A stretch of DNA of 64,000 nt from Draconibacterium sediminis (GTDB lineage Bacteria; Bacteroidota; Bacteroidia; Bacteroidales; Prolixibacteraceae). Positions 1 to 64,000 of the stretch are shown here, piece by piece (position 1 is the stretch's first letter; the number at the start of each line of letters is the position of its first letter). The notes under the pieces are model-generated. The model did not search any database and was not told where the DNA came from. It was given only the letters and a program-made list of their open reading frames with translations. The stretch covers positions 248,001-312,000 of the forward strand of contig NZ_JRHC01000003.1 in NCBI RefSeq assembly GCF_000949475.1, written 5' to 3'. A program made the translations under genes and the position numbers.

Positions 1-18
1 TGTAAATATCTTTTATTG

Positions 19-1569
19 CTAGAATTTAAATCCTAAAGTAAACATTACGTCGTGAGTTAAACCATCAAAACTGGCGGCTTCCGGTACAGGGTAGTAACCT
101 GATGATGGCGCACTGTATGGAAGTTCGTATTCCATCATATCGGTTAAACGATAGGCAATATCAAAAGTGAAACTGCCAAAACGGTAACCTAAACCTGCTG
201 TGTAAACACTCAATTCGTCGTTCGATTTAAATTGGTCGTTTCCTAACGAAGTGGATTTATATGCAGTTGGATAGTATTCGTAACCGGCACGCAAACTTAA
301 GTTGTCGGTTGCACGCAGTTCGCCACCTACACGGATGTTGCCAACCGATTTGTAGGCATCCTTAATCTCCCGGTTTTCGGTAGAGAATCCGTAGCCATCG
401 CCACCTCTTCTGAGTTTTGCCGTTGAATAATCAACATATTCGTAATCAACACTGATCAATCCTTTTTTTGCAATTACAAAAGCTCCGCTAAATGTAGCAC
501 GAAGTGGTGTATGCAATTGATAATCGTAATTATTTAATGGTGAATATCCTGCATCATCAACTACGCCGGCATCTTCAAAATCATTTCTTGAATACATCGA
601 TGTATGGAAGAAATCGTGCATGTCGTAGAAAGTAGGCGTGTGGATAGATGCACCCAGACGAACTTCGTTAACCGGTTTGTATATAATTCCGAATTTAAAG
701 TTGTAACCGGTTCCTGTTGTTCTCAGGTAGCTGTCGAATTGCATATCAACAAAGTTTGGAATTACGTTCTGGTCATCCCATTCTTCGTATGTGCTCGATT
801 CGCGGTAATAAATATCTGTCACCCCCAATGTAGCTCCCAAATAAACTTTATGGTTGAAGTTTAATCCAACGGCAAAGTTGTATTCATCTATCGCTCCTTC
901 ACGCGAAATGCTTTTGCGTTGCGCTACCGGATGGTTCTGAATATTTTCGTCAAATGGATTAATTTGTATATCGCTTCTCCATAATTCGGCATCTTCATCA
1001 TAATACATTAAATCGGCACCCGAGTTGTTATCCGAATTGTAATAGGCCAATTCTTCGTAGTAATCGCTCCATCCTGCATTCGGATCTTCTCCATTTGCAT
1101 TTTCAATCAGGTCGTCCATAAATGAACTTGTAACTCCTGATGCTCCAAACATCGAGTTGCTGTTGAAGTCTTTCAGGCGATTGTAACCAATTCCAAGGTT
1201 AACGCTGATCAAACCAACATCGCTGCGCGAAGCCGTTGGAATAACTGTTACATAGCTCAGGTTATTTAAAGCAACGTTGTACTTGTTATCTTCCATTAAG
1301 GTATTCATATAGTTACCTTCCGTATTGCCATAAGTGAATTTTGGCGTAACGGTTAATTCCGACGATCGGTAAACTCCCAAACCGGCAGGATTAATACTGA
1401 TAGAGGTAAAATCTCCGCCTAATGCTCCAAATGCATTACCCATTGCACCGGCACGGGCGGTTCCGCTAACTTGAATGTTGGAATAACGAAGTGCATCGAG
1501 CAAGTCTTGTGCCTGCATAAAAAAGGGCATAAATAGAGCCAGTAATAGTATGCTGAAATATTTTTTCAT
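19..1569 (-). CDS. OmpP1/FadL-type outer membrane protein
   Basis: A 516-residue protein with a signal peptide (about residues 1-20, ending MQA before Q). The mature N-terminus carries the FadL/OmpP1/TodX signature: small-residue-rich segment, then NPAG at residues 60-63. The rest alternates aromatic and polar residues as in a beta-barrel, and the chain ends in Phe (GFKF), an outer-membrane assembly signal. Family members are 14-stranded barrels that pass hydrophobic molecules across the outer membrane; in Bacteroidota they are often labelled hemin receptors or hypothetical proteins, and the substrate cannot be read here. It lies 34 bp downstream of the lipoprotein gene on the same strand, so the two are probably co-transcribed. 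Confidence 0.85.
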   Translation of the reverse strand: MKKYFSILLLALFMPFFMQAQDLLDALRYSNIQVSGTARAGAMGNAFGALGGDFTSISINPAGLGVYRSSELTVTPKFTYGNTEGNYMNTLMEDNKYNVALNNLSYVTVIPTASRSDVGLISVNLGIGYNRLKDFNSNSMFGASGVTSSFMDDLIENANGEDPNAGWSDYYEELAYYNSDNNSGADLMYYDEDAELWRSDIQINPFDENIQNHPVAQRKSISREGAIDEYNFAVGLNFNHKVYLGATLGVTDIYYRESSTYEEWDDQNVIPNFVDMQFDSYLRTTGTGYNFKFGIIYKPVNEVRLGASIHTPTFYDMHDFFHTSMYSRNDFEDAGVVDDAGYSPLNNYDYQLHTPLRATFSGAFVIAKKGLISVDYEYVDYSTAKLRRGGDGYGFSTENREIKDAYKSVGNIRVGGELRATDNLSLRAGYEYYPTAYKSTSLGNDQFKSNDELSVYTAGLGYRFGSFTFDIAYRLTDMMEYELPYSAPSSGYYPVPEAASFDGLTHDVMFTLGFKF

Positions 1570-1603
1570 GGCAAATAGTTTTTGTCGTTAATGATCTTTA
1601 ATA

Positions 1604-2998
1604 CTATCTTCTTCCACCACCACTACGTGATGAACCTCCTGAGCTTCCTGACGAACTGCCGCTGCTTCTGGAGCCGCCGGAAGAGCTACCGCTGCTTCTG
1701 TAACTGCTACTGCTGCCACTGCTTCTGTAACTGCTGCTGCTACTGCTTCGGGTAGGAGAGCTGCTGTATGTGCTGCTTGATTTGGTAGAAGACGGTGCAC
1801 GATATGACCGTGAAGAGCTTCCGCTACTTGAACTACGGTTGTAGGTAGAACTTGAACGATATGATCTGTTGTAAGTTGAAGTCGATTTTGGTGTCGTGTA
1901 ATCTGAACTTGATCGATTATTGTTCGAAGTAACTACCCGTGGTTTTGTGTAGTTTGTACGTGCATCGCTACTTGGTCGTGTATAGCTTCGGGTTGTTGTT
2001 GCCGAACCCGGACGAGTGTAACTTTGTGTACGTGTAGTAGCCGATTTTGATGTAGTTGTTGCCGGACGAGTAGTTGCACTCGTTGTTCTCCTTTGTTCGG
2101 TAAGAACTCTTGCGTTATTTGTTCGCGATCTGTCGGATGTAGCCCTGGTTCTGTCGGTAGTTCCCGATTTGGTTACAGTGCTTGATCCGCGTCGGTTGTT
2201 ACTAGCCGAAACTGCTGCTGCAGATGATGATCTGCGGCTTGCATCGCCACGGTATACATTGGTACCTGTTGAACGGCGTTGGCCATAAGCATAACCTCTT
2301 CCGTAATCGTTGTAGTAACCGCCGCCGCCGTAATAGCCGCCGCCGTACCAGCCACCATAGTAGCCTCCGCCGTACCATCCACCGTAATATGGTGGGTAAT
2401 AACCATAGCCCCAGCCATAATATGGGTAATTCCAACCCCAACCCCAGCCGGAATAGAATCCACCCCAGCCAAGCGACCAGCTAAGTGACCATGAAGGGTA
2501 ATACCATGACGAGTAATAATAAGGATCGTAGTAAAACGGATCGTAATAACTCCAACTGTCCCAATAGAACGGATCATAGAAGGACGGACGGTGGAAACGA
2601 CGGATACGGTAAGCGTAATCCAGTTCGTCGCCATCGTAATAGTTGTTTATTACGTATTTCATTTCATCGTCGTTGTAGTATACTGTTGTGTCGCTGCCTT
2701 CCAGTTCCATTTGGTCCATGTTGTAGCGCAACACATCGGCATCTTCTTCCGAGCCTTCGAAAATATAGTTGTTCATGGTATTGGTACCATCTTCCCCTTT
2801 TTCAATATTGCTGATGATCATGGTGTTGGCCGATTTTTCAACCGGTTGTTCCACAACCTCTTCAACTGCTATCGGAGGAGGAACATCACCCGGATTAAAG
2901 TAGATGTCGTCGGAATACGTACCAGACACATATCCTCCCGTCGTACAAGCTCCAAGAATGATAGCCAGTAATCCTAAAAATGTTAATCTTGATTTCAT
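1604..2998 (-). CDS. Low-complexity Tyr/Gly/Trp- and Ser/Arg-rich lipoprotein
   Basis: A 464-residue protein beginning with a lipoprotein signal (lipobox LGAC, Cys at about residue 18). It has three zones: an acidic N-terminal third (to about 130); a segment of about 100 residues made almost entirely of Tyr, Gly, Trp, Pro and Ser, with YGG, GWG and YYGG motifs (about 140-240); and a basic Ser/Thr/Arg-rich tail (about 250-464) ending in Ser/Gly/Arg runs. No enzymatic domain is recognised. Low complexity of this kind suits a surface or matrix-interacting protein. It is the first gene of a two-gene unit with the OmpP1-type porin. The frame is open throughout and starts at a plausible signal peptide, so the gene is likely real although its function is unknown. 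Confidence 0.75.
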   Translation of the reverse strand: MKSRLTFLGLLAIILGACTTGGYVSGTYSDDIYFNPGDVPPPIAVEEVVEQPVEKSANTMIISNIEKGEDGTNTMNNYIFEGSEEDADVLRYNMDQMELEGSDTTVYYNDDEMKYVINNYYDGDELDYAYRIRRFHRPSFYDPFYWDSWSYYDPFYYDPYYYSSWYYPSWSLSWSLGWGGFYSGWGWGWNYPYYGWGYGYYPPYYGGWYGGGYYGGWYGGGYYGGGGYYNDYGRGYAYGQRRSTGTNVYRGDASRRSSSAAAVSASNNRRGSSTVTKSGTTDRTRATSDRSRTNNARVLTEQRRTTSATTRPATTTSKSATTRTQSYTRPGSATTTRSYTRPSSDARTNYTKPRVVTSNNNRSSSDYTTPKSTSTYNRSYRSSSTYNRSSSSGSSSRSYRAPSSTKSSSTYSSSPTRSSSSSSYRSSGSSSSYRSSGSSSGGSRSSGSSSGSSGGSSRSGGGRR

Positions 2999-3096
2999 AA
3001 GGTATCCTCCGTTTATTTAATGTCAATAATAATTACTTTCTTTGTAAGCTCAAAATTTATAGTAGTAAAAACAAAATCTATACCAAATATTAGATT

Positions 3097-4572
3097 ATGG
3101 CGAAAGAATTGACCTCGCGTAGCGAGAATTATTCACAATGGTACCAGGATTTGGTGATTAAAGCAGACCTCGCTGAGAATTCGGCAGTTAGGGGGTGTAT
3201 GGTGATTAAGCCTTATGGCTACGCCATTTGGGAGAAAATGCAGGCCGAGCTCGACCGTATGTTTAAAGAGACCGGACACGTTAATGCTTATTTCCCGCTT
3301 TTTATACCAAAATCTTTTTTTAGTAAAGAAGCCGATCACGTTGAGGGCTTTGCAAAAGAGTGTGCAGTAGTTACACACTACCGATTAAAGAACGATGAGG
3401 AGAATGGCGGCGTGGTTGTTGACCCGGATGCCAAACTGGAAGAGGAACTGATTGTACGACCGACTTCTGAAACCATAATCTGGAATACATATAAAAACTG
3501 GATACAGTCGTACCGCGACCTGCCAATTCTGGTTAACCAGTGGGCCAATGTTGTGCGTTGGGAAATGCGTACGCGTTTGTTTTTGCGTACTGCCGAGTTT
3601 TTGTGGCAGGAAGGTCACACGGCTCACGCCACTAAAGATGAGGCGATTGAGGAGACCGAAAAGATCATTAATGTATATGCTGATTTTGCTGAGAATTTTA
3701 TGGCTGTTCCGGTTGTAAAAGGTTTAAAATCGGCCAACGAGCGTTTTGCCGGTGCTTTGGAAACGTATTCTATTGAGGCACTAATGCAGGATGGAAAAGC
3801 ACTTCAGTCAGGAACTTCACACTTCCTGGGGCAGAACTTTGCCAAAGCTTTTGATGTAACTTTTGCCACAAAAGAAGGAAAAGAGGATTACGTTTGGGCA
3901 ACATCGTGGGGTGTTTCAACCCGTTTGATGGGAGCGTTAATTATGGCGCACTCTGATGACAACGGTTTGGTATTACCTCCAAAATTAGCGCCTTACCAGG
4001 TGGTAATTGTTCCGATTTACCGGAAAGAGGAACAACTGGCTGAAATAACTGAAAAGGTGGACGAGATCATCGCCAAATTAAAAGCAAAAGGTATTTCAGT
4101 GAAATACGACGACCGTGATACACGTAAACCGGGATGGAAATTTGCGGAATACGAATTAAAAGGTGTTCCGGTACGTTTGGCAATGGGACCACGCGATTTG
4201 GAGAACGGAACAGTGGAAGTTGCCCGTCGTGACAACCTGACAAAGGAAGTTACTTCGCTTGACAATATCGACGAGTACGTAGAAAATTTATTGGAAGACA
4301 TTCAGCAAAATATTTTCAAAAAAGCCTACGATTTCCGTGCTGAAAATACACGCAAAGCTGATACCTGGGAAGAGTTTAAAGAAATATTAACTACAAAAGG
4401 TGGTTTTATTTCGGCACACTGGGATGGAACACCAGAAACCGAGGATCTCATTAAAAACGAAACCAAGGCAACTATTCGTTGTATGCCTTTGGAATACGAA
4501 GAGGAGGAAGGAAAGTGTATTTACTCGGGTAAACCTTCAAAACGCAGAGTATTGTTCGCATTGGCTTACTAA
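3097..4572 (+). CDS. proS: Prolyl-tRNA synthetase (ProS type 3)
   Basis: A 491-residue class II aminoacyl-tRNA synthetase that charges tRNA(Pro) with proline in the cytoplasm. Class II features are visible: RPTSE at residues 121-125, a motif 2 region around residues 150-177 ([20 protein letters not shown]), and a motif 3 region near residue 275 ([10 protein letters not shown]). The anticodon-binding domain follows (PYQVVIVPI onward), then the C-terminal zinc-type domain, ending in Tyr. The length and absence of the large editing insertion match the short archaeal/eukaryote-like ProS form that is usual in Bacteroidota. It is transcribed alone and followed by a strong hairpin terminator. Confidence 0.97.
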
Positions 4573-4624
4573 TTCCTGAAAATGAATTAATACTGGAGAC
4601 ATTTCAGTATCGACAATATTAGAT

Positions 4625-4656
4625 AGCAGCTCAAAAGGGCTGCTTTCTTTTTTTTC
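4625..4656 (+). terminator. Rho-independent terminator of proS
   Basis: The stem AGCAGC (4625-4630) pairs with GCTGCT (4639-4644) and is followed by a T-rich tract up to about 4656. It lies 52 bp after the proS stop codon. Confidence 0.8.
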
Positions 4657-4820
4657 AGTAATTGTGTACATTTAATACCGATTTAACAACAAAATGTCGC
4701 ATTCTTTAACTGCGTTCCGAATGCTCCTTTGTTGTAGTATCGTCATTAACCATTGTAATCGTTAAATTTTGATATAGCAATCTAACGAACAATTGGTATA
4801 AAAGTTAATATTTACACGCT

Positions 4821-5507
4821 ATGACTGAAAAAGAAGTTCGGGCTTCGTTCCTTGAAGCACTGGTTATCAAATCAACCGTTAAAGAGCAGGTTTACCAAAA
4901 CACACGGTTAACTTTCACCATTCTCAAGAAGGTGTTGAATCAGCTTGAAAAAGACTACCTAAAGGCGGTAAAGGGAAAGGTGCCCGATGTGGCTTTGCCG
5001 CAATACAACGACAGGGGGCCGTTTGAGGTGGAGTTTAAAGTTGGGGGCGATTTGCTCATATTTAGTATGCACTCCAATGTTTTCGAGTTCGACGATAAAC
5101 ACCCGGTTTGGAAAACAAAATACATCGAAGAGGATTCGCTACGTTCGTATTGCGGGGTGATCAACATATATAATTTCCTGGCTGATTCGTTTAAATACAA
5201 CCGTGTTAACGACATTGGATACCTGGTGGCACGCATTTTTGTCAACAAAGACAAGCACTTTTTCGTTGAAGGAAAGCGGCAGTCGGACGAGGTGGTAAAA
5301 GATTTTGCTATCGATACCATTTCGCCCGGATTTATTCGGCAAATTGTTGAAACTGCCATTCAGTACAGTATTGAGTTTGATGCCTTAATGCCGGTTTACG
5401 ATCAGGTTAAAGTGGCTACGGTCGATCAGATGCGCCAAAAAATGAGTCATTCTAAAATGGTTACAGGCAAACGTTTGGGATTTACCTTTAATTCGGATGA
5501 TGTTTAG
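4821..5507 (+). CDS. Conserved-looking hypothetical protein
   Basis: A 228-residue protein without signal peptide or membrane segment, so probably cytoplasmic. Its N-terminal half is helical and charged (MTEKEVRASFLEAL), the middle alternates beta-like stretches (FEVEFKVGGDLLIFSM), and the C-terminus is basic (MSHSKMVTGKRLGF). I do not recognise the family. It stands alone between the proS terminator and a heptamer-repeat element. Codon use resembles that of the neighbours, and the frame is far longer than any alternative, which supports a real gene. Confidence 0.7.
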   Translation: MTEKEVRASFLEALVIKSTVKEQVYQNTRLTFTILKKVLNQLEKDYLKAVKGKVPDVALPQYNDRGPFEVEFKVGGDLLIFSMHSNVFEFDDKHPVWKTKYIEEDSLRSYCGVINIYNFLADSFKYNRVNDIGYLVARIFVNKDKHFFVEGKRQSDEVVKDFAIDTISPGFIRQIVETAIQYSIEFDALMPVYDQVKVATVDQMRQKMSHSKMVTGKRLGFTFNSDDV

Positions 5508-5510
5508 AGC

Positions 5511-5552
5511 TGGATGCTGGATACTTGATACTAGATATTTGATACTGGATGT
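5511..5552. repeat. Heptamer repeat array, TGGATRC family, left half
   Basis: Six consecutive degenerate 7-bp units read TGGATGC, TGGATAC, TTGATAC, TAGATAT, TTGATAC, TGGATGT. The array starts four bases after the stop codon of the preceding gene. With the second array at 5609-5643 it flanks a hairpin, and a 25-bp stretch (5527-5551) recurs at 5611-5635 with one mismatch. Confidence 0.85.
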
Positions 5553-5559
5553 GAAAAAA

Positions 5560-5600
5560 GGATGTCATCTTTTTTTTCAGCGTATAGAAAGATGACATCC
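5560..5600 (-). terminator. Hairpin between heptamer arrays, U-tract on the minus strand
   Basis: GGATGTCATCTTT (5560-5572) pairs with AAAGATGACATCC (5588-5600), 13 bp without mismatch. On the minus strand the stem is followed by TTTTTT, so it would act as a terminator in that direction, although no adjacent minus-strand gene exists. The arm resembles the hairpin at 9116-9158. Confidence 0.55.
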
Positions 5601-5608
5601 CTGAACTC

Positions 5609-5643
5609 TAGATACTAGATGTTTGATACTGGATGCTGGATGC
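5609..5643. repeat. Heptamer repeat array, TGGATRC family, right half
   Basis: Five units read TAGATAC, TAGATGT, TTGATAC, TGGATGC, TGGATGC. Same family and orientation as 5511-5552, on the other side of the hairpin. Confidence 0.85.
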
Positions 5644-5736
5644 CAATTTGAAAGCTTTGTCAGTTTTTATCCGGTGTAAAAAATATAAATTTGCACATCA
5701 CGTTGAAAATAGAATATTTTAAAGTCAGATAACAGA

Positions 5737-6963
5737 ATGGAAAAAGTAGTAGAAAGATTTATCAATTACGCAAAACAATACACCACTTCCGATCCAAAAA
5801 GTAAAACATACCCAAGTACCGACCGCCAACTGGTTTTTATGAAAAAACTGGTTGAGGAGTTGAAACAGATTGGACTGAGTGAAGTGGAAATGGACAAATA
5901 CGGTTATGTAACCGCAACCATCCCGGCAAAGGGCGTTAGTGATTGTCCGGTGGTTGGATTTATTTCGCACGTTGACACCAGCCCTGATTTTTCGGGCGAA
6001 AGTGTAGAGCCGCAGATTATAGAGAATTACGACGGCTGTACCATATATCTGAAAAACAAGGTTTGTATCGATCCAAAACAATTTCCTGAGCTGTTGAACT
6101 ACAAGGGGCAGGATATTATTACCGCCGACGGAACAACGCTGTTGGGTGCCGACGATAAAGCCGGTGTAGCCGAGATTGTTACCGCTGCTGAGCAGTTGTT
6201 AAATTCGCCGGATTTAAAGCACGGAAAAATCCGTATAGCTTTTACGCCCGATGAGGAGATTGGTAAAGGAACCGAATTTTTTGATGTGAAAAAATTCGGG
6301 GCCGACTTTGCCTACACGCTCGATGGCGGCGAAATTGGCGAGCTGGAGTATGAAAACTTTAATGCCGCCGGAGCTACTATTAAAATTAAAGGATTGAGCG
6401 TACATCCGGGTGCCGCCAAAAATAAAATGATCAATGCCTTGTTGGTAGCACATAAATTAATTGCCATGCTGCCACCAACACAGCGTCCGGAACATACCGA
6501 TAAATATGAAGGTTTTTACCATCTCTTATCAATGAATGGTGGGGTGGATGCAGCAGAATTACTGTACTTTATCCGCGATCACGATAAAACCAAATTTGAA
6601 GAGAAAAAGCAGTTTCTTACTGAAGTGGTGAAACTGATCAATATCGAATACGGAAGCGAAGTTGTGGAGATGGAAATGGCCGATCAGTACTACAACATGC
6701 GCGAAAAGGTGGAGCCGGTAAAATACATTATTGATATTGCCGAAAGAGCAATGATTGATGCCGGTGTGGAGCCCAAAATAAAAGCCATTCGTGGAGGTAC
6801 CGATGGCGCACGACTTTCGTACGAAGGACTGCCTTGCCCGAATATTTTTGCCGGGGGGCATAATTTTCACGGGCCGTTTGAGTTTGTGCCAATTCCATCA
6901 ATGTTAAAATCGGTTGAGGTGATTCTGAACATTGCGCAGGCGGTTGGAAAAGTGAAAAAGTAG
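5737..6963 (+). CDS. pepT: Peptidase T (tripeptide aminopeptidase)
   Basis: A 408-residue M20B zinc peptidase that removes N-terminal residues from tripeptides in the cytoplasm. The co-catalytic zinc motifs are in place: HVD at residues 78-80, GADDKAG with the bridging Asp at 140, and PDEEIGKG with the catalytic/zinc-binding Glu pair at 173-174. The later conserved His is in GGHNFHGPFE near the C-terminus. The length matches the family. The tilS start lies 28 bp downstream on the same strand, so the two are probably co-transcribed. There is no signal peptide. Confidence 0.96.
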   Translation: MEKVVERFINYAKQYTTSDPKSKTYPSTDRQLVFMKKLVEELKQIGLSEVEMDKYGYVTATIPAKGVSDCPVVGFISHVDTSPDFSGESVEPQIIENYDGCTIYLKNKVCIDPKQFPELLNYKGQDIITADGTTLLGADDKAGVAEIVTAAEQLLNSPDLKHGKIRIAFTPDEEIGKGTEFFDVKKFGADFAYTLDGGEIGELEYENFNAAGATIKIKGLSVHPGAAKNKMINALLVAHKLIAMLPPTQRPEHTDKYEGFYHLLSMNGGVDAAELLYFIRDHDKTKFEEKKQFLTEVVKLINIEYGSEVVEMEMADQYYNMREKVEPVKYIIDIAERAMIDAGVEPKIKAIRGGTDGARLSYEGLPCPNIFAGGHNFHGPFEFVPIPSMLKSVEVILNIAQAVGKVKK

Positions 6964-6991
6964 AATAACGGCAATCGTATAAAAGCAGTCC

Positions 6992-8311
6992 ATGTTCGAT
7001 CAATTCATCATCAATAGTAAAGAAAAGCAGCTGATAAAGTCCGGGCAAAAAATATTGCTGGCTATTAGCGGTGGGATCGACAGCATGGTACTGCTGCATT
7101 TATTCGAGCGCTCGGAATTTGAATATGGCATTGCCCATTGCAACTTCAGGTTGCGTGGTGATGAGTCGGATGGCGATGAGGCTTTTGTGCGCGAGCAGGT
7201 TGAGCAACACGGAACTGCTGCTCATTTTGAAACGTTCGACACCATCGAATACGCATCGCTTAAAGGCATATCTATTGAAATGGCGGCACGCGAGTTACGT
7301 TACGGATTTTTCGAGCGCATCCGAAAAGAGTATGAATACGACTGTATTGTAACAGCTCATCATCAGGACGACCTTATCGAGACTTTCTTTTTAAACCTGT
7401 CAAGGAAAACCGGCATAAAAGGGCTTACAGGTATAAAAGAGAAAAAGGGGAAACTGATTCGTCCGTTGTTATTCGCCAGTCGCGAAGATATTGAAAGATA
7501 TGCTGCTGAAAATTCTATTTCCTACCGAGAAGATTCATCGAACAACGAAGTAGTTTACCAACGAAACTTCTTGCGGCATAAAATTCTTCCTTTGTTTTCG
7601 GAGTTGAATCCGGCTTTTAAAAAGAATTTCATGGCCAGTGTCGACAATCTAAAAGTGGCATACGATGTATATAAGGATGCTATTGGTGATGAAATACAGG
7701 CGGTATTGACCAAAGATAAAGAGCAGTCGGTAATTTCAATTCCGGCATTGCAAAACGCGTCGCATCCAAAGACTGTTTTGCTGGAGATACTTTCGGGTTT
7801 TGGTTTTAACGCCAGTGTTGTTGACGCGGTTTTTCAAAGCCTGGATACGCTTTCCGGGAAACAGTTCTTTTCGAAAACTCACCGACTGGTGAAAGACCGC
7901 GATGCTTTGTTTATTCAGGAACTCACAAATGATGAAGATCGTGTGTATTACATCGAAGAGGACGACATGGAGTTATTTGCTCCTTTCAATATCTCGATTG
8001 AGCGTTTGGTTGCCAAAGATTTTGCAATCATAAAAGAAGCCAATATTGCCTGTATCGATCTGGATGAGGTACAATTTCCGTTGTTGATGCGTAAATGGCA
8101 ACAAGGTGATTATTTCCAGCCGTTAGGCATGACCGGATTTAAAAAGGTAAGCGATTTTTTTATCGACCGGAAAATGCCATTGCACGAAAAGGAAAATACC
8201 TGGCTGTTGTGTAGCGGTAAAAAAATAGTTTGGATTATGGGCCATCGATTGGACAATCGTTTTAAAGTAACACCATCAACAAAACAGGTACTAAAAATTG
8301 TAATGGGGTAG
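6992..8311 (+). CDS. tilS: tRNA(Ile)-lysidine synthetase
   Basis: A 439-residue N-type ATP pyrophosphatase that attaches lysine to C34 of tRNA(Ile) with the CAU anticodon, changing it to read AUA. The PP-loop SGGIDS is at residues 26-31. The TilS signature follows (HCNFRLRGDESDGDEAFV), then TAHHQDDLIETFFLNL with the HxxDD motif. The C-terminal region (LMRKWQQGDYFQPLGM) is the substrate-binding TilS-C domain. The gene is essential in most bacteria, and the full-length frame is consistent with function. It lies 28 bp after pepT. Confidence 0.96.
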   Translation: MFDQFIINSKEKQLIKSGQKILLAISGGIDSMVLLHLFERSEFEYGIAHCNFRLRGDESDGDEAFVREQVEQHGTAAHFETFDTIEYASLKGISIEMAARELRYGFFERIRKEYEYDCIVTAHHQDDLIETFFLNLSRKTGIKGLTGIKEKKGKLIRPLLFASREDIERYAAENSISYREDSSNNEVVYQRNFLRHKILPLFSELNPAFKKNFMASVDNLKVAYDVYKDAIGDEIQAVLTKDKEQSVISIPALQNASHPKTVLLEILSGFGFNASVVDAVFQSLDTLSGKQFFSKTHRLVKDRDALFIQELTNDEDRVYYIEEDDMELFAPFNISIERLVAKDFAIIKEANIACIDLDEVQFPLLMRKWQQGDYFQPLGMTGFKKVSDFFIDRKMPLHEKENTWLLCSGKKIVWIMGHRLDNRFKVTPSTKQVLKIVMG

Positions 8312-8334
8312 AAGCCCTGCATCGGAATTCAGTA

Positions 8335-8383
8335 TCCAATCCCCAATAGGCAATAGGCAATTTCCATTAAGCAATTGGCAGAA
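8335..8383. repeat. Heptamer repeat array, GGCAATA family
   Basis: Seven 7-bp units read TCCAATC, CCCAATA, GGCAATA, GGCAATT, TCCATTA, AGCAATT, GGCAGAA. It lies just after the tilS stop codon. Confidence 0.75.
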
Positions 8384-8387
8384 ACCC

Positions 8388-8429
8388 CATCTAGAATCTA
8401 GCATCCGGTAACCAGCATCGAGCATCCAG
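8388..8429. repeat. Heptamer repeat array, TGGATRC family in inverted orientation
   Basis: Six 7-bp units read CATCTAG, AATCTAG, CATCCGG, TAACCAG, CATCGAG, CATCCAG. On the other strand this is the CTGGATG family found at 5511-5643. Confidence 0.8.
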
Positions 8430-8430
8430 T

Positions 8431-8529
8431 CCCCGAGGGGCACAAAGCATGCCCCTGTTTTTGCAAAGCCATCCCCAAGGGGCACAAAGTAAAAAGATAG
8501 GGGCACACGCTTCGCCCCAAGGGCACGAT
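8431..8529. repeat. Three copies of a CCCC(A/G)AGGGGCAC palindromic motif
   Basis: A 17-bp motif, CCCCGAGGGGCACAAAG (8431-8447), recurs 42 bp on with one change (8473-8489), and a shorter copy follows at 8515-8526. Each copy has a CCCC/GGGG self-complementary core. No gene is seen between 8312 and 8601; the space is filled by this motif and the two heptamer arrays. Confidence 0.6.
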
Positions 8530-8601
8530 CTGAAAAACCAGGGGGAAATTGTAAAATTCCGGAGGACTAAGGCAGATTGCCAAACGCGCAAAATGCCAAA
8601 T

Positions 8602-8985
8602 CTACTCCCTTGAGTGCAAAGCAATCCGGTTGCCCTCGGTATCGATAAGCAAGGCCATAAAACCGTAATCGTCCGAGATTTTTGTTTTGGGCTGCAGCAC
8701 CTGACCTCCCGCTTCTTCAACGCGCGAAAGTTCGTTGCTCAGGTCGCCCGAGTGCGCGGTAAAATAAATAACCACACCATTGGTTGATGGGGTGTAGTAT
8801 TCGGGATGGCACACCAGCGATCCGGCGGAACCGTAGGTTTCATCGGTCATCGGAAACCACGCCATATCCAACGGTCCCATTTGATTGCGATCGAGTTTTA
8901 CATCCAATACCGTTTCGTAAAATTTTATGGCCCGGTCCATGTCGGTTACCGGTACTTCAAACCAGCCTACTGCGTTACTTTGCAT
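8602..8985 (-). CDS. VOC-superfamily (glyoxalase/bleomycin-resistance fold) protein
   Basis: A 127-residue single-domain vicinal-oxygen-chelate protein. The beta-alpha-beta-beta-beta pattern is visible: VGWFEVPVTDMDRAIKFYETVL at the start (ordinary VOC opening) and VVIYFTAHSGDLSNELSRVEEAGGQVL in the second half, ending with DTEGNRIALHS, where the last metal-ligand position of VOC enzymes normally lies. Family members act on small molecules as isomerases, dioxygenases or binding proteins; the substrate cannot be deduced. It is transcribed alone, convergent with tilS. Confidence 0.85.
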   Translation of the reverse strand: MQSNAVGWFEVPVTDMDRAIKFYETVLDVKLDRNQMGPLDMAWFPMTDETYGSAGSLVCHPEYYTPSTNGVVIYFTAHSGDLSNELSRVEEAGGQVLQPKTKISDDYGFMALLIDTEGNRIALHSRE

Positions 8986-9115
8986 AATCGTTCATTTAAA
9001 AGGTTGTTGATGTAAAACGCAAATCAGGATAGTAAAGTTTTAATGTCTGCTAATTTTTAACCCAGTATGGAAAGATATTTTGGAATGGGGGAGGAAATGG
9101 TTTAAAACGAAAAAA

Positions 9116-9166
9116 GGATGCCATCTATCTATTATAGTAATGAATAGAGATGGCATCCTTTTTTTA
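9116..9166 (-). terminator. Hairpin terminator of the GH92 unit (bidirectional)
   Basis: GGATGCCATCT (9116-9126) pairs with AGATGGCATCC (9148-9158). On the plus strand it is followed by T7, and on the minus strand by T6 (complement of 9110-9115). It lies 26 bp beyond the stop codon of the minus-strand GH92 gene. Confidence 0.8.
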
Positions 9167-9191
9167 TAACTGCAATTTCGCAGTTTATCAA

Positions 9192-11489
9192 TTAGTCTTC
9201 AAATGTCATGGAGTAGGGGAAACTAGTAGTTTCCGTTCCACGCGTTTTATTTGGCTGGCTGGCCATGTCAAAAACAATCTCTCCGCCATTTTGAATGGTA
9301 GCGTGTTTCAGGAAGTTTTTATTGTACGATTCGCCGTTCAGCACCACATCGTTTACATAAACGTTTTCCTTTGAGTTGTTCGTTGCATCGATTACAAACT
9401 CATTTCCGTTTTCAAGTGTAAGTGTAATTTTGTTGAACAGTGGAGATCCCAGCACGTACTCGTCGGTTCCAGGACAAACAGGATAGAATCCCATTGAACT
9501 GAAAACATACCATGCCGAAGTCTGGCCATTGTCTTCGTCGCCACAATAACCATCAGCCTGGTACGAGTACAATTTTGTCAGCACTTCACGAACATGCGCC
9601 TGTGTTTTCCAGGGTTGATCGGAATAATTGTACAGGTATATCATGTGCTGAATTGGCTGGTTACCGTGCGCATAGTTACCCATTCCGGCAATCTGCATTT
9701 CACGAATTTCGTGAATAGTACCACCATAATATGAATCGTCGAAAATAGGTGGAACAACAAATACCGAGTCGAGCATAGCCACAAAATCATCGTTTCCGCC
9801 CATCAGTTGTTTCAGGCCTTCAATGTCCTGAAAAACGCTCCAGGTATAGTGCCAGCTGTTTCCTTCGGTAAAAGCATCGCCCCATTTGTACGGGCTGAAT
9901 GGCGACTGGAAAGTACCATCTTCGTTTTTACCGCGCATAAGTTTGCTTTCGGCATCGAAAACATTGTGGAAATTTCGGGCACGTTGTTTAAACAGGTCAA
10001 TCTCTTCCTGTGGTTTTCCCAGTTCCTGCGCCAGTTTCCAAATGCAGTAATCGGCGTAAGCATATTCCAGCGTACGGGCAGTATTTTCGTTAATGCCAAC
10101 GTTGTAAGGCACATAACCCAGCTCGTTGTAATAATCTGCTCCATAACGGCCAACAGAATGAATCTGCTCCATATATCCGTTGGTGTTTTTAATCATGGCT
10201 TCGTACAAAGTTTCAATGTCGTAACCACGAATTCCTTTCAGGTACGAATCGGCAATCAATGATGCCGAGTTAGAGCCGATCATACATCCACGGTGACCCG
10301 GACTTGCCCATTCCGGCAGCCAGCCACTTTCTTTGTAAGTATTAACAAGCCCTTCCATTATCTGACTGTTCAGATCAGGATACATTAACGTAAAGAATGG
10401 GAATACCGCGCGGAAAGTGTCCCAGAAACCATTGTCGGTAAACATATATCCCGGTAATACTTCGCCGTTGTACGGACTGTAGTGTACGATATTATTGTCG
10501 GCATCAAATTCGTAAAATTTACGCGGGAAAAGCAATGTGCGGTACAGGCAAGAGTAAAAGGTTTTTTGTTCGGCTTCGCTGCCGCCTTCAACTTTAATCC
10601 GGCCCAGTTCTTTTTCCCAGATCTGCTCGCCTTCAGCTTTAATTGTTTCAAACGATTTGTCGCCAATCTCTCTGCTCAGGTTCAATTCAGCTTGTTCGGC
10701 ACTGATAAATGATGAGGCCAGTTTTACATTTACTTCTTCACCTTTTTTGGTTTTAAAACCAACGATACCACCTACGTGAAAACTTTGGGCTTCGTCAGTT
10801 TCCTGCAAATTATCGTCTTTCCAGGTTTTTACCACCTCAAAATCCTTATCGAAAACGGCAACAAAATAATTCTTGAAATTGGCAGGTACGCCGCCATGAT
10901 TGTTCTGGCAGTAACCAACAATTTTACGTTCTTCAGGAATTATCTTCACCATCGATCCGCCATCGAATGCATCCAAAAGAATGTACGAATTGTCATTTTC
11001 AGGAAAAGTGAAACGGAACGACACAGCGCGGTCGGTTGGTGTAAACTCGGTGGTTACATCGTAATCGGCCAGGTACACTTTGTAGTAGTGCGGTTGGGCC
11101 ACTTCGGCTTTGTGCGAAAACCACGAGGCACGTTCAGCGCCTTTAAATTTCAATTCGCCGGTAACCGGCATCAGCGAGAATGCTGCGTAATCATTAATCC
11201 ACGGACTTGGCTGATGTGTTTGTTTAAATCCCTGGATTTTGTACGAATCGTACGTATAACCCCAGCCGTCGCCCATGCGTCCGGTTTGTGGTGTCCAGAA
11301 ATTCATTCCCCACGGCCTTGCAATGGCAGGGTAGGTGTTTCCGTTTGATAGTTTAAATTCCGAATCGGTACCCATTAACGGGTTTACCATGTCAACCAGT
11401 TTTGTGGGCGTCGTTGTTGGTTGCGTGCTGACTTTTGAAGTGCAGCTAAATAGAATTGCGCCAAGGCAAAACAATAAAAAATACTTCAT
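9192..11489 (-). CDS. GH92 alpha-mannosidase family lipoprotein, Gln variant of the catalytic-acid motif
   Basis: A 765-residue protein with a lipoprotein signal (lipobox FSCT, Cys near residue 16), so exported and lipid-anchored. GH92 enzymes are calcium-dependent exo-alpha-mannosidases. The family landmarks are present: N-terminal VNPLMGTDSEF, GFWDTFRAVFPFFTLMYPD in the middle, and DNGQTSAWYVFSSMGFYPV near the C-terminus, containing the catalytic-base region. The HGNEP motif, whose Glu is the general acid in characterised members, reads HGNQP here, with Gln at residue 611. The paralogue upstream keeps Glu. As I recall, such a Gln is known in a mannose-1-phosphate-6-mannose (uncapping) GH92, where the leaving group needs no protonation. 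It is second in a two-gene unit, 71 bp after the first. Confidence 0.93.
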   Translation of the reverse strand: MKYFLLFCLGAILFSCTSKVSTQPTTTPTKLVDMVNPLMGTDSEFKLSNGNTYPAIARPWGMNFWTPQTGRMGDGWGYTYDSYKIQGFKQTHQPSPWINDYAAFSLMPVTGELKFKGAERASWFSHKAEVAQPHYYKVYLADYDVTTEFTPTDRAVSFRFTFPENDNSYILLDAFDGGSMVKIIPEERKIVGYCQNNHGGVPANFKNYFVAVFDKDFEVVKTWKDDNLQETDEAQSFHVGGIVGFKTKKGEEVNVKLASSFISAEQAELNLSREIGDKSFETIKAEGEQIWEKELGRIKVEGGSEAEQKTFYSCLYRTLLFPRKFYEFDADNNIVHYSPYNGEVLPGYMFTDNGFWDTFRAVFPFFTLMYPDLNSQIMEGLVNTYKESGWLPEWASPGHRGCMIGSNSASLIADSYLKGIRGYDIETLYEAMIKNTNGYMEQIHSVGRYGADYYNELGYVPYNVGINENTARTLEYAYADYCIWKLAQELGKPQEEIDLFKQRARNFHNVFDAESKLMRGKNEDGTFQSPFSPYKWGDAFTEGNSWHYTWSVFQDIEGLKQLMGGNDDFVAMLDSVFVVPPIFDDSYYGGTIHEIREMQIAGMGNYAHGNQPIQHMIYLYNYSDQPWKTQAHVREVLTKLYSYQADGYCGDEDNGQTSAWYVFSSMGFYPVCPGTDEYVLGSPLFNKITLTLENGNEFVIDATNNSKENVYVNDVVLNGESYNKNFLKHATIQNGGEIVFDMASQPNKTRGTETTSFPYSMTFED

Positions 11490-11560
11490 GTAGTGAGTTT
11501 ATTAAGTTGTTGTATAGGTATAAAACAGGCGCAAAAATATAATTATTTTGTTCAAACCTG

Positions 11561-13783
11561 CTATTCATAGCCCGATTTAGGACGGCTGCCTGCAGCTTGA
11601 CCAAATTCTTTATTAGGTTCTGCAGCCATGTTAAATTCCAGCACTCCACCATTAACAACATCAGTGTGTGTGATATAGCTTTTTGTATAAGGTTCGCCAT
11701 TCAGTGTAACCGAATCGATATAAATATTTGTCTTATTCAGGTTTTTAGCTTTTACCTCAAATGTTTTCTCGCCCGGTAATTCAATGGTAGCCGATTCAAA
11801 CAGCGGACTGCCAAAAACATGAACACCATTGGCCGGATTAACCGGGTAAAATCCCATTGACGAGAACACATACCACGCCGACATTTGTCCGCAGTCTTCG
11901 TTTCCGCAAAGTCCGTCGGGTTGGTCGGTATACATTTCATTCATAATGAAATTTACTTTTTCGGCCGTTTTCCATTGCTGACCTGCAAACGCGTACATAT
12001 AAGGGATGTGGTGCCCCGGTTCGTTTCCGTGCGCATACATACCAATCAATCCCGAAATGTCGCTTGATGCGCCTTCGTTTAAGGTTTCTTCGGTTGTAAA
12101 AAGCTCATCCAGTTTTTCTGTAAAAGCAGTTTCGCTTTCGAAAAGATTGATCAATCCGTTAATATCGTGCGGAACCAGCCAGGTGTATTGCCAGGCATTT
12201 CCTTCGCAAAAATCGTCGGCACGGTGTTCCGAGTGAACCGGGTTAAAAGGAGTACGCCAGCTGTCATCGGCAATTCTACCTCGCATAAAACCGGTTTCCT
12301 TATTGAAATAGTTCTCGTAATATTTTGCTCGTTTGGAAAATAATTCAAAGTCTTCAGTTTTTCCCAGTTTTTTTGCCATAGCCGCCACACACCAGTCGTC
12401 AATGGCATATTCCAGCGCCATTGCAACCGATTCAACTGTTGAATCAGCCGGAATGTAACCTTTTTCTTTTATAAAGTTCAGTCCGCGCTCATCCATCAGC
12501 ATGGTTGATTTTACGGCTTTAAAAGCTTTTTCTGCATCAAAACCGGTATATCCTTTTAGTAAAGCATCGGCAATTACCGGAATAGCGTGGTTGCCCACCA
12601 TTGTGTTGGTTTCGTTGCCGTGCAGGTGCCACACCGGAAGTTTGCCCTGCTGATCGTAAATTGCAAGCATTGTATTTACCATATCGTCAACACGATCCTG
12701 ATGCACCAGCGTAAACAGCGGATGGGCTGCGCGGTAGGTATCCCACAACGAAAAAGTGGTGTAGGTATCGTAACCCGGGTCGGTGTAGTTTTTACCATCG
12801 GCACCGCGGTAATCGCCGTTAACATCATCGAACAACGATGGTGCTATCATTGTGTGATACAATGCGGTGTAAAAGGTAGTTTTTGTTGATGGATCAGTAT
12901 TTCCAATTTTTATTTTGCCCAACTCGGTATTCCATTTGGTGCGGGCTTGTGCTTTTGTGGCTTCAAAATCCCACTGCGCCAATTCGGCGTTTAGGTTGTT
13001 TTTTGCACCATCGGTGCTAACCGGAGAAATTGCAGTTTTTACGAGTAATTCACCGTTACCTTCAAATTCAATTTCAACGGTGCTAATTCCTTTGTCGTTT
13101 TGTCGCAGTATTTCGAGAGTTTTAATGGGTTTCGAAAATTCGGTATGGAAATAAATTTTTTGGTCTGCTGCCCATCCTTTTGAATAGCGAAATCCGCTAA
13201 TGCTATTGTCGCCTTCCTGTTGAAGATCGGCTTTGGTAAGTGCATCCCAGCCTGTTCCGTAAGCGAGGTCGATAATTAATTTCGAATTGCCCGAAGCGTT
13301 AAAGTTGTATCGGTGAAAACCTACACGTTCGGTGGTTGTTAGTTCAGCCTGAACGTTGTATTTATTGATATTAATGGAGTAATATCCGGGGCTGACCTGT
13401 TCGTCGTCGTGCGTGTAAAGGGCACTCCACGGATAGGCTTCGTTTGATGCCTGCTCGTAATTGAAATCATCTGAAACGGGCATAAATAGCAAATCGCCAA
13501 GATCGCCAATACCTGTTCCACTCAAGTGTGTATGCGCAAATCCGATCAGTACCGAATCGGAATAATGATAGCCTGAGCACCAGTCCCAGGTTTCCTGTGC
13601 ATTGTTTGGCCCAAGCTGAACGGCACCAAAAGGAACGTTTGCCCCTACAAAAACATGTCCGTGGTAATCGCTGCCGATATACGGATCTACATAAGCTGAA
13701 AAATCTTCAGGTTTTGGTGCCTGCGAGCACGATAGTAAGATGAACGCAAAAAATGCGTTTACAATTAAAATTATACGGTTCAT
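11561..13783 (-). CDS. GH92 alpha-mannosidase lipoprotein, canonical active site
   Basis: A 740-residue lipoprotein (lipobox LLSCSQ) of family GH92, predicted to remove terminal alpha-mannose from glycans at the cell surface or in the periplasm. It starts the mature part with YVDPYIGSDYHGHVFVGANVPFGAVQLGP, a typical GH92 N-terminal beta-sandwich. The catalytic motif HGNEPGHH carries Glu at residue 588, and GNEDCGQMSAWYVFSSMGFYPV follows. FSLWDTYRAAHPLFTLVHQD is the conserved middle motif. It is the first gene of the pair, with a candidate promoter at 13817-13848. Linkage specificity (1,2, 1,3 or 1,6) cannot be read from the sequence. Confidence 0.95.
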   Translation of the reverse strand: MNRIILIVNAFFAFILLSCSQAPKPEDFSAYVDPYIGSDYHGHVFVGANVPFGAVQLGPNNAQETWDWCSGYHYSDSVLIGFAHTHLSGTGIGDLGDLLFMPVSDDFNYEQASNEAYPWSALYTHDDEQVSPGYYSININKYNVQAELTTTERVGFHRYNFNASGNSKLIIDLAYGTGWDALTKADLQQEGDNSISGFRYSKGWAADQKIYFHTEFSKPIKTLEILRQNDKGISTVEIEFEGNGELLVKTAISPVSTDGAKNNLNAELAQWDFEATKAQARTKWNTELGKIKIGNTDPSTKTTFYTALYHTMIAPSLFDDVNGDYRGADGKNYTDPGYDTYTTFSLWDTYRAAHPLFTLVHQDRVDDMVNTMLAIYDQQGKLPVWHLHGNETNTMVGNHAIPVIADALLKGYTGFDAEKAFKAVKSTMLMDERGLNFIKEKGYIPADSTVESVAMALEYAIDDWCVAAMAKKLGKTEDFELFSKRAKYYENYFNKETGFMRGRIADDSWRTPFNPVHSEHRADDFCEGNAWQYTWLVPHDINGLINLFESETAFTEKLDELFTTEETLNEGASSDISGLIGMYAHGNEPGHHIPYMYAFAGQQWKTAEKVNFIMNEMYTDQPDGLCGNEDCGQMSAWYVFSSMGFYPVNPANGVHVFGSPLFESATIELPGEKTFEVKAKNLNKTNIYIDSVTLNGEPYTKSYITHTDVVNGGVLEFNMAAEPNKEFGQAAGSRPKSGYE

Positions 13784-13816
13784 TTTGTTGAATTAGGTAT
13801 GCAATTAAAAAACACG

Positions 13817-13848
13817 GAAAAATATCAGTATAATCCCGATGCCGCAAA
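13817..13848 (-). promoter_or_regulatory. Candidate promoter of the GH92 pair
   Basis: On the minus strand TTTG (complement of 13845-13848) is followed after exactly 20 bp by TATTTTTC (complement of 13817-13824), close to the Bacteroidota TTTG...TAnnTTTG pattern. It ends 34 bp before the start codon. Confidence 0.45.
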
Positions 13849-13915
13849 ATTAATTAAATTTTGAAACGTGGGGGTGAATCTTGTCATGTAACGAGATGGT
13901 TCGCAAGCTAAATTC

Positions 13916-13970
13916 TTATAGCTCCGGAAAACGATCCGGTTCCACTTCGTGCATCATTTTATCAACATTT
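13916..13970 (-). pseudogene. Remnant of the 3' end of the fused E1 dehydrogenase gene
   Basis: Read on the minus strand this stretch encodes NVDKMMHEVEPDRFPEL followed by TAA, against NVYEMMNEVEPDRFPEL and TAG at the real E1 C-terminus. At DNA level 13917-13970 matches 18159-18212 with about five mismatches in 54 positions. Similarity stops upstream (higher coordinates), where in-frame stops appear. The remnant sits in the otherwise gene-free 13784-14131 interval, before the two DUF3857 genes. Confidence 0.85.
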
Positions 13971-14131
13971 CAGAAATTTCAGCAAGAAGGTCTCATGCAT
14001 CAATGATGTTTATGTTTAATAACATTATTCATAAACTTCAAGATAATAGGTCGATTTTATGAAATGTTTCTTTTTTTCGTAAACTTTGTTAGCATAATTA
14101 GTCTAATCTTAAAAACCAAAACTTTAAACTT

Positions 14132-16171
14132 ATGAAGTCTTTACTATTGTTGCCCTTGTTTCTTCTAATCATTTTATCAGCTAATTGTAACGAGAAAAAA
14201 GTCAAGTTTGGAAAGATCGATAAAGAAGATCTGGAAATGACCGTTTATGAAAAAGATACCACGGCTGTGGCAGTTGTTTTATATGAGTATGGTGACAGTG
14301 AAATAGAGTACAATCAGGCTGTAGGTTGGAGACTGGTATTTTCAGTACACCGGCGAATTAAAATTTTAAAAAAGGAGGGTGTTGAATATGCTGATTTCCA
14401 GATTGGACTGAGCAAAGATGGCATGTATGAAGAGGAGGTAAATGGATTAAAGGCCATCACTTTTAATCTGGAAGGTGGAAAAATTGAAAAGACTGAGTTG
14501 AGTAATAAAGATGTCCATCTGGATGATGTAAATAAATATTACAAACAGGAAACTTTTTCCATGCCAAACGTAAAGGTTGGTTCGGTTATCGACTTAAAAT
14601 ACTCCATAGATTGTAAGGCCTTTGTTCGAAATATGCGGCCCTGGATGTTTCAACACAGTATTCCTACTGTTTACAGCGAGTACCTGGTGAAAGTTCCCGA
14701 ATATTTCAGATACAGAAAGTTTACTCTAGGTTTCGAAAACTATGCGGCATTTGAAGAAGATTCGTATCCCGTATCCCAGGTGATAACCTATAAAACACGT
14801 TCCGCAGCTGATTTTCAGACTCCCGGGCACATCAATAGCACACAGTATGACCAAAGTACACTGGCTTTTTCCAATAACAGATACCACTGGATTGCAGAGG
14901 ATATGCCTGCTTTCGAAAAAGAAGCATATATTTCAACAGTAGATAATTATATCCAACAGGTTCAATTTGAATTACAATCTGTTCAGTTTCCGGGTGAAAA
15001 GCTCCATACCTATTCCGAGTCGTGGGAGTCGATCAATAAAAACTTAAAAGAAGATGAAGATTTCGGTAAGATTGTATTTGGAAATGCAAACTTTCTGGGA
15101 GATGAAACCAATAAACTACTATCGGGAATAGCAGACGATATGGAGAAAGTTGCTATTCTGTATAACCACGTACGCTCTAACTATAAATTTACAGGCAGAA
15201 ATTCGATATATTCAAAAGGACTTCGTAAAACTGTTTCAGATAAGAATGGAAATGTTGCCGATATTAATTTCCTTTTGTCTGCCTATTTAAGAAACGCCGG
15301 ATTCTCAGTAAAGCCAATGGTATTAAGTACACGGTCAAATGGAATGTTCTTATATCCAACGGTTACTTCATTTAACTATGTGGTATTGGTTGCCGAGATA
15401 GATGGTAAACCGTTACTATTAGATGCAGCTGACAAAGATTGCACACTAAATGAGTTGCCTTACCAGTGTCTTAATGGTAATGGTTTAATTGTTGGCGGTG
15501 CAGAACCGGAGTGGGTAAATCTTTACAAGCTGGGAAATGCCAATTCTCAATTTGTATCAACAATTCAAGTAGCGGAGGATGGTAAATTGTCAGGTTCGGT
15601 ATCTATAGCAAGAATGGGTTATGCAGCTCAGGCATTCAGAACTGAAGTTGGAGAGTTTACGAATGTGGAAAAGTATATTGAAGATTTTGCTGACAGCAAT
15701 CTTGACTGGGATATTGAAGAGCACGAGGTTGATGGGGTGAACGAACTCAGAAATCGCATAACCGAGAAATTGGAAGTTAGTCTTACTAATAAGAGCATAT
15801 CTGCAGGTGACATGATTTATATTACTCCTTTAATTGCCAATGCAACCGACGAGAATCCTTTTAAGCTGGCAGAGCGAAAATATCCGGTTGATTTTGGATT
15901 TAACTTTAAGGAAAGTGAAATGGTAGTATTCAATTTACCCGAAGGTTATGTTGTTGAAGAGATGCCCGAAACATTTAAAGCAATATTGCCCGGATCGAAA
16001 GCATCTTATTTGTTTTCAGTTCAGAAAATTAATGATAAGCAGTTACAGGTAATTTCCAACTTAGCGGTAAATCAGCCGGTATTTCAGGCCGAGGATTATG
16101 CAGCCTTAAAAGAGTTATTTAATCATATTATCGAAAAACAGAGTCAGCAGATTGTTCTGAAGAAGATTTAA
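14132..16171 (+). CDS. DUF3857/transglutaminase-like exported protein, catalytic residues missing
   Basis: A 679-residue exported protein with a hydrophobic leader ending ILSANC, possibly a lipoprotein with a non-standard lipobox. The N-terminal half matches DUF3857 (WRLVFSVHRRIKILKKEGVEYADFQ), followed by a transglutaminase-like core and a C-terminal DUF3858-type beta domain (YPVDFGF, then FNLPEGYVVEEMPE). In the paralogue downstream the core has YGDCKA and FNHVIL. Here the equivalent segments read NVADINF and FNYVVL, so the Cys and His are absent and no enzymatic activity is expected. The role is unknown; related proteins occur in Bacteroidota envelopes. It lies 84 bp before its paralogue, and both are in a segment flanked by copies of the E1 3' end. 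Confidence 0.85.
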   Translation: MKSLLLLPLFLLIILSANCNEKKVKFGKIDKEDLEMTVYEKDTTAVAVVLYEYGDSEIEYNQAVGWRLVFSVHRRIKILKKEGVEYADFQIGLSKDGMYEEEVNGLKAITFNLEGGKIEKTELSNKDVHLDDVNKYYKQETFSMPNVKVGSVIDLKYSIDCKAFVRNMRPWMFQHSIPTVYSEYLVKVPEYFRYRKFTLGFENYAAFEEDSYPVSQVITYKTRSAADFQTPGHINSTQYDQSTLAFSNNRYHWIAEDMPAFEKEAYISTVDNYIQQVQFELQSVQFPGEKLHTYSESWESINKNLKEDEDFGKIVFGNANFLGDETNKLLSGIADDMEKVAILYNHVRSNYKFTGRNSIYSKGLRKTVSDKNGNVADINFLLSAYLRNAGFSVKPMVLSTRSNGMFLYPTVTSFNYVVLVAEIDGKPLLLDAADKDCTLNELPYQCLNGNGLIVGGAEPEWVNLYKLGNANSQFVSTIQVAEDGKLSGSVSIARMGYAAQAFRTEVGEFTNVEKYIEDFADSNLDWDIEEHEVDGVNELRNRITEKLEVSLTNKSISAGDMIYITPLIANATDENPFKLAERKYPVDFGFNFKESEMVVFNLPEGYVVEEMPETFKAILPGSKASYLFSVQKINDKQLQVISNLAVNQPVFQAEDYAALKELFNHIIEKQSQQIVLKKI

Positions 16172-16255
16172 TGATTGCTATTGGGCTTAAATATTGAATT
16201 TAAATTACCGCTTTTCGGGGGCTTCAATCTGTTCTGTTAATTAATTCGAAAACTA

Positions 16256-18163
16256 ATGAGCTTAAAACACAACTTATTAATACTGATTATTCTATGGTCG
16301 GGTTTTTCTCTCCATGCAAAAGAATCTTTCTATCCGGTTTCAGATATAAATCCGATTTTGTTGCTGAATTCAAACGCCGTAGTTCGCGAGAGCAAAATCT
16401 TACTTGAGATTTACTCTACAAAGAAAGTGAGTTATAAAGTTAAGGAGGTTATAACTGTGTTGAACGAAAACGGAGAAAGCGAAGGGGTACTCTATATTCC
16501 GTATGACTCAAATAGAACTGTGAACATTAAAGAGGCAGTGGTTTATGATAAAAATGGATCGTTTGTAAAGAAGTTTAAAAACACTGAAATCTACGATCAG
16601 CGTTATTTCGATGGATTTTCTTTGTATAGCGATGCACGATTTAAACGAATAACTCCAAATGTCAGTACTTATCCTTACACTGTGATGTACGAGTATACGA
16701 TAGATTTTAACGGGGTTGTAGACTATTACGATTGGACACCCATTGATGGCTATTATAAATCAATCGAGCGGACCAGCTATTCGATAAGGTTGCACGATGA
16801 TATGCAAGTTCGGATTCGGGAAAATAATATTGAATCGATAGAAAAAAATGAAGAGGTAGATGACGATGTTCAGTATTCGTGGCAACTAAAGAATCAACTT
16901 GCCATTGAAAGAGAACCTTATGCAATTCCGATTTATGAGCATGTTCCGACTATTAGTATTGCTCCAACAGAATTCTCCTATTTTGGAACGGATGGTGATT
17001 TATCGACCTGGGAAAGTTACGGACAGTGGATATGGGAATTGATAGAAGATAAAACAACATTGCCCGAAGAACGAATACTTTTTCTGAAAGAGCTTGTAAA
17101 AGGAGAAGATAATACTTTGGATAAAGTGAAAGCGATTTATAAATACCTGCAGGAAGAAACGCGTTATGTAAGTGTTCAGTTGGGCATAGGCGGTTTTGAA
17201 CCCCTTTCAGCTGAAAAAGTTGATGAGGTGAAGTATGGTGATTGTAAAGCCCTGGTAAATTATATGCGTGCAATGTTGGAGGCGGTTGGAATAATTTCGT
17301 ATTATACCCTGGTTAATGCCGGTCGTACGGCAGAGAAAATTGTACCTGACTTTCCGTCGCAGGATTTCAATCATGTTATTTTGTGCGTTCCGCTTGAATC
17401 GGATACGGTATTTCTTGAGTGTACCAGCCAGTTTTCTCCCTTCGGCTTTTTAGGAAGTTTTACTGCTGATCGTATGGTGCTGCTGGTCGATAAAGATAAC
17501 AGTCGTTTAATCCACACCCCAAAATTCAATACAAACGACAACCTGTGGAAATCGTCCGTTTCGATTGTATTAGATCTACAGGGAAATGCTGTTGTAAATG
17601 ATACCGTTGTTTATAGCGGTTTACAATATGAGTTTATTGAAGATCAGTTAAGAAAAACAACCGAAGAACAGATTGAAGATGAATTAAAAGAAGGAGACAT
17701 TACCGGAGCCGTGTACAAAAATATCGTATATCGTTCCAATCAATCTGAAGTTCCTTCAGCCACACGTATCAGGGAAATAGATGTTGCCAGATTCGCTGCC
17801 AAAATGGGTGATCGTTTTTTTATGCCTGTTAATATCATAAATCAGTCATCATCTACTCCAAGGCGGGAGAAGAACAGAACATATCCTTTTCGTATGAACC
17901 TGTCATATCGCGATATCGACAAGGTTGAGATTCAGCTACCCGAAGGATACGAAATAGAATATCTTCCGGGAGGAACCACTATTACATCTGACTTTGGAAG
18001 TTATCAGTATTCTTTAGAAGCTGATGGGCGTACGATCTCTTATGTTCGGAAAAATGAGATCAATGCCGGTACTTTTCAGCCCGAAAAATATGCTGCTTTT
18101 GTAGAATATATGAAAAATATATACGATGCCGATAACCAGAAAATCATTCTGAAAAAACTATAG
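16256..18163 (+). CDS. DUF3857 and transglutaminase-domain exported protein
   Basis: A 635-residue protein with a signal peptide (LLILIILWSGFSLHA). Domain order is DUF3857 (about residues 50-230), transglutaminase-like core (about 270-400) and C-terminal DUF3858-type domain. The core keeps the catalytic elements: Cys in YGDCKAL, His in DFNHVIL and an acidic residue in FLECTS. It is therefore a plausible thiol protease or transglutaminase-type enzyme in the periplasm, with unknown substrate. The last two codons, CTA TAG, form a palindrome that also encodes the last Leu and stop of the convergent E1 gene. Base composition looks more AT-rich than the neighbouring glycosidase genes, judged by eye only. 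Confidence 0.88.
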   Translation: MSLKHNLLILIILWSGFSLHAKESFYPVSDINPILLLNSNAVVRESKILLEIYSTKKVSYKVKEVITVLNENGESEGVLYIPYDSNRTVNIKEAVVYDKNGSFVKKFKNTEIYDQRYFDGFSLYSDARFKRITPNVSTYPYTVMYEYTIDFNGVVDYYDWTPIDGYYKSIERTSYSIRLHDDMQVRIRENNIESIEKNEEVDDDVQYSWQLKNQLAIEREPYAIPIYEHVPTISIAPTEFSYFGTDGDLSTWESYGQWIWELIEDKTTLPEERILFLKELVKGEDNTLDKVKAIYKYLQEETRYVSVQLGIGGFEPLSAEKVDEVKYGDCKALVNYMRAMLEAVGIISYYTLVNAGRTAEKIVPDFPSQDFNHVILCVPLESDTVFLECTSQFSPFGFLGSFTADRMVLLVDKDNSRLIHTPKFNTNDNLWKSSVSIVLDLQGNAVVNDTVVYSGLQYEFIEDQLRKTTEEQIEDELKEGDITGAVYKNIVYRSNQSEVPSATRIREIDVARFAAKMGDRFFMPVNIINQSSSTPRREKNRTYPFRMNLSYRDIDKVEIQLPEGYEIEYLPGGTTITSDFGSYQYSLEADGRTISYVRKNEINAGTFQPEKYAAFVEYMKNIYDADNQKIILKKL

Positions 18164-20569
18164 CTCCGGAAAACGATCAGGTTCCACTTCGTTCATCATT
18201 TCATATACATTTTTGAAAAGCAACTCTACGTTTGGTTTTGAGAAATATTCACCATCGATACCATAGGCAGGGCGGTGTTCCTGTGCCGAAAGTGTTCGTG
18301 GTGCGGTGTCTAAATAATCGAACGCTTTTTGTTCTTCGATAACTTTTTGCATCATATAAGCCGTTCCTCCACCAGGCACATCTTCGTCCATAAAAATAAC
18401 TTTTCCTGTTTTTTTGATGGATTCCAGAATGATATGATTTACATCAAAAGGCATCAGAGTTTGCACATCGATTACCTCGATGGAAATACCTTTAAAATCC
18501 TGCAACAGTTTGGCTGCTTTCACTGCATGGTGTACGTTCCAGGCATAAGTAACAACGGTTACGTCTGTTCCTTCCTGCATAATTTCAGGTACGCCAAGTG
18601 GAATTTTGTATTCGCCATGGTTGGCCGGAAGTTTTTCCTTAACGTTATAACCTTTTAGTGGCTCAATAACCAGCGCCGGGTCGTTACCTTCCAACAACGT
18701 ATTGTAAAAACCTGCTGCTTGTGTCAGGTTGCGGGGAACACAAAGGTACATGCCACGCATCGATCCCAAAAGCATTTGCATAGGCGATCCGGCATGCCAG
18801 ATTCCCTGTAACTGATGACCACGCGTACGCACGATCAACGGTGCTGCCTGACGGCCTTTGGTGCGGTATTGCAAAGTGGCCAAATCGTCGCTTAACTGCG
18901 ACTGTGCATAAATCAGGTAATCGAGGTATTGAATCTCTGCAATCGGGCGGAAACCACGCATGGCCAAACCAATTCCCTGTCCGATGATCGTTGCTTCACG
19001 GATACCGGCATCGTCAACACGTACTTTGCCGTATTTCTCCTGCATACCCTTCATCCCCTGGTTTACATCGCCCAGTTTTCCGGTGTCTTCGCCAAAAGTT
19101 ACAAGGTTGGGGTATTTGCTAAACAGGGCATCAAAGTTTTTATTTACAACCACCGAGCCGTTTACTTCGTTAGAATTTTCATCGTATTCTACTGCCACTT
19201 CTTTTACATTTATGGCAGCGTCAGCACCGGTGCGGTATAATTCTCCATTATAAAAACCGGCTGTGCGTTCTTCAAAACGACTGATCCATTCTTTCAAAAT
19301 GTCGCGTTCATCTTCCAGCTCCGGCATGGTATGAAGCTCAAGCTTTAGTCTTTTTGCAAAACTAAGATGCGATCTCCGGGTTGGGAAAATTTTATCGGTT
19401 ACTTTTTCAAAGCGTCGTAAACTCTGCAATTCACTGCGCTTATCTATTCTTTTCAGAATTTTGATCAACTCAGTTCTCTCATTCTGGTATCCTTCGGTAT
19501 AATTGTTCCATGCTTTTTTGCGGGCTTCTTTAGCTCGTTTTTGTGCTGATTTTTCAATCTCATCCAACATATCTTCGTCAGCAACTCCTGATTCGAGCAT
19601 CCATTTGCGCATTTGGTTAACACCGTCGTATTCTTTTTCCCACTCCAGGCGTTCTTTTGTTTTGTATCGTTCGTGTGAGCCCGAAGTGGAGTGCCCTTGC
19701 GGTTGCGTAACTTCATTGATATGAAAAACCACCGGTGTTTGATTTTTTCGGCAATTGTCGATTCCTTCCTTGAATGTTTTTACCAAATCAGGATAACTCC
19801 AGCCCTTGCATTTATAAATGTCAACACCATTGCTGCCTTTTTCTTTGGCAAAACCTTTTAGTGCTTCCGAAATGCTCGATTTTGTTGTTTGCAGCTCAAT
19901 GGGTACGCTAATTCCGAAACCATCATCGTAAACTGCAATGGCAAGCGGCACCTGCAGTACGCCGGCTGCGTTTATGGTTTCAAAGAAAATTCCTTCGCTT
20001 GTGCTGGCATCTCCAATACTGCCAAACGCTACTTCGTTGCCGGTAACATTGTTGTTTAGCTGCTTTTTTAATTCGGGTTGTTGCCGAACCATTTTACTGG
20101 CTTGTGCCAAACCCAGCAAACGTGGCATCTGACCTCCTGTTGATGAAATGTCGGAAGCTGAATTATACTGATCAGCAAGATCTTTTATTTCTCCCGAATC
20201 ACTAATATTTCTTGTGCTAAAGTGATTGTTGAAATTCCGACCTCCGGTAGAGGGATTTATTTCATCATCGGTATCGCCGTAAATCATGGCAAAAAACTCT
20301 TCCGGTTTCAGCAATCCAAGTGCCAGCATAAAGGTCTGATCGCGGTAATAACCCGAGCGCCAGTCGCCTTTTTTGAAATTCTTGGCGTAAGCAATCTGGG
20401 CAATTTCTTTTCCATCGCCAAAAATACCAAAGTGCGCACGTCCGTTATGCACCTCGCGGCGCCCCATTATACTTAATTCGCGACTTAATCGCGCAATGTA
20501 GTAATCCTGAAGTGCTTCTTTTGCAGATATTTGGTTCTTTGTTGCCGGTTTTTCCTTTTCTAAATACAT
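18158..20569 (-). CDS. Fused 2-oxoacid dehydrogenase E1 (alpha-beta), branched-chain/pyruvate type
   Basis: An 803-residue fusion of E1-alpha and E1-beta, the thiamine-diphosphate-dependent decarboxylase of a 2-oxoacid dehydrogenase complex. The alpha part (about residues 1-430) has the ThDP region GDAST-SEG from residue 186, with AVYDDGFGIS following. The beta part (about 470-803) carries VTFGEDTGKLGDVNQGMKG, ATIIGQGIGLAMRG and QTLMPFDVNHI, ending HRPAYGIDGEYFSKPN. Such fusions are common in Bacteroidota and are usually annotated as branched-chain or pyruvate E1; the substrate cannot be decided here. No E2 or E3 gene is adjacent. Its stop overlaps the stop of the convergent DUF3857 gene by six bases. 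A partial copy of its 3' end lies at 13916-13970. Confidence 0.93.
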   Translation of the reverse strand: MYLEKEKPATKNQISAKEALQDYYIARLSRELSIMGRREVHNGRAHFGIFGDGKEIAQIAYAKNFKKGDWRSGYYRDQTFMLALGLLKPEEFFAMIYGDTDDEINPSTGGRNFNNHFSTRNISDSGEIKDLADQYNSASDISSTGGQMPRLLGLAQASKMVRQQPELKKQLNNNVTGNEVAFGSIGDASTSEGIFFETINAAGVLQVPLAIAVYDDGFGISVPIELQTTKSSISEALKGFAKEKGSNGVDIYKCKGWSYPDLVKTFKEGIDNCRKNQTPVVFHINEVTQPQGHSTSGSHERYKTKERLEWEKEYDGVNQMRKWMLESGVADEDMLDEIEKSAQKRAKEARKKAWNNYTEGYQNERTELIKILKRIDKRSELQSLRRFEKVTDKIFPTRRSHLSFAKRLKLELHTMPELEDERDILKEWISRFEERTAGFYNGELYRTGADAAINVKEVAVEYDENSNEVNGSVVVNKNFDALFSKYPNLVTFGEDTGKLGDVNQGMKGMQEKYGKVRVDDAGIREATIIGQGIGLAMRGFRPIAEIQYLDYLIYAQSQLSDDLATLQYRTKGRQAAPLIVRTRGHQLQGIWHAGSPMQMLLGSMRGMYLCVPRNLTQAAGFYNTLLEGNDPALVIEPLKGYNVKEKLPANHGEYKIPLGVPEIMQEGTDVTVVTYAWNVHHAVKAAKLLQDFKGISIEVIDVQTLMPFDVNHIILESIKKTGKVIFMDEDVPGGGTAYMMQKVIEEQKAFDYLDTAPRTLSAQEHRPAYGIDGEYFSKPNVELLFKNVYEMMNEVEPDRFPEL

Positions 20570-24838
<4,269 letters not shown>

Positions 24839-24897
24839 TTGAATAATACGACTTAGGAAAAGTAGTCCTTTTCAAAAAGTCTTATAAAATATGTAGT

Positions 24898-24948
24898 GGA
24901 TCCGATCCAAATAGTTATTAACTAAACCGGATCGGATCCTTATTTTTT
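24898..24948 (+). terminator. Rho-independent terminator of the GH2 gene
   Basis: GGATCCGATCC (24898-24908) pairs perfectly with GGATCGGATCC (24929-24939) and is followed by TTATTTTTT. It ends only 12 bp before the next start codon. Confidence 0.85.
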
Positions 24949-24960
24949 GTAGCTTAGAGA

Positions 24961-25455
24961 ATGGATAAGCTGTATTTATTTACGGATGGAAGTGTACATG
25001 TTCAATCAAAAATTGGATATGGTGCCTGCCTGCTTCTTACTGAAAAGGACCTGGCGGCTGAGCGCTTAGAACAGCTTGTTCGAACCAAACGTTTTGAGAA
25101 TACCTCATCTGCCAAACTCGAATTACAAACTTTACTTTGGGTTTTATCAGAATTGCCACAGGATGGTCAGCAAATATCTATTTATACCGATTCGCAGAAT
25201 ATTACGCAGCTTGTGGAACGTCGCCGCCGATTGGAAGATAAAGATTTTTGTTCAAAAAGCGGGAAACCGCTGAAAAATGCCGACTTGTATAAACAGTTTT
25301 ACAAAGTGGTTGATGCTTTAAACTGCGAGATGGTTAAAGTTCAGGGGCACCGGCCATCGCGTTTAAAAAATGAAATTGAGCGCGTCTTTACAATCGTCGA
25401 CAAAGCTTCCAGAAAAGCCTTGCGAAGTGAAACTAGCCGGCTTAAATCTTCGTGA
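24961..25455 (+). CDS. RNase H-like protein
   Basis: A 164-residue protein with the ribonuclease H fold. The acidic catalytic positions can be placed: Asp in LFTDGS (residue 9), Glu in KLELQTLL, Asp in IYTDSQN and a final Asp in VDKASRKALR. The motif KVQGHRPSR corresponds to the His-containing loop of RNase HI. RNase HI cleaves RNA in RNA-DNA hybrids; this protein is of comparable length but divergent, so it may be a relative rather than the housekeeping RnhA. Its start codon is 12 bp after the terminator T-tract of the GH2 gene, leaving almost no leader unless transcription reads through. Confidence 0.8.
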   Translation: MDKLYLFTDGSVHVQSKIGYGACLLLTEKDLAAERLEQLVRTKRFENTSSAKLELQTLLWVLSELPQDGQQISIYTDSQNITQLVERRRRLEDKDFCSKSGKPLKNADLYKQFYKVVDALNCEMVKVQGHRPSRLKNEIERVFTIVDKASRKALRSETSRLKSS

Positions 25456-25499
25456 TCTTAATTAACAGTTTCATTACGATTTAAGTGGAATAAGTTTTT

Positions 25500-25507
25500 T
25501 AACTTTG
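25500..25507 (+). promoter_or_regulatory. Candidate -7 element of the methyltransferase gene
   Basis: TAACTTTG matches the Bacteroidota -7 consensus TAnnTTTG exactly. No convincing -33 element is seen. The implied leader before the start codon at 25636 is about 120 nt. Confidence 0.35.
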
Positions 25508-25635
25508 CCGTACTTCATTTATTGAGAGAACATATCGAAAGCGCTTCATTCGGAGCTAAATAGTGCACAGGCAAAACTTCTGCTTGTGGCATTTCTTATT
25601 ATTCAAATCATTCAAACATTTTAAATTGTAAGAAA

Positions 25636-26481
25636 ATGAAACTCAATAAATTGATAACTAACACCCAAAAACCAAACCTCTACGAACCGGGAACCGCAGT
25701 TATGTGGACCGATGAACACATCTCGAAACAACTTTTGCAAGTACATCTGAACAAAAATGTTGATTTGGCAAGTCGCAAACCGGAAACCATTAAAAATACA
25801 GTGGAATGGATTTTGGAAAAGTCAGGTGGAGAAAAACTGAATTTTCTTGATTTGGGTTGTGGCCCCGGTTTATATTCAACAATGCTGGCTGAAAAATGCC
25901 ATTCTGTTACCGGCGTTGATTTCTCGGAAAATTCAATCGATTACGCAAAGAATAAGGCGGAAGAAGATGGATTGAATATTAATTACACACGGGCAAACTA
26001 TTTGGAGTTGGAACTCCCTGGTCAAAACTTCGATCTGGTTCTGTTGATTTATACCGATTTGGGTGTTTTGCTGCCCGAAGACAGAACGAAGTTGCTTGGT
26101 TTTATTCATGGAGTTTTAAAACCGGGAGGCACCTTTATTTTCGATGTATTAAACGATAAGGACCTGCCTAAAAAAGTAGCACCAAAAAACTGGGAAGTAG
26201 CAGATGCGGGTTTTTGGAAACCGGAGCCTTATCTTGCGCTTTCTGAGTCGTTTTTATATGAGGAGGAGAAGGTAATATTATATCAGCATCAGGTAGTAAA
26301 TGAGAATGAAAAAGTTGATGTTTACCGGTTCTGGACACACTTTTTTGCACATTCAGACCTGACAAAACTGTTGGCTGAAAACGAATGGGAGAACGTTGAA
26401 TTTTACGAAGATGTTTTGCCGGGTGGTGATCTGTTTAGCGGAGAGCATGTAACTTTTACGGTTGCCCGCAAAAAGAAATAG
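25636..26481 (+). CDS. Class I SAM-dependent methyltransferase
   Basis: A 281-residue cytoplasmic protein with a Rossmann-type methyltransferase domain. Motif I is LDLGCGPGLYS (about residues 75-85), followed by the acidic residue after strand 2 in VTGVDFS. Motif post I and the strand-4 region read DLVLLIYTDLGVL, and the strand-5 hairpin LKPGGTFIFDVLND is typical. The C-terminal third (VDVYRFWTHFFAHSDLTKLL) looks like a substrate-lid segment. The substrate is unknown. The gene is solitary and followed by a hairpin shared with the convergent GH20 gene. Confidence 0.88.
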   Translation: MKLNKLITNTQKPNLYEPGTAVMWTDEHISKQLLQVHLNKNVDLASRKPETIKNTVEWILEKSGGEKLNFLDLGCGPGLYSTMLAEKCHSVTGVDFSENSIDYAKNKAEEDGLNINYTRANYLELELPGQNFDLVLLIYTDLGVLLPEDRTKLLGFIHGVLKPGGTFIFDVLNDKDLPKKVAPKNWEVADAGFWKPEPYLALSESFLYEEEKVILYQHQVVNENEKVDVYRFWTHFFAHSDLTKLLAENEWENVEFYEDVLPGGDLFSGEHVTFTVARKKK

Positions 26482-26488
26482 AAAAAGA

Positions 26489-26517
26489 AACGGGCACGAA
26501 CTGAAATCGTGCCCGTT
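26489..26517. terminator. Bidirectional hairpin between methyltransferase and GH20
   Basis: AACGGGCACGA (26489-26499) pairs with TCGTGCCCGTT (26507-26517), 11 bp with a 7-nt loop, in the 43-bp gap between two convergent stop codons. Confidence 0.8.
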
Positions 26518-26524
26518 AAATATT

Positions 26525-28831
26525 TTACTCTACAATAATTTCATCAACAAATAGCCAGGCCGGTTCGCCGGCACCTGCATGACCCTTCGGACATTCACCG
26601 AGGTTTTTAACCGTTACGCGCAAATAGCGGGCTAAAGCCTTTTTGTTTACCACAAGTTCTTGAATCTGACGCTCACCATCAGAAATGCTCACTTTGTTTT
26701 TTACAGAGCCGATCTTTTTAAAGGTCTTTCCATCGTTAGAACCTTCAACAATCATTTGCGATGGATAAAAAATCCATGCGCCAATATTCTGCAGAACTCC
26801 AACTTTAACGGCACTAAATTCTGTTTCTTTTCCCAAATCAACAGTTCCAACAAAGTCATTGCCAACAAATCCTTTCCAATTTCCATCAGCGTGGTTCCTG
26901 GTCCCTTTTATACCGTTCACCAACGCATATTCTCCGGTTGATTCATAGCTTTTGCTGTTCGGAAACTTCTGATCTACTTTACAGGCAATAGCTTTGTGGA
27001 TAAAAAAGTCGGTGGCTAGCGGCTCAGTTTTTAATTCACCATCCTGAATCACTACGGCTTTAACCGTTCCTGATTTACTAATTGAAAACGGTTGGGTGTA
27101 TTTTTTTGAATTGGCCGTCGGTTTTGATCCGTCGGTTGTGTAATAAATAGTTGGATCATAAGCTTCGGTGCTTAATTCAATTTTTATCGATTTGTTTGCC
27201 GGATCCAGTTCCGGTTTTGCAGAAACCTGAAATGCACTGGTTGCATAGTTGATTCCCAGTTTGTCGAATCGTTTGTACTGGCTTTCCATTCTTTTCGAGA
27301 AATCACCCCAGTCTTTCGCATCTTTCGGCGACCATAACACTTCTGAGAGTGCACTCATTCGTGGCATAATCATGTATTCAACATGGCGGCCGTTGGGCAT
27401 GTATTCTGTCCAGATATTGGCCTGCGCTCCGATAATATGTTTGGCTTCGTCGATGCTCAACTCTGCAGGAACAGGTTCGTAATTATATACTTTTTTCAAA
27501 GTGATATTTCCGCCAAAAGCTTTTGGTTCCAGCGAAGGATCGCCCTGGTAATAATCGAAGTAACAGTGCGAGGTTGGCGACATTACCACATCGTGACCGG
27601 CTTTGGCAGCCCGTATTCCGGGATCGGAACCACGCCACGACATAATGGTTGCCGTCGGATCAAGTCCGCCTTCCAGAATTTCGTCCCAGCCAATCAACTG
27701 ACGGCCGTTTTTATTCAGAAACTTCTCAATTCGTTTGATAAAATAAGCTTGTAATTCATGCTCGTCTTTTAAACCTTCGTCGGTCATTCGTTTCTGGCAG
27801 AGCTCACATTTTTCCCATTCGGTTTTTGTGGCTTCGTCGCCACCAATATGGATGTATGTTGACAGGAAAAGTTCCATAACTTCTGTCAGTACATCTTCCA
27901 AAAAGTTAAATGTTTCTTCTTTTCCTGCACAGAAAATATGCGTGATCGGCCAAACTCCGCCCGGAGGAACCGGTTTGTATTCTCCGGTGCACGAAAACTC
28001 AGGATAAGCTGCTAACGCCGACATAACGTGTGCGGGCATTTCAATTTCAGGAATTACCGTAACATGTTTTTTTCGCGCGTATTCAACAATGGCTTTCACA
28101 TCTTCCTGCGAGTAAAAGCCGCCATATTTTGGTTCGTTTTCTTTTACCGGTTCTTTTCGTGAGTTCCAATCCAGGTCTTCACGGTCGGCACGCCAGGCAC
28201 CAACGTCTGTAAGTTTTGGATATTTTTTTATTTCAATACGCCAACCCTGATCATCCACCAAATGCCAGTGGAAAACATTCATTTTGTTCAGCGCGATGTA
28301 GTCGATGTATTTGTAAATAAACTCAACGGGCATAAAGTGCCGCGACACATCAAGATGCAAACCACGCCAGCCAAAACGAGGATAATCGGTAATATCCATG
28401 CAGGGCAGGGTAGTGCCATCGTTTACCGTTAACAGTTGCCAAATGCTATGCATGCCATAAAATAGACCTGCTGTTGTGTTGGCATTTAAAAATACCCGGT
28501 CGTTTTGTATAGAAAGTGTGTAACCTTCGTTGCCGATTTTTGTATCGAGTGGATTGTTGAGCTGGATAAGAATATTGCCTTCTTTCGGAGCTGTTGGTGC
28601 AACAAACTCAGGAGTGTTACCTGTCGCGCTTTTTAGAAGATCTTTTGCCAGATCGGAGAATTCTTTTTCCGTTTCGTCAGAGGCATTAAAAAGAACTTTT
28701 GTGTTGTCGGTAATTTTAAAGACGCCCTCTTTTTTTACCACCGAAACCGGCTTTGGTACGATGTCGGCAGATTGGGCAAAAATCCCCAAACTGATTGTCA
28801 TGACGACGAATAAAATGATAGCCTTCTGCAT
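26525..28831 (-). CDS. GH20 beta-N-acetylhexosaminidase with C-terminal F5/8C domain
   Basis: A 768-residue secreted enzyme (signal peptide about residues 1-19) that releases terminal beta-GlcNAc or GalNAc by substrate-assisted catalysis. An N-terminal GH20b domain precedes the barrel. The barrel has WRGLHLDVSRHFMP, the HWHLVDDQGWRIE motif and the catalytic pair Asp332-Glu333 in HIGGDEATK. After about residue 520 come a chitobiase-C-like beta domain (IYYTTDGSKP) and a discoidin-type carbohydrate-binding module. It is 27 bp downstream of the GH2 gene on the same strand, so both are likely one transcript working on a Gal-HexNAc-containing glycan. Confidence 0.96.
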   Translation of the reverse strand: MQKAIILFVVMTISLGIFAQSADIVPKPVSVVKKEGVFKITDNTKVLFNASDETEKEFSDLAKDLLKSATGNTPEFVAPTAPKEGNILIQLNNPLDTKIGNEGYTLSIQNDRVFLNANTTAGLFYGMHSIWQLLTVNDGTTLPCMDITDYPRFGWRGLHLDVSRHFMPVEFIYKYIDYIALNKMNVFHWHLVDDQGWRIEIKKYPKLTDVGAWRADREDLDWNSRKEPVKENEPKYGGFYSQEDVKAIVEYARKKHVTVIPEIEMPAHVMSALAAYPEFSCTGEYKPVPPGGVWPITHIFCAGKEETFNFLEDVLTEVMELFLSTYIHIGGDEATKTEWEKCELCQKRMTDEGLKDEHELQAYFIKRIEKFLNKNGRQLIGWDEILEGGLDPTATIMSWRGSDPGIRAAKAGHDVVMSPTSHCYFDYYQGDPSLEPKAFGGNITLKKVYNYEPVPAELSIDEAKHIIGAQANIWTEYMPNGRHVEYMIMPRMSALSEVLWSPKDAKDWGDFSKRMESQYKRFDKLGINYATSAFQVSAKPELDPANKSIKIELSTEAYDPTIYYTTDGSKPTANSKKYTQPFSISKSGTVKAVVIQDGELKTEPLATDFFIHKAIACKVDQKFPNSKSYESTGEYALVNGIKGTRNHADGNWKGFVGNDFVGTVDLGKETEFSAVKVGVLQNIGAWIFYPSQMIVEGSNDGKTFKKIGSVKNKVSISDGERQIQELVVNKKALARYLRVTVKNLGECPKGHAGAGEPAWLFVDEIIVE

Positions 28832-28858
28832 TGTTCGTTAAATTACTGATGTTGCTAA

Positions 28859-32044
<3,186 letters not shown>

Positions 32045-32077
32045 TTAAAAGTATTATTGATTTAAGTTAATAAATTA

Positions 32078-32085
32078 CAAAGATA
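32078..32085 (-). promoter_or_regulatory. Candidate -7 element of the GH2-GH20 unit
   Basis: On the minus strand TATCTTTG matches TAnnTTTG, 49 bp upstream of the GH2 start codon. No clear TTTG -33 partner. The rest of 32030-32351 is AT-rich and without genes; it also holds the uxaE promoter. Confidence 0.4.
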
Positions 32086-32268
32086 CACTTTTTTAAGCGT
32101 ATATATCGGGTTCGGTTTTCAGAAAATATACAACTGTTAAGAATGTGTGTGTTGTTTTAGAAATATCTGAACATTGATGATAAAAGTTAATAAGGATTAA
32201 GTGGTTAAAAAACAGTGTTGTAGGTGTGACGTTGCTTAGCGTGGAATGATTTTAAAGAACAGTAAATA

Positions 32269-32312
32269 TTTGTTAGATTTAAAATATAATTCTACTTTCG
32301 TGCACGTACACG
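32269..32312 (+). promoter_or_regulatory. Candidate promoter and operator of the hexuronate operon
   Basis: TTTG (32269-32272), 20 bp, then TACTTTCG (32293-32300) resembles a Bacteroidota promoter. Overlapping its 3' edge is the near-palindrome CGTGCACGTACACG (32299-32312) with a central CG, the form typical of LacI-family operators. The operator centre is 12 bp after the -7 start, exactly as at the kdgK site (35099-35118). Confidence 0.5.
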
Positions 32313-32351
32313 GAAAACGATTTTTGAAAAAATAAATACTAGACTTGTATC

Positions 32352-33599
32352 ATGCAATTTGGAAAATATAGTTTTGGAGTGGGCGACCGCTTCAACCACG
32401 AAGGACAGGCACAACTCCGTGCCTTAATTAAAGCGAATAAAAAAGGTATTGAAGTAACTCCTGTTTGGAATAAATCAAATCGCGAACACGATATTGTGCA
32501 TTCCGAGCCATCGGGCACACGAATTGAAGCCGATGAGGCCGTAAAAGCACTGGCCTGGGAAAATCCCTATTTTGTTGATGCCGATCATATCAATCTTGGA
32601 AACGTAGATCGTTTTATCGAGCCAAGCAACTTTTTTACCCTCGACGTAGCTATGTATATTGGTACCGAGGCATCGGTTGAAGATGTGGCTGCTTTTAAAG
32701 AAACCTGCAAGTTGCTTGGAGATGAGGTAACTATACCGGGGATAGAGGAACCGATTGAAATTACCAGAGGATTGCTGGAAAAGGTAGCCTCGAAATACCT
32801 GGCTGCTGTTAAAGAAGCAGGAAAAATTTACCGACACATTGAGGCGGTGAAAGGCAAAGGCAACTTTGTTACCGAAGTATCGATGGACGAAGTAGAGGCT
32901 CCGCAGACTCCGGTTGACATGTTTTTCATATTAAAAATGATTGCCAACGAAAATATTCCGGCACAAACCATTGCCCCGAAATTTACCGGCCGTTTTAATA
33001 AAGGTGTTGACTATGTGGGTGATGCCGAACAGTTTGCCAAAGAGTTTGAGCAGGATGTGCTGGTAATTGATTTCGCGGTAAAAGAATTTGGATTACCGGC
33101 TGATCTGAAACTTAGCGTGCACTCGGGATCTGATAAATTTACGATTTACCCGATAATGGCCGATATCATTAAAAAGTACGATAAGGGAATTCACGTAAAA
33201 ACTGCCGGAACAACCTGGCTGGAAGAAGTGATCGGATTAGCTATCTCGGGCGACGAAGGTTTGGCTGCAGCGAAAGAAATTTATACAAAAGCGCTGGATC
33301 GGAAAGACGAACTTTGTGCTCCGTACGCAGATGTTATTGATATTGATGACTCAAAACTTCCATCAGCGGAAGAGGTTGCCGGCTGGACGGGCGAAAAATT
33401 CGGAAACACCTTGCGTCATATTCCCGGACATGCGGATTATAATGCAAACTTCCGTCAGTTAATTCATGTAGGATATAAAGTTGCTGCCGAAATGGGAGAG
33501 CGCTACACGGGATTGTTAGAAAAATATGCTGATGTTGTTGGTGCTTGTGTAGAGGAAAATATCTACGACCGACATTTAAAAAGATTATTCGACTTATAA
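32352..33599 (+). CDS. uxaE: Tagaturonate/fructuronate epimerase
   Basis: A 415-residue cytoplasmic protein recognised as the UxaE family, which interconverts D-tagaturonate and D-fructuronate and so joins galacturonate catabolism to the glucuronate branch (the activity was defined in Thermotoga maritima). Characteristic stretches include FGVGDRFNHEGQAQLRAL at the N-terminus, DADHINLGNVDRF, SVHSGSDKFTIYP and the C-terminal IYDRHLKRLF. Several His, Asp and Glu residues in these motifs are candidate metal ligands. It opens a seven-gene operon with uxaC, kdgK, eda and a TRAP transporter, which strongly supports the assignment. No tagaturonate reductase is present, as expected if UxaE replaces it. 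Confidence 0.88.
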   Translation: MQFGKYSFGVGDRFNHEGQAQLRALIKANKKGIEVTPVWNKSNREHDIVHSEPSGTRIEADEAVKALAWENPYFVDADHINLGNVDRFIEPSNFFTLDVAMYIGTEASVEDVAAFKETCKLLGDEVTIPGIEEPIEITRGLLEKVASKYLAAVKEAGKIYRHIEAVKGKGNFVTEVSMDEVEAPQTPVDMFFILKMIANENIPAQTIAPKFTGRFNKGVDYVGDAEQFAKEFEQDVLVIDFAVKEFGLPADLKLSVHSGSDKFTIYPIMADIIKKYDKGIHVKTAGTTWLEEVIGLAISGDEGLAAAKEIYTKALDRKDELCAPYADVIDIDDSKLPSAEEVAGWTGEKFGNTLRHIPGHADYNANFRQLIHVGYKVAAEMGERYTGLLEKYADVVGACVEENIYDRHLKRLFDL

Positions 33600-33604
33600 A
33601 ATAA

Positions 33605-33639
33605 CTCCGGACTTCGGTTTTCCGACTTCCGACTTTTTT
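33605..33639. repeat. Heptamer repeat array between uxaE and uxaC
   Basis: Five 7-bp units read CTCCGGA, CTTCGGT, TTTCCGA, CTTCCGA, CTTTTTT. It fills almost the whole 47-bp gap between the two genes, so it is probably transcribed. Confidence 0.7.
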
Positions 33640-33646
33640 ATTCATT

Positions 33647-35047
33647 ATGAAAGCTTTTATGGACAAAGATTTCCTTTTGCAAACCGATGTTGCAAAGGAA
33701 TTATATCACAATCATGCGGCCAAAATGCCGATTTTTGATTACCACTGTCATATTAATCCGCAGGAAATTGCTGAGGATAAAGAGTATGAGAACATAACGC
33801 AGCTTTGGTTGTATGGCGACCATTACAAATGGCGCGGAATGCGTACCAACGGTGTTGCCGAAAAATACTGCACCGGAAATGCCAGCGATTGGGAGAAGTT
33901 TGAAAAGTGGGCCGAAACGGTGCCGCACACTTTGCGCAATCCGCTTTTTCACTGGACACATCTGGAACTAAAAAAATTCTTTGAAATCGATAAAGTTTTG
34001 AGTCCGGCAACTGCAAAAGAGATTTGGGAAGAATGTAATGCCAAATTACAAACGCCTGAATATTCATGCCGCGGTATTATAAAAATGGCCAATGTGCATA
34101 CCATTTGCACTACTGACGATCCGGTGGATTCGTTGGAGTATCACAGAGCCATTAAAGCCGATGGTTTTGAAACCGCTGTACTACCGGCCTGGCGTCCTGA
34201 TAAGGCGATGGCTGTGGAGAATGCAACTACTTACAATGCTTATTTGAGTGAGCTGGAAGAGGCTGCCAATATTAATATTAACAGCTTTAGCGGTTTAATG
34301 GAAGCGCTGGACGATCGTCACGAGTTTTTCCATTTAAATGGTTGTCGTTTAAGCGATCATGGTGTTGAAACAATCCTGGCTGAAGATTACACCGAAGCCG
34401 AAATTGAAAAGATCTTCATTAAAGTTCGTAAAGGTGGTGCGCTTACAAAAGAAGAAGTGGTGAAATTCAAGTCGTGCATGTTGTACGAATTTGGAATTAT
34501 GGACCATTCGCGCGGATGGACGCAACAATTTCATATTGGCGCATTACGCAACAACAATACGCGTTTGTTCAAGAAACTTGGAGCGGACGTGGGATTTGAT
34601 TCGATTGGCGATTTTGATATTGCACGACCACTATCAAGATTACTGGATCGACTGGATATGGAGAATAAATTATCGAAAACGATATTATATAACCTGAATC
34701 CTCGCGACAATGAGTTGATTGCAACAATGATCGGAAACTTCCAGGATGGTTCGGTTCCCGGAAAAATGCAATTTGGTTCGGGCTGGTGGTTCCTCGATCA
34801 GAAAGACGGCATGGAAAAACAAATGCAGGCCTTATCGAACCTTGGTTTGTTGAGCCGTTTTGTGGGAATGCTAACCGATTCACGCAGTTACCTGTCGTAT
34901 ACCCGTCACGAATATTTCCGTCGTACCTTGTGTAATTTACTGGGTAACGATGTTGAAAATGGTGAGATTCCATACGATATGGAACTGTTGGGAAGCATGG
35001 TTGAAAATATCTGTTTCAATAATGCAAAAGCTTATTTTAATTTTTAG
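33647..35047 (+). CDS. uxaC: Glucuronate/galacturonate isomerase
   Basis: A 466-residue amidohydrolase-superfamily enzyme that isomerises D-glucuronate to D-fructuronate and D-galacturonate to D-tagaturonate. The N-terminal metal motif is FDYHCHINP with His33 and His35. ICTTDDPVDSLEYH and the later MTDSRSYLSYTRHEYFRR are family signatures. The length matches E. coli UxaC. Translation may begin at Met1 or at Met5 (33659). It is the second gene of the hexuronate operon, directly after uxaE, and supplies the tagaturonate used by UxaE. Confidence 0.97.
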   Translation: MKAFMDKDFLLQTDVAKELYHNHAAKMPIFDYHCHINPQEIAEDKEYENITQLWLYGDHYKWRGMRTNGVAEKYCTGNASDWEKFEKWAETVPHTLRNPLFHWTHLELKKFFEIDKVLSPATAKEIWEECNAKLQTPEYSCRGIIKMANVHTICTTDDPVDSLEYHRAIKADGFETAVLPAWRPDKAMAVENATTYNAYLSELEEAANININSFSGLMEALDDRHEFFHLNGCRLSDHGVETILAEDYTEAEIEKIFIKVRKGGALTKEEVVKFKSCMLYEFGIMDHSRGWTQQFHIGALRNNNTRLFKKLGADVGFDSIGDFDIARPLSRLLDRLDMENKLSKTILYNLNPRDNELIATMIGNFQDGSVPGKMQFGSGWWFLDQKDGMEKQMQALSNLGLLSRFVGMLTDSRSYLSYTRHEYFRRTLCNLLGNDVENGEIPYDMELLGSMVENICFNNAKAYFNF

Positions 35048-35098
35048 TAAAAACACTTTGATTTTAAGGCGATCATGCAAAATATTTTAATAGAAATG

Positions 35099-35118
35099 TA
35101 TCTTTGCAATCGATTGCA
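35099..35118 (+). promoter_or_regulatory. Internal promoter and LacI-type operator before kdgK
   Basis: TATCTTTG (35099-35106) matches the -7 consensus. It is overlapped by the perfect 14-bp palindrome TGCAATCGATTGCA (35105-35118), with the central CG usual for LacI-family operators. The spacing between -7 and operator centre equals that upstream of uxaE. It would allow kdgK-eda-dctPQM to be expressed and repressed separately. Confidence 0.6.
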
Positions 35119-35137
35119 TTAAAGAATAGACTAAATC

Positions 35138-36238
35138 ATGGCAAAATTGGAAATTAAATCAAAATCCGAATGTACATACGACTGTATTTCTCTTGGTGAA
35201 GTAATGTTAAGACTCGATCCGGGAGAAGGCAGAATAAGAACAACGCGTCAGTTTCGTGCCTGGGAAGGCGGTGGCGAATATAACGTTTCACGCGGTCTGA
35301 GAAGGTGTTTCGGAAAGAAGACAGCAATTATAACTGCATTGGCCGACAACGAAGTTGGTGCCTTAATTGAAGATTTTATGCTTCAGGGCGGTTTGGATAC
35401 TCAATTCGTAAAATGGGTAGATTACGATGGTTGTGGTCGCACCGTTCGTAATGGATTAAACTTCACAGAAAGAGGCTTTGGCATTCGTGGTGCAAAAGGT
35501 GTTTCCGACCGTGGAAATACAGCTGCATCGCAATTAAAACCCGGCGATATCGACTGGGAATATATCTTCGGAACACTGGGCGTTCGCTGGATGCACACCG
35601 GTGGTATTTTCGCTGCACTTTCGGAAACGGCAGCAGAAACGGTTATCGAGGCAGTGAAAATTGCCAAAAAGTATGGTACCATTGTTTCGTATGATTTGAA
35701 TTACCGTCCGTCGCTTTGGAAAGCCATTGGTGGTGAAGCAAAAGCGCAGGAAGTAAACCGTGAAATCGCCAAGTACGTAGATGTGATGATCGGTAACGAA
35801 GAAGATTTCACAGCTTGTTTGGGACTTGAAGTGGAAGGTAACGAAGAGAATCTGAAAGAGCTGGATTTAACCGGATATAAAAACATGATAAAATCTGCCG
35901 TATCCGAGTTTCCTAACTTCAAGGTTATAGCCACAACATTGCGTACTGTAAAAACAGCTACCATAAATTCATGGGGCGCTATCTGTTATGCTGATGGTGT
36001 AATTCATGAAGCAGAGCACCGCGAAGATCTTGAAATTATGGATCGTGTAGGTGGTGGCGATAGTTTTGCATCCGGTTTAATTTATGGTTTCCTTGAGTTT
36101 AACGATGGTGCAAAAGCTGTTGAATATGGCGCAGCACACGGTGCATTGGCAATGACCACTCCGGGTGATACAACTATGGCAACCTTATCAGAAGTAGAAA
36201 AAATAATCGGCGGCGGAAGTGCTCGTGTTGACCGATAA
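35138..36238 (+). CDS. kdgK: 2-keto-3-deoxygluconate kinase (PfkB family)
   Basis: A 366-residue sugar kinase of the PfkB/ribokinase family; by context it phosphorylates 2-keto-3-deoxygluconate to KDPG in the cytoplasm. The first PfkB signature is in FRAWEGGGEYNVSRGLRR. The second is RVGGGDSFASGLIYGF, with the catalytic base Asp308. SLGEVMLRLDPGE is the usual N-terminal strand. It lies between uxaC and the KDPG aldolase gene, fixing its place in the pathway. It has its own candidate promoter with a palindromic operator in the 90-bp gap after uxaC. Confidence 0.92.
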   Translation: MAKLEIKSKSECTYDCISLGEVMLRLDPGEGRIRTTRQFRAWEGGGEYNVSRGLRRCFGKKTAIITALADNEVGALIEDFMLQGGLDTQFVKWVDYDGCGRTVRNGLNFTERGFGIRGAKGVSDRGNTAASQLKPGDIDWEYIFGTLGVRWMHTGGIFAALSETAAETVIEAVKIAKKYGTIVSYDLNYRPSLWKAIGGEAKAQEVNREIAKYVDVMIGNEEDFTACLGLEVEGNEENLKELDLTGYKNMIKSAVSEFPNFKVIATTLRTVKTATINSWGAICYADGVIHEAEHREDLEIMDRVGGGDSFASGLIYGFLEFNDGAKAVEYGAAHGALAMTTPGDTTMATLSEVEKIIGGGSARVDR

Positions 36239-36240
36239 AA

Positions 36241-36325
36241 AACAGTAAACAGTCTCAGTTTTCAGTCAGTAAGAATAGTTAGTTCATGATGGAACTGATA
36301 ACTGCGACTGCGAACTAAAAACTTA
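36241..36325. repeat. Heptamer arrays forming an imperfect inverted repeat between kdgK and eda
   Basis: The left array (36241-36268) reads AACAGTA, AACAGTC, TCAGTTT, TCAGTCA. The right array (36291-36325) reads GGAACTG, ATAACTG, CGACTGC, GAACTAA, AAACTTA. The right half is roughly the reverse complement of the left (CAGTCTCAGTTTTCAGT against AACTGATAACTGCGACTG), so a hairpin could form inside the operon transcript. Confidence 0.7.
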
Positions 36326-36331
36326 TAAAAG

Positions 36332-37003
36332 ATGGCAAGATTTTCAAGAATAGAAGTAGCATTAAAAATGAAAGAAACCGGAATGGTGCCGGTGTTCTAT
36401 CATCAGGATGTAGAGGTTTGTAAAGCAGTGGTAAAAGCCTGCTACGATGGTGGTGTACGTTTATTCGAATTCACCAACCGTGGCGATTTTGCTATTGACG
36501 TATTTGCTGAACTGAATAAATGGACAATAAAAGAATGTCCTGAAATGATTATGGGCGTTGGCTCTATTGTTGATGAGGCAACAGCTGCCATGTATATTGC
36601 TATGGGAACCAACTTCGTTGTTGCTCCGCTTATTGATGAAGGAACGGCAAAAGTTTGTAACAAACGCAAAATAGCCTGGAGCCCGGGTTGTGGTTCGGTT
36701 ACAGAAATTGGTCGCGCGCACGAGCTTGGTGCCGAGGTGGTTAAAATATTCCCCGGGTCGCAGGTGGGAGGACCTAGCTTTGTAAAAGCCGTAAAAGGAC
36801 CAATGCCTTATGCCAGCATAATGCCAACTGGTGGTGTATCGCCTGACGAAGAGAACCTGAAACAATGGTTCGAAGCCGGTGTAACTTGTGTGGGAATGGG
36901 ATCGCAGTTGTTCCCAAAAGAAGTTTTGGCCGAAAAAAATTATGCTTATATTACCGAAAAATGTGCCGGGGCATTGAAAATTATCAGTGATCTGACAACA
37001 TAA
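36332..37003 (+). CDS. eda: KDPG/KHG aldolase
   Basis: A 223-residue class I aldolase that splits 2-keto-3-deoxy-6-phosphogluconate to pyruvate and glyceraldehyde-3-phosphate. The Schiff-base lysine is Lys138 in GAEVVKIFPGSQVGG. The conserved Glu is in VRLFEFTNRGD, and IMPTGGVSPDEENLKQW forms the phosphate-binding end of the barrel. The length is typical. It follows kdgK, so KDPG is consumed by the next gene product. The downstream dctP start is 42 bp away. Confidence 0.96.
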   Translation: MARFSRIEVALKMKETGMVPVFYHQDVEVCKAVVKACYDGGVRLFEFTNRGDFAIDVFAELNKWTIKECPEMIMGVGSIVDEATAAMYIAMGTNFVVAPLIDEGTAKVCNKRKIAWSPGCGSVTEIGRAHELGAEVVKIFPGSQVGGPSFVKAVKGPMPYASIMPTGGVSPDEENLKQWFEAGVTCVGMGSQLFPKEVLAEKNYAYITEKCAGALKIISDLTT

Positions 37004-37045
37004 AATTTGCGCCAAAATGGCGAAACACTAAATCAATTATATCTA

Positions 37046-38029
37046 ATGAGAACTAAAATCGTTAAAACTTTTTCTTTGGTTTTTGTGGTGGTATTTCTTC
37101 TGGGATGCACCGAAACCAAACAACATAAAGTCTTAAAACTGGCTCACGGTCTCGACCCAACTCACCCCGTACATAAAGGAATGGAGTTTATGGCCGAGCG
37201 TTTAGCAGAAAAATCGGGCGGTAAACTCACCATCGATATTTACCCCAGCGGACAGTTGGGCTCCGAGCAGCAGTGTGTTGAATTGTTGCAGATCGGAAGC
37301 CTGGCAATTACCAAAGTTTCGGCTGCGGTAATGGAAAGTTTTACACCAAAATTCAAAGCGCTGGGTTTGCCTTATGTTTTTCGCTCGAAAGAACATTCAT
37401 TTAAAGTGTTTGACGGGGAAATCGGCAAAGAGTTGTTGTTGGGAACGGAGGAATACTGGATTCGAGGTTTATGTTTTTACGATGCCGGTTTCCGTAGTTT
37501 TTATACCATCGACAAACCCATAAATACACCTGACGATTTAAAAGGTTTGAAAATCAGGGTGATGAAAAGCCAGACGGCCATGGAAATGGTACGCGCTTTA
37601 GGTGGTTCTCCAACTCCAATTTCGTGGGGCGAGTTGTACACCGCACTGCAAAGTGGAGTAGTGGATGGCGCCGAAAACAACGAGCCAAGTTTATATACTT
37701 CGCACCATTACGAGGTTTGTAAACAGTACTCATTAGATGAACATACCTGTGTGCCTGATGTGCTGATCATTAGTACAAAAGTGTGGAATACACTAAGCGA
37801 GCAGGAGCAAAAGTGGCTGCAGGAAGCTGCCGATGAATCGGTTCCTGTAGAACGGAAGTACTGGGCCGAATCGGTGGAAGAATCATTGCGAATTGTTCAG
37901 GAGAATGGTGTTCAGGTCAATTATCCTAACAAAGAATTATTTGCAGAGAAAGTTTCCGATTTACTGGATAAATACCGTCAGGACGAAGTTTTGGGAGACA
38001 TATTACGTCGCATCGAAGCCGTTAAATAG
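37046..38029 (+). CDS. dctP: TRAP transporter substrate-binding protein (DctP type)
   Basis: A 327-residue lipoprotein that captures the substrate in the periplasm for a tripartite ATP-independent transporter. I place the start at 37046 (MRTKIVKTF) instead of an in-frame ATG 39 bp upstream, because this gives a normal lipoprotein signal with lipobox LLGC. The DctP features are clear: LAHGLDPTHPVHKGMEFMAE, IDIYPSGQLGSEQQCVELLQ and the substrate-carboxylate Arg region LKGLKIRVMKSQTAMEMVRALGG. Context in the hexuronate operon suggests a hexuronate or related acid as substrate. Confidence 0.94.
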   Translation: MRTKIVKTFSLVFVVVFLLGCTETKQHKVLKLAHGLDPTHPVHKGMEFMAERLAEKSGGKLTIDIYPSGQLGSEQQCVELLQIGSLAITKVSAAVMESFTPKFKALGLPYVFRSKEHSFKVFDGEIGKELLLGTEEYWIRGLCFYDAGFRSFYTIDKPINTPDDLKGLKIRVMKSQTAMEMVRALGGSPTPISWGELYTALQSGVVDGAENNEPSLYTSHHYEVCKQYSLDEHTCVPDVLIISTKVWNTLSEQEQKWLQEAADESVPVERKYWAESVEESLRIVQENGVQVNYPNKELFAEKVSDLLDKYRQDEVLGDILRRIEAVK

Positions 38030-38049
38030 AAACCGATAAGAAAAAGATT

Positions 38050-38520
38050 ATGACTATCAGAGAAAAAATAGATAAAGTAATCGAGATCTTGTTGATTTCG
38101 ATTATGAGCATATTGGTACTCGATGTGCTCTGGCAGGTTTTTAGCCGCTACGTTTTGTCCGCACCAAGTTCGTTTACCGACGAGCTGGCTGGATTTCTTC
38201 TAATTTGGGTAGGTATGTTGGGGGCCGCTTATGTGGCCGGTAAAAACGAACACCTCGCCATCGACCTGATGTTGCAAAAAATGAAAGGCGTTAAAAAACG
38301 TCGCTTGCAAACTTTTATTAATGCCCTGGTTGGCTTGTTTGCCTTATTCGTAATGGTATTTGGTGGCTCGTGGCTGGTTTATACCCGTTTTTACCTCCAG
38401 GTAAAATCTGCAGCACTGGCATTACCACTGGGCTATGTATATCTGATTGTTCCGCTAAGCGGATTGCTGATTATTTATTATGCTATTGATAATTCACTGA
38501 ACCAAAATATTGAAGAGTAA
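38050..38520 (+). CDS. dctQ: TRAP transporter small permease (DctQ type)
   Basis: A 156-residue inner-membrane protein with four predicted transmembrane helices: IEILLISIMSILVLDVLWQ, FLLIWVGMLGAAYVAG, LVGLFALFVMVFGGSWLVY and VYLIVPLSGLLIIYYAI. The DctQ hallmarks QVFSRYVLSAPSSFTDELAGF and KNEHLAIDL are present. It pairs with the large permease, whose ATG overlaps this stop codon by one base (TAATG). Confidence 0.94.
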   Translation: MTIREKIDKVIEILLISIMSILVLDVLWQVFSRYVLSAPSSFTDELAGFLLIWVGMLGAAYVAGKNEHLAIDLMLQKMKGVKKRRLQTFINALVGLFALFVMVFGGSWLVYTRFYLQVKSAALALPLGYVYLIVPLSGLLIIYYAIDNSLNQNIEE

Positions 38521-39983
38521 TGGAATTTTTAGGAGTAATTGTACTTGTAGTAAGCTTTATAATTTTACTTGTAATTGGAGTTCCTATTGCTATCAGTATC
38601 GGAATTTCAGGGATTTTAACCATGCTGGTAACCATTATGCCACTACCTGCTGCAACAACGTTTGCGCAGCGAATGGCAACGGGGCTGGATAGTTTTGCAC
38701 TGCTGGCCATTCCGTTTTTTATACTGGCGGGGAATATAATGAACAAGGGAGGAATAGCCATCCGGCTTATTGATTTTGCGCGAGTTTTGGTTGGCCGCTG
38801 GCCTGCCGGACTGGCGTTTGTTAATGTTTTTGCTAACATGCTTTTTGGTGCCATTTCCGGTTCAGCAGCCGCATCGGCTTCGGCAATCGGTAGTATTATG
38901 ATGCCCGAAATGAACAAAGAAGGCTACGACAAAAACTTTAGTGCCGCGGTAAATATTACTTCAGCAACAACAGGTTTGTCTATTCCGCCAAGTAATATCC
39001 TCATTGTATATTCGCTGGCCAGTGGTGGTGTTTCCATTACTGCGCTTTTCCTGGCGGGTTACGCTCCGGGTATTTTAACCGGCTTGGCGATTATGGCGGT
39101 GGCTATGGGGATGTTTTCGTACAAACATTTTGGATTTAAAGGAATGGTGCGCAACCTCGGTAAATTCTTCGCGGTTATTGCATCGCTTGCTCTGGTAATT
39201 GTAGGATTGTTTAAAGTAAACAGTGCCTTTTCTGCAGGAGTTGCCACAGCCATTTATGGCGGAATTGGTGTTTTGTTTTTAGGCGGAATTGGTTATTACG
39301 GCAGCCGGCATAAAAAGGGTGCATTAAATGCTCTAAAAACACTTTGGCGTGCTTTCCCGAGTTTGATGATGCTGGTGATCGTTATCGGTGGTATTGTGGC
39401 CGGTTTTTTTACCGCAACCGAAGCTTCGGCAGTAGCTGTTTTATATGCTTTGGTTTTGGCCTTTATTTATCGTGAATTGAGCTGGAAAGACCTTCCTGCC
39501 GTAATTCTGCACTCGGTAAAAACAACCGCATTTGTGCTTTTGCTTGTGGCCACCTGTATCGGTTTGTCGTGGATTATGGCTTACGAAAATATTCCGCAAA
39601 ACGTAAGTGAAGCGTTATTGGCGCTTAGCGATAACAAATTTGTGATACTGCTGATCATTAACCTGATTTTGCTGTTTGTGGGTGTGTTTATGGACATGAC
39701 TCCGGCAGTTTTGATCTTTACCCCGATATTTTTACCCATCGTTTCCAATTTAGGACTGGAACCTGTTCACTTTGGAATTATCATGGTACTGAACCTGAGT
39801 GTAGGTTTGGGAACGCCTCCGGTAGGATCGTTGTTATTCATTGGCTGCAGTGTAAGCCAGGTAAAAATCGAAACGGTGATAAAACCGCTTATCCCGATGT
39901 TTATAGCAATGATCGTTTGTTTGTTGCTGGTAACTTATATTCCTGAAATCTCGATGTGGCTACCTCAAAGCCTGGGATTTTAG
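38520..39983 (+). CDS. dctM: TRAP transporter large permease (DctM type) with a central insertion
   Basis: A 487-residue polytopic membrane protein forming the sodium-driven channel of the TRAP transporter. DctM motifs are present, such as PFFILAGNIMNKGGIA, GAISGSAAASASAIGSI and FTPIFLPIVSNLGLEPVHFGI. Typical members have about 425-440 residues; the excess lies around residues 200-275, where two additional hydrophobic segments appear (FFAVIASLALVIVGLF and AIYGGIGVLFLGGIGYYG) between the usual halves. The start overlaps the dctQ stop codon, implying coupled translation. Last gene of the hexuronate operon. Confidence 0.94.
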   Translation: MEFLGVIVLVVSFIILLVIGVPIAISIGISGILTMLVTIMPLPAATTFAQRMATGLDSFALLAIPFFILAGNIMNKGGIAIRLIDFARVLVGRWPAGLAFVNVFANMLFGAISGSAAASASAIGSIMMPEMNKEGYDKNFSAAVNITSATTGLSIPPSNILIVYSLASGGVSITALFLAGYAPGILTGLAIMAVAMGMFSYKHFGFKGMVRNLGKFFAVIASLALVIVGLFKVNSAFSAGVATAIYGGIGVLFLGGIGYYGSRHKKGALNALKTLWRAFPSLMMLVIVIGGIVAGFFTATEASAVAVLYALVLAFIYRELSWKDLPAVILHSVKTTAFVLLLVATCIGLSWIMAYENIPQNVSEALLALSDNKFVILLIINLILLFVGVFMDMTPAVLIFTPIFLPIVSNLGLEPVHFGIIMVLNLSVGLGTPPVGSLLFIGCSVSQVKIETVIKPLIPMFIAMIVCLLLVTYIPEISMWLPQSLGF

Positions 39984-39992
39984 CGATTTAAA

Positions 39993-40038
39993 ATTTGTGT
40001 TTTATATTGGCTCTTAGGAGTTGATATAAAACACAAAT
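39993..40038. terminator. Perfect 15-bp inverted repeat after the TRAP operon
   Basis: ATTTGTGTTTTATAT (39993-40007) and ATATAAAACACAAAT (40024-40038) are exact reverse complements separated by 16 bp. It begins 10 bp after the dctM stop and ends 28 bp before the next start. It could be a terminator without a U-tract, or an operator for the following gene. Confidence 0.55.
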
Positions 40039-40065
40039 CTCCATACTTTCTCTATTTTCGCTCCC

Positions 40066-40524
40066 ATGAAGTTATTCGTTTTTGATTTGGATTTTACCCT
40101 GTGGGATGCCGGTGGAACCTGGTGTGATGCCACAAACCCGCCATATTACTGGAGCAATGGAGCCTTGCTTGATCAATCAAACAGCGAAATTGAATTGTAT
40201 CCCGATGTAATTCCAGTATTAGAGGAACTCAAAAGGAATAACCGGAAAATAGCTGCAGCTTCACGGACTTTCGAACCGACATGGGCACAAGACTTACTTC
40301 ACTTGTTTGATATCGATAAATATTTCGACCGGAAAGAAATTTATCCAGGCAGTAAAATTCAACACTTCTCAAAAATCAAAAAGTATTTTGGAATTGATTA
40401 TTCCGACATGGTTTTCTTCGACGATGAACACCGTAATATTCTCGAAGTTGGGAAACTGGGAGTTGAAACAGTTTTTGTTAACGACGGACTTCGGAAAGGG
40501 CAGGTATTTCAGTATTTGAAATAG
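40066..40524 (+). CDS. HAD phosphatase of the magnesium-dependent phosphatase-1 type
   Basis: A 152-residue cytoplasmic HAD-superfamily hydrolase. The DxDxT motif is FDLDFTLWD with nucleophile Asp7 and acid/base Asp9. Ser/Thr motif II is in IAAASRTFEPTWAQ, and the acidic motif IV is MVFFDDEHRNI. The WDAGGTW segment after motif I and the short length match the MDP-1 subfamily, which dephosphorylates phosphotyrosine or small sugar phosphates. Its position after the hexuronate operon may be incidental, because an inverted repeat separates them. Confidence 0.88.
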   Translation: MKLFVFDLDFTLWDAGGTWCDATNPPYYWSNGALLDQSNSEIELYPDVIPVLEELKRNNRKIAAASRTFEPTWAQDLLHLFDIDKYFDRKEIYPGSKIQHFSKIKKYFGIDYSDMVFFDDEHRNILEVGKLGVETVFVNDGLRKGQVFQYLK

Positions 40525-40622
40525 GCTTGTAGGTATTCGAATAGCTTGCGATCAGCATTTTAAACCGTTAAATATCAGTTTAATCTTGTGTGATTTTCAG
40601 TAAATAATATCGTGCTGGTTCA

Positions 40623-40661
40623 TCTACAGCAGGTATATTTGTTGCATACAAACCCTGTAGA
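40623..40661 (+). other. Imperfect stem-loop after the HAD phosphatase gene
   Basis: TCTACAG (40623-40629) pairs with CTGTAGA (40655-40661), with further partial pairing inside (TTTG near 40640 with CAAA near 40649). There is no T-tract. It lies 100 bp after the stop codon and could be a small structured RNA element. Confidence 0.35.
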
Positions 40662-40710
40662 TAGTTTAGTTAAAGGTTTTAGAAACGCGTTATATTGTGA
40701 TAAAATAAAT

Positions 40711-40738
40711 ATCCCGGATTGGACGCCCGGGATTTTTT
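40711..40738 (+). terminator. Hairpin terminator with GGACG loop, copy 1
   Basis: ATCCCGG (40711-40717) pairs with CCGGGAT (40727-40733), loop ATTGGACGC, followed by a T-rich tract to 40738. It probably ends the transcript of the HAD phosphatase. The 40525-41245 interval has no confidently called gene; it contains this element, two related hairpins and a stem-loop. Confidence 0.7.
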
Positions 40739-41011
40739 ATGCCGAATAAATAAGCCAGGTGTCGATCCAATATGCGAAAGGTTTTGAAAATCCCTTCGAA
40801 AATTGTCTCTGCAGCAACTCTCTCCATAACTACGAACTTCTTCGTCAGCATTTCGGCAGTAGTAATTTCAGCATTTTGGCTAGTTGAATTCAGTAGCTCA
40901 CGTAGTGCTTTAAATTGTAACATAATTACTTTTGAATTATACAAACCCCGCTAGAAATAGAGGAGGAGAATTTAAAAATTCATTTAGTTGTTTAAAAAGA
41001 CTGGATTGAAA

Positions 41012-41042
41012 AATCCCGGAGTGGACGCCGGGATTTTTTTTT
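41012..41042 (+). terminator. Hairpin terminator with GGACG loop, copy 2
   Basis: AATCCCGG (41012-41019) pairs with CCGGGATT (41028-41035), loop AGTGGACG, followed by a T-run to 41042. It is nearly identical to copy 1 although no clear gene lies between them on the plus strand. Confidence 0.7.
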
Positions 41043-41192
41043 AGTTCAAGTATGCCAATTGTTTTCAGCGTGAATATTAAGCAAAACGATGAAATTACAA
41101 TGGTAAATACCGATAGCATAGCAATAAGAATTTGGGAATTAATGCACTGGATTTGAACTGGTGGCTATTCGGTAAAATTAAATTCTGTAAAG

Positions 41193-41222
41193 AAAGAGTG
41201 CTGACGGACGCGAGCACTCTTT
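41193..41222 (-). terminator. Hairpin terminator of the M14 unit, GGACG loop, copy 3
   Basis: AAAGAGTGCT (41193-41202) pairs perfectly with AGCACTCTTT (41213-41222), loop GACGGACGCG. It lies 24 bp beyond the stop codon of the minus-strand M14 gene. The stem differs from copies 1 and 2, but the GGACG loop recurs. Confidence 0.7.
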
Positions 41223-41245
41223 CATATCTTGAGATCTCTTATTTT

Positions 41246-42970
41246 TTACAAAGTTACCGAAGTACTGGTGTTACCAGCTTTTTGCGAGATGTATTCCAGT
41301 GTTACTTCTCCTTTTCCCTGAACAATAAATTCATACTCAGTACTACTGTGTCCCGGAATGGCAAAGAACTGAACCTCAGGTTTATGTTCTTTATAGCTAA
41401 CCTGATTGAGGCGGTAATCGTTAATTTTACCGCCGGCAATAACTTTGGCACCCGAAACTTTCAGGTGGTCGACAGTATACAATTTATCATGAACAGCCTG
41501 GGCCGTCATGGTCGACAAACCATTTTTGTTTGTCAGGCGAACCCGAATTCGTTTCAGGTTATTGTCCAGCTCTTTTACCTCAAATACATTCATTTCCACT
41601 TTTGGTGTTTCGTTGGCTGCCAGCAATACCACTGAAGCGTTGCGGTGCACCAAATCGGGCAGCATGAATGGATGTGGTAAACGAGAGCTCATTTTCACCC
41701 AGCCTCCAATTTCAATTTCGCCGTAAACCGGGTGATTAAACGGTTTCCATTCTTTGTACAATTCGCCCTGCACAACGTTATCGTTAAATTTCAGTTGTTC
41801 GCGACTACGCTCGTTACGGTCGCTATCAGATCCGGCGGCAGGTTTATCACTTTTCGCTTTGTAGGTTTCATCTTCGCGCATAAACAGTTCGCCAACAAAA
41901 GTATACGAACCGTGTACAAAGAACATCTGCCCGTCGGAGTCGCCAAAGGTAGGGTACAGATCAAATGATGACATATAAACATAACCAGGAGTTATTTTAA
42001 TGGCTTCTTTCCCGATAACATCGTAGGCGGCAATATCCGAAGGCGGAAGTACCGTTGTATTATCAGCCGGAACACGAAGCCACATACCGCCCGAGTTGTG
42101 AAATGAAAAGTTTACGATGATATTGGGGTGCTTTGCCGCAAATGCATCAACCGCTTTTATGCCAACGCCCGAAAACGGAAAGTTTCCGGCACCACGCTGA
42201 ACGTATGGTGGCTGCCAATGATAACCAAAGTTACGGTTCGGATCGAGGTAACCTTCAGCATCTTCATTAAATCTTCCGTCGCCATCGTTGTCAATACCTT
42301 CGGAGCCTAAAATGGTGTATTCCCCTTTTTCACCGGGTTTTACACGAACCATAATACGCGGATCTTCCGGATCGGGTTTATAATCACCGTTCGGATCTTT
42401 TATGCGCATCTGGCAAATGCTGCCGTCGCCATCCAGATCATCCGGGGCATCTTCATCAAATAAACCATCGCCATCGTCATCTTTAGGCACGCGAATACTG
42501 CGGCTTGAACTTGGTGTATGTGCGTCCTTAAAAAAGTGGTTGCGGCCATCAACATTTACCACGGGAATAATGTAGTGCACGTTGCTGTCGACAGCTTTGG
42601 TAACCTGCTCGTTTTTTCCATATTTGGTTAACAACATGTTGGCGTAATACAGACACACTTCTCCGGCCTGAACCTCGTTGCCATGAATGTTTCCGTCGAC
42701 CCAAACACCTGGTTTGTCGTGTTCGGCACCGGTTTTATTGTTGTTAATGGTAAGTGCATAAATTTTTAATCCTTCTTCGCTTTCTCCAATCGATTCCAGT
42801 TTTGTCAGATCAGGATAAGCCTCATGAAGTACCTCAAGTGCTTCAACAACTTCGTCGTAATCGTAATAACGGTCGAAACGTAGCGGTACTTCAATCTTTG
42901 GTTCGTTGGCGGCAAATACCGCAACTGCCAACGAGAATAGTGCTGCTAATGAAAATATTTTGCGTATCAT
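41246..42970 (-). CDS. M14-family zinc carboxypeptidase with calcium-binding-type insert, intact active site
   Basis: A 574-residue secreted protein (signal peptide ending VFA-A, about residue 20). The M14 zinc motif HxxE is present as HGNE, His96 and Glu99, in DGNIHGNEVQAGE. The third ligand is His in VNFSFHNSGG, and a catalytic Glu candidate is in FVGELF. Between strands it has Asp-rich inserts (DDDGDGLFDEDAPDDLDGDG and IDNDGDGRFNEDAEG) that resemble EF-hand-like calcium loops. Expected function is removal of C-terminal residues from peptides, or processing of peptidoglycan-type peptides, in the periplasm. It is the second gene of a pair with a degenerate paralogue, separated from it by only 2 bp. 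Confidence 0.9.
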   Translation of the reverse strand: MIRKIFSLAALFSLAVAVFAANEPKIEVPLRFDRYYDYDEVVEALEVLHEAYPDLTKLESIGESEEGLKIYALTINNNKTGAEHDKPGVWVDGNIHGNEVQAGEVCLYYANMLLTKYGKNEQVTKAVDSNVHYIIPVVNVDGRNHFFKDAHTPSSSRSIRVPKDDDGDGLFDEDAPDDLDGDGSICQMRIKDPNGDYKPDPEDPRIMVRVKPGEKGEYTILGSEGIDNDGDGRFNEDAEGYLDPNRNFGYHWQPPYVQRGAGNFPFSGVGIKAVDAFAAKHPNIIVNFSFHNSGGMWLRVPADNTTVLPPSDIAAYDVIGKEAIKITPGYVYMSSFDLYPTFGDSDGQMFFVHGSYTFVGELFMREDETYKAKSDKPAAGSDSDRNERSREQLKFNDNVVQGELYKEWKPFNHPVYGEIEIGGWVKMSSRLPHPFMLPDLVHRNASVVLLAANETPKVEMNVFEVKELDNNLKRIRVRLTNKNGLSTMTAQAVHDKLYTVDHLKVSGAKVIAGGKINDYRLNQVSYKEHKPEVQFFAIPGHSSTEYEFIVQGKGEVTLEYISQKAGNTSTSVTL

Positions 42971-42972
42971 GA

Positions 42973-44823
42973 TTAACCTCCAATTTTAATTTGTTCAACT
43001 ACATCGGTAAAAACTGTCGACTCAATTGTGGCAGTAATACTTTTGTTTTTATTTGCTTTCAGCAGCCAGGTGTATTTTTTTACCTGGTTGGCACCAAGTG
43101 CTCCAAGTGGAGTGCGTAGTTTACCTTCCAGTAATTCCACTTCGCCATCGAGCGTAAGCACTACAGGAGCTGGCTGGCCATTGCGCTGTCCCATCGAAAT
43201 CGGGTAGGGAAGTGCGCCATTGTTGGCTACATACAATTCCAGTTTGTAAATACCGCCACCCATATCCGTCACTTTTTTGTCGGCAATGGCAAACTCCGGA
43301 AGTTCGGTAGACAACTTGAGCAACCAGGGCAATTGTGTTGCCAGTAACGACTCAATTTTGTCTGCTTTCGGCGTTGTTTCCAGGTAAGGTGCATAACCCC
43401 CCACTTCTACTTCATCAAAATCGGGATGATCTACTTTTGTCCAGGCAACAAATCCTGCTCCGTCCAGTTCTGCATCAGAATAAGCCAGCAACGCTTTGTC
43501 TTTTTCACTCAACTCATCTTTTTTCTCCGGCTTTTCCTCCTTCTTTTTCTTGTCATCCGAGGCCTCTTTTTCCTCCTCTTTTTTCGCTTCTTCTTTTACT
43601 TTCGGAATTGAAAATAGTTGCATGCTAAACGAAGGCACGCCGAGGTGATAATAGGCCCACAATTCAAACGAACCATCTTTTGCCGGAGTTGGATCGAGCG
43701 TTTCGATACTAAAATCTTTTGCTTTCAGGTACTTTTTATACGCTTCGGCATATTTTTTATAAAAAACCAGGTCGTCTTCCAACGGATTAGTCGCCGGTCC
43801 CAAACTCAGGTAACTGGCCACCAATGATGAAGTAACTTCAGTTCCCGGCGACACAACCGCTTTAAACAACTCGATTGCTTCGTCCATGGTGTAGGTTTTA
43901 TTGGCATCGGCGTTAAGCATAGTGGCATAACGGCGCGGTATTTTTAATTTGTCGAGGTTGGCATCGCCTTTACGGCCTCCTTTGGGCGGAACCAGGCAAA
44001 AGTTTGATGTACCTAAAGTGTACACCATCGAAATCTCGGGGCGGTCGAAAATAAAACGCAATATTCCATACACCTCGGGAGTTTGCCCGGCGTATAAACC
44101 TGCCTCCTTGTTCTCGTATGGGAAAAGATGCGGAAAAGAAATACCCACGTTAATCCCGCCAACGCCGTCTTCGTTGTATTTCCCGTCTTTGTCATTGTCA
44201 ATTCCTTCTGTCAGCAATTTGTATACGCCACGTTCGCCTTCCTTTTTGTCGGCTTTTTTCATTAGCCGTGCGTCTTCTTTCGAAACGATATAACTGCCTT
44301 CAATACTTTTAATACGCATTTGAGTGATCAGCCCGTCGCCGTTTAAATCATCCGGACCATCTTCATCGGTAGCCTCGTCGCCATCGTTGTTTATTTTGAA
44401 AAGATTGGTGGCCTGCCCGGTTTTTAAAGCCGAAAAATAAACCGCAGCAGCATCAGGGTTGGGTTGTGGCATAATGTACCATTTTACATCTTTGGTATAA
44501 GCCGTTGAATCCATCAAAAGTTTCGCCAGGTACAATGCGCCTTCAGTGGCCAGCGGTACATTCCCCTCGAAATTGGCACCCACAAAAATTGCCGGAACAT
44601 CGCTGAGGTTTGCACCAATTTCCAATACGGTAATCGGTTCGCCACCCGGACTTTCGGCAATGGTGTGCAGTTTGGCATTCCCCGAAGAGAATTCTTTTAA
44701 CAATTGCTGAACCTCCCGGTTGGTGTGGTATTTTTCAAATCCGGTGTCAGACTGCGCTTTTAGGCCGGAGCTTATAAATATAAGCATCCCGGAAAAGCAC
44801 AAATAAAGCAGTTTTTTGACCAT
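42973..44823 (-). CDS. M14-like secreted protein lacking all catalytic residues (probable pseudoenzyme)
   Basis: About 616 residues from the start I prefer (44823, MVKKLLYLCF, which gives a signal peptide ending KAQ); an in-frame ATG 90 bp upstream gives no sensible leader. It aligns with the downstream M14 protein, including the Asp-rich inserts (NNDGDEATDEDGPDDLNGDG and IDNDKDGKYNEDG). The zinc motif HGNE is replaced by EGNV (residues 86-89), the third His by a Ser/Asn segment (LGTSNFCLV), and the catalytic Glu by Gln in FSMQLF. A Lys/Glu-rich insert of about 35 residues (EEAKKEEEKEASDDKKKKEE) sits in the C-terminal half. The fold appears kept, so binding or chaperone roles are possible. 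Confidence 0.85.
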   Translation of the reverse strand: MVKKLLYLCFSGMLIFISSGLKAQSDTGFEKYHTNREVQQLLKEFSSGNAKLHTIAESPGGEPITVLEIGANLSDVPAIFVGANFEGNVPLATEGALYLAKLLMDSTAYTKDVKWYIMPQPNPDAAAVYFSALKTGQATNLFKINNDGDEATDEDGPDDLNGDGLITQMRIKSIEGSYIVSKEDARLMKKADKKEGERGVYKLLTEGIDNDKDGKYNEDGVGGINVGISFPHLFPYENKEAGLYAGQTPEVYGILRFIFDRPEISMVYTLGTSNFCLVPPKGGRKGDANLDKLKIPRRYATMLNADANKTYTMDEAIELFKAVVSPGTEVTSSLVASYLSLGPATNPLEDDLVFYKKYAEAYKKYLKAKDFSIETLDPTPAKDGSFELWAYYHLGVPSFSMQLFSIPKVKEEAKKEEEKEASDDKKKKEEKPEKKDELSEKDKALLAYSDAELDGAGFVAWTKVDHPDFDEVEVGGYAPYLETTPKADKIESLLATQLPWLLKLSTELPEFAIADKKVTDMGGGIYKLELYVANNGALPYPISMGQRNGQPAPVVLTLDGEVELLEGKLRTPLGALGANQVKKYTWLLKANKNKSITATIESTVFTDVVEQIKIGG

Positions 44824-45138
44824 AATAAATGTGTTTTTCTTTAAATGATTTATTAAAATTTTGATTCGTCGATTAGGCACTGTTGATACTAATGGTGAAA
44901 GAAATATGTTCAAACTTCGGCATGAAAATTACATTTTTTTATTAAAAAAGTGGAATTTGCTGACATAAATTTGATATTGTTTCTGGTTTTGGTGACGATT
45001 TTACTTTTTATTTTATTCTGAAATGTATTTGATTGTGTCAAAAAGTATAAATAAATAATCAGTTTATGTATTGTAATTGCTGTTAAAGAGGTTTAATTTT
45101 ATGTCCATAATTTTACTAAACCAAATAAATCAAACAAA
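44824..45138. other. Divergent intergenic region, M14 pair and GH78
   Basis: 315 bp, strongly AT-rich, between divergent start codons. It must contain both promoters. No gene or strong inverted repeat is seen, and no promoter pair could be assigned with confidence. Confidence 0.45.
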
Positions 45139-47865
45139 ATGAAGCATTCAAAAGCTTTAATCAAATCACTTCTATTAGTTGTATTTCTAAGTGTGTTTTC
45201 ATCGGTGCTTTGTGCAAAAACAAGTGTGAAGAAACTCGTTTGCGAGTATCACGAAAATCCTGTGGGCATTGATGTTGAACAGCCAAGGTTAAGCTGGCAA
45301 CTTTATTCCGATCAACAGAATGTTGTTCAATCGGCTTACGAAATCAGGGCGGCAGGCTCGGTGAAAGACCTGGCATCAAAAAGCAAACAGTTGTGGAATT
45401 CAGGAAAGGTTGAATCCGATAAGTCGGTAAATGTGGTTTATGGCGGCCCGCAACCTGAGTCGATGCAACGTGTTTACTGGCAGGTACGTGTGTGGGATAA
45501 CACCGGAAAAGCGAGTTCCTGGAGCGAACCAGCCTATTGGGAAATGGGAATTCTGGAACCTGAGTTATGGAAAGCCTCGTGGATTACCTTGCCCAACGAA
45601 CCGGAATCGGAAGATTCAAAACCGGCGCAATACTATAGGAATGAATTTTCAACCTCAAAAAGTATTAAATCGGCACGTGCCTATGTAACGTCGCACGGGT
45701 TATATCAGCTGTTTTTAAATGGCGAAAAAGTGAGCGACCAGTTGTTTACTCCGGGTTGGACGAGTTACAATAAACGTTTGCAATACCAGACTTACGATGT
45801 TACTGAAATGCTGCAAAAAGAGAACGCTGTTGGCGTTGTTTTGGGCGATGGCTGGTACCGCGGAAATATTGGATGGGTGAGTGCCAACGGATACTATGGA
45901 AATGATCTGGCGCTGTTATTCCAGCTAAAAATCGATTATACCGACGGAAGTAGTGAGTGGATAGTTAGCGATAAAAACTGGAAGGTAAATAATGGCCCGA
46001 TTCGCAAATCGGATATCTACAATGGAGAAACTTACGATGCACGTATGGAACTTACCGGCTGGGCCAACACCGGGTATACTGCAGACGGTTGGAAAAGTGT
46101 TGAAGAAGTAGATCAACCAAAGGATCTTTTAATTGCACCGCAGGGCGTCCCTGTTAAAGCTGTTGAAGAAATCAAGCCTATTGAATTTATTACCACACCA
46201 AATGGCGAAAAGGTGTACGATATGGGCCAGAATATGGTGGGCTGGATACGCATAAAAATGAAAGGTAAAGAAGGGCAGAAAGTGCAACTGAAATTTGCCG
46301 AAGTGCTCGATAAAGAGGGTAATTTCTATACCGCTAACTTGCGGGGTGCCGAATGTACCGATACCTATATTTTTGGGAAAGACGGCGAGGTGGTTTACGA
46401 ACCAAAATTCACCTTTCACGGATTTCGCTATTTACAGTTGATTGGTTTTGATGAGATTCCGGCGAAAGAAGATATTACCGGTGTGGTTATTTATTCGGAT
46501 ATGGAACCAACAGGCACATTCGTTTGTAACGACGAAATGATAAACCAGCTGCAGCATAATATTCAGTGGGGACAAAAAGGCAACTTCCTTGATGTACCAA
46601 CCGATTGTCCGCAACGCGACGAACGTTTAGGCTGGACTGGCGATGCGCAGGTGTTTAGTATGACTGCCGGATACAATTTTAACGTGGCTGCTTTCTACAC
46701 CAAATGGATGAAAGATGTGGCAGCCGATCAATTGGATAACGGCGTTGTTCCGCATGTTATTCCTGATGTTTTGAACGGGCAGGGAGGTGCTACCGGATGG
46801 GCCGATGCAGTGGCTGTTATTCCCTGGTCGGTGTATAAAATTTATGGCGATACACGCATTCTGGAAGAAAATTACCCGGCCATTACCAAGTGGGTAGGTT
46901 ATATGAACGAAAGGGCAGGCGACGATTACCTGTGGACAGGCGATACTCATTACGGCGACTGGCTGGCTTATGCCACAACCCGCTCGGATTACCCGGGTGC
47001 TACTACCGAAAAAGATCTGCTGGCAACGGCTTACTTTTACTACACAACTACTTTGACAGCCAAAATCGCTCAGCTAATCGGTAAACCACAAGATACTCAA
47101 AAGTACAAACAACTGGCAGCAAACATTAAGGAAGCGTTCAACGATGAGTTTGTAACGCCTAACGGACGTCTGGTTTCGCACACACAAACGGCGTATGTTA
47201 TTGCACTTACCTTTGGCATTTTGCCCGACAGTATGGTTGATGATGCAGCTGATTACCTGGCAAAGGATGTAGAGAAATTCAGACACCTGACCACCGGCTT
47301 TTTGGGAACTCCGATTTTATGCCCGACTTTATCGGCAATTGGCCGCGACGATCTGGCCTTTATGTTGCTGAACCGCAAGGATTATCCGTCGTGGTTATAC
47401 CCGGTAACACAGGGAGCAACAACCATCTGGGAGCGTTGGGACGGACAGAAACCCGACGGATCGTTCCAGGATGTGGGAATGAACAGTTTTAACCACTATG
47501 CTTACGGCGCTATTGGCGAGTGGTTGTACAACCATGTGGCCGGAATAAAAGTGGATGAGAACAATCCGGGTTACAAGAAATTCTTCCTGGCACCAAATCC
47601 GGGCGGTGGTTTAACCCAGGTTGATGCAACGTTTAATTCGGTGTATGGCCCGATTAAATCGGACTGGAAGATCAGCGACGGACAGATGATCTACCAGGTT
47701 GAAGTTCCTGCTAACACTTCTGCCGAGGTGGTGCTGCCAAAAGCGAAAGTAGCCGAAATAAATATGGACGGCGATCTAAAATCAAGCGCCAAACAAACCG
47801 GAACCGACGTAACTGTTTCAGTGGGGTCGGGGACTTATACCTTTAGTTATCCGATGGCAGAATAG
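45139..47865 (+). CDS. GH78 alpha-L-rhamnosidase
   Basis: A 908-residue secreted enzyme (signal peptide ending LCA-K, about residue 26) that removes terminal alpha-L-rhamnose. Domain order follows GH78: N-terminal beta domains (YHENPVGIDVEQPRLSWQL, the Bac_rhamnosid N-terminal region), a carbohydrate-binding beta domain with GDGWYRGNIGW, the (alpha/alpha)6 catalytic domain, and a C-terminal beta domain. Catalytic candidates are Glu495 in CPQRDERLGWTGDAQ (general acid) and Glu765 in TIWERWDGQKPDG (base). Targets could be pectic rhamnogalacturonan, ulvan-type or plant rhamnosides. It is transcribed alone, with a double hairpin downstream. Confidence 0.96.
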   Translation: MKHSKALIKSLLLVVFLSVFSSVLCAKTSVKKLVCEYHENPVGIDVEQPRLSWQLYSDQQNVVQSAYEIRAAGSVKDLASKSKQLWNSGKVESDKSVNVVYGGPQPESMQRVYWQVRVWDNTGKASSWSEPAYWEMGILEPELWKASWITLPNEPESEDSKPAQYYRNEFSTSKSIKSARAYVTSHGLYQLFLNGEKVSDQLFTPGWTSYNKRLQYQTYDVTEMLQKENAVGVVLGDGWYRGNIGWVSANGYYGNDLALLFQLKIDYTDGSSEWIVSDKNWKVNNGPIRKSDIYNGETYDARMELTGWANTGYTADGWKSVEEVDQPKDLLIAPQGVPVKAVEEIKPIEFITTPNGEKVYDMGQNMVGWIRIKMKGKEGQKVQLKFAEVLDKEGNFYTANLRGAECTDTYIFGKDGEVVYEPKFTFHGFRYLQLIGFDEIPAKEDITGVVIYSDMEPTGTFVCNDEMINQLQHNIQWGQKGNFLDVPTDCPQRDERLGWTGDAQVFSMTAGYNFNVAAFYTKWMKDVAADQLDNGVVPHVIPDVLNGQGGATGWADAVAVIPWSVYKIYGDTRILEENYPAITKWVGYMNERAGDDYLWTGDTHYGDWLAYATTRSDYPGATTEKDLLATAYFYYTTTLTAKIAQLIGKPQDTQKYKQLAANIKEAFNDEFVTPNGRLVSHTQTAYVIALTFGILPDSMVDDAADYLAKDVEKFRHLTTGFLGTPILCPTLSAIGRDDLAFMLLNRKDYPSWLYPVTQGATTIWERWDGQKPDGSFQDVGMNSFNHYAYGAIGEWLYNHVAGIKVDENNPGYKKFFLAPNPGGGLTQVDATFNSVYGPIKSDWKISDGQMIYQVEVPANTSAEVVLPKAKVAEINMDGDLKSSAKQTGTDVTVSVGSGTYTFSYPMAE

Positions 47866-47886
47866 GAATAAGTTGATTTTTTTTTT

Positions 47887-48012
47887 GCACCGCGGCTTTA
47901 GCCCGGTGATCAGAATTAAGGATATATAAAAGGCTTTAGCCATTAATCTTACCGATTAAACGCTAAAGCCTTTTATATTATCATAAATATCACCGCCCTA
48001 AAGCCACGGTGC
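47887..48012. repeat. Nested double inverted repeat (cruciform-type element) between GH78 and pirin
   Basis: The outer arms GCACCGCGGCTTTAGCCCGG (from 47887, extending to 47910) and 47989-48012 are imperfect reverse complements, and TTTT precedes the left arm while AAAA follows the right. The inner arms AAAAGGCTTTAGC (47928-47940) and GCTAAAGCCTTTT (47962-47974) pair perfectly over 13 bp. Both arms contain GGCTTTAG. It lies between convergent stop codons and probably terminates both transcripts. Confidence 0.75.
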
Positions 48013-48048
48013 AAAACAGCATCCTAAATTGTTACTTTTTTGCTGTTA

Positions 48049-49068
48049 TTATTTTTGTTCTTCTGTTCCGTCAGCATAATGGGCAAAGCGGCCTTTCGAT
48101 CGTTCAAATACCTGTTCTTTCATTGGCCAGGGCCATCCGCCGAACTGTGTTTTCTGGTACTCATGTATCGTTTCTCTTATTTCCTGTTCGGTATTCATCA
48201 CAAACGGGCCATATTGTGCTACCGGTTCCTGAATTGGTTTTCCCTGCAGTAATAGCAGAAATGCATCTTTACCGCCATTCACAATCGTCTTTTCTGCTAT
48301 TGGATTTAATGTAATTCTGTTATTCACCGCTATGCTTTCGCCTTCTATTGTGATAGCATCTCCTTGGTAAAAATAGAGGTTTATATTCACCTCTTCTGCT
48401 TTATCAGGGAGCGTGTAAGTTGCTCCTGCTTCCATTTTTATCGTGTAAATGGCAACTTCATTTTCAGGATCAGCTGCCCACGAATTAGGATTAGGGTTTG
48501 GAGCTTTAGCCCCATTCAATGTACCCGCAATAATATTGATTTCCGTTACTTTCCCGTTTTCATTTTTTGATTGAATAACAGGAATCGTTTCTTTCCAAAG
48601 CATTTTGTAATGCGGTTCAACCAACTTACTTTTTCGGGGCAGGTTGAGCCATATTTGAAAAAGTTCGAGCGGATTGTCTTTGTCTGCATTAACAAGCGGA
48701 AACATTTCAGAATGTTGAACACCATTTCCTGCAGTTAGCCATTGCGCATCTCCCTCCTTATAGCGTCCGGCACCACCGAAGGAATCACAATGGTCAACTA
48801 CCCCTTCCTTTACAACGGTAACCGTTTCAAAACCCCTGTGCGGATGGTAAGGAAAGCCCGGCACCACTTTTCCATGATACATGCTGAAGCCGTCTTTACC
48901 CGTAAAATCCTGACCAATATTTCTACCCTTTAACTGATCGGCATCAAGGCCCATTTTTTCATTTCCCGCGGGGAATTTATCGCGATGATAGGCACAAAAC
49001 AAAAATGGATCTTGTGCTTTCCACGGAGCTCCCAAAGGTTCTACACGAAGTATTGAATTGTTATTCAT
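48049..49068 (-). CDS. Pirin family protein
   Basis: About 339 residues from the preferred start at 49068 (MNNNSILRVEPLG); a longer frame from 49131 adds 21 residues without family resemblance. Pirins are bicupin proteins with a metal centre in the N-terminal cupin; some have quercetinase activity. The N-terminal motif FPYHPHRGFETVTVVKEG supplies the His ligands, with QWLTAGNGVQHSEMFP following, where His and Glu complete the site. The C-terminal cupin contains YTLPDKAEEVNINLYFYQGD. It is cytoplasmic, transcribed alone and convergent with GH78. Confidence 0.92.
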   Translation of the reverse strand: MNNNSILRVEPLGAPWKAQDPFLFCAYHRDKFPAGNEKMGLDADQLKGRNIGQDFTGKDGFSMYHGKVVPGFPYHPHRGFETVTVVKEGVVDHCDSFGGAGRYKEGDAQWLTAGNGVQHSEMFPLVNADKDNPLELFQIWLNLPRKSKLVEPHYKMLWKETIPVIQSKNENGKVTEINIIAGTLNGAKAPNPNPNSWAADPENEVAIYTIKMEAGATYTLPDKAEEVNINLYFYQGDAITIEGESIAVNNRITLNPIAEKTIVNGGKDAFLLLLQGKPIQEPVAQYGPFVMNTEQEIRETIHEYQKTQFGGWPWPMKEQVFERSKGRFAHYADGTEEQK

Positions 49069-49386
49069 AGTTATGATTTTATTGTTTATGCGAATCAGAG
49101 TTTGATCTGGAATATGGACACCTATGAACAAGGATTTTCCCGCTTTCTTCCTTCATTATCGAGGTGAAAAAGGGAGAAAATCAGCATTTTACTGTACTAT
49201 TTTCAAACCTTGATTTGCATTGTTTCTTTTAAATTGCTGTGGCCCGTTGTTTGAGCCGGTTCAGTACCTAACACAAAAAGCGGGAGAAAATGTTCGGGTT
49301 AAGCCTGAAAATAGTGGCGTTTTAACACTATTTAAAAGAGTTGACTACGAGGGCGTGATTTTAAAATATATCAGCTGATAAAGCAA

Positions 49387-49418
49387 TTTGCCTTTTTATC
49401 AAATCTAAACTATCTTGT
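49387..49418 (+). promoter_or_regulatory. Candidate promoter of the hypothetical gene at 49458
   Basis: TTTG (49387-49390), exactly 20 bp, then TATCTTGT (49411-49418), one or two changes from TAnnTTTG, 39 bp before the start codon. The rest of the 389-bp interval 49069-49457 contains no visible gene. Confidence 0.45.
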
Positions 49419-49457
49419 GCTTAACAAAAAGATATTGATTCACCCAAATCGAAAAAA

Positions 49458-50168
49458 ATGCCAACAATCAAACAAAAAACCCAACCTAACGAAATAAAAT
49501 CGTCGCGCCCCAACCAACCTGTTGCTTCCTTTTTGCAGGAGGCCGAAAACCTTTATGTATGGTGTATTGATGATATACCTGAGTTGGTAAAAGCCGGTGT
49601 TGATGAGGAAATGATTAACACATTGCCGGAAAATATTAAAGCCTGTCGTGATGCCCAAACGCTATGGAAAAAGAAACTAAAAACTCCGGGCGAAGTACAG
49701 GTGCAATGGAAATTACAGCAGCCGGAGGCCAGTAAATTAGAGGCCGAATTGATTCGTGCCTTGCGTTTTGCCTTTCGGAATAATCCCGATTTATTAGCCA
49801 GGCTAAAATATATTACAAAAGGTAACAGCTACGCAAATCTTATTCAGGACCTGAATGATCTGGCATTACTGGGGCGAAAATACACGCAACTACTTACTGT
49901 TATTGGATTTGATATGGACTTGCTCGACACAGCAACGGCAAAATCGAAAGAGTTGGCCGGTTTGTGGGCACAGACTAAAAACGAAAATGCCCGTTTAAAT
50001 GAAACGGTAGTTGCGCGTAATAAGGCGTTCTGGACCTTACATCAACAAGTTTCGGAACTCCGCGCGGCCGGCCAGTACATCTTCCGCCACCGAAAAGACC
50101 GCTATGTGGGTTATGTTAGCCAATTCTGGAAGAAAAAGAACGGGCGTAGAAGCATCCCCGACAACTAA
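49458..50168 (+). CDS. Hypothetical helical protein
   Basis: A 236-residue protein without signal peptide or membrane segment. It is rich in Lys, Glu, Leu and Ala and looks mostly alpha-helical (KLEAELIRALRFAFRNNPDL and LDTATAKSKELAGLW). The C-terminus is basic (FWKKKNGRRSIPDN), which would suit nucleic-acid contact, but no motif supports this. I do not recognise the family. It has a candidate promoter and is followed at once by the inverted 21-bp repeat array. Confidence 0.7.
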   Translation: MPTIKQKTQPNEIKSSRPNQPVASFLQEAENLYVWCIDDIPELVKAGVDEEMINTLPENIKACRDAQTLWKKKLKTPGEVQVQWKLQQPEASKLEAELIRALRFAFRNNPDLLARLKYITKGNSYANLIQDLNDLALLGRKYTQLLTVIGFDMDLLDTATAKSKELAGLWAQTKNENARLNETVVARNKAFWTLHQQVSELRAAGQYIFRHRKDRYVGYVSQFWKKKNGRRSIPDN

Positions 50169-50176
50169 ATCCCTTT

Positions 50177-50422
50177 CCCTGTGCAAAATATTCATGAGCG
50201 AGCTACTAATATTTAGGTGCGAGCTATATAAATAGTGGTGCGAGTAAGAAATAAATACGTGCGAGCTAAAAATATATACAAGCGAGCTATATATAAATGG
50301 CTGCGAGCTATACTCGCAACTGAATATTAATAGCTCGCATAACGATATTAGTCACTCGCATAGCAATATTAGTAGCTCGCAGGCTATATTTATATACTCG
50401 CAGGGCAATATTGTGTGCAGGG
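50177..50422. repeat. Inverted array of 21-bp GCGAGCTA repeats
   Basis: Six direct units starting with GCGAG occur at 50198, 50219, 50240, 50261, 50282 and 50303, exactly 21 bp apart. The orientation then flips: CTCGC ends units at 50317, 50338, 50359, 50380 and 50401, again every 21 bp. The centre is the palindromic GCGAGCTATACTCGC (50303-50317). Spacers are AT-only or nearly so. Outer 16-bp arms (50177-50192 and 50407-50422) match as reverse complements at 13 of 16 positions. The array begins nine bases after the hypothetical gene's stop codon. Confidence 0.9.
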
Positions 50423-50460
50423 ACGGGTGAAAATGCGAAAACAGAAGTAACATTACTCCA

Positions 50461-50476
50461 CGCGAAGGGATTCGCG
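50461..50476. repeat. Short GC-rich hairpin (REP-like)
   Basis: CGCGAA (50461-50466) pairs with TTCGCG (50471-50476), within a GC-rich block (CGGTAGCGGAGGCCCGGGAG) that contrasts with the AT-rich surroundings. It lies between the 21-bp array and the next gene; 50169-50521 otherwise contains no gene. Confidence 0.5.
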
Positions 50477-50521
50477 CGGTAGCGGAGGCCCGGGAGAATT
50501 AAATGGGGGAGGTTTTGTTTC

Positions 50522-51391
50522 TTATTGGCCGTTTACAAGGTGTAATTGGTTGGTAACTTCCTGGTAAAAGGTTTTTACTTTCTGCCTGTAATCTCCTTCT
50601 CCCAGTGTTTCGATAGGAACGTATCCGCGATATGACGATGCTTTAATGAGATACATAATCCGCTCAAGGTCGGTTTTTACCGGTTCCCCGTTAACATACA
50701 CCTGTTCTTTTAACTGCCAGTTTACGGCGTAGGGTATGCTTGCTTCAATTTGTTGGTAGGGGTCGCCCAAACGATAACTTCCCACATCCAGAACCAGCCC
50801 AAACCATTCGGAATGAATCTCTTCAAATAGTTGTAGGACATGATCTGAAGTTTTAATAAACTGCCAATGGTTTTGGATGGCAACGATTACTCCATGCTCG
50901 GCACCAAACGCAACACATTCGCGGATGGCAGCAATCATCGAATTAAAAATTTCCTGGTTTTCGAACTGTCCCGGATTCGACTGTCCGGCGAAAATGCGCA
51001 GAACCGGTGCGCCCATTTTTTCGGCAGCAATTATCCAGTTTTTCACCAGTTGAATGTTTTCTTCCAACGACTTTGGATCGCCACTGGTAAAATCGTTACG
51101 AACTCCGGTACCACTTATCTCCAGACCCAGTTCATGGGCTTTGCGTTTAACCTTGTAAAGCACCTCGTCGGAGGGAACGGCAGGGTAGCCGGGGAAATAG
51201 TAGGCGGTTAAATCCACCGCATCGAATCCGGTTTCAGCACAAAATTCCAGCAGCTCGTCAAGGTTCATTTGCCCTTCCGAAAGAAGGTGATTAAACGAGT
51301 AGGCATTTAAACTGGTTTTTAATTTTGGCGACTGGGCAAAAAGTAAGGTGGATAAAACAAGGCAGAAAATAACAAGTGCAAAATGTTTCAT
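50522..51391 (-). CDS. Exported sugar phosphate isomerase/epimerase-like TIM barrel protein
   Basis: About 289 residues from the preferred start at 51391 (MKHFALVIF), which gives a signal peptide ending LFA-Q; an upstream in-frame ATG (51442) would bury it. The xylose-isomerase-like/AP-endonuclease-2 fold is visible: LLEFCAETGFDAVDLTAYYF, APVLRIFAGQSNPGQFE, AIQNHWQF and GLVLDVGSYRLGDP, with acidic and His residues at strand ends where metal ligands lie. Exported members are common in Bacteroidota carbohydrate loci, but their substrates are mostly unknown. It is transcribed alone. Confidence 0.85.
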   Translation of the reverse strand: MKHFALVIFCLVLSTLLFAQSPKLKTSLNAYSFNHLLSEGQMNLDELLEFCAETGFDAVDLTAYYFPGYPAVPSDEVLYKVKRKAHELGLEISGTGVRNDFTSGDPKSLEENIQLVKNWIIAAEKMGAPVLRIFAGQSNPGQFENQEIFNSMIAAIRECVAFGAEHGVIVAIQNHWQFIKTSDHVLQLFEEIHSEWFGLVLDVGSYRLGDPYQQIEASIPYAVNWQLKEQVYVNGEPVKTDLERIMYLIKASSYRGYVPIETLGEGDYRQKVKTFYQEVTNQLHLVNGQ

Positions 51392-51524
51392 AATTGTAGG
51401 TTTTAGGCCACGATAAGATAGAAATATTTTACCGAACCGCAATTCGGAATGGAATGGCGTTCTTTACCTTCAAATACAGGAAAAGACAACAATCTGCACA
51501 AATTCCGCAACAAAAATAAAACGC

Positions 51525-52718
51525 TTAGGAACCGTAATTTGCCAATTTATTGTTATACGATTCAATTACTTTGAACACCTGATGATCAGCGGCAAATACT
51601 TTTTCATAGGCTTCTTTTGCTAAGCGGAAATTCAACTTGGCATTCCTGAAATCTTTTTTGTCGTGCTGAACTAAAGCGGTATAGAATTTTAAATTTCCGC
51701 TTACTGTATAGTCGGTTGAATAGTCGCTGATTTGTTCTGAAAAGAACTGAAGCAACTCGTCGGGTTTATTATTACTCCAGTAAAATGTCATCAGGTCCTG
51801 ATAAATTATTGGAGCTTCCGGAGCTATTAAGAACAACTGCTTTGTGCGCTCCCTGTAGGCTTCCGTATTCAGCGCCATTTCCAACTCAAGCAGTGCTTTT
51901 ACAGTGGAATAATTACCGGGTTGAATGGCATCCGATTTTTTGTAATATTCCATGGCATTTACCGTATCCTCAAGCTCCAGGTACATTACGGCAATCATTC
52001 TGGCCACATTCGACTTATTTTCAGCATCGTTATACAGGTCCAATGCTTTTTTTGCACTTTCGATGCCTTTTTCAGTTTGATCAGTGTATAAATAGGCATA
52101 GGCAAGATTATAATTACTGTAGGGATCCTTGCTGTTTAGTTCGATCGATTTTTTAAAAAATGGAATAGATGCTTCGTAGTCGAGGTTGATAAGACAGGCA
52201 TAACCGATACCATAAGCCGACCAGGAATCAAACACTCCTTTTTTATAGGCAGTCAGGTAATAGCTTTTAAATTTGTCGACCAAAACCGAATCCGGCAATA
52301 ACCAGTTATCGTCGTATTTTAAATGAATCTCATGATAGAAATTCCCTAATTCTTTTTGTAACTCATAATTATCAGGATATTTCTCAATCAGGTCGGGCAA
52401 TACCGTATTTGGCGAAAATTTGTAGTTGGAAAAATTACCTTCACTTCCGCGAATTGCTGCCAGTTTCTCGCCCGGAGTTAAGTCTTTTAATGCAAAAATC
52501 TGGTGCATTTTAGTTGTAACGTAGTAGTTTAACACCAGATTGGTTTTGGCAATTGCAATTTCCGGTTTTTCATTATTCGGATCGGCATTGTCCAACAGCT
52601 TATATGCCGATTCATATTTTTTTGATTCAATAAGCTTATTCGCTTCTGCTATTACTCCTTTTTGGGCAAAGGAAATGGTGACGCAAAATAGCAGAATTAG
52701 TGTAAGTTTTAGTTTCAT
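51525..52718 (-). CDS. Secreted tetratricopeptide-repeat protein
   Basis: About 397 residues from the preferred start at 52718 (MKLKLTLILLF), with signal peptide ending SFA-Q; a longer frame to 52919 runs into a hairpin-rich intergenic element and is rejected. Helical repeats of TPR type are visible, for example YGIGYACLINLDYEASIPFFKKSIELN, SNYNLAYAYLYTDQTEKGIESAKKALDL and ARMIAVMYLELEDTVNAMEYYKKSD. TPR domains mediate protein contacts, so this is probably a periplasmic scaffold of unknown partner. It is transcribed alone. Confidence 0.82.
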   Translation of the reverse strand: MKLKLTLILLFCVTISFAQKGVIAEANKLIESKKYESAYKLLDNADPNNEKPEIAIAKTNLVLNYYVTTKMHQIFALKDLTPGEKLAAIRGSEGNFSNYKFSPNTVLPDLIEKYPDNYELQKELGNFYHEIHLKYDDNWLLPDSVLVDKFKSYYLTAYKKGVFDSWSAYGIGYACLINLDYEASIPFFKKSIELNSKDPYSNYNLAYAYLYTDQTEKGIESAKKALDLYNDAENKSNVARMIAVMYLELEDTVNAMEYYKKSDAIQPGNYSTVKALLELEMALNTEAYRERTKQLFLIAPEAPIIYQDLMTFYWSNNKPDELLQFFSEQISDYSTDYTVSGNLKFYTALVQHDKKDFRNAKLNFRLAKEAYEKVFAADHQVFKVIESYNNKLANYGS

Positions 52719-53791
52719 TTTTTGTTGTTTATGTTGCCTAACGTGTTCAAATCCCCGCTTTTGTGTACATATTCTTATAGGGTGGGTATCTGATGGTTTT
52801 AAGTTTTGTCGCTTTAAATGTAAATATAATCTAATAAAAGCAAAAGTTGGCTGGGTAAAACACTTTGATTGCCAGCCTGTCCTTTCGCTGGTGCGGATTT
52901 TAATCCGTACATCAGCCACAGGCTGATTATTTTTTTTTCAATTCTATCGAATTGCATACCGATTGCAAATCGGCGCGAGCGGGGTATGTGTAATCCAACA
53001 AGTCACGTTATTTTCATATTGTAGGGTTGGGTTATAATGCCCATTAGTGCGTGTAACCCAACCTTCTGTATAAATTCTCTATTTAAGTGCGTATTCAACC
53101 GTTGAATGTTATAGCGCAATAAATGTAAACATAATATGGTAAACCCAATAAGCGGTGAGACAGAAATAGTTAACATTGGTGGTTGCTTTATCAATTAAAC
53201 GACAAGAATGATACGTTTTGGTGGCTATTATCGGGCTAAATGCTTTTTAATTTGGTGGTTGGGATTATTTGAGTAGCTTTGCAGCGCTGATTTTTATTCA
53301 GCAGTTCATAGTTTAGTAAAATATTCTGCCACTAAAAAGGCACAACAGTATCCGTTCCAGGTTTAATTGTTCACAATAATTTTCTGAAGACGTTTCAATT
53401 TTACTTATTTCTTTGAAATTGAAATTGTAGAAATTAATTAGTTGAATTATTAAAAATTTATCACACTTACCATCACTGGTTTCCCTTTATTACAAAGCAT
53501 TAAAGCAGGTTAACAAATTATACAGCATAAAAAACAATTGTCGTACGTATAAATATGGCAATATGTTGAATCTCCGGCCTTTATATATTCTTAAAAGTTT
53601 ATTGGGCCACAATGTTTCAGAAAACACCTTATTGACAGTACAATGTGCGGAAATTAAAACACCGCAGCCATTGTTTAAGCCGGGCAGCACCAACTGCTAA
53701 GGCGTTAATACTTCCTTCTGAAGCATATTCCAAAAATAATAATGAATACAAAAACGATTGTCCGGATAGGCCGGATAATAAATTAAAGAAC
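52719..53791. other. 1.07-kb intergenic region with clustered small palindromes
   Basis: No confident gene. Between about 52893 and 53063 there are several short hairpins in a row: GGATT/AATCC near 52897, ATCAGCC/GGCTGAT at 52911-52927, CAATTC/GAATTG near 52939-52954, CCGATT/AATCGG at 52961-52975 and GGTTGGGTTA/TAACCCAACC at 53025-53063. This resembles a REP-type or decayed mobile repeat cluster. The last 500 bp before the helicase gene are AT-rich and may form a long leader, with an open frame in line with the helicase from 53645 that I consider non-coding. Confidence 0.5.
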
Positions 53792-54955
53792 ATGAATAAC
53801 AACAGATATAAAAACATTAGCAGAAATCGCGCTCCACGAAAGAAAGCCGTTTCTACTATTAACCCAAATTTACTGGTAAAACAGGCTGTAAGCGTTGAAA
53901 CGGCTCCTTTTGTAGCCGAACAAAGCTTTAGCGAAATGCCGCTTAGCGACAGTTTAAAAAATAATATCCGCCTGAAGGGCTACACGGAACCAACCGAAAT
54001 ACAACAAAAATCGATAAACGATTTGATTGCGGGCCGTAACATGATTGGTATTGCAGCCACAGGAACGGGTAAAACCGGTGCTTTTTTAATTCCGGTAATC
54101 GAAAAAATGCTGGCCGATGATACTACCACGTGTTTGGTGGTTGTTCCAACCCGCGAACTCGCCCAGCAGGTTGAAGATGAATTTAAATCGTTAACCAGGG
54201 GGCACAAACTGTTTTCGGCATGTTTTATTGGCGGAACCAGTGTTAACACCGACATGGGCAAAGCACGGAGAAAACAAAACCTGATCGTGGGTACTCCGGG
54301 CCGTCTGAACGATTTAACATCGAGAGGGACATTGCGCCTTGGAAACACACCGATATTGGTGCTCGACGAATTCGACCGCATGCTGGATATGGGATTCATT
54401 AACGATATTAAGAAGATTATTGCACTGATGAAAAACCGTAAGCAGACGATGTTATTTTCGGCTACCTACGAAAAAGCGCAGCAAAATCTCATTAAACAAT
54501 TCGTTCAAAACCCTGTACGGATAAACATAAGCAGTTTAAATAATGCCGCCGATACGGTGGAACAGGATATTATCAGGGTTGGGGCAAACGAGAATAAATT
54601 TGAAGTGCTTTATAATTTATTGAACAGCGAAGGTTTTGAAAGGGTAATTTTATTTGCCGAGACAAAACGGAATGTCGACAAAATAAGTCAGCAGCTCCGC
54701 AAAGTGGGCATCAATTCGGATGTAATACACGGGAATAAATCACAAAACTACCGCACAAAAGCTATACGCATGTTTAAGATGGGTAAAACGCGGGTTTTGG
54801 TAGCTACCGATGTGGCAGCCCGTGGTATAGATGTGGATGGAGTGACCCATGTTATCAATTATCAACTTCCGCAAACAATGGATAGTTATATCCACCGCAT
54901 CGGAAGAACCGGCCGCGCCGGAAAAAAAGGAATGGCTTATACGTTCGTTAATTAA
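53792..54955 (+). CDS. DEAD-box RNA helicase, RhlE-like, with DEFD motif II
   Basis: About 387 residues from the preferred start at 53792 (MNNNRYKNISRNRAPRKK); an in-frame extension to 53645 looks non-coding. It is an ATP-dependent RNA helicase. The Q motif lies around GYTEPTEIQQKSI, motif I is AATGTGKT, Ia PTRELAQQ, Ib TPGRL, motif II DEFD instead of DEAD, motif III SAT, and motif VI HRIGRTGRAG. The N-terminal tail is basic. The cold-shock protein gene follows 48 bp downstream on the same strand, so both probably serve RNA unfolding at low temperature. A long 5' leader is possible and would suit cold regulation. Confidence 0.93.
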   Translation: MNNNRYKNISRNRAPRKKAVSTINPNLLVKQAVSVETAPFVAEQSFSEMPLSDSLKNNIRLKGYTEPTEIQQKSINDLIAGRNMIGIAATGTGKTGAFLIPVIEKMLADDTTTCLVVVPTRELAQQVEDEFKSLTRGHKLFSACFIGGTSVNTDMGKARRKQNLIVGTPGRLNDLTSRGTLRLGNTPILVLDEFDRMLDMGFINDIKKIIALMKNRKQTMLFSATYEKAQQNLIKQFVQNPVRINISSLNNAADTVEQDIIRVGANENKFEVLYNLLNSEGFERVILFAETKRNVDKISQQLRKVGINSDVIHGNKSQNYRTKAIRMFKMGKTRVLVATDVAARGIDVDGVTHVINYQLPQTMDSYIHRIGRTGRAGKKGMAYTFVN

Positions 54956-55003
54956 TAAACGAACAAGCACATATATATAAATACAATTTTTAAGATTACG
55001 ATT

Positions 55004-55195
55004 ATGATTGAAGGAACAGTAAAGTTTTTTAACAACGACAAAGGTTATGGTTTTATCACAGCAAACGAAACAGGTGAAGATATTTTTGTTCACCACACAG
55101 GTTTGATTGATGAAATTGCCCAGGACGACAAGGTAAAGTATAACAAAGAAATGGGCAAAAAAGGCGAGAATGCCGTGAATGTTGAGCTTGTTTAA
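55004..55195 (+). CDS. Cold-shock domain protein
   Basis: A 63-residue CspA-family protein that binds single-stranded RNA or DNA and melts structure. RNP1 is KGYGFI and RNP2 is DIFVHH, both intact in the five-stranded barrel sequence. The start MIEGTVKFFNNDKGYGFI is typical for Bacteroidota. It lies 48 bp after the DEAD-box helicase gene and is followed by a strong terminator, so the two genes form a small cold-response unit. Confidence 0.96.
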   Translation: MIEGTVKFFNNDKGYGFITANETGEDIFVHHTGLIDEIAQDDKVKYNKEMGKKGENAVNVELV

Positions 55196-55216
55196 TAGTA
55201 AAACAACTATACGAAT

Positions 55217-55253
55217 TAAAAGGATTTTGGCTTTGCCGAAATCCTTTTTTTTT
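55217..55253 (+). terminator. Rho-independent terminator of the helicase-csp unit
   Basis: AAGGATTTTGGC pairs with GCCGAAATCCTT around a TTT loop and is followed by a run of T residues to 55253. Confidence 0.88.
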
Positions 55254-55552
55254 GTAAAAAAAGTAAGCTTTGAAGGATCACAAAAACTGACAAACAGTGA
55301 GATGCCTGAGATGCCTGATGCACCTGCTTAACGAATGATCTGAGAACATGGATAAGGGGAGTGGACCAGCTTGCTTAAATACGTCGGAATGGGAGTTTTT
55401 TTGTGATCTCATCTTAGCTATTCTGAAACTGGTATTTCAAATGATTAGTATTTTTCATAACTTATGTAATTATTGGAGCTGCAGCATGTTGTTAGTCAGT
55501 ATTATACGAGCCTGAAAAGGTAGCTTGCAGCCGATTTATAATTAACCAAAAC
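55254..55552. other. Gene-free spacer before the SnoaL-like gene
   Basis: About 300 bp without a gene. A 9-bp repeat, GAGATGCCT twice followed by GATGCACCT, lies near 55300. GATCACAAAAAC near 55278 and GTTTTTTTGTGATC near 55393 form a long-range inverted repeat. No promoter was assigned. Confidence 0.4.
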
Positions 55553-55566
55553 AAAGGAGGTTACAC

Positions 55567-56607
55567 ATGAAAAAGTCTATTAAACTATTGGCAATTTTTG
55601 CTGGCATCATTGCATTTTTAATTCCCCAGGCCTGTTCAGACGTGGATAAAAAAGATGGTGAGCTTGAGCAGGAACGACTGGAGGTAGGGCGTGCTTTACT
55701 CGAAATGCAGGCATCTGACGTAGCAGAATTAATTCCGTACTATACCGATGATGTAGAATATCACGATCCGATTGTTGACATTAACGGAATTCAGGATATG
55801 ACTGCATTCCTGAATCAGCTGATTCTTGGCGCCTCTCCCAATCTGTCAACAATTGTTGAGGATGAAACCCTCATGGATAATACTTATACTGCCACCTGGA
55901 TCATGTCTGGTACTTTCAACGGTGTTCCGTACCAGGCCAAAGGCATTTCCATTTTCAAGTTTATGCCCAACTCTTCGCAGGTTTATTATCAGCGCGACTA
56001 CTATACCGAAGGCGATATAATGGCTACCACTCCCGGTTTAGATGAGGCAATTATGGGGTTCAGAACTTTCTATCGCTGTGCTGTTGATCCAACTTTCGAA
56101 TGTCCGTTGCCACCGCCTGATGAAGTAAGCATGGTAAAAAGCCAAATGAGTTCGCAGGATCAAATTAGCAGTGACCAACTTGTTGTGGGGCGTCAATTGG
56201 TAGAAATTCATGCCGGAAACTGGGTAAATGTGCTTCCTTTTCTCGAGACTGACTACGAATATCACGATCCGATAGTTGATATTTATGGTCCCGACACTAT
56301 GGCGATGTTTCTTGGGCGTTTGTTTGCCGGATCGTCAGAGTTGTACACCGTTATAGACGAGGAGACTATTGGTGACGATATTTATATGGCAACCTGGACC
56401 ATGTCGGGCGAATTTAACGGAGCTGCATTTAATGCTCCGGGTATGTCAATTGTAAAATTTGTTGAGGGTACCACACAAACCTATTACTCGCGCGATTATT
56501 ATACCGAGGGCGATGTAATGCTTGGCGTTCCCGGACTTAGCGAGGTTGTAACCGGATTTCGCGACTACTATCGAAGTGCGGTAGATCCCAACTACGTTAG
56601 CCCTTAG
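55567..56607 (+). CDS. Lipoprotein with two tandem SnoaL/NTF2-like domains
   Basis: A 346-residue exported protein with a lipoprotein-type leader ending PQAC. It holds two copies of a SnoaL-like (NTF2 fold) domain of about 140 residues, at roughly 38-175 and 205-342. Matching landmarks in both are EYHDPIVDI, TATWIMSGTFNG against MATWTMSGEFNG, and YYTEGD followed by GFR and FYR or YYR. SnoaL-like domains form cone-shaped pockets and range from cyclases to carrier proteins; the ligand is unknown. A strong Shine-Dalgarno-like AAAGGAGG (55553-55560) lies six bases before the ATG, unusual in a phylum with weak ribosome-binding sites. It is transcribed alone. Confidence 0.85.
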   Translation: MKKSIKLLAIFAGIIAFLIPQACSDVDKKDGELEQERLEVGRALLEMQASDVAELIPYYTDDVEYHDPIVDINGIQDMTAFLNQLILGASPNLSTIVEDETLMDNTYTATWIMSGTFNGVPYQAKGISIFKFMPNSSQVYYQRDYYTEGDIMATTPGLDEAIMGFRTFYRCAVDPTFECPLPPPDEVSMVKSQMSSQDQISSDQLVVGRQLVEIHAGNWVNVLPFLETDYEYHDPIVDIYGPDTMAMFLGRLFAGSSELYTVIDEETIGDDIYMATWTMSGEFNGAAFNAPGMSIVKFVEGTTQTYYSRDYYTEGDVMLGVPGLSEVVTGFRDYYRSAVDPNYVSP

Positions 56608-56627
56608 TTGAGCTAACTAAAATAGTT

Positions 56628-57500
56628 TTACTTCCCTAACATTGGAAATAAGGTGCGTATCTCTTCATCGGAAGGATGCCGGCCGAATTCGCATATTTCA
56701 AAAGCTTCCACTGCTGATGCTTTTTCAGCTGTTTCGGTGTTGTACCATTTCTCCAACGATTTACGCATGGCAGGAGTGACGGTTATTAAACGCATTTTTC
56801 CCAGCCATTCCAGTCGGTCTTGCTCACTATCCGGAACATCTTCCAGCACGCCATTCAACCATGGAAGCCACTCAAAGAACTGCGACTCGTGTGCTGCCAT
56901 TCCATAAACTTTCTTATCGTACACGGCTGAAATATCAACAGCAATATCAGGTTGAAAAGGATTGGGCTTTTGGAAATTATCGTGCGAATACAAAAATACC
57001 GGGTTCACTTTTAGTGCCGCAACATCAGGAGCCACATTGGGTACGGTTACCAGGAAAGCTGCATCCTGAACGGCGATGGCTGTATTTCTGTGGTCGGGGT
57101 GGTAATCGTACGGGCGGTGTGTAATGACCACATCGGCATTCCAGTTTCGGATGATACGGATGATATCGTGGCGTAACTTAAGTGTTGGCATCAACTCCGC
57201 GTCGTGGTTGTCGAGAACTTTATACGTCACCCCAATTCTTTTCCCTGCTTCTTCAGCTTCTTTCATCCTTATTTTGGCCAGTGCGCCACCGCCCTTGCTG
57301 AAATGTCCGGCATCGCCGTTGGTCAGCGAAACAAACAATACATTGTGCCCCATTTGCGCAAACTGGTAAGCGGTGCCACCAACATCAACGTCGGCATCGT
57401 CGGGATGGGCGCCAATAACAACCACATTTATTTTTGAATGCTGTGCATGGGTGGTAAAAGCAAAAAAGCAGCATAAAAGGACTAAGATCGAAGTTCTCAT
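56628..57500 (-). CDS. Secreted PIG-L (LmbE-type) deacetylase
   Basis: A 290-residue protein with a signal peptide (ending THA-Q, residue 20). The zinc motif AHPDD is at residues 31-35 in VIGAHPDDADVDVGG, and the third ligand region is the HRPYDYHPDHRNTA segment, with VITHRP before it. Members deacetylate N-acetylglucosaminyl conjugates or other N-acetylated sugars. The exported location and the nearby glycosidases suggest action on an N-acetylated glycan fragment, which is an inference. It is convergent with the SnoaL-like gene (20-bp gap). Confidence 0.9.
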   Translation of the reverse strand: MRTSILVLLCCFFAFTTHAQHSKINVVVIGAHPDDADVDVGGTAYQFAQMGHNVLFVSLTNGDAGHFSKGGGALAKIRMKEAEEAGKRIGVTYKVLDNHDAELMPTLKLRHDIIRIIRNWNADVVITHRPYDYHPDHRNTAIAVQDAAFLVTVPNVAPDVAALKVNPVFLYSHDNFQKPNPFQPDIAVDISAVYDKKVYGMAAHESQFFEWLPWLNGVLEDVPDSEQDRLEWLGKMRLITVTPAMRKSLEKWYNTETAEKASAVEAFEICEFGRHPSDEEIRTLFPMLGK

Positions 57501-57596
57501 AAGTAGTTAGTTTAGTTTTATTTAGGTTTCTAAGTTATGTTTTTTTGGGGATTATTACATAAAATTTATGACACGTTAAACGCTTAGATGAGGAGA

Positions 57597-59000
57597 CTAT
57601 TTTTTGTGGTAAACCATCTTTCCGGGTCTGTTATAAAACTCCTGTGCAGAATCCACAACAAGCACCCAATCATGTCCTTTACCGAACGTTGGTGGTTTTA
57701 TTTTTGTTTTAGTTGATTTATCAATTGATGGCCCTTCGAAGGAATTTCCGGTACGGGGATCGAACCACCAACTGTTAAAAGTTGGCCCTCTAAGCTCCGA
57801 GAAATCAAGGGCTGTTGTTTTTCCCGTCGGAAAATAAATCATAGCATAAGTACCATTACCATCTCGCGTAGCAATAACATAATTGTTATCCTCAGGCTGT
57901 GAATCCAAAACCATGGATTGATCAGGTATGCGGGTTAAGACAGGCCGTGACAGCATTAAGTTTTTTAAATGTTTCATTTGATTGGCCATTGGCAAATCAA
58001 GCGCTTCGGGCCAGGGACGTAAGGGGTGGTTTACCGGAGTTTTATCTGGTTTATACATTTGCCATACATCATGACATCCGTATGTTTGACCAAACGCACC
58101 TGCAAATACATTCCAATACATTATTCGCCTTATGTCGTCAGGTATACTGTAACCTAATTCTTTTGCATTAAAACAATTGGGATGATCTTCGTAAAGCGGT
58201 TCGCCATCCAATACCGGTTTTATTGGACGAAGATTGTAGTCGTGTTTAATATGCAGGTAAGTACCCTGATTGGCACAGTGTCCTGTTTGATGCATGTTGA
58301 AGTCGAGCCATTGCTCATTGTGGAACCAGGTAGAAGAACCTCCGCCTTCTTTTGGTTGAGGATGGTAGCTCATTAAGGTATTTTCATATCCACCTGCCAT
58401 TGATGCGATTCCTTCAGCCATTGCATTCCATATTGCCACATCCTGTGAATCTTCCCGGGGATTTCTGTCACCACCGATAATCCAGATTACATTGTCGCAA
58501 TCCGCATACCTGGCTCCAATATATTCACCAAATGATCTGGTATTAGCTAAGTTAAACACCTCTGGCCCTTCTCCCCAACTATTCTTATTCAGTTTATCAC
58601 CCCATGTCGGCAGTAATGCAATATACATCCCCAATTCAGAAGCTTTGGCGATGGCATAGTCGACATGTTGAAAATAGTCATCATTTGGATAACGGGGGTC
58701 ATTGTCTTTTAGAGGAGTGTTTCCATAAGGGTTTGGGGTGTTGAGTCCATCCAATTCAGCCAAAACAACAGTTTGCACAACATTAAAGCCCTGAGATGCT
58801 CTTTTTTCCAGGTACAAATTTATCTCATTGCTGTCACATCTGTGCAATAGCTCCCAGGCAGTATCACCTAACCAAAAGAAAGGATCTCCTTTTTCGGTTA
58901 CCAAATACCGGCCATTTTGGCTAACCATTAATCTCTGTGCATTTAAATTAGTAACAAGTGTAAAAAGCGATAAGGCGATAATGATGATAGTCTTTACCAT
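57597..59000 (-). CDS. GH140-like (DUF4038) secreted glycoside hydrolase
   Basis: A 467-residue secreted protein (signal peptide ending NLNA-Q). It begins with LMVSQNGRYLVTEKGDPFFWLGDTAWELLHR, the hallmark of DUF4038 proteins, the group that contains the GH140 apiosidase acting on rhamnogalacturonan-II. The barrel includes VIWIIGGDRNP with an Asp at the acid/base position, and PVLDGEPLYEDHPNCF with a Glu suited as the nucleophile. A C-terminal beta domain (about 370-467, with WFDPRTGNSFEG) is of the putative collagen-binding type. The fit to pectin use, with the hexuronate operon and GH78 in the same window, is inferred. Confidence 0.85.
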   Translation of the reverse strand: MVKTIIIIALSLFTLVTNLNAQRLMVSQNGRYLVTEKGDPFFWLGDTAWELLHRCDSNEINLYLEKRASQGFNVVQTVVLAELDGLNTPNPYGNTPLKDNDPRYPNDDYFQHVDYAIAKASELGMYIALLPTWGDKLNKNSWGEGPEVFNLANTRSFGEYIGARYADCDNVIWIIGGDRNPREDSQDVAIWNAMAEGIASMAGGYENTLMSYHPQPKEGGGSSTWFHNEQWLDFNMHQTGHCANQGTYLHIKHDYNLRPIKPVLDGEPLYEDHPNCFNAKELGYSIPDDIRRIMYWNVFAGAFGQTYGCHDVWQMYKPDKTPVNHPLRPWPEALDLPMANQMKHLKNLMLSRPVLTRIPDQSMVLDSQPEDNNYVIATRDGNGTYAMIYFPTGKTTALDFSELRGPTFNSWWFDPRTGNSFEGPSIDKSTKTKIKPPTFGKGHDWVLVVDSAQEFYNRPGKMVYHKK

Positions 59001-59343
59001 GATTTTTCAGGATGATGTTTTTAGTCGAAATAATGTCTGCATCGGTTAATCTAGATTAAACGGATTAGATAATAGAACTGTGTACTTCAATAACCGAATT
59101 AGAAATTTTTGATACCAAATTAGCAAATTTTAGTTCTATAAAAATATTAAAATTGAGTTGTTTCAATTACCTTGATTTTTAGTACAATTGTTCTTCTCCT
59201 GTCAGGAGAGCCTGTCCTGACTCTTCATCGGGAAGGGGACCGCGAATACAGCGTTAATGTGGTGAACGCATTTAACAATACCGAAAAACAATGAATTTAA
59301 CAGAATCTGATATCTTTGAGAGAAAAACCAATTTAAACCTACT
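59001..59343. other. Divergent spacer between the GH140-like and GH5 genes
   Basis: 343 bp without a gene, between divergent start codons. It holds copy A of the 66-bp structured repeat (59201-59266). The remainder is AT-rich and no clear promoter was assigned. Confidence 0.45.
59201..59266. repeat. 66-bp structured direct repeat, copy A
   Basis: It matches 61055-61120 at about 55 of 66 positions, in the same orientation, with no gaps needed. It contains a TCCTGA/TCGGGA hairpin around TCTTCA. The GH5 gene lies between the two copies. Confidence 0.8.
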
Positions 59344-60480
59344 ATGCAACGACGAAATTTTATAAAAACTACCGGGCTGGTAACTGCCGGAGTTAGTATG
59401 GCGGGCACTTTGTCTGCTCACCAACAACAAATTACAAATGCTTTACCACATTGGCGGGGATTTAACCTGCTGGATTATTTTTCACCCGCCCGTGGCAGTA
59501 ATTCCAACGGCTCAACCGAAGAGGACTTTAAGTGGATGGCCGACTGGGGATTTAACTTTGTCCGCATCCCGATGGCGTATCCGCGCTACATCAAATTTGA
59601 TTCTTCAAAAGATATTACACCAGATGATGTATTGAATTTTGATGAGAAAGAAGTGGACAACATTCAGCAATTGGTTGATAAAGCCAATAAACAAGGACTG
59701 CACGTGAGTTTGAATCTGCACCGCGCGCCGGGATTTTGCGTGAATGCCGGCTTTAACGAGCCCTACAACTTGTGGCAGGACGAAAAGGCGCAGGAAGCTT
59801 TTTATGCGCACTGGGGAATGTGGGCTAAACGTTTTGCTTCGTATTCCAACAAGCAGATCAGTTTCGATTTGGTGAACGAACCATGTACCCGTGAAGATAT
59901 GAACGACCAGTTTTCGCGCCGTGGACCAATTCCCGGGGCATTGTACCGTAAAGTGGCCAAAACAGCGCTTGAAACCATTCGTAGCCATAATCCAAACCAT
60001 TTGGTGGTTGCCGACGGAAACAATGTGGGGGCCGATGTAATTCCTGAGATTTTTGATTTGGAAATCGGTCAGAGTTGCCGGGGATATTATCCGCATTATG
60101 TATCGCATTACCGTGCTCCGTGGGTATGGGAAAACCCTGATGATGCGCCAATGCCGGTGTGGCCGGGTCAGATTGACGGAAAAAACTTTAGCCGCGAAAC
60201 CATTGAGGAGTTTTATAAACCGTGGATCGATGCGGTGAAAAACGGGGTAGGCGTACATTGTGGCGAATGCGGATGCTGGCGCGAAACACCACACGATGTT
60301 TTTCTGAGTTGGTTCGGAGATGTGCTCAGCGTGCTGGCTGAAAACAATATAGGTTTTGCCTTATGGAATTTCAGAGGCGATTTTGGATTGCTTGATTCCG
60401 GACGAAAGGACATTGAATACGAAGACTGGCACGGCCATAAACTTGACCGCAAGTTGTTGGAGTTGTTGCAGAAGTATTAG
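59344..60480 (+). CDS. GH5 family endoglycanase
   Basis: A 378-residue glycoside hydrolase with the retaining (beta/alpha)8 barrel of GH5. The N-terminus MQRRNFIKTTGLVTAGVSMAG has a twin-arginine-type signal, so export through Tat is likely. The acid/base is Glu179 in DLVNEP and the nucleophile Glu308 in HCGECGCW. FNFVRIPMAYPRY and SLNLHRAPGF supply the conserved Arg and His positions of the barrel. Substrate (glucan, mannan or other beta-glycan) cannot be decided. It is transcribed alone, with repeats on both sides. Confidence 0.93.
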   Translation: MQRRNFIKTTGLVTAGVSMAGTLSAHQQQITNALPHWRGFNLLDYFSPARGSNSNGSTEEDFKWMADWGFNFVRIPMAYPRYIKFDSSKDITPDDVLNFDEKEVDNIQQLVDKANKQGLHVSLNLHRAPGFCVNAGFNEPYNLWQDEKAQEAFYAHWGMWAKRFASYSNKQISFDLVNEPCTREDMNDQFSRRGPIPGALYRKVAKTALETIRSHNPNHLVVADGNNVGADVIPEIFDLEIGQSCRGYYPHYVSHYRAPWVWENPDDAPMPVWPGQIDGKNFSRETIEEFYKPWIDAVKNGVGVHCGECGCWRETPHDVFLSWFGDVLSVLAENNIGFALWNFRGDFGLLDSGRKDIEYEDWHGHKLDRKLLELLQKY

Positions 60481-60486
60481 CAGAAA

Positions 60487-60521
60487 AGCTGCAAGCCTCT
60501 AGCTTCAAGTTACAAGTTTTT
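60487..60521. repeat. Heptamer repeat array after GH5
   Basis: Five 7-bp units read AGCTGCA, AGCCTCT, AGCTTCA, AGTTACA, AGTTTTT, starting seven bases after the GH5 stop codon. Confidence 0.75.
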
Positions 60522-60549
60522 TACGCTTGGTGTTCAGGATTTATTTCAT

Positions 60550-60647
60550 CATCGTCCTTACGGACTACGTTTTAAAGTTCCGGACTTTCAGTTCCAAATA
60601 GAGGAACAAAATCCCGATATGTAACAGCATAGTCCGTAAAGGCGATG
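60550..60647. repeat. Large inverted repeat with inner hairpin
   Basis: CATCGTCCTTACGGACTA (60550-60567) and TAGTCCGTAAAGGCGATG (60630-60647) pair with about two mismatches. Inside, GTTCC and GGAAC (near 60591 and 60602) form a small second stem. This and the following elements fill the gene-free interval 60481-61233. Confidence 0.7.
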
Positions 60648-60793
60648 AGTTTATTCCCCCTGTCAAGAGACTACCCTTTATAAACAAATATTTTACTAAT
60701 AATTTCTGTAAGAGGAATTCTAAATGAGGCGCATGCTAGGTTTCATTTTCAATTGACTTTTCTATTTGCGCCTTTGTTAATACGTCTCATTAA

Positions 60794-60836
60794 CCCCGGG
60801 CGCCACTTTCCCGATGAATCGGGAGTTTGCCCGGGG
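60794..60836. repeat. Nested hairpin element, copy 1
   Basis: Outer stem CCCCGGGC (60794-60801) with GCCCGGGG (60829-60836), inner stem TCCCGAT (60809-60815) with ATCGGGA (60818-60824). The same architecture recurs 110 bp on (60912-60952). Confidence 0.75.
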
Positions 60837-60911
60837 CTGAATTAATACGGACTTTCAGCCCAATATTTTATTTGATTAAAAGAATAAGCGCTGAAAGTGC
60901 GTAATATTTGA

Positions 60912-60952
60912 GCCCAGGGCAAAGTAATTCAACGAATTACGTCGCCCTGGGT
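60912..60952. repeat. Nested hairpin element, copy 2
   Basis: Outer stem GCCCAGGGC (60912-60920) with GCCCTGGGT (60944-60952), inner stem GTAATTC (60924-60930) with GAATTAC (60934-60940). Between the two copies CTTTCAGC and GCTGAAAG form a further inverted repeat (near 60853 and 60890). Confidence 0.75.
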
Positions 60953-61054
60953 CGTGATGATATGATTTGAATCGTCCGGTGAAAGAAAATGATCGAAGCT
61001 AATTGGTACTCCCGGACGAAATTTAAATAAGAAAAAGATGTGTATAAAGGGTAG

Positions 61055-61120
61055 GTCAAGAGAGCCTGTCCCGACTCTTCGTCGGGATGTGGACCGCGTT
61101 TAATGCGGTAAGGTGGTGAT
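61055..61120. repeat. 66-bp structured direct repeat, copy B
   Basis: Second copy of 59201-59266. Here the hairpin TCCCGAC/GTCGGGA around TCTTC is perfect, and CCGC/GCGG forms a second stem. Confidence 0.8.
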
Positions 61121-61127
61121 AAATGAA

Positions 61128-61172
61128 AAAGCCCCGTTCTGTATGTAAAGAATTAGTACAGAACAGGGCTTT
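61128..61172 (-). terminator. Hairpin terminator of the outer-membrane-type gene
   Basis: AAAGCCCCGTTCTGTA (61128-61143) pairs with TACAGAACAGGGCTTT (61157-61172) with one mismatch. It lies about 62 bp downstream of the minus-strand gene, with TTTTTC after the stem on that strand. Its arms match those of the hairpin at 62976-63017. Confidence 0.75.
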
Positions 61173-61233
61173 AACTATCGTCTTTGATTCCCAACGTGGA
61201 ATATGTTATACTGCTAGTTTGGATTTAATCGTT

Positions 61234-61851
61234 CTAAAACTTATAACCAAAATTCAGGCTTGGTTCAAAAATATATTTGGGTGCTCCTTTTTCAACTTGT
61301 GCAAAATCATCGGGGAAATTGGTGTCAATAGGCCAGTATTTGAGTGCGTAAGCAGGTTCAATATAAATCCGCTTTTTAGCAATTTCAAAACGGTAACCAG
61401 CAATAAGCTGCAGATACAACTGAAATCCTTTCTGGATTTTTTCATCGTTAACATCGTAATACTGTTTCATAAAAGGGGTAGCCTGGATGGTGGTAAATAC
61501 ACCCTTCCACAAAAATCGCTGGTAACCGGCACCAATACCATAGGCGCGTACAAATCCGGGATATAATTCGTCTGAATCTCCGTAAGTGCCAAGCGGTTCT
61601 TCGTATTTCCAGGTGTTAAACTCCACAAAAATTCTATTCTTCTGATCAATCTGGTAGCCATAAGTCAATAAATAGTAGTCGGCTGCATCAGGAAAAAAAT
61701 TATAGAGCATAAACAGGGATGCTCCAATCGAATGTTTGTACATAACATTTTCAGTCTCCGAAGATGGGGAATTGGAATTTGGGGAATTTTGCCCAAATAC
61801 AGCGGTTGTGGTCAGCGCAGAAGCGATGAGAAGGTTTAGTTTAAAATTCAT
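61234..61851 (-). CDS. Small outer-membrane beta-barrel-type protein
   Basis: A 205-residue exported protein (signal peptide ending VFG-Q, about residue 21). Alternating aromatic strands (IFVEFNTWKYEEPLG, GAGYQRFLWKGVFTTIQ, LYLQLIAGYRFEI) and a terminal Phe (NFGYKF) indicate a small beta-barrel of perhaps eight strands. I do not recognise a specific family. It is transcribed alone, with a hairpin terminator downstream. Function unknown. Confidence 0.75.
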   Translation of the reverse strand: MNFKLNLLIASALTTTAVFGQNSPNSNSPSSETENVMYKHSIGASLFMLYNFFPDAADYYLLTYGYQIDQKNRIFVEFNTWKYEEPLGTYGDSDELYPGFVRAYGIGAGYQRFLWKGVFTTIQATPFMKQYYDVNDEKIQKGFQLYLQLIAGYRFEIAKKRIYIEPAYALKYWPIDTNFPDDFAQVEKGAPKYIFEPSLNFGYKF

Positions 61852-62056
61852 TGTTAGATTTTTGAGTTTTTAATCGGTTTTTAAGTTGAAGTCAATGATA
61901 TTCTTTTCAGTTGAGAAGTTAAACTTAATAAAAAATGCTATTCGTTCAATATCATTGAGTTATGATTGTATAAGAACCAGTTTGTCGTCGGTAGGAATTT
62001 CATAGGATATTTATTAAAAGGAACTTCAATTTTCTCCGGATGTATAAGTGTTAGAA

Positions 62057-62102
62057 GGCTCTACATAAAAAGGCTCCATAAGAAAATTATGAAGCCTTTT
62101 TA
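62057..62102 (-). terminator. Hairpin terminator of the gene at 62127
   Basis: AAAAAGGCTCCATAA and TTATGAAGCCTTTTT pair around a short GAAAA loop (roughly 62067-62101). The stem carries its own T-tract on the minus strand, 25 bp after the stop codon. The spacer 61852-62126 is otherwise gene-free. Confidence 0.75.
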
Positions 62103-62126
62103 AGTTCAGCGTTTCGTCCTGAAATT

Positions 62127-62879
62127 TTAGTTTTTGCTATAGCTCAAATCCCTTAAGTACCAGGAATCATGTCTTTTTACCGTTCTCAGGATTTTAAGAA
62201 AGTCTTTATTCAATTCCTCAAAGAAGTCCTTGTATTTTTCTGAAAACTCTTTATCGTATTCTAAATATTCCATCTGGTTTTTCCCGAACGACCATCCGAT
62301 AAAAACCGGTCCGTTGTAGCCCAGTTCTCCTGATGCAACCCGCCATGTATCGTTATGTCCTTCTGCTTTCATATGATCAACCGCTTTTTTCATAATTCTT
62401 CTGAATTCCTTTTGTTTGCCCGGAATGATATAAAATTCCTGGAATTCCATGTAGTTTACACTGTCCATTGGGATGCGGTTAACCTCAGGGATTATACTCA
62501 GTTCAGCATATTCGGTAATTGTTTTCGAATAATTTGATTTCATGGTTTTTACCCATTTCCCTGTTTTTTCTTCACCAAACTTTTCCATAATTCTACCCCA
62601 ATCTTTCTCCAGTTCATCAATATCAGCTAATGAATTGATAGGGTGCCAATACTGGTACTTAAAATCACCCGTTGTCCAGGCATAAAATTCGTATTTGTAA
62701 TTTTCGTCTTTACACAACTGGGCCAGTTCTTTACTAAATTCCCAGTACTCGTTTATATGCTCGGGATGCACTTCTTCTTCCCAGCAATACCAGAGTTGTT
62801 TACCATTTTCCTGTGCTTGTGTGGTGTGGATGGTACAAACCAAAAGGATTACGATCAATCCTAAGCCAATTCTTTTCAT
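62127..62879 (-). CDS. Exported protein with two ferredoxin-like (dimeric alpha-beta barrel) repeats
   Basis: A 250-residue protein with signal peptide (ending TQA-Q, about residue 22). Two similar halves (about 25-115 and 135-240) each begin with a strand containing Trp or Phe and a following helix (EEEVHPEHINEYWEFSKELAQL and EFYIIPGKQKEFRRIMKKAVDHM), as in NIPSNAP/ABM-type dimeric alpha-beta barrel proteins. This assignment is from pattern only. Trp- and Tyr-rich strands may line a ligand pocket. It is transcribed alone with a terminator downstream; function unknown. Confidence 0.65.
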   Translation of the reverse strand: MKRIGLGLIVILLVCTIHTTQAQENGKQLWYCWEEEVHPEHINEYWEFSKELAQLCKDENYKYEFYAWTTGDFKYQYWHPINSLADIDELEKDWGRIMEKFGEEKTGKWVKTMKSNYSKTITEYAELSIIPEVNRIPMDSVNYMEFQEFYIIPGKQKEFRRIMKKAVDHMKAEGHNDTWRVASGELGYNGPVFIGWSFGKNQMEYLEYDKEFSEKYKDFFEELNKDFLKILRTVKRHDSWYLRDLSYSKN

Positions 62880-62975
62880 CTTATTAATTTTTAGTTACTT
62901 AAGTAAGTTACCGCAAATCAATAAGAAAACAAAATAAAAATACGAATTGGTGTTTTTATCGAGGATGAAAATAAA

Positions 62976-63017
62976 AAGACCCGTTCTGTAATCGTTAAAT
63001 CATACAGAACGGGTCTT
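62976..63017. terminator. Hairpin with arms shared with 61128-61172
   Basis: AAGACCCGTTCTGTA (62976-62990) pairs perfectly with TACAGAACGGGTCTT (63003-63017). It lies between the ettA stop codon and the start of the 62127 gene and could end the ettA transcript. Confidence 0.6.
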
Positions 63018-63019
63018 AA

Positions 63020-63060
63020 CTTCGGACTCCCGACTTCGGTTCCCGACGCCTTGGTCGGGA
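63020..63060. repeat. Heptamer array and TCCCGAC hairpin after ettA
   Basis: Units CTTCGGA, CTCCCGA, CTTCGGT, TCCCGAC (63020-63047) run into a hairpin TCCCGAC (63041-63047) / GTCGGGA (63054-63060). The hairpin arms equal those in copy B of the 66-bp repeat, and the units resemble the array at 33605-33639. Confidence 0.65.
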
Positions 63061-63062
63061 CT

Positions 63063-63114
63063 AGTGATACTTCGCATTTTTGTTTCGCTATACTCACAAA
63101 AATGGAGAATCACT
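63063..63114 (-). terminator. Nested hairpin directly after ettA
   Basis: AGTGAT (63063-63068) pairs with ATCACT (63109-63114), and inside it CATTTTTGT (63075-63083) pairs with ACAAAAATG (63096-63104). It starts eight bases after the ettA stop codon. No clear U-tract. Confidence 0.5.
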
Positions 63115-63121
63115 AAGCTTC

Positions 63122-64000
63122 CTACGCCATCAGCTTTTTATATTTAAAACGTTTTGGTGTTTCGTTGCCCATACGTTTTTTGCGGTTCTCTTCGTATTCC
63201 GAGAATGAACCTTCAAAGAAATGCACGTGTCCATCGCCTTCAAACGCCAGAATATGTGTGGCAATACGGTCGAGGAACCAGCGGTCGTGCGAAATAACAA
63301 CGGCACAGCCGGCAAAGTTATCCAAACCTTCTTCCAACGCTCGCAGTGTATTAACATCGATATCGTTGGTAGGCTCATCGAGCAGCAACAGGTTACCCTC
63401 CGATTTTAATGCCAGCGCGAGGTGAAGACGGTTACGCTCACCACCCGAAAGTACGCCACATTTCTTTTCCTGGTCGGCACCGTTAAAATTAAAACGCCCA
63501 ACATAAGCGCGGGCATTTGCTTGTTTGTTGCCCAACATTATGGTTTCCGTTCCGCCTGAAATAACCTGGTAAACTGTTTTCTCCGGATCGATAGCTGCAT
63601 GGGTTTGATCCACGTAACTTACTTTTACGGTGTCGCCAATGTCAATGCTTCCGGCGTCGGCTTCCAGTTGTTTCATAATCAGTTTAAACAGCGTGGTTTT
63701 TCCGGCTCCGTTTGGCCCGATTACGCCGATAATACCGGCAGGCGGAAGTTTAAAACTCAGGTCTTCAAACAACAGTTTATCGCCAAAACCTTTCTTTACA
63801 CCTTCCATTTCAACTACTTTATCACCCAGGCGCGGACCGTTTGGAATAAAGATCTCCAGTTTTTCTTCTTTCTGTTTGGCGTCTTCGTTCAACATCTTAT
63901 CGTAAGCACTTAAACGGGCTTTGCTTTTAGCCTGACGTGCTTTTGGTGCCATGCGTACCCATTCCAGCTCGCGTTCCAGTGTTTTTTTGCGTTTCTGACT
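63122..64000 (-). CDS. ettA: ABC-F translation factor EttA, 3' part
   Basis: The last 293 codons of the energy-dependent translational throttle protein, a soluble ABC-F ATPase that binds the ribosomal E site. The frame is open to the window edge (SQKRKKTLERELEWVRM precedes MAPKARQAKSKARL), so the N-terminal ATPase domain and start lie outside. The linker with ELEWVR and KARQAKSKARL is characteristic of EttA. The second ATPase domain shows Walker A GPNGAGKTTLFKL, signature LSGGERNRLHLAL and Walker B LLLLDEPTNDID, all intact. The C-terminus RFKYKKLMA is typical. Confidence 0.96.
   Translation of the reverse strand, partial: SQKRKKTLERELEWVRMAPKARQAKSKARLSAYDKMLNEDAKQKEEKLEIFIPNGPRLGDKVVEMEGVKKGFGDKLLFEDLSFKLPPAGIIGVIGPNGAGKTTLFKLIMKQLEADAGSIDIGDTVKVSYVDQTHAAIDPEKTVYQVISGGTETIMLGNKQANARAYVGRFNFNGADQEKKCGVLSGGERNRLHLALALKSEGNLLLLDEPTNDIDVNTLRALEEGLDNFAGCAVVISHDRWFLDRIATHILAFEGDGHVHFFEGSFSEYEENRKKRMGNETPKRFKYKKLMA

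Follow-up and report, generated by a model that had tools for sequence, protein, structure and literature searches.

Several described systems come close to the arrangement considered here. In ParR-parC plasmid centromeres a small protein binds short contiguous repeats. The iterons found at plasmid replication origins are repeats of ~20 bp, placed near two helical turns apart and beside the gene of the protein that binds them. REP/BIME sequences are intergenic repeats with a linked gene, RAYT, which encodes a HUH-type tyrosine transposase. In type III toxin-antitoxin loci, tandem RNA repeats lie upstream of an endoRNase toxin gene and are co-transcribed with it. The ParB(omega)-parS system of pSM19035 is reported to need four or more contiguous repeats (PMC9499535), and for KfrA of plasmid RA3 an alpha-helical make-up, oligomerisation and binding to a repetitive operator are described (PMC7783346). 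BldC of Streptomyces, a MerR-related developmental regulator with a regulon, assembles cooperatively, head to tail, into multimers on direct repeats of DNA, and the abstract of that report describes no array for each paralog's gene (PMC5859096).

The locus described here lies in a window of 64,000 nucleotides from Draconibacterium sediminis, by which the whole analysed stretch of DNA is meant, and consists of an array of GCGAG repeats just downstream of a gene for a PQLLE-like protein. As in pSM19035 ParB(omega)-parS (PMC9499535), short repeats stand in contiguous arrays and are bound, here by proposal, by a small protein. As with KfrA, the protein encoded beside the repeats is helical, in this case in a model. 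There are also differences. The pSM19035 system is plasmid-borne and relies on an RHH protein partnered by ParA, whereas no RHH match was found among 23 relatives of the window protein (set A2), and searches of plasmid sequences found no relative of either the window protein or a more distant PQLLE protein (L090); GCGAG-type arrays are instead chromosomal, have two-turn spacing and come with several paralogs that have different cores. Unlike the repeats of plasmid-borne KfrA, PQLLE-like arrays are gene-specific and chromosomal. Unlike iterons, they accompany a system without a Rep family match, with many two-arm arrays on the chromosome and several per genome. In contrast to REP/BIME-RAYT, neither the window protein nor its 23 relatives match a transposase or nuclease family in Pfam or NCBIfam, and several sites are common to different species. 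The best overall explanation, to which a probability of about 0.65 is given, is that the repeats form a helically phased DNA-binding array and that the product of the gene directly upstream binds to it.

Eleven perfect GCGAG cores lie between 50198 and 50401, and all same-strand steps are exactly 21 bp. Six of these form the left arm on the forward strand (50198-50307; starts at 50198, 50219, 50240, 50261, 50282 and 50303), while five, reading CTCGC, form the right arm on the reverse strand (50313-50401; starts at 50313, 50334, 50355, 50376 and 50397). The arms meet in a 15-bp palindrome, GCGAGCTATACTCGC, of the form GCGAG-N5-CTCGC (50303-50317), which sets the two cores 10 bp, or one turn, apart. 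The exact core positions confirm what an initial annotation of this DNA had described, namely 11 units (6 + 5) with strict 21-bp spacing and a palindromic turn. Its remark that the sequence fades at the edges also holds, since the next lattice position has 3/5 core mismatches both on the left (50177-50197) and in the degenerate unit on the right (50402-50422). Three in-phase GCGAG cores gave seven matches in the window versus none in 100 dinucleotide shuffles. Period-21 rows of a tandem-repeat scan of the window were confined to this array, where its strongest lag-21 and lag-42 peaks also fall. The array begins 29 bp 3′ of a 236-aa ORF (49458-50168) and occupies a convergent gap of 353 bp between this ORF and a TIM-barrel gene (50522-51442). 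An Rfam scan gave no match over the array at gathering scores.

Other elements of the window are distinct from the array. A 39-nt GC-rich element at 50458-50496 adjoins it and is single-copy in the window, while ~27-36 nt of this element match many places in the window's genome (G000) and in relatives; judged by these matches, it is a dispersed genus repeat. The Acido-Lenti-1 sRNA family matches at 60887-60951 on the reverse strand, with a score of 37.6 against an Rfam gathering score of 37. Heptamer arrays occur as CTGGATA in the window (5510-5550) and as the complement TATCCAG in D. orientale (L258, ~680-780), and are unrelated to the 21-bp array. The suggested link between 21 bp and three times the period of the window's 7-bp arrays does not stand: CTGGATA is a different repeat, and the multiple looks coincidental because the periods of relatives range over 20-22 bp and the D. 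orientale heptamers are separate loci. Nor does the array appear to be a decayed coding repeat, the alternative named in the initial annotation, as it lies between genes and is preserved in array form in 8 species.

The gene upstream of the array (49458-50168, forward strand) encodes the 236-aa protein that is proposed to bind it. The protein has no Pfam match at E 0.001, and its score of 37.1 bits against NCBIfam NF052641 (PQLLE) is below the cut-off of 80 and places it outside the family proper. Since 17 of the 23 members of A2 match the same model at E <= 0.01 (best E 2.6e-9), although the window protein itself scores below the cut-off, it is regarded as a distant PQLLE relative. Its AF2 model is all-helical (pLDDT 90.3, pTM 0.71) with two homologous halves; structure comparison of the model returned helical noise with no fold above it, and recognised no known DNA-binding fold. 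Internal duplication is supported by the halves of L090, which score 119 against each other versus 28 ± 5 when shuffled, and by those of the window-type family (E 1.5e-5). When half is aligned with half, the start of a first-half region falls opposite the start of the C-terminal tail. The first-half element (codons about 102-140; 49761-49877, forward strand, residues mapped by alignment) is thus roughly pseudo-symmetric to the basic C-terminal tail (codons about 206-236; 50073-50165, forward strand), the proposed recognition element. No PADLOC or endoRNase Pfam match was found among the 23 relatives, and the three window neighbours scanned by family are pirin, TIM-barrel and TPR proteins. By eye, two distant relatives (L098 and L099) have C-terminal repeats resembling fibronectin type III, which would be odd for a DNA binder.

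The link between gene and array, which the initial annotation did not draw, extends well beyond the window. A search of 61 genomes found the protein in 22, every one of them within the genus, and many of these genomes carry several paralogs. The 59 ORF hits left 56 usable downstream regions after removal of L073 (too short) and two N-terminal fragments of frame-broken genes, and 53 of the 56 have arrays at lags of 20-22 and multiples. Recurrence of 5-mers over lags 8-69 in these regions rises at 20-22, 39-43 and 61-64, with no upstream peak; lag 21 was observed 1031 times versus 26 expected, and lag 31 shows a slight rise (64 vs 22). No array lies within 400 bp downstream of L064, L072 or L082, and in L203, the same gene as L064, one is found at 416 bp, past an insertion. 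Similar repeat-like stretches were also seen downstream of L064 and L051, two paralogs of genome G006; that of L064 separates the gene from its array.

A wider scan with one genome per species yielded 172 relatives, the best 80 of which span Prolixibacteraceae, Reichenbachiella, Aquimarina and others, as well as MAGs whose labels, which may be wrong, include KSB1, Aminicenantes and Acidobacteriota. Among these best 80 of 172, 77 have >200 bp downstream, and 72 of the 77 show 20-22-bp arrays there, a pass being a score of at least 18 at lags 20-22 plus 41-43, a threshold chosen after the scores were seen. The array is upstream instead of downstream in L207, L233 and L242; L183 passes on both sides and is otherwise the only one of 79 upstream regions to pass. 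L213 and L226 have no array on either side of the gene (2/77 testable relatives), and the same threshold was passed by one of 139 control flanks (L216, score 23). Distant PQLLE loci L090-L099, drawn from 11 of 296 genomes with a PQLLE-family match, have a top upstream lag of 21, 42 or 63 in nine of ten cases, with a weak lag in L090 and with L095 as the exception.

The spacing of these arrays is better conserved than their sequence. Periods in relatives are 20, 20.5 (lag 41), 21 and up to 22 bp over many unrelated cores, and across lags 8-69 strong signal is confined to 20-22 and multiples. Comparison of period with sequence in relatives, a check proposed in the initial annotation, thus finds spacing near whole turns retained while cores change, the pattern of a helically phased DNA-binding array. 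Parsed spacings number 134 at 20 bp, 288 at 21 bp and 27 at 22 bp; these counts are conditioned because the parser, which uses an exact 5-mer and can miss degenerate arms, links only steps of 19-23 or 40-44 bp, so that the lag spectra are the unconditioned evidence. The 15-bp junction geometry is exact in all 8 gene-linked orthologous GCGAG arrays, and in 22/22 GCGAG arrays examined the junction cores are one turn apart, with at most one mismatch. Spacer sequence is largely unconstrained in 204 distinct GCGAG units, where T is favoured ahead of the core, A at positions +7 and +13, and A/T from +9 to +15; in 308 CAGG units an A-tract follows the core at a distance of about one turn. In 29 of 65 related arrays read by the same parser the core occurs on a single strand only, a count to which missed degenerate arms may contribute.

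Two readings of the exact phase had been offered at the outset: binding of a protein on one face of the DNA, or a long RNA stem. Lags of 20-22 over unrelated cores, one-turn junctions and cores that track the protein's tail argue, indirectly, for the first. The second would have the transcribed arms form a long hairpin that acts as a terminator, a processed RNA or an RNA-bound regulator. The RNA fold of the array is indeed stable (z -4.2, with 0/200 shuffles as stable), the palindrome scores terminator-like on the reverse strand, and the forward strand between window gene and array holds no terminator-like site; a z of this size can, however, come from identical cores. Mirrored spacers are complementary at 46% of positions versus 47% for non-mirrored ones (p = 0.76), and since this is no better than background, nothing beyond the cores maintains a stem. 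One-strand arrays, arrays upstream of genes and the 20-22 bp phasing are likewise at odds with an RNA hairpin, as are terminator-like hairpins ahead of the array, detected between gene and array in 13 of 50 parsed genus homologs (by our own detector, with no chance control). The locus also departs from type III toxin-antitoxin organisation, as the array is downstream and inverted and its spacers are without stem selection. An RNA role is thus weakened, and the RNA hairpin is considered very improbable.

One indication that the neighbouring protein itself reads the array is covariation between its tail and the core. Cores differ between paralogs. L043 and L055 have bodies that are 99% identical, while their tails are 58% identical and their cores are ACAGG and CGAGT. 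Within clusters of body identity at least 0.8 (130 pairs), the tail-core partial r is 0.57 (0.565) and that of the next separate window 0.28; the value was reached in 0/1000 permutations, which remove kinship incompletely, and two clusters, with 14 and 8 members, supply 119 of the 130 pairs. Among 94 unique proteins, in pairs of identity at least 0.5, alignment columns 104-150 and the tail (212-243) each correlate with the core once the rest is removed, with partial r of 0.27 for the first-half region and 0.28 for the tail when columns 0-19 are excluded. Inclusion of the N-terminus (700 pairs) puts the first-half window at 112 in first place (0.296) and the tail at 212 in third (0.241), against 0.09 for the N-terminus itself, so the first-half element tracks the core at a partial r of 0.27-0.30 over all pairs. 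For the tail, which was picked as the region of interest after inspection of the data, 0/500 permutations of these pairs reach the observed correlation. An initial 20-aa scan over all pairs had put the variable N-terminus highest (0.24), with the tail at 0.20. L070, whose region had been mis-assigned, and L029, whose core had been mis-parsed as AATATT, were left out of the later tail-core scans, and L070 also of the pairwise comparison of bodies and tails, where the L029/L030 pair is consequently an artefact. The two core-tracking windows occupy like places of the duplicated fold. As far as comparison of natural sequences can tell, the PQLLE-like neighbour protein probably binds the GCGAG array.

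Arrays with the same core are found elsewhere on the chromosome for each of the three core types examined. For GCGAG, locus B (six genomes) lies between what are presumably DUF4924-like and DCC-like genes, locus C (seven genomes) between genes that we take to be MutS-like and topoisomerase-like, and G008 has one further site, all without an adjacent PQLLE-like gene. In D. orientale (G005), five sites carry CAGG arrays and five carry GTGAT arrays, and in either set a single array adjoins its gene; several of these sites are common to different species and others occur in one only. An even sample of 400 kb from this genome contains about 10 arrays, two of which are the gene-linked locus A and locus B, and 9 of which do not adjoin a PQLLE-like gene; in the same sample, each lag of 12-60 outside 20-21 and 41-42 is found at no more than two loci.

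Two ideas on the placement of these arrays were rejected. A single chromosomal territory per paralog is not supported, since the G005 CAGG arrays (0.04, 0.22, 1.98, 4.07 and 4.79 Mb) and GTGAT arrays (1.22, 1.44, 2.50, 3.93 and 5.08 Mb) spread over both sides of the GC-skew extremes, while the GCGAG arrays (2.59, 3.35 and 3.61 Mb) lie on one side of these extremes, which are coarse (20 skew samples). A preference for convergent gaps holds for the window array and locus B, and fails for locus C and the CAGG/GTGAT orphans.

A dispersing repeat family with a helper protein, on the model of REP sequences and RAYT transposases, would account for several same-core intergenic arrays per genome of which one adjoins the gene. 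Synteny between species is nevertheless seen at loci B and C and at several CAGG/GTGAT sites, the gene's own neighbours are partly kept in 8 species, and nuclease and transposase matches are missing, as noted above. A mobile origin was rejected for the same protein family: in addition to the plasmid searches with the window and L090 proteins, phage sequences (searched with L090 only) and viral contigs (searched with A2, hence also for relatives of the window protein) yielded no relative. Dispersal of this kind is accordingly judged quite improbable.

Alternatively, another host protein might bind the array, the PQLLE-like gene being merely linked. Fourteen of 37 genus genomes match the GCGAG pattern, or 11 with real arrays once the stray matches of G018, G023 and G048 are set aside. 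Such arrays are present in 8/8 genus genomes with the ortholog versus 3/29 without it, a contrast from which kinship was not removed. G004, G007 and G013 have GCGAG arrays and no GCGAG-type gene, even by profile search, and these are the main evidence against strict dependence on the gene. Of 10 inner cores, 9, 6 and 6 remain on the lattice in these three, versus a mean of 9.0 for 19 arrays of gene-bearing genomes, where G012 keeps 6 at both arrays and G024 keeps 7 at locus C; the contrast is weak (n = 3) and compatible with slow decay after gene loss. Such gene-less arrays, and the many sampled arrays with no PQLLE-like gene alongside, are what a different binder would predict, yet adjacency of gene and array is near-universal among the relatives tested, in several phyla by label, and cores covary with tails. 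A different binder is therefore held to be improbable. Separately, the reversed control pattern matched seven times in G017, which may point to a further array type whose core is GAGCG.

Three of the 10 sampled D. orientale arrays sit upstream of genes of a second family, DUF6261. Of 19 matches to this family in G000 and G005 (L265-L283), one is a fragment (L282), and 17 of the other 18 have a top upstream lag of 41 or 42 bp, with L272 as the exception. The cores of these arrays are gene-specific and, by eye, palindromic. The window protein does not match DUF6261 (PF19775) at E up to 10, and hhalign detects no homology between the PQLLE-like and DUF6261 families (probability 0.3 of 100). Since the families are not detectably homologous, the four-turn palindromic sites of DUF6261 and the two-turn half-sites of PQLLE-like proteins look like convergent designs.

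Upstream arrays of this kind also suit a view of the repeats as operators, in which a conventional regulator would bind same-core arrays and so govern a small regulon along with its own gene. For instance, orphan arrays lie 183-184 bp before a 1145-aa gene, presumably that of IleRS, in three species. Against this, the window array and those of most relatives are downstream of the gene, some past a terminator-like hairpin, and in the species examined the genes flanking locus B converge. The 17 CAGG/GTGAT orphan gaps (12 codirectional, 4 divergent, 1 convergent) are unremarkable versus 91 background gaps of at least 200 bp each (59 codirectional, 16 divergent, 16 convergent). Operator arrays are on balance unlikely.

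For the preferred helically phased array, the following mechanism is proposed. The 21-bp unit comprises a GC-rich core (GCGAG) and an A/T box about one turn later, and the protein, a pseudo-dimer of two homologous helical halves, would recognise this unit by means of its basic C-terminal tail together with a roughly equivalent first-half element. Proteins could then load side by side on a single face of the DNA into a short nucleoprotein filament whose direction changes at the palindrome, and the complex may serve to mark or shape its few chromosomal sites or to draw them together. As paralogs have different cores, their proteins would be largely orthogonal. With respect to function, architecture is the first choice and transcriptional control its main rival; given binding, the chance that the complex is architectural is put at about even.

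On a wider scale, it is suggested tentatively, at somewhat less than even odds, that Draconibacterium and many other Bacteroidota possess a private address system. Dozens of phased arrays would fall into sets that share a core, each set read by one protein from either of two unrelated helical families (PQLLE-like with 21 bp, DUF6261 with 41/42-bp palindromes), and the orthogonal complexes would organise the chromosome, with specificity residing in a short, exchangeable C-terminal tail. In mostly open-access literature, searched by title and abstract opening and excluding preprints, no pairing of PQLLE-like or DUF6261 proteins with gene-specific phased arrays was found. Because gene, target and code word are adjacent in ~100 natural pairs, the recognition code could be readable by comparison and testable by tail exchange. 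Should the proposal hold, sequence-specific array binding would become the biochemical function of a large set of bacterial proteins that lack annotation; the chromosomes of a major phylum would gain a marking layer not found described in the literature searched; and the families would be a source of orthogonal DNA-binding modules.
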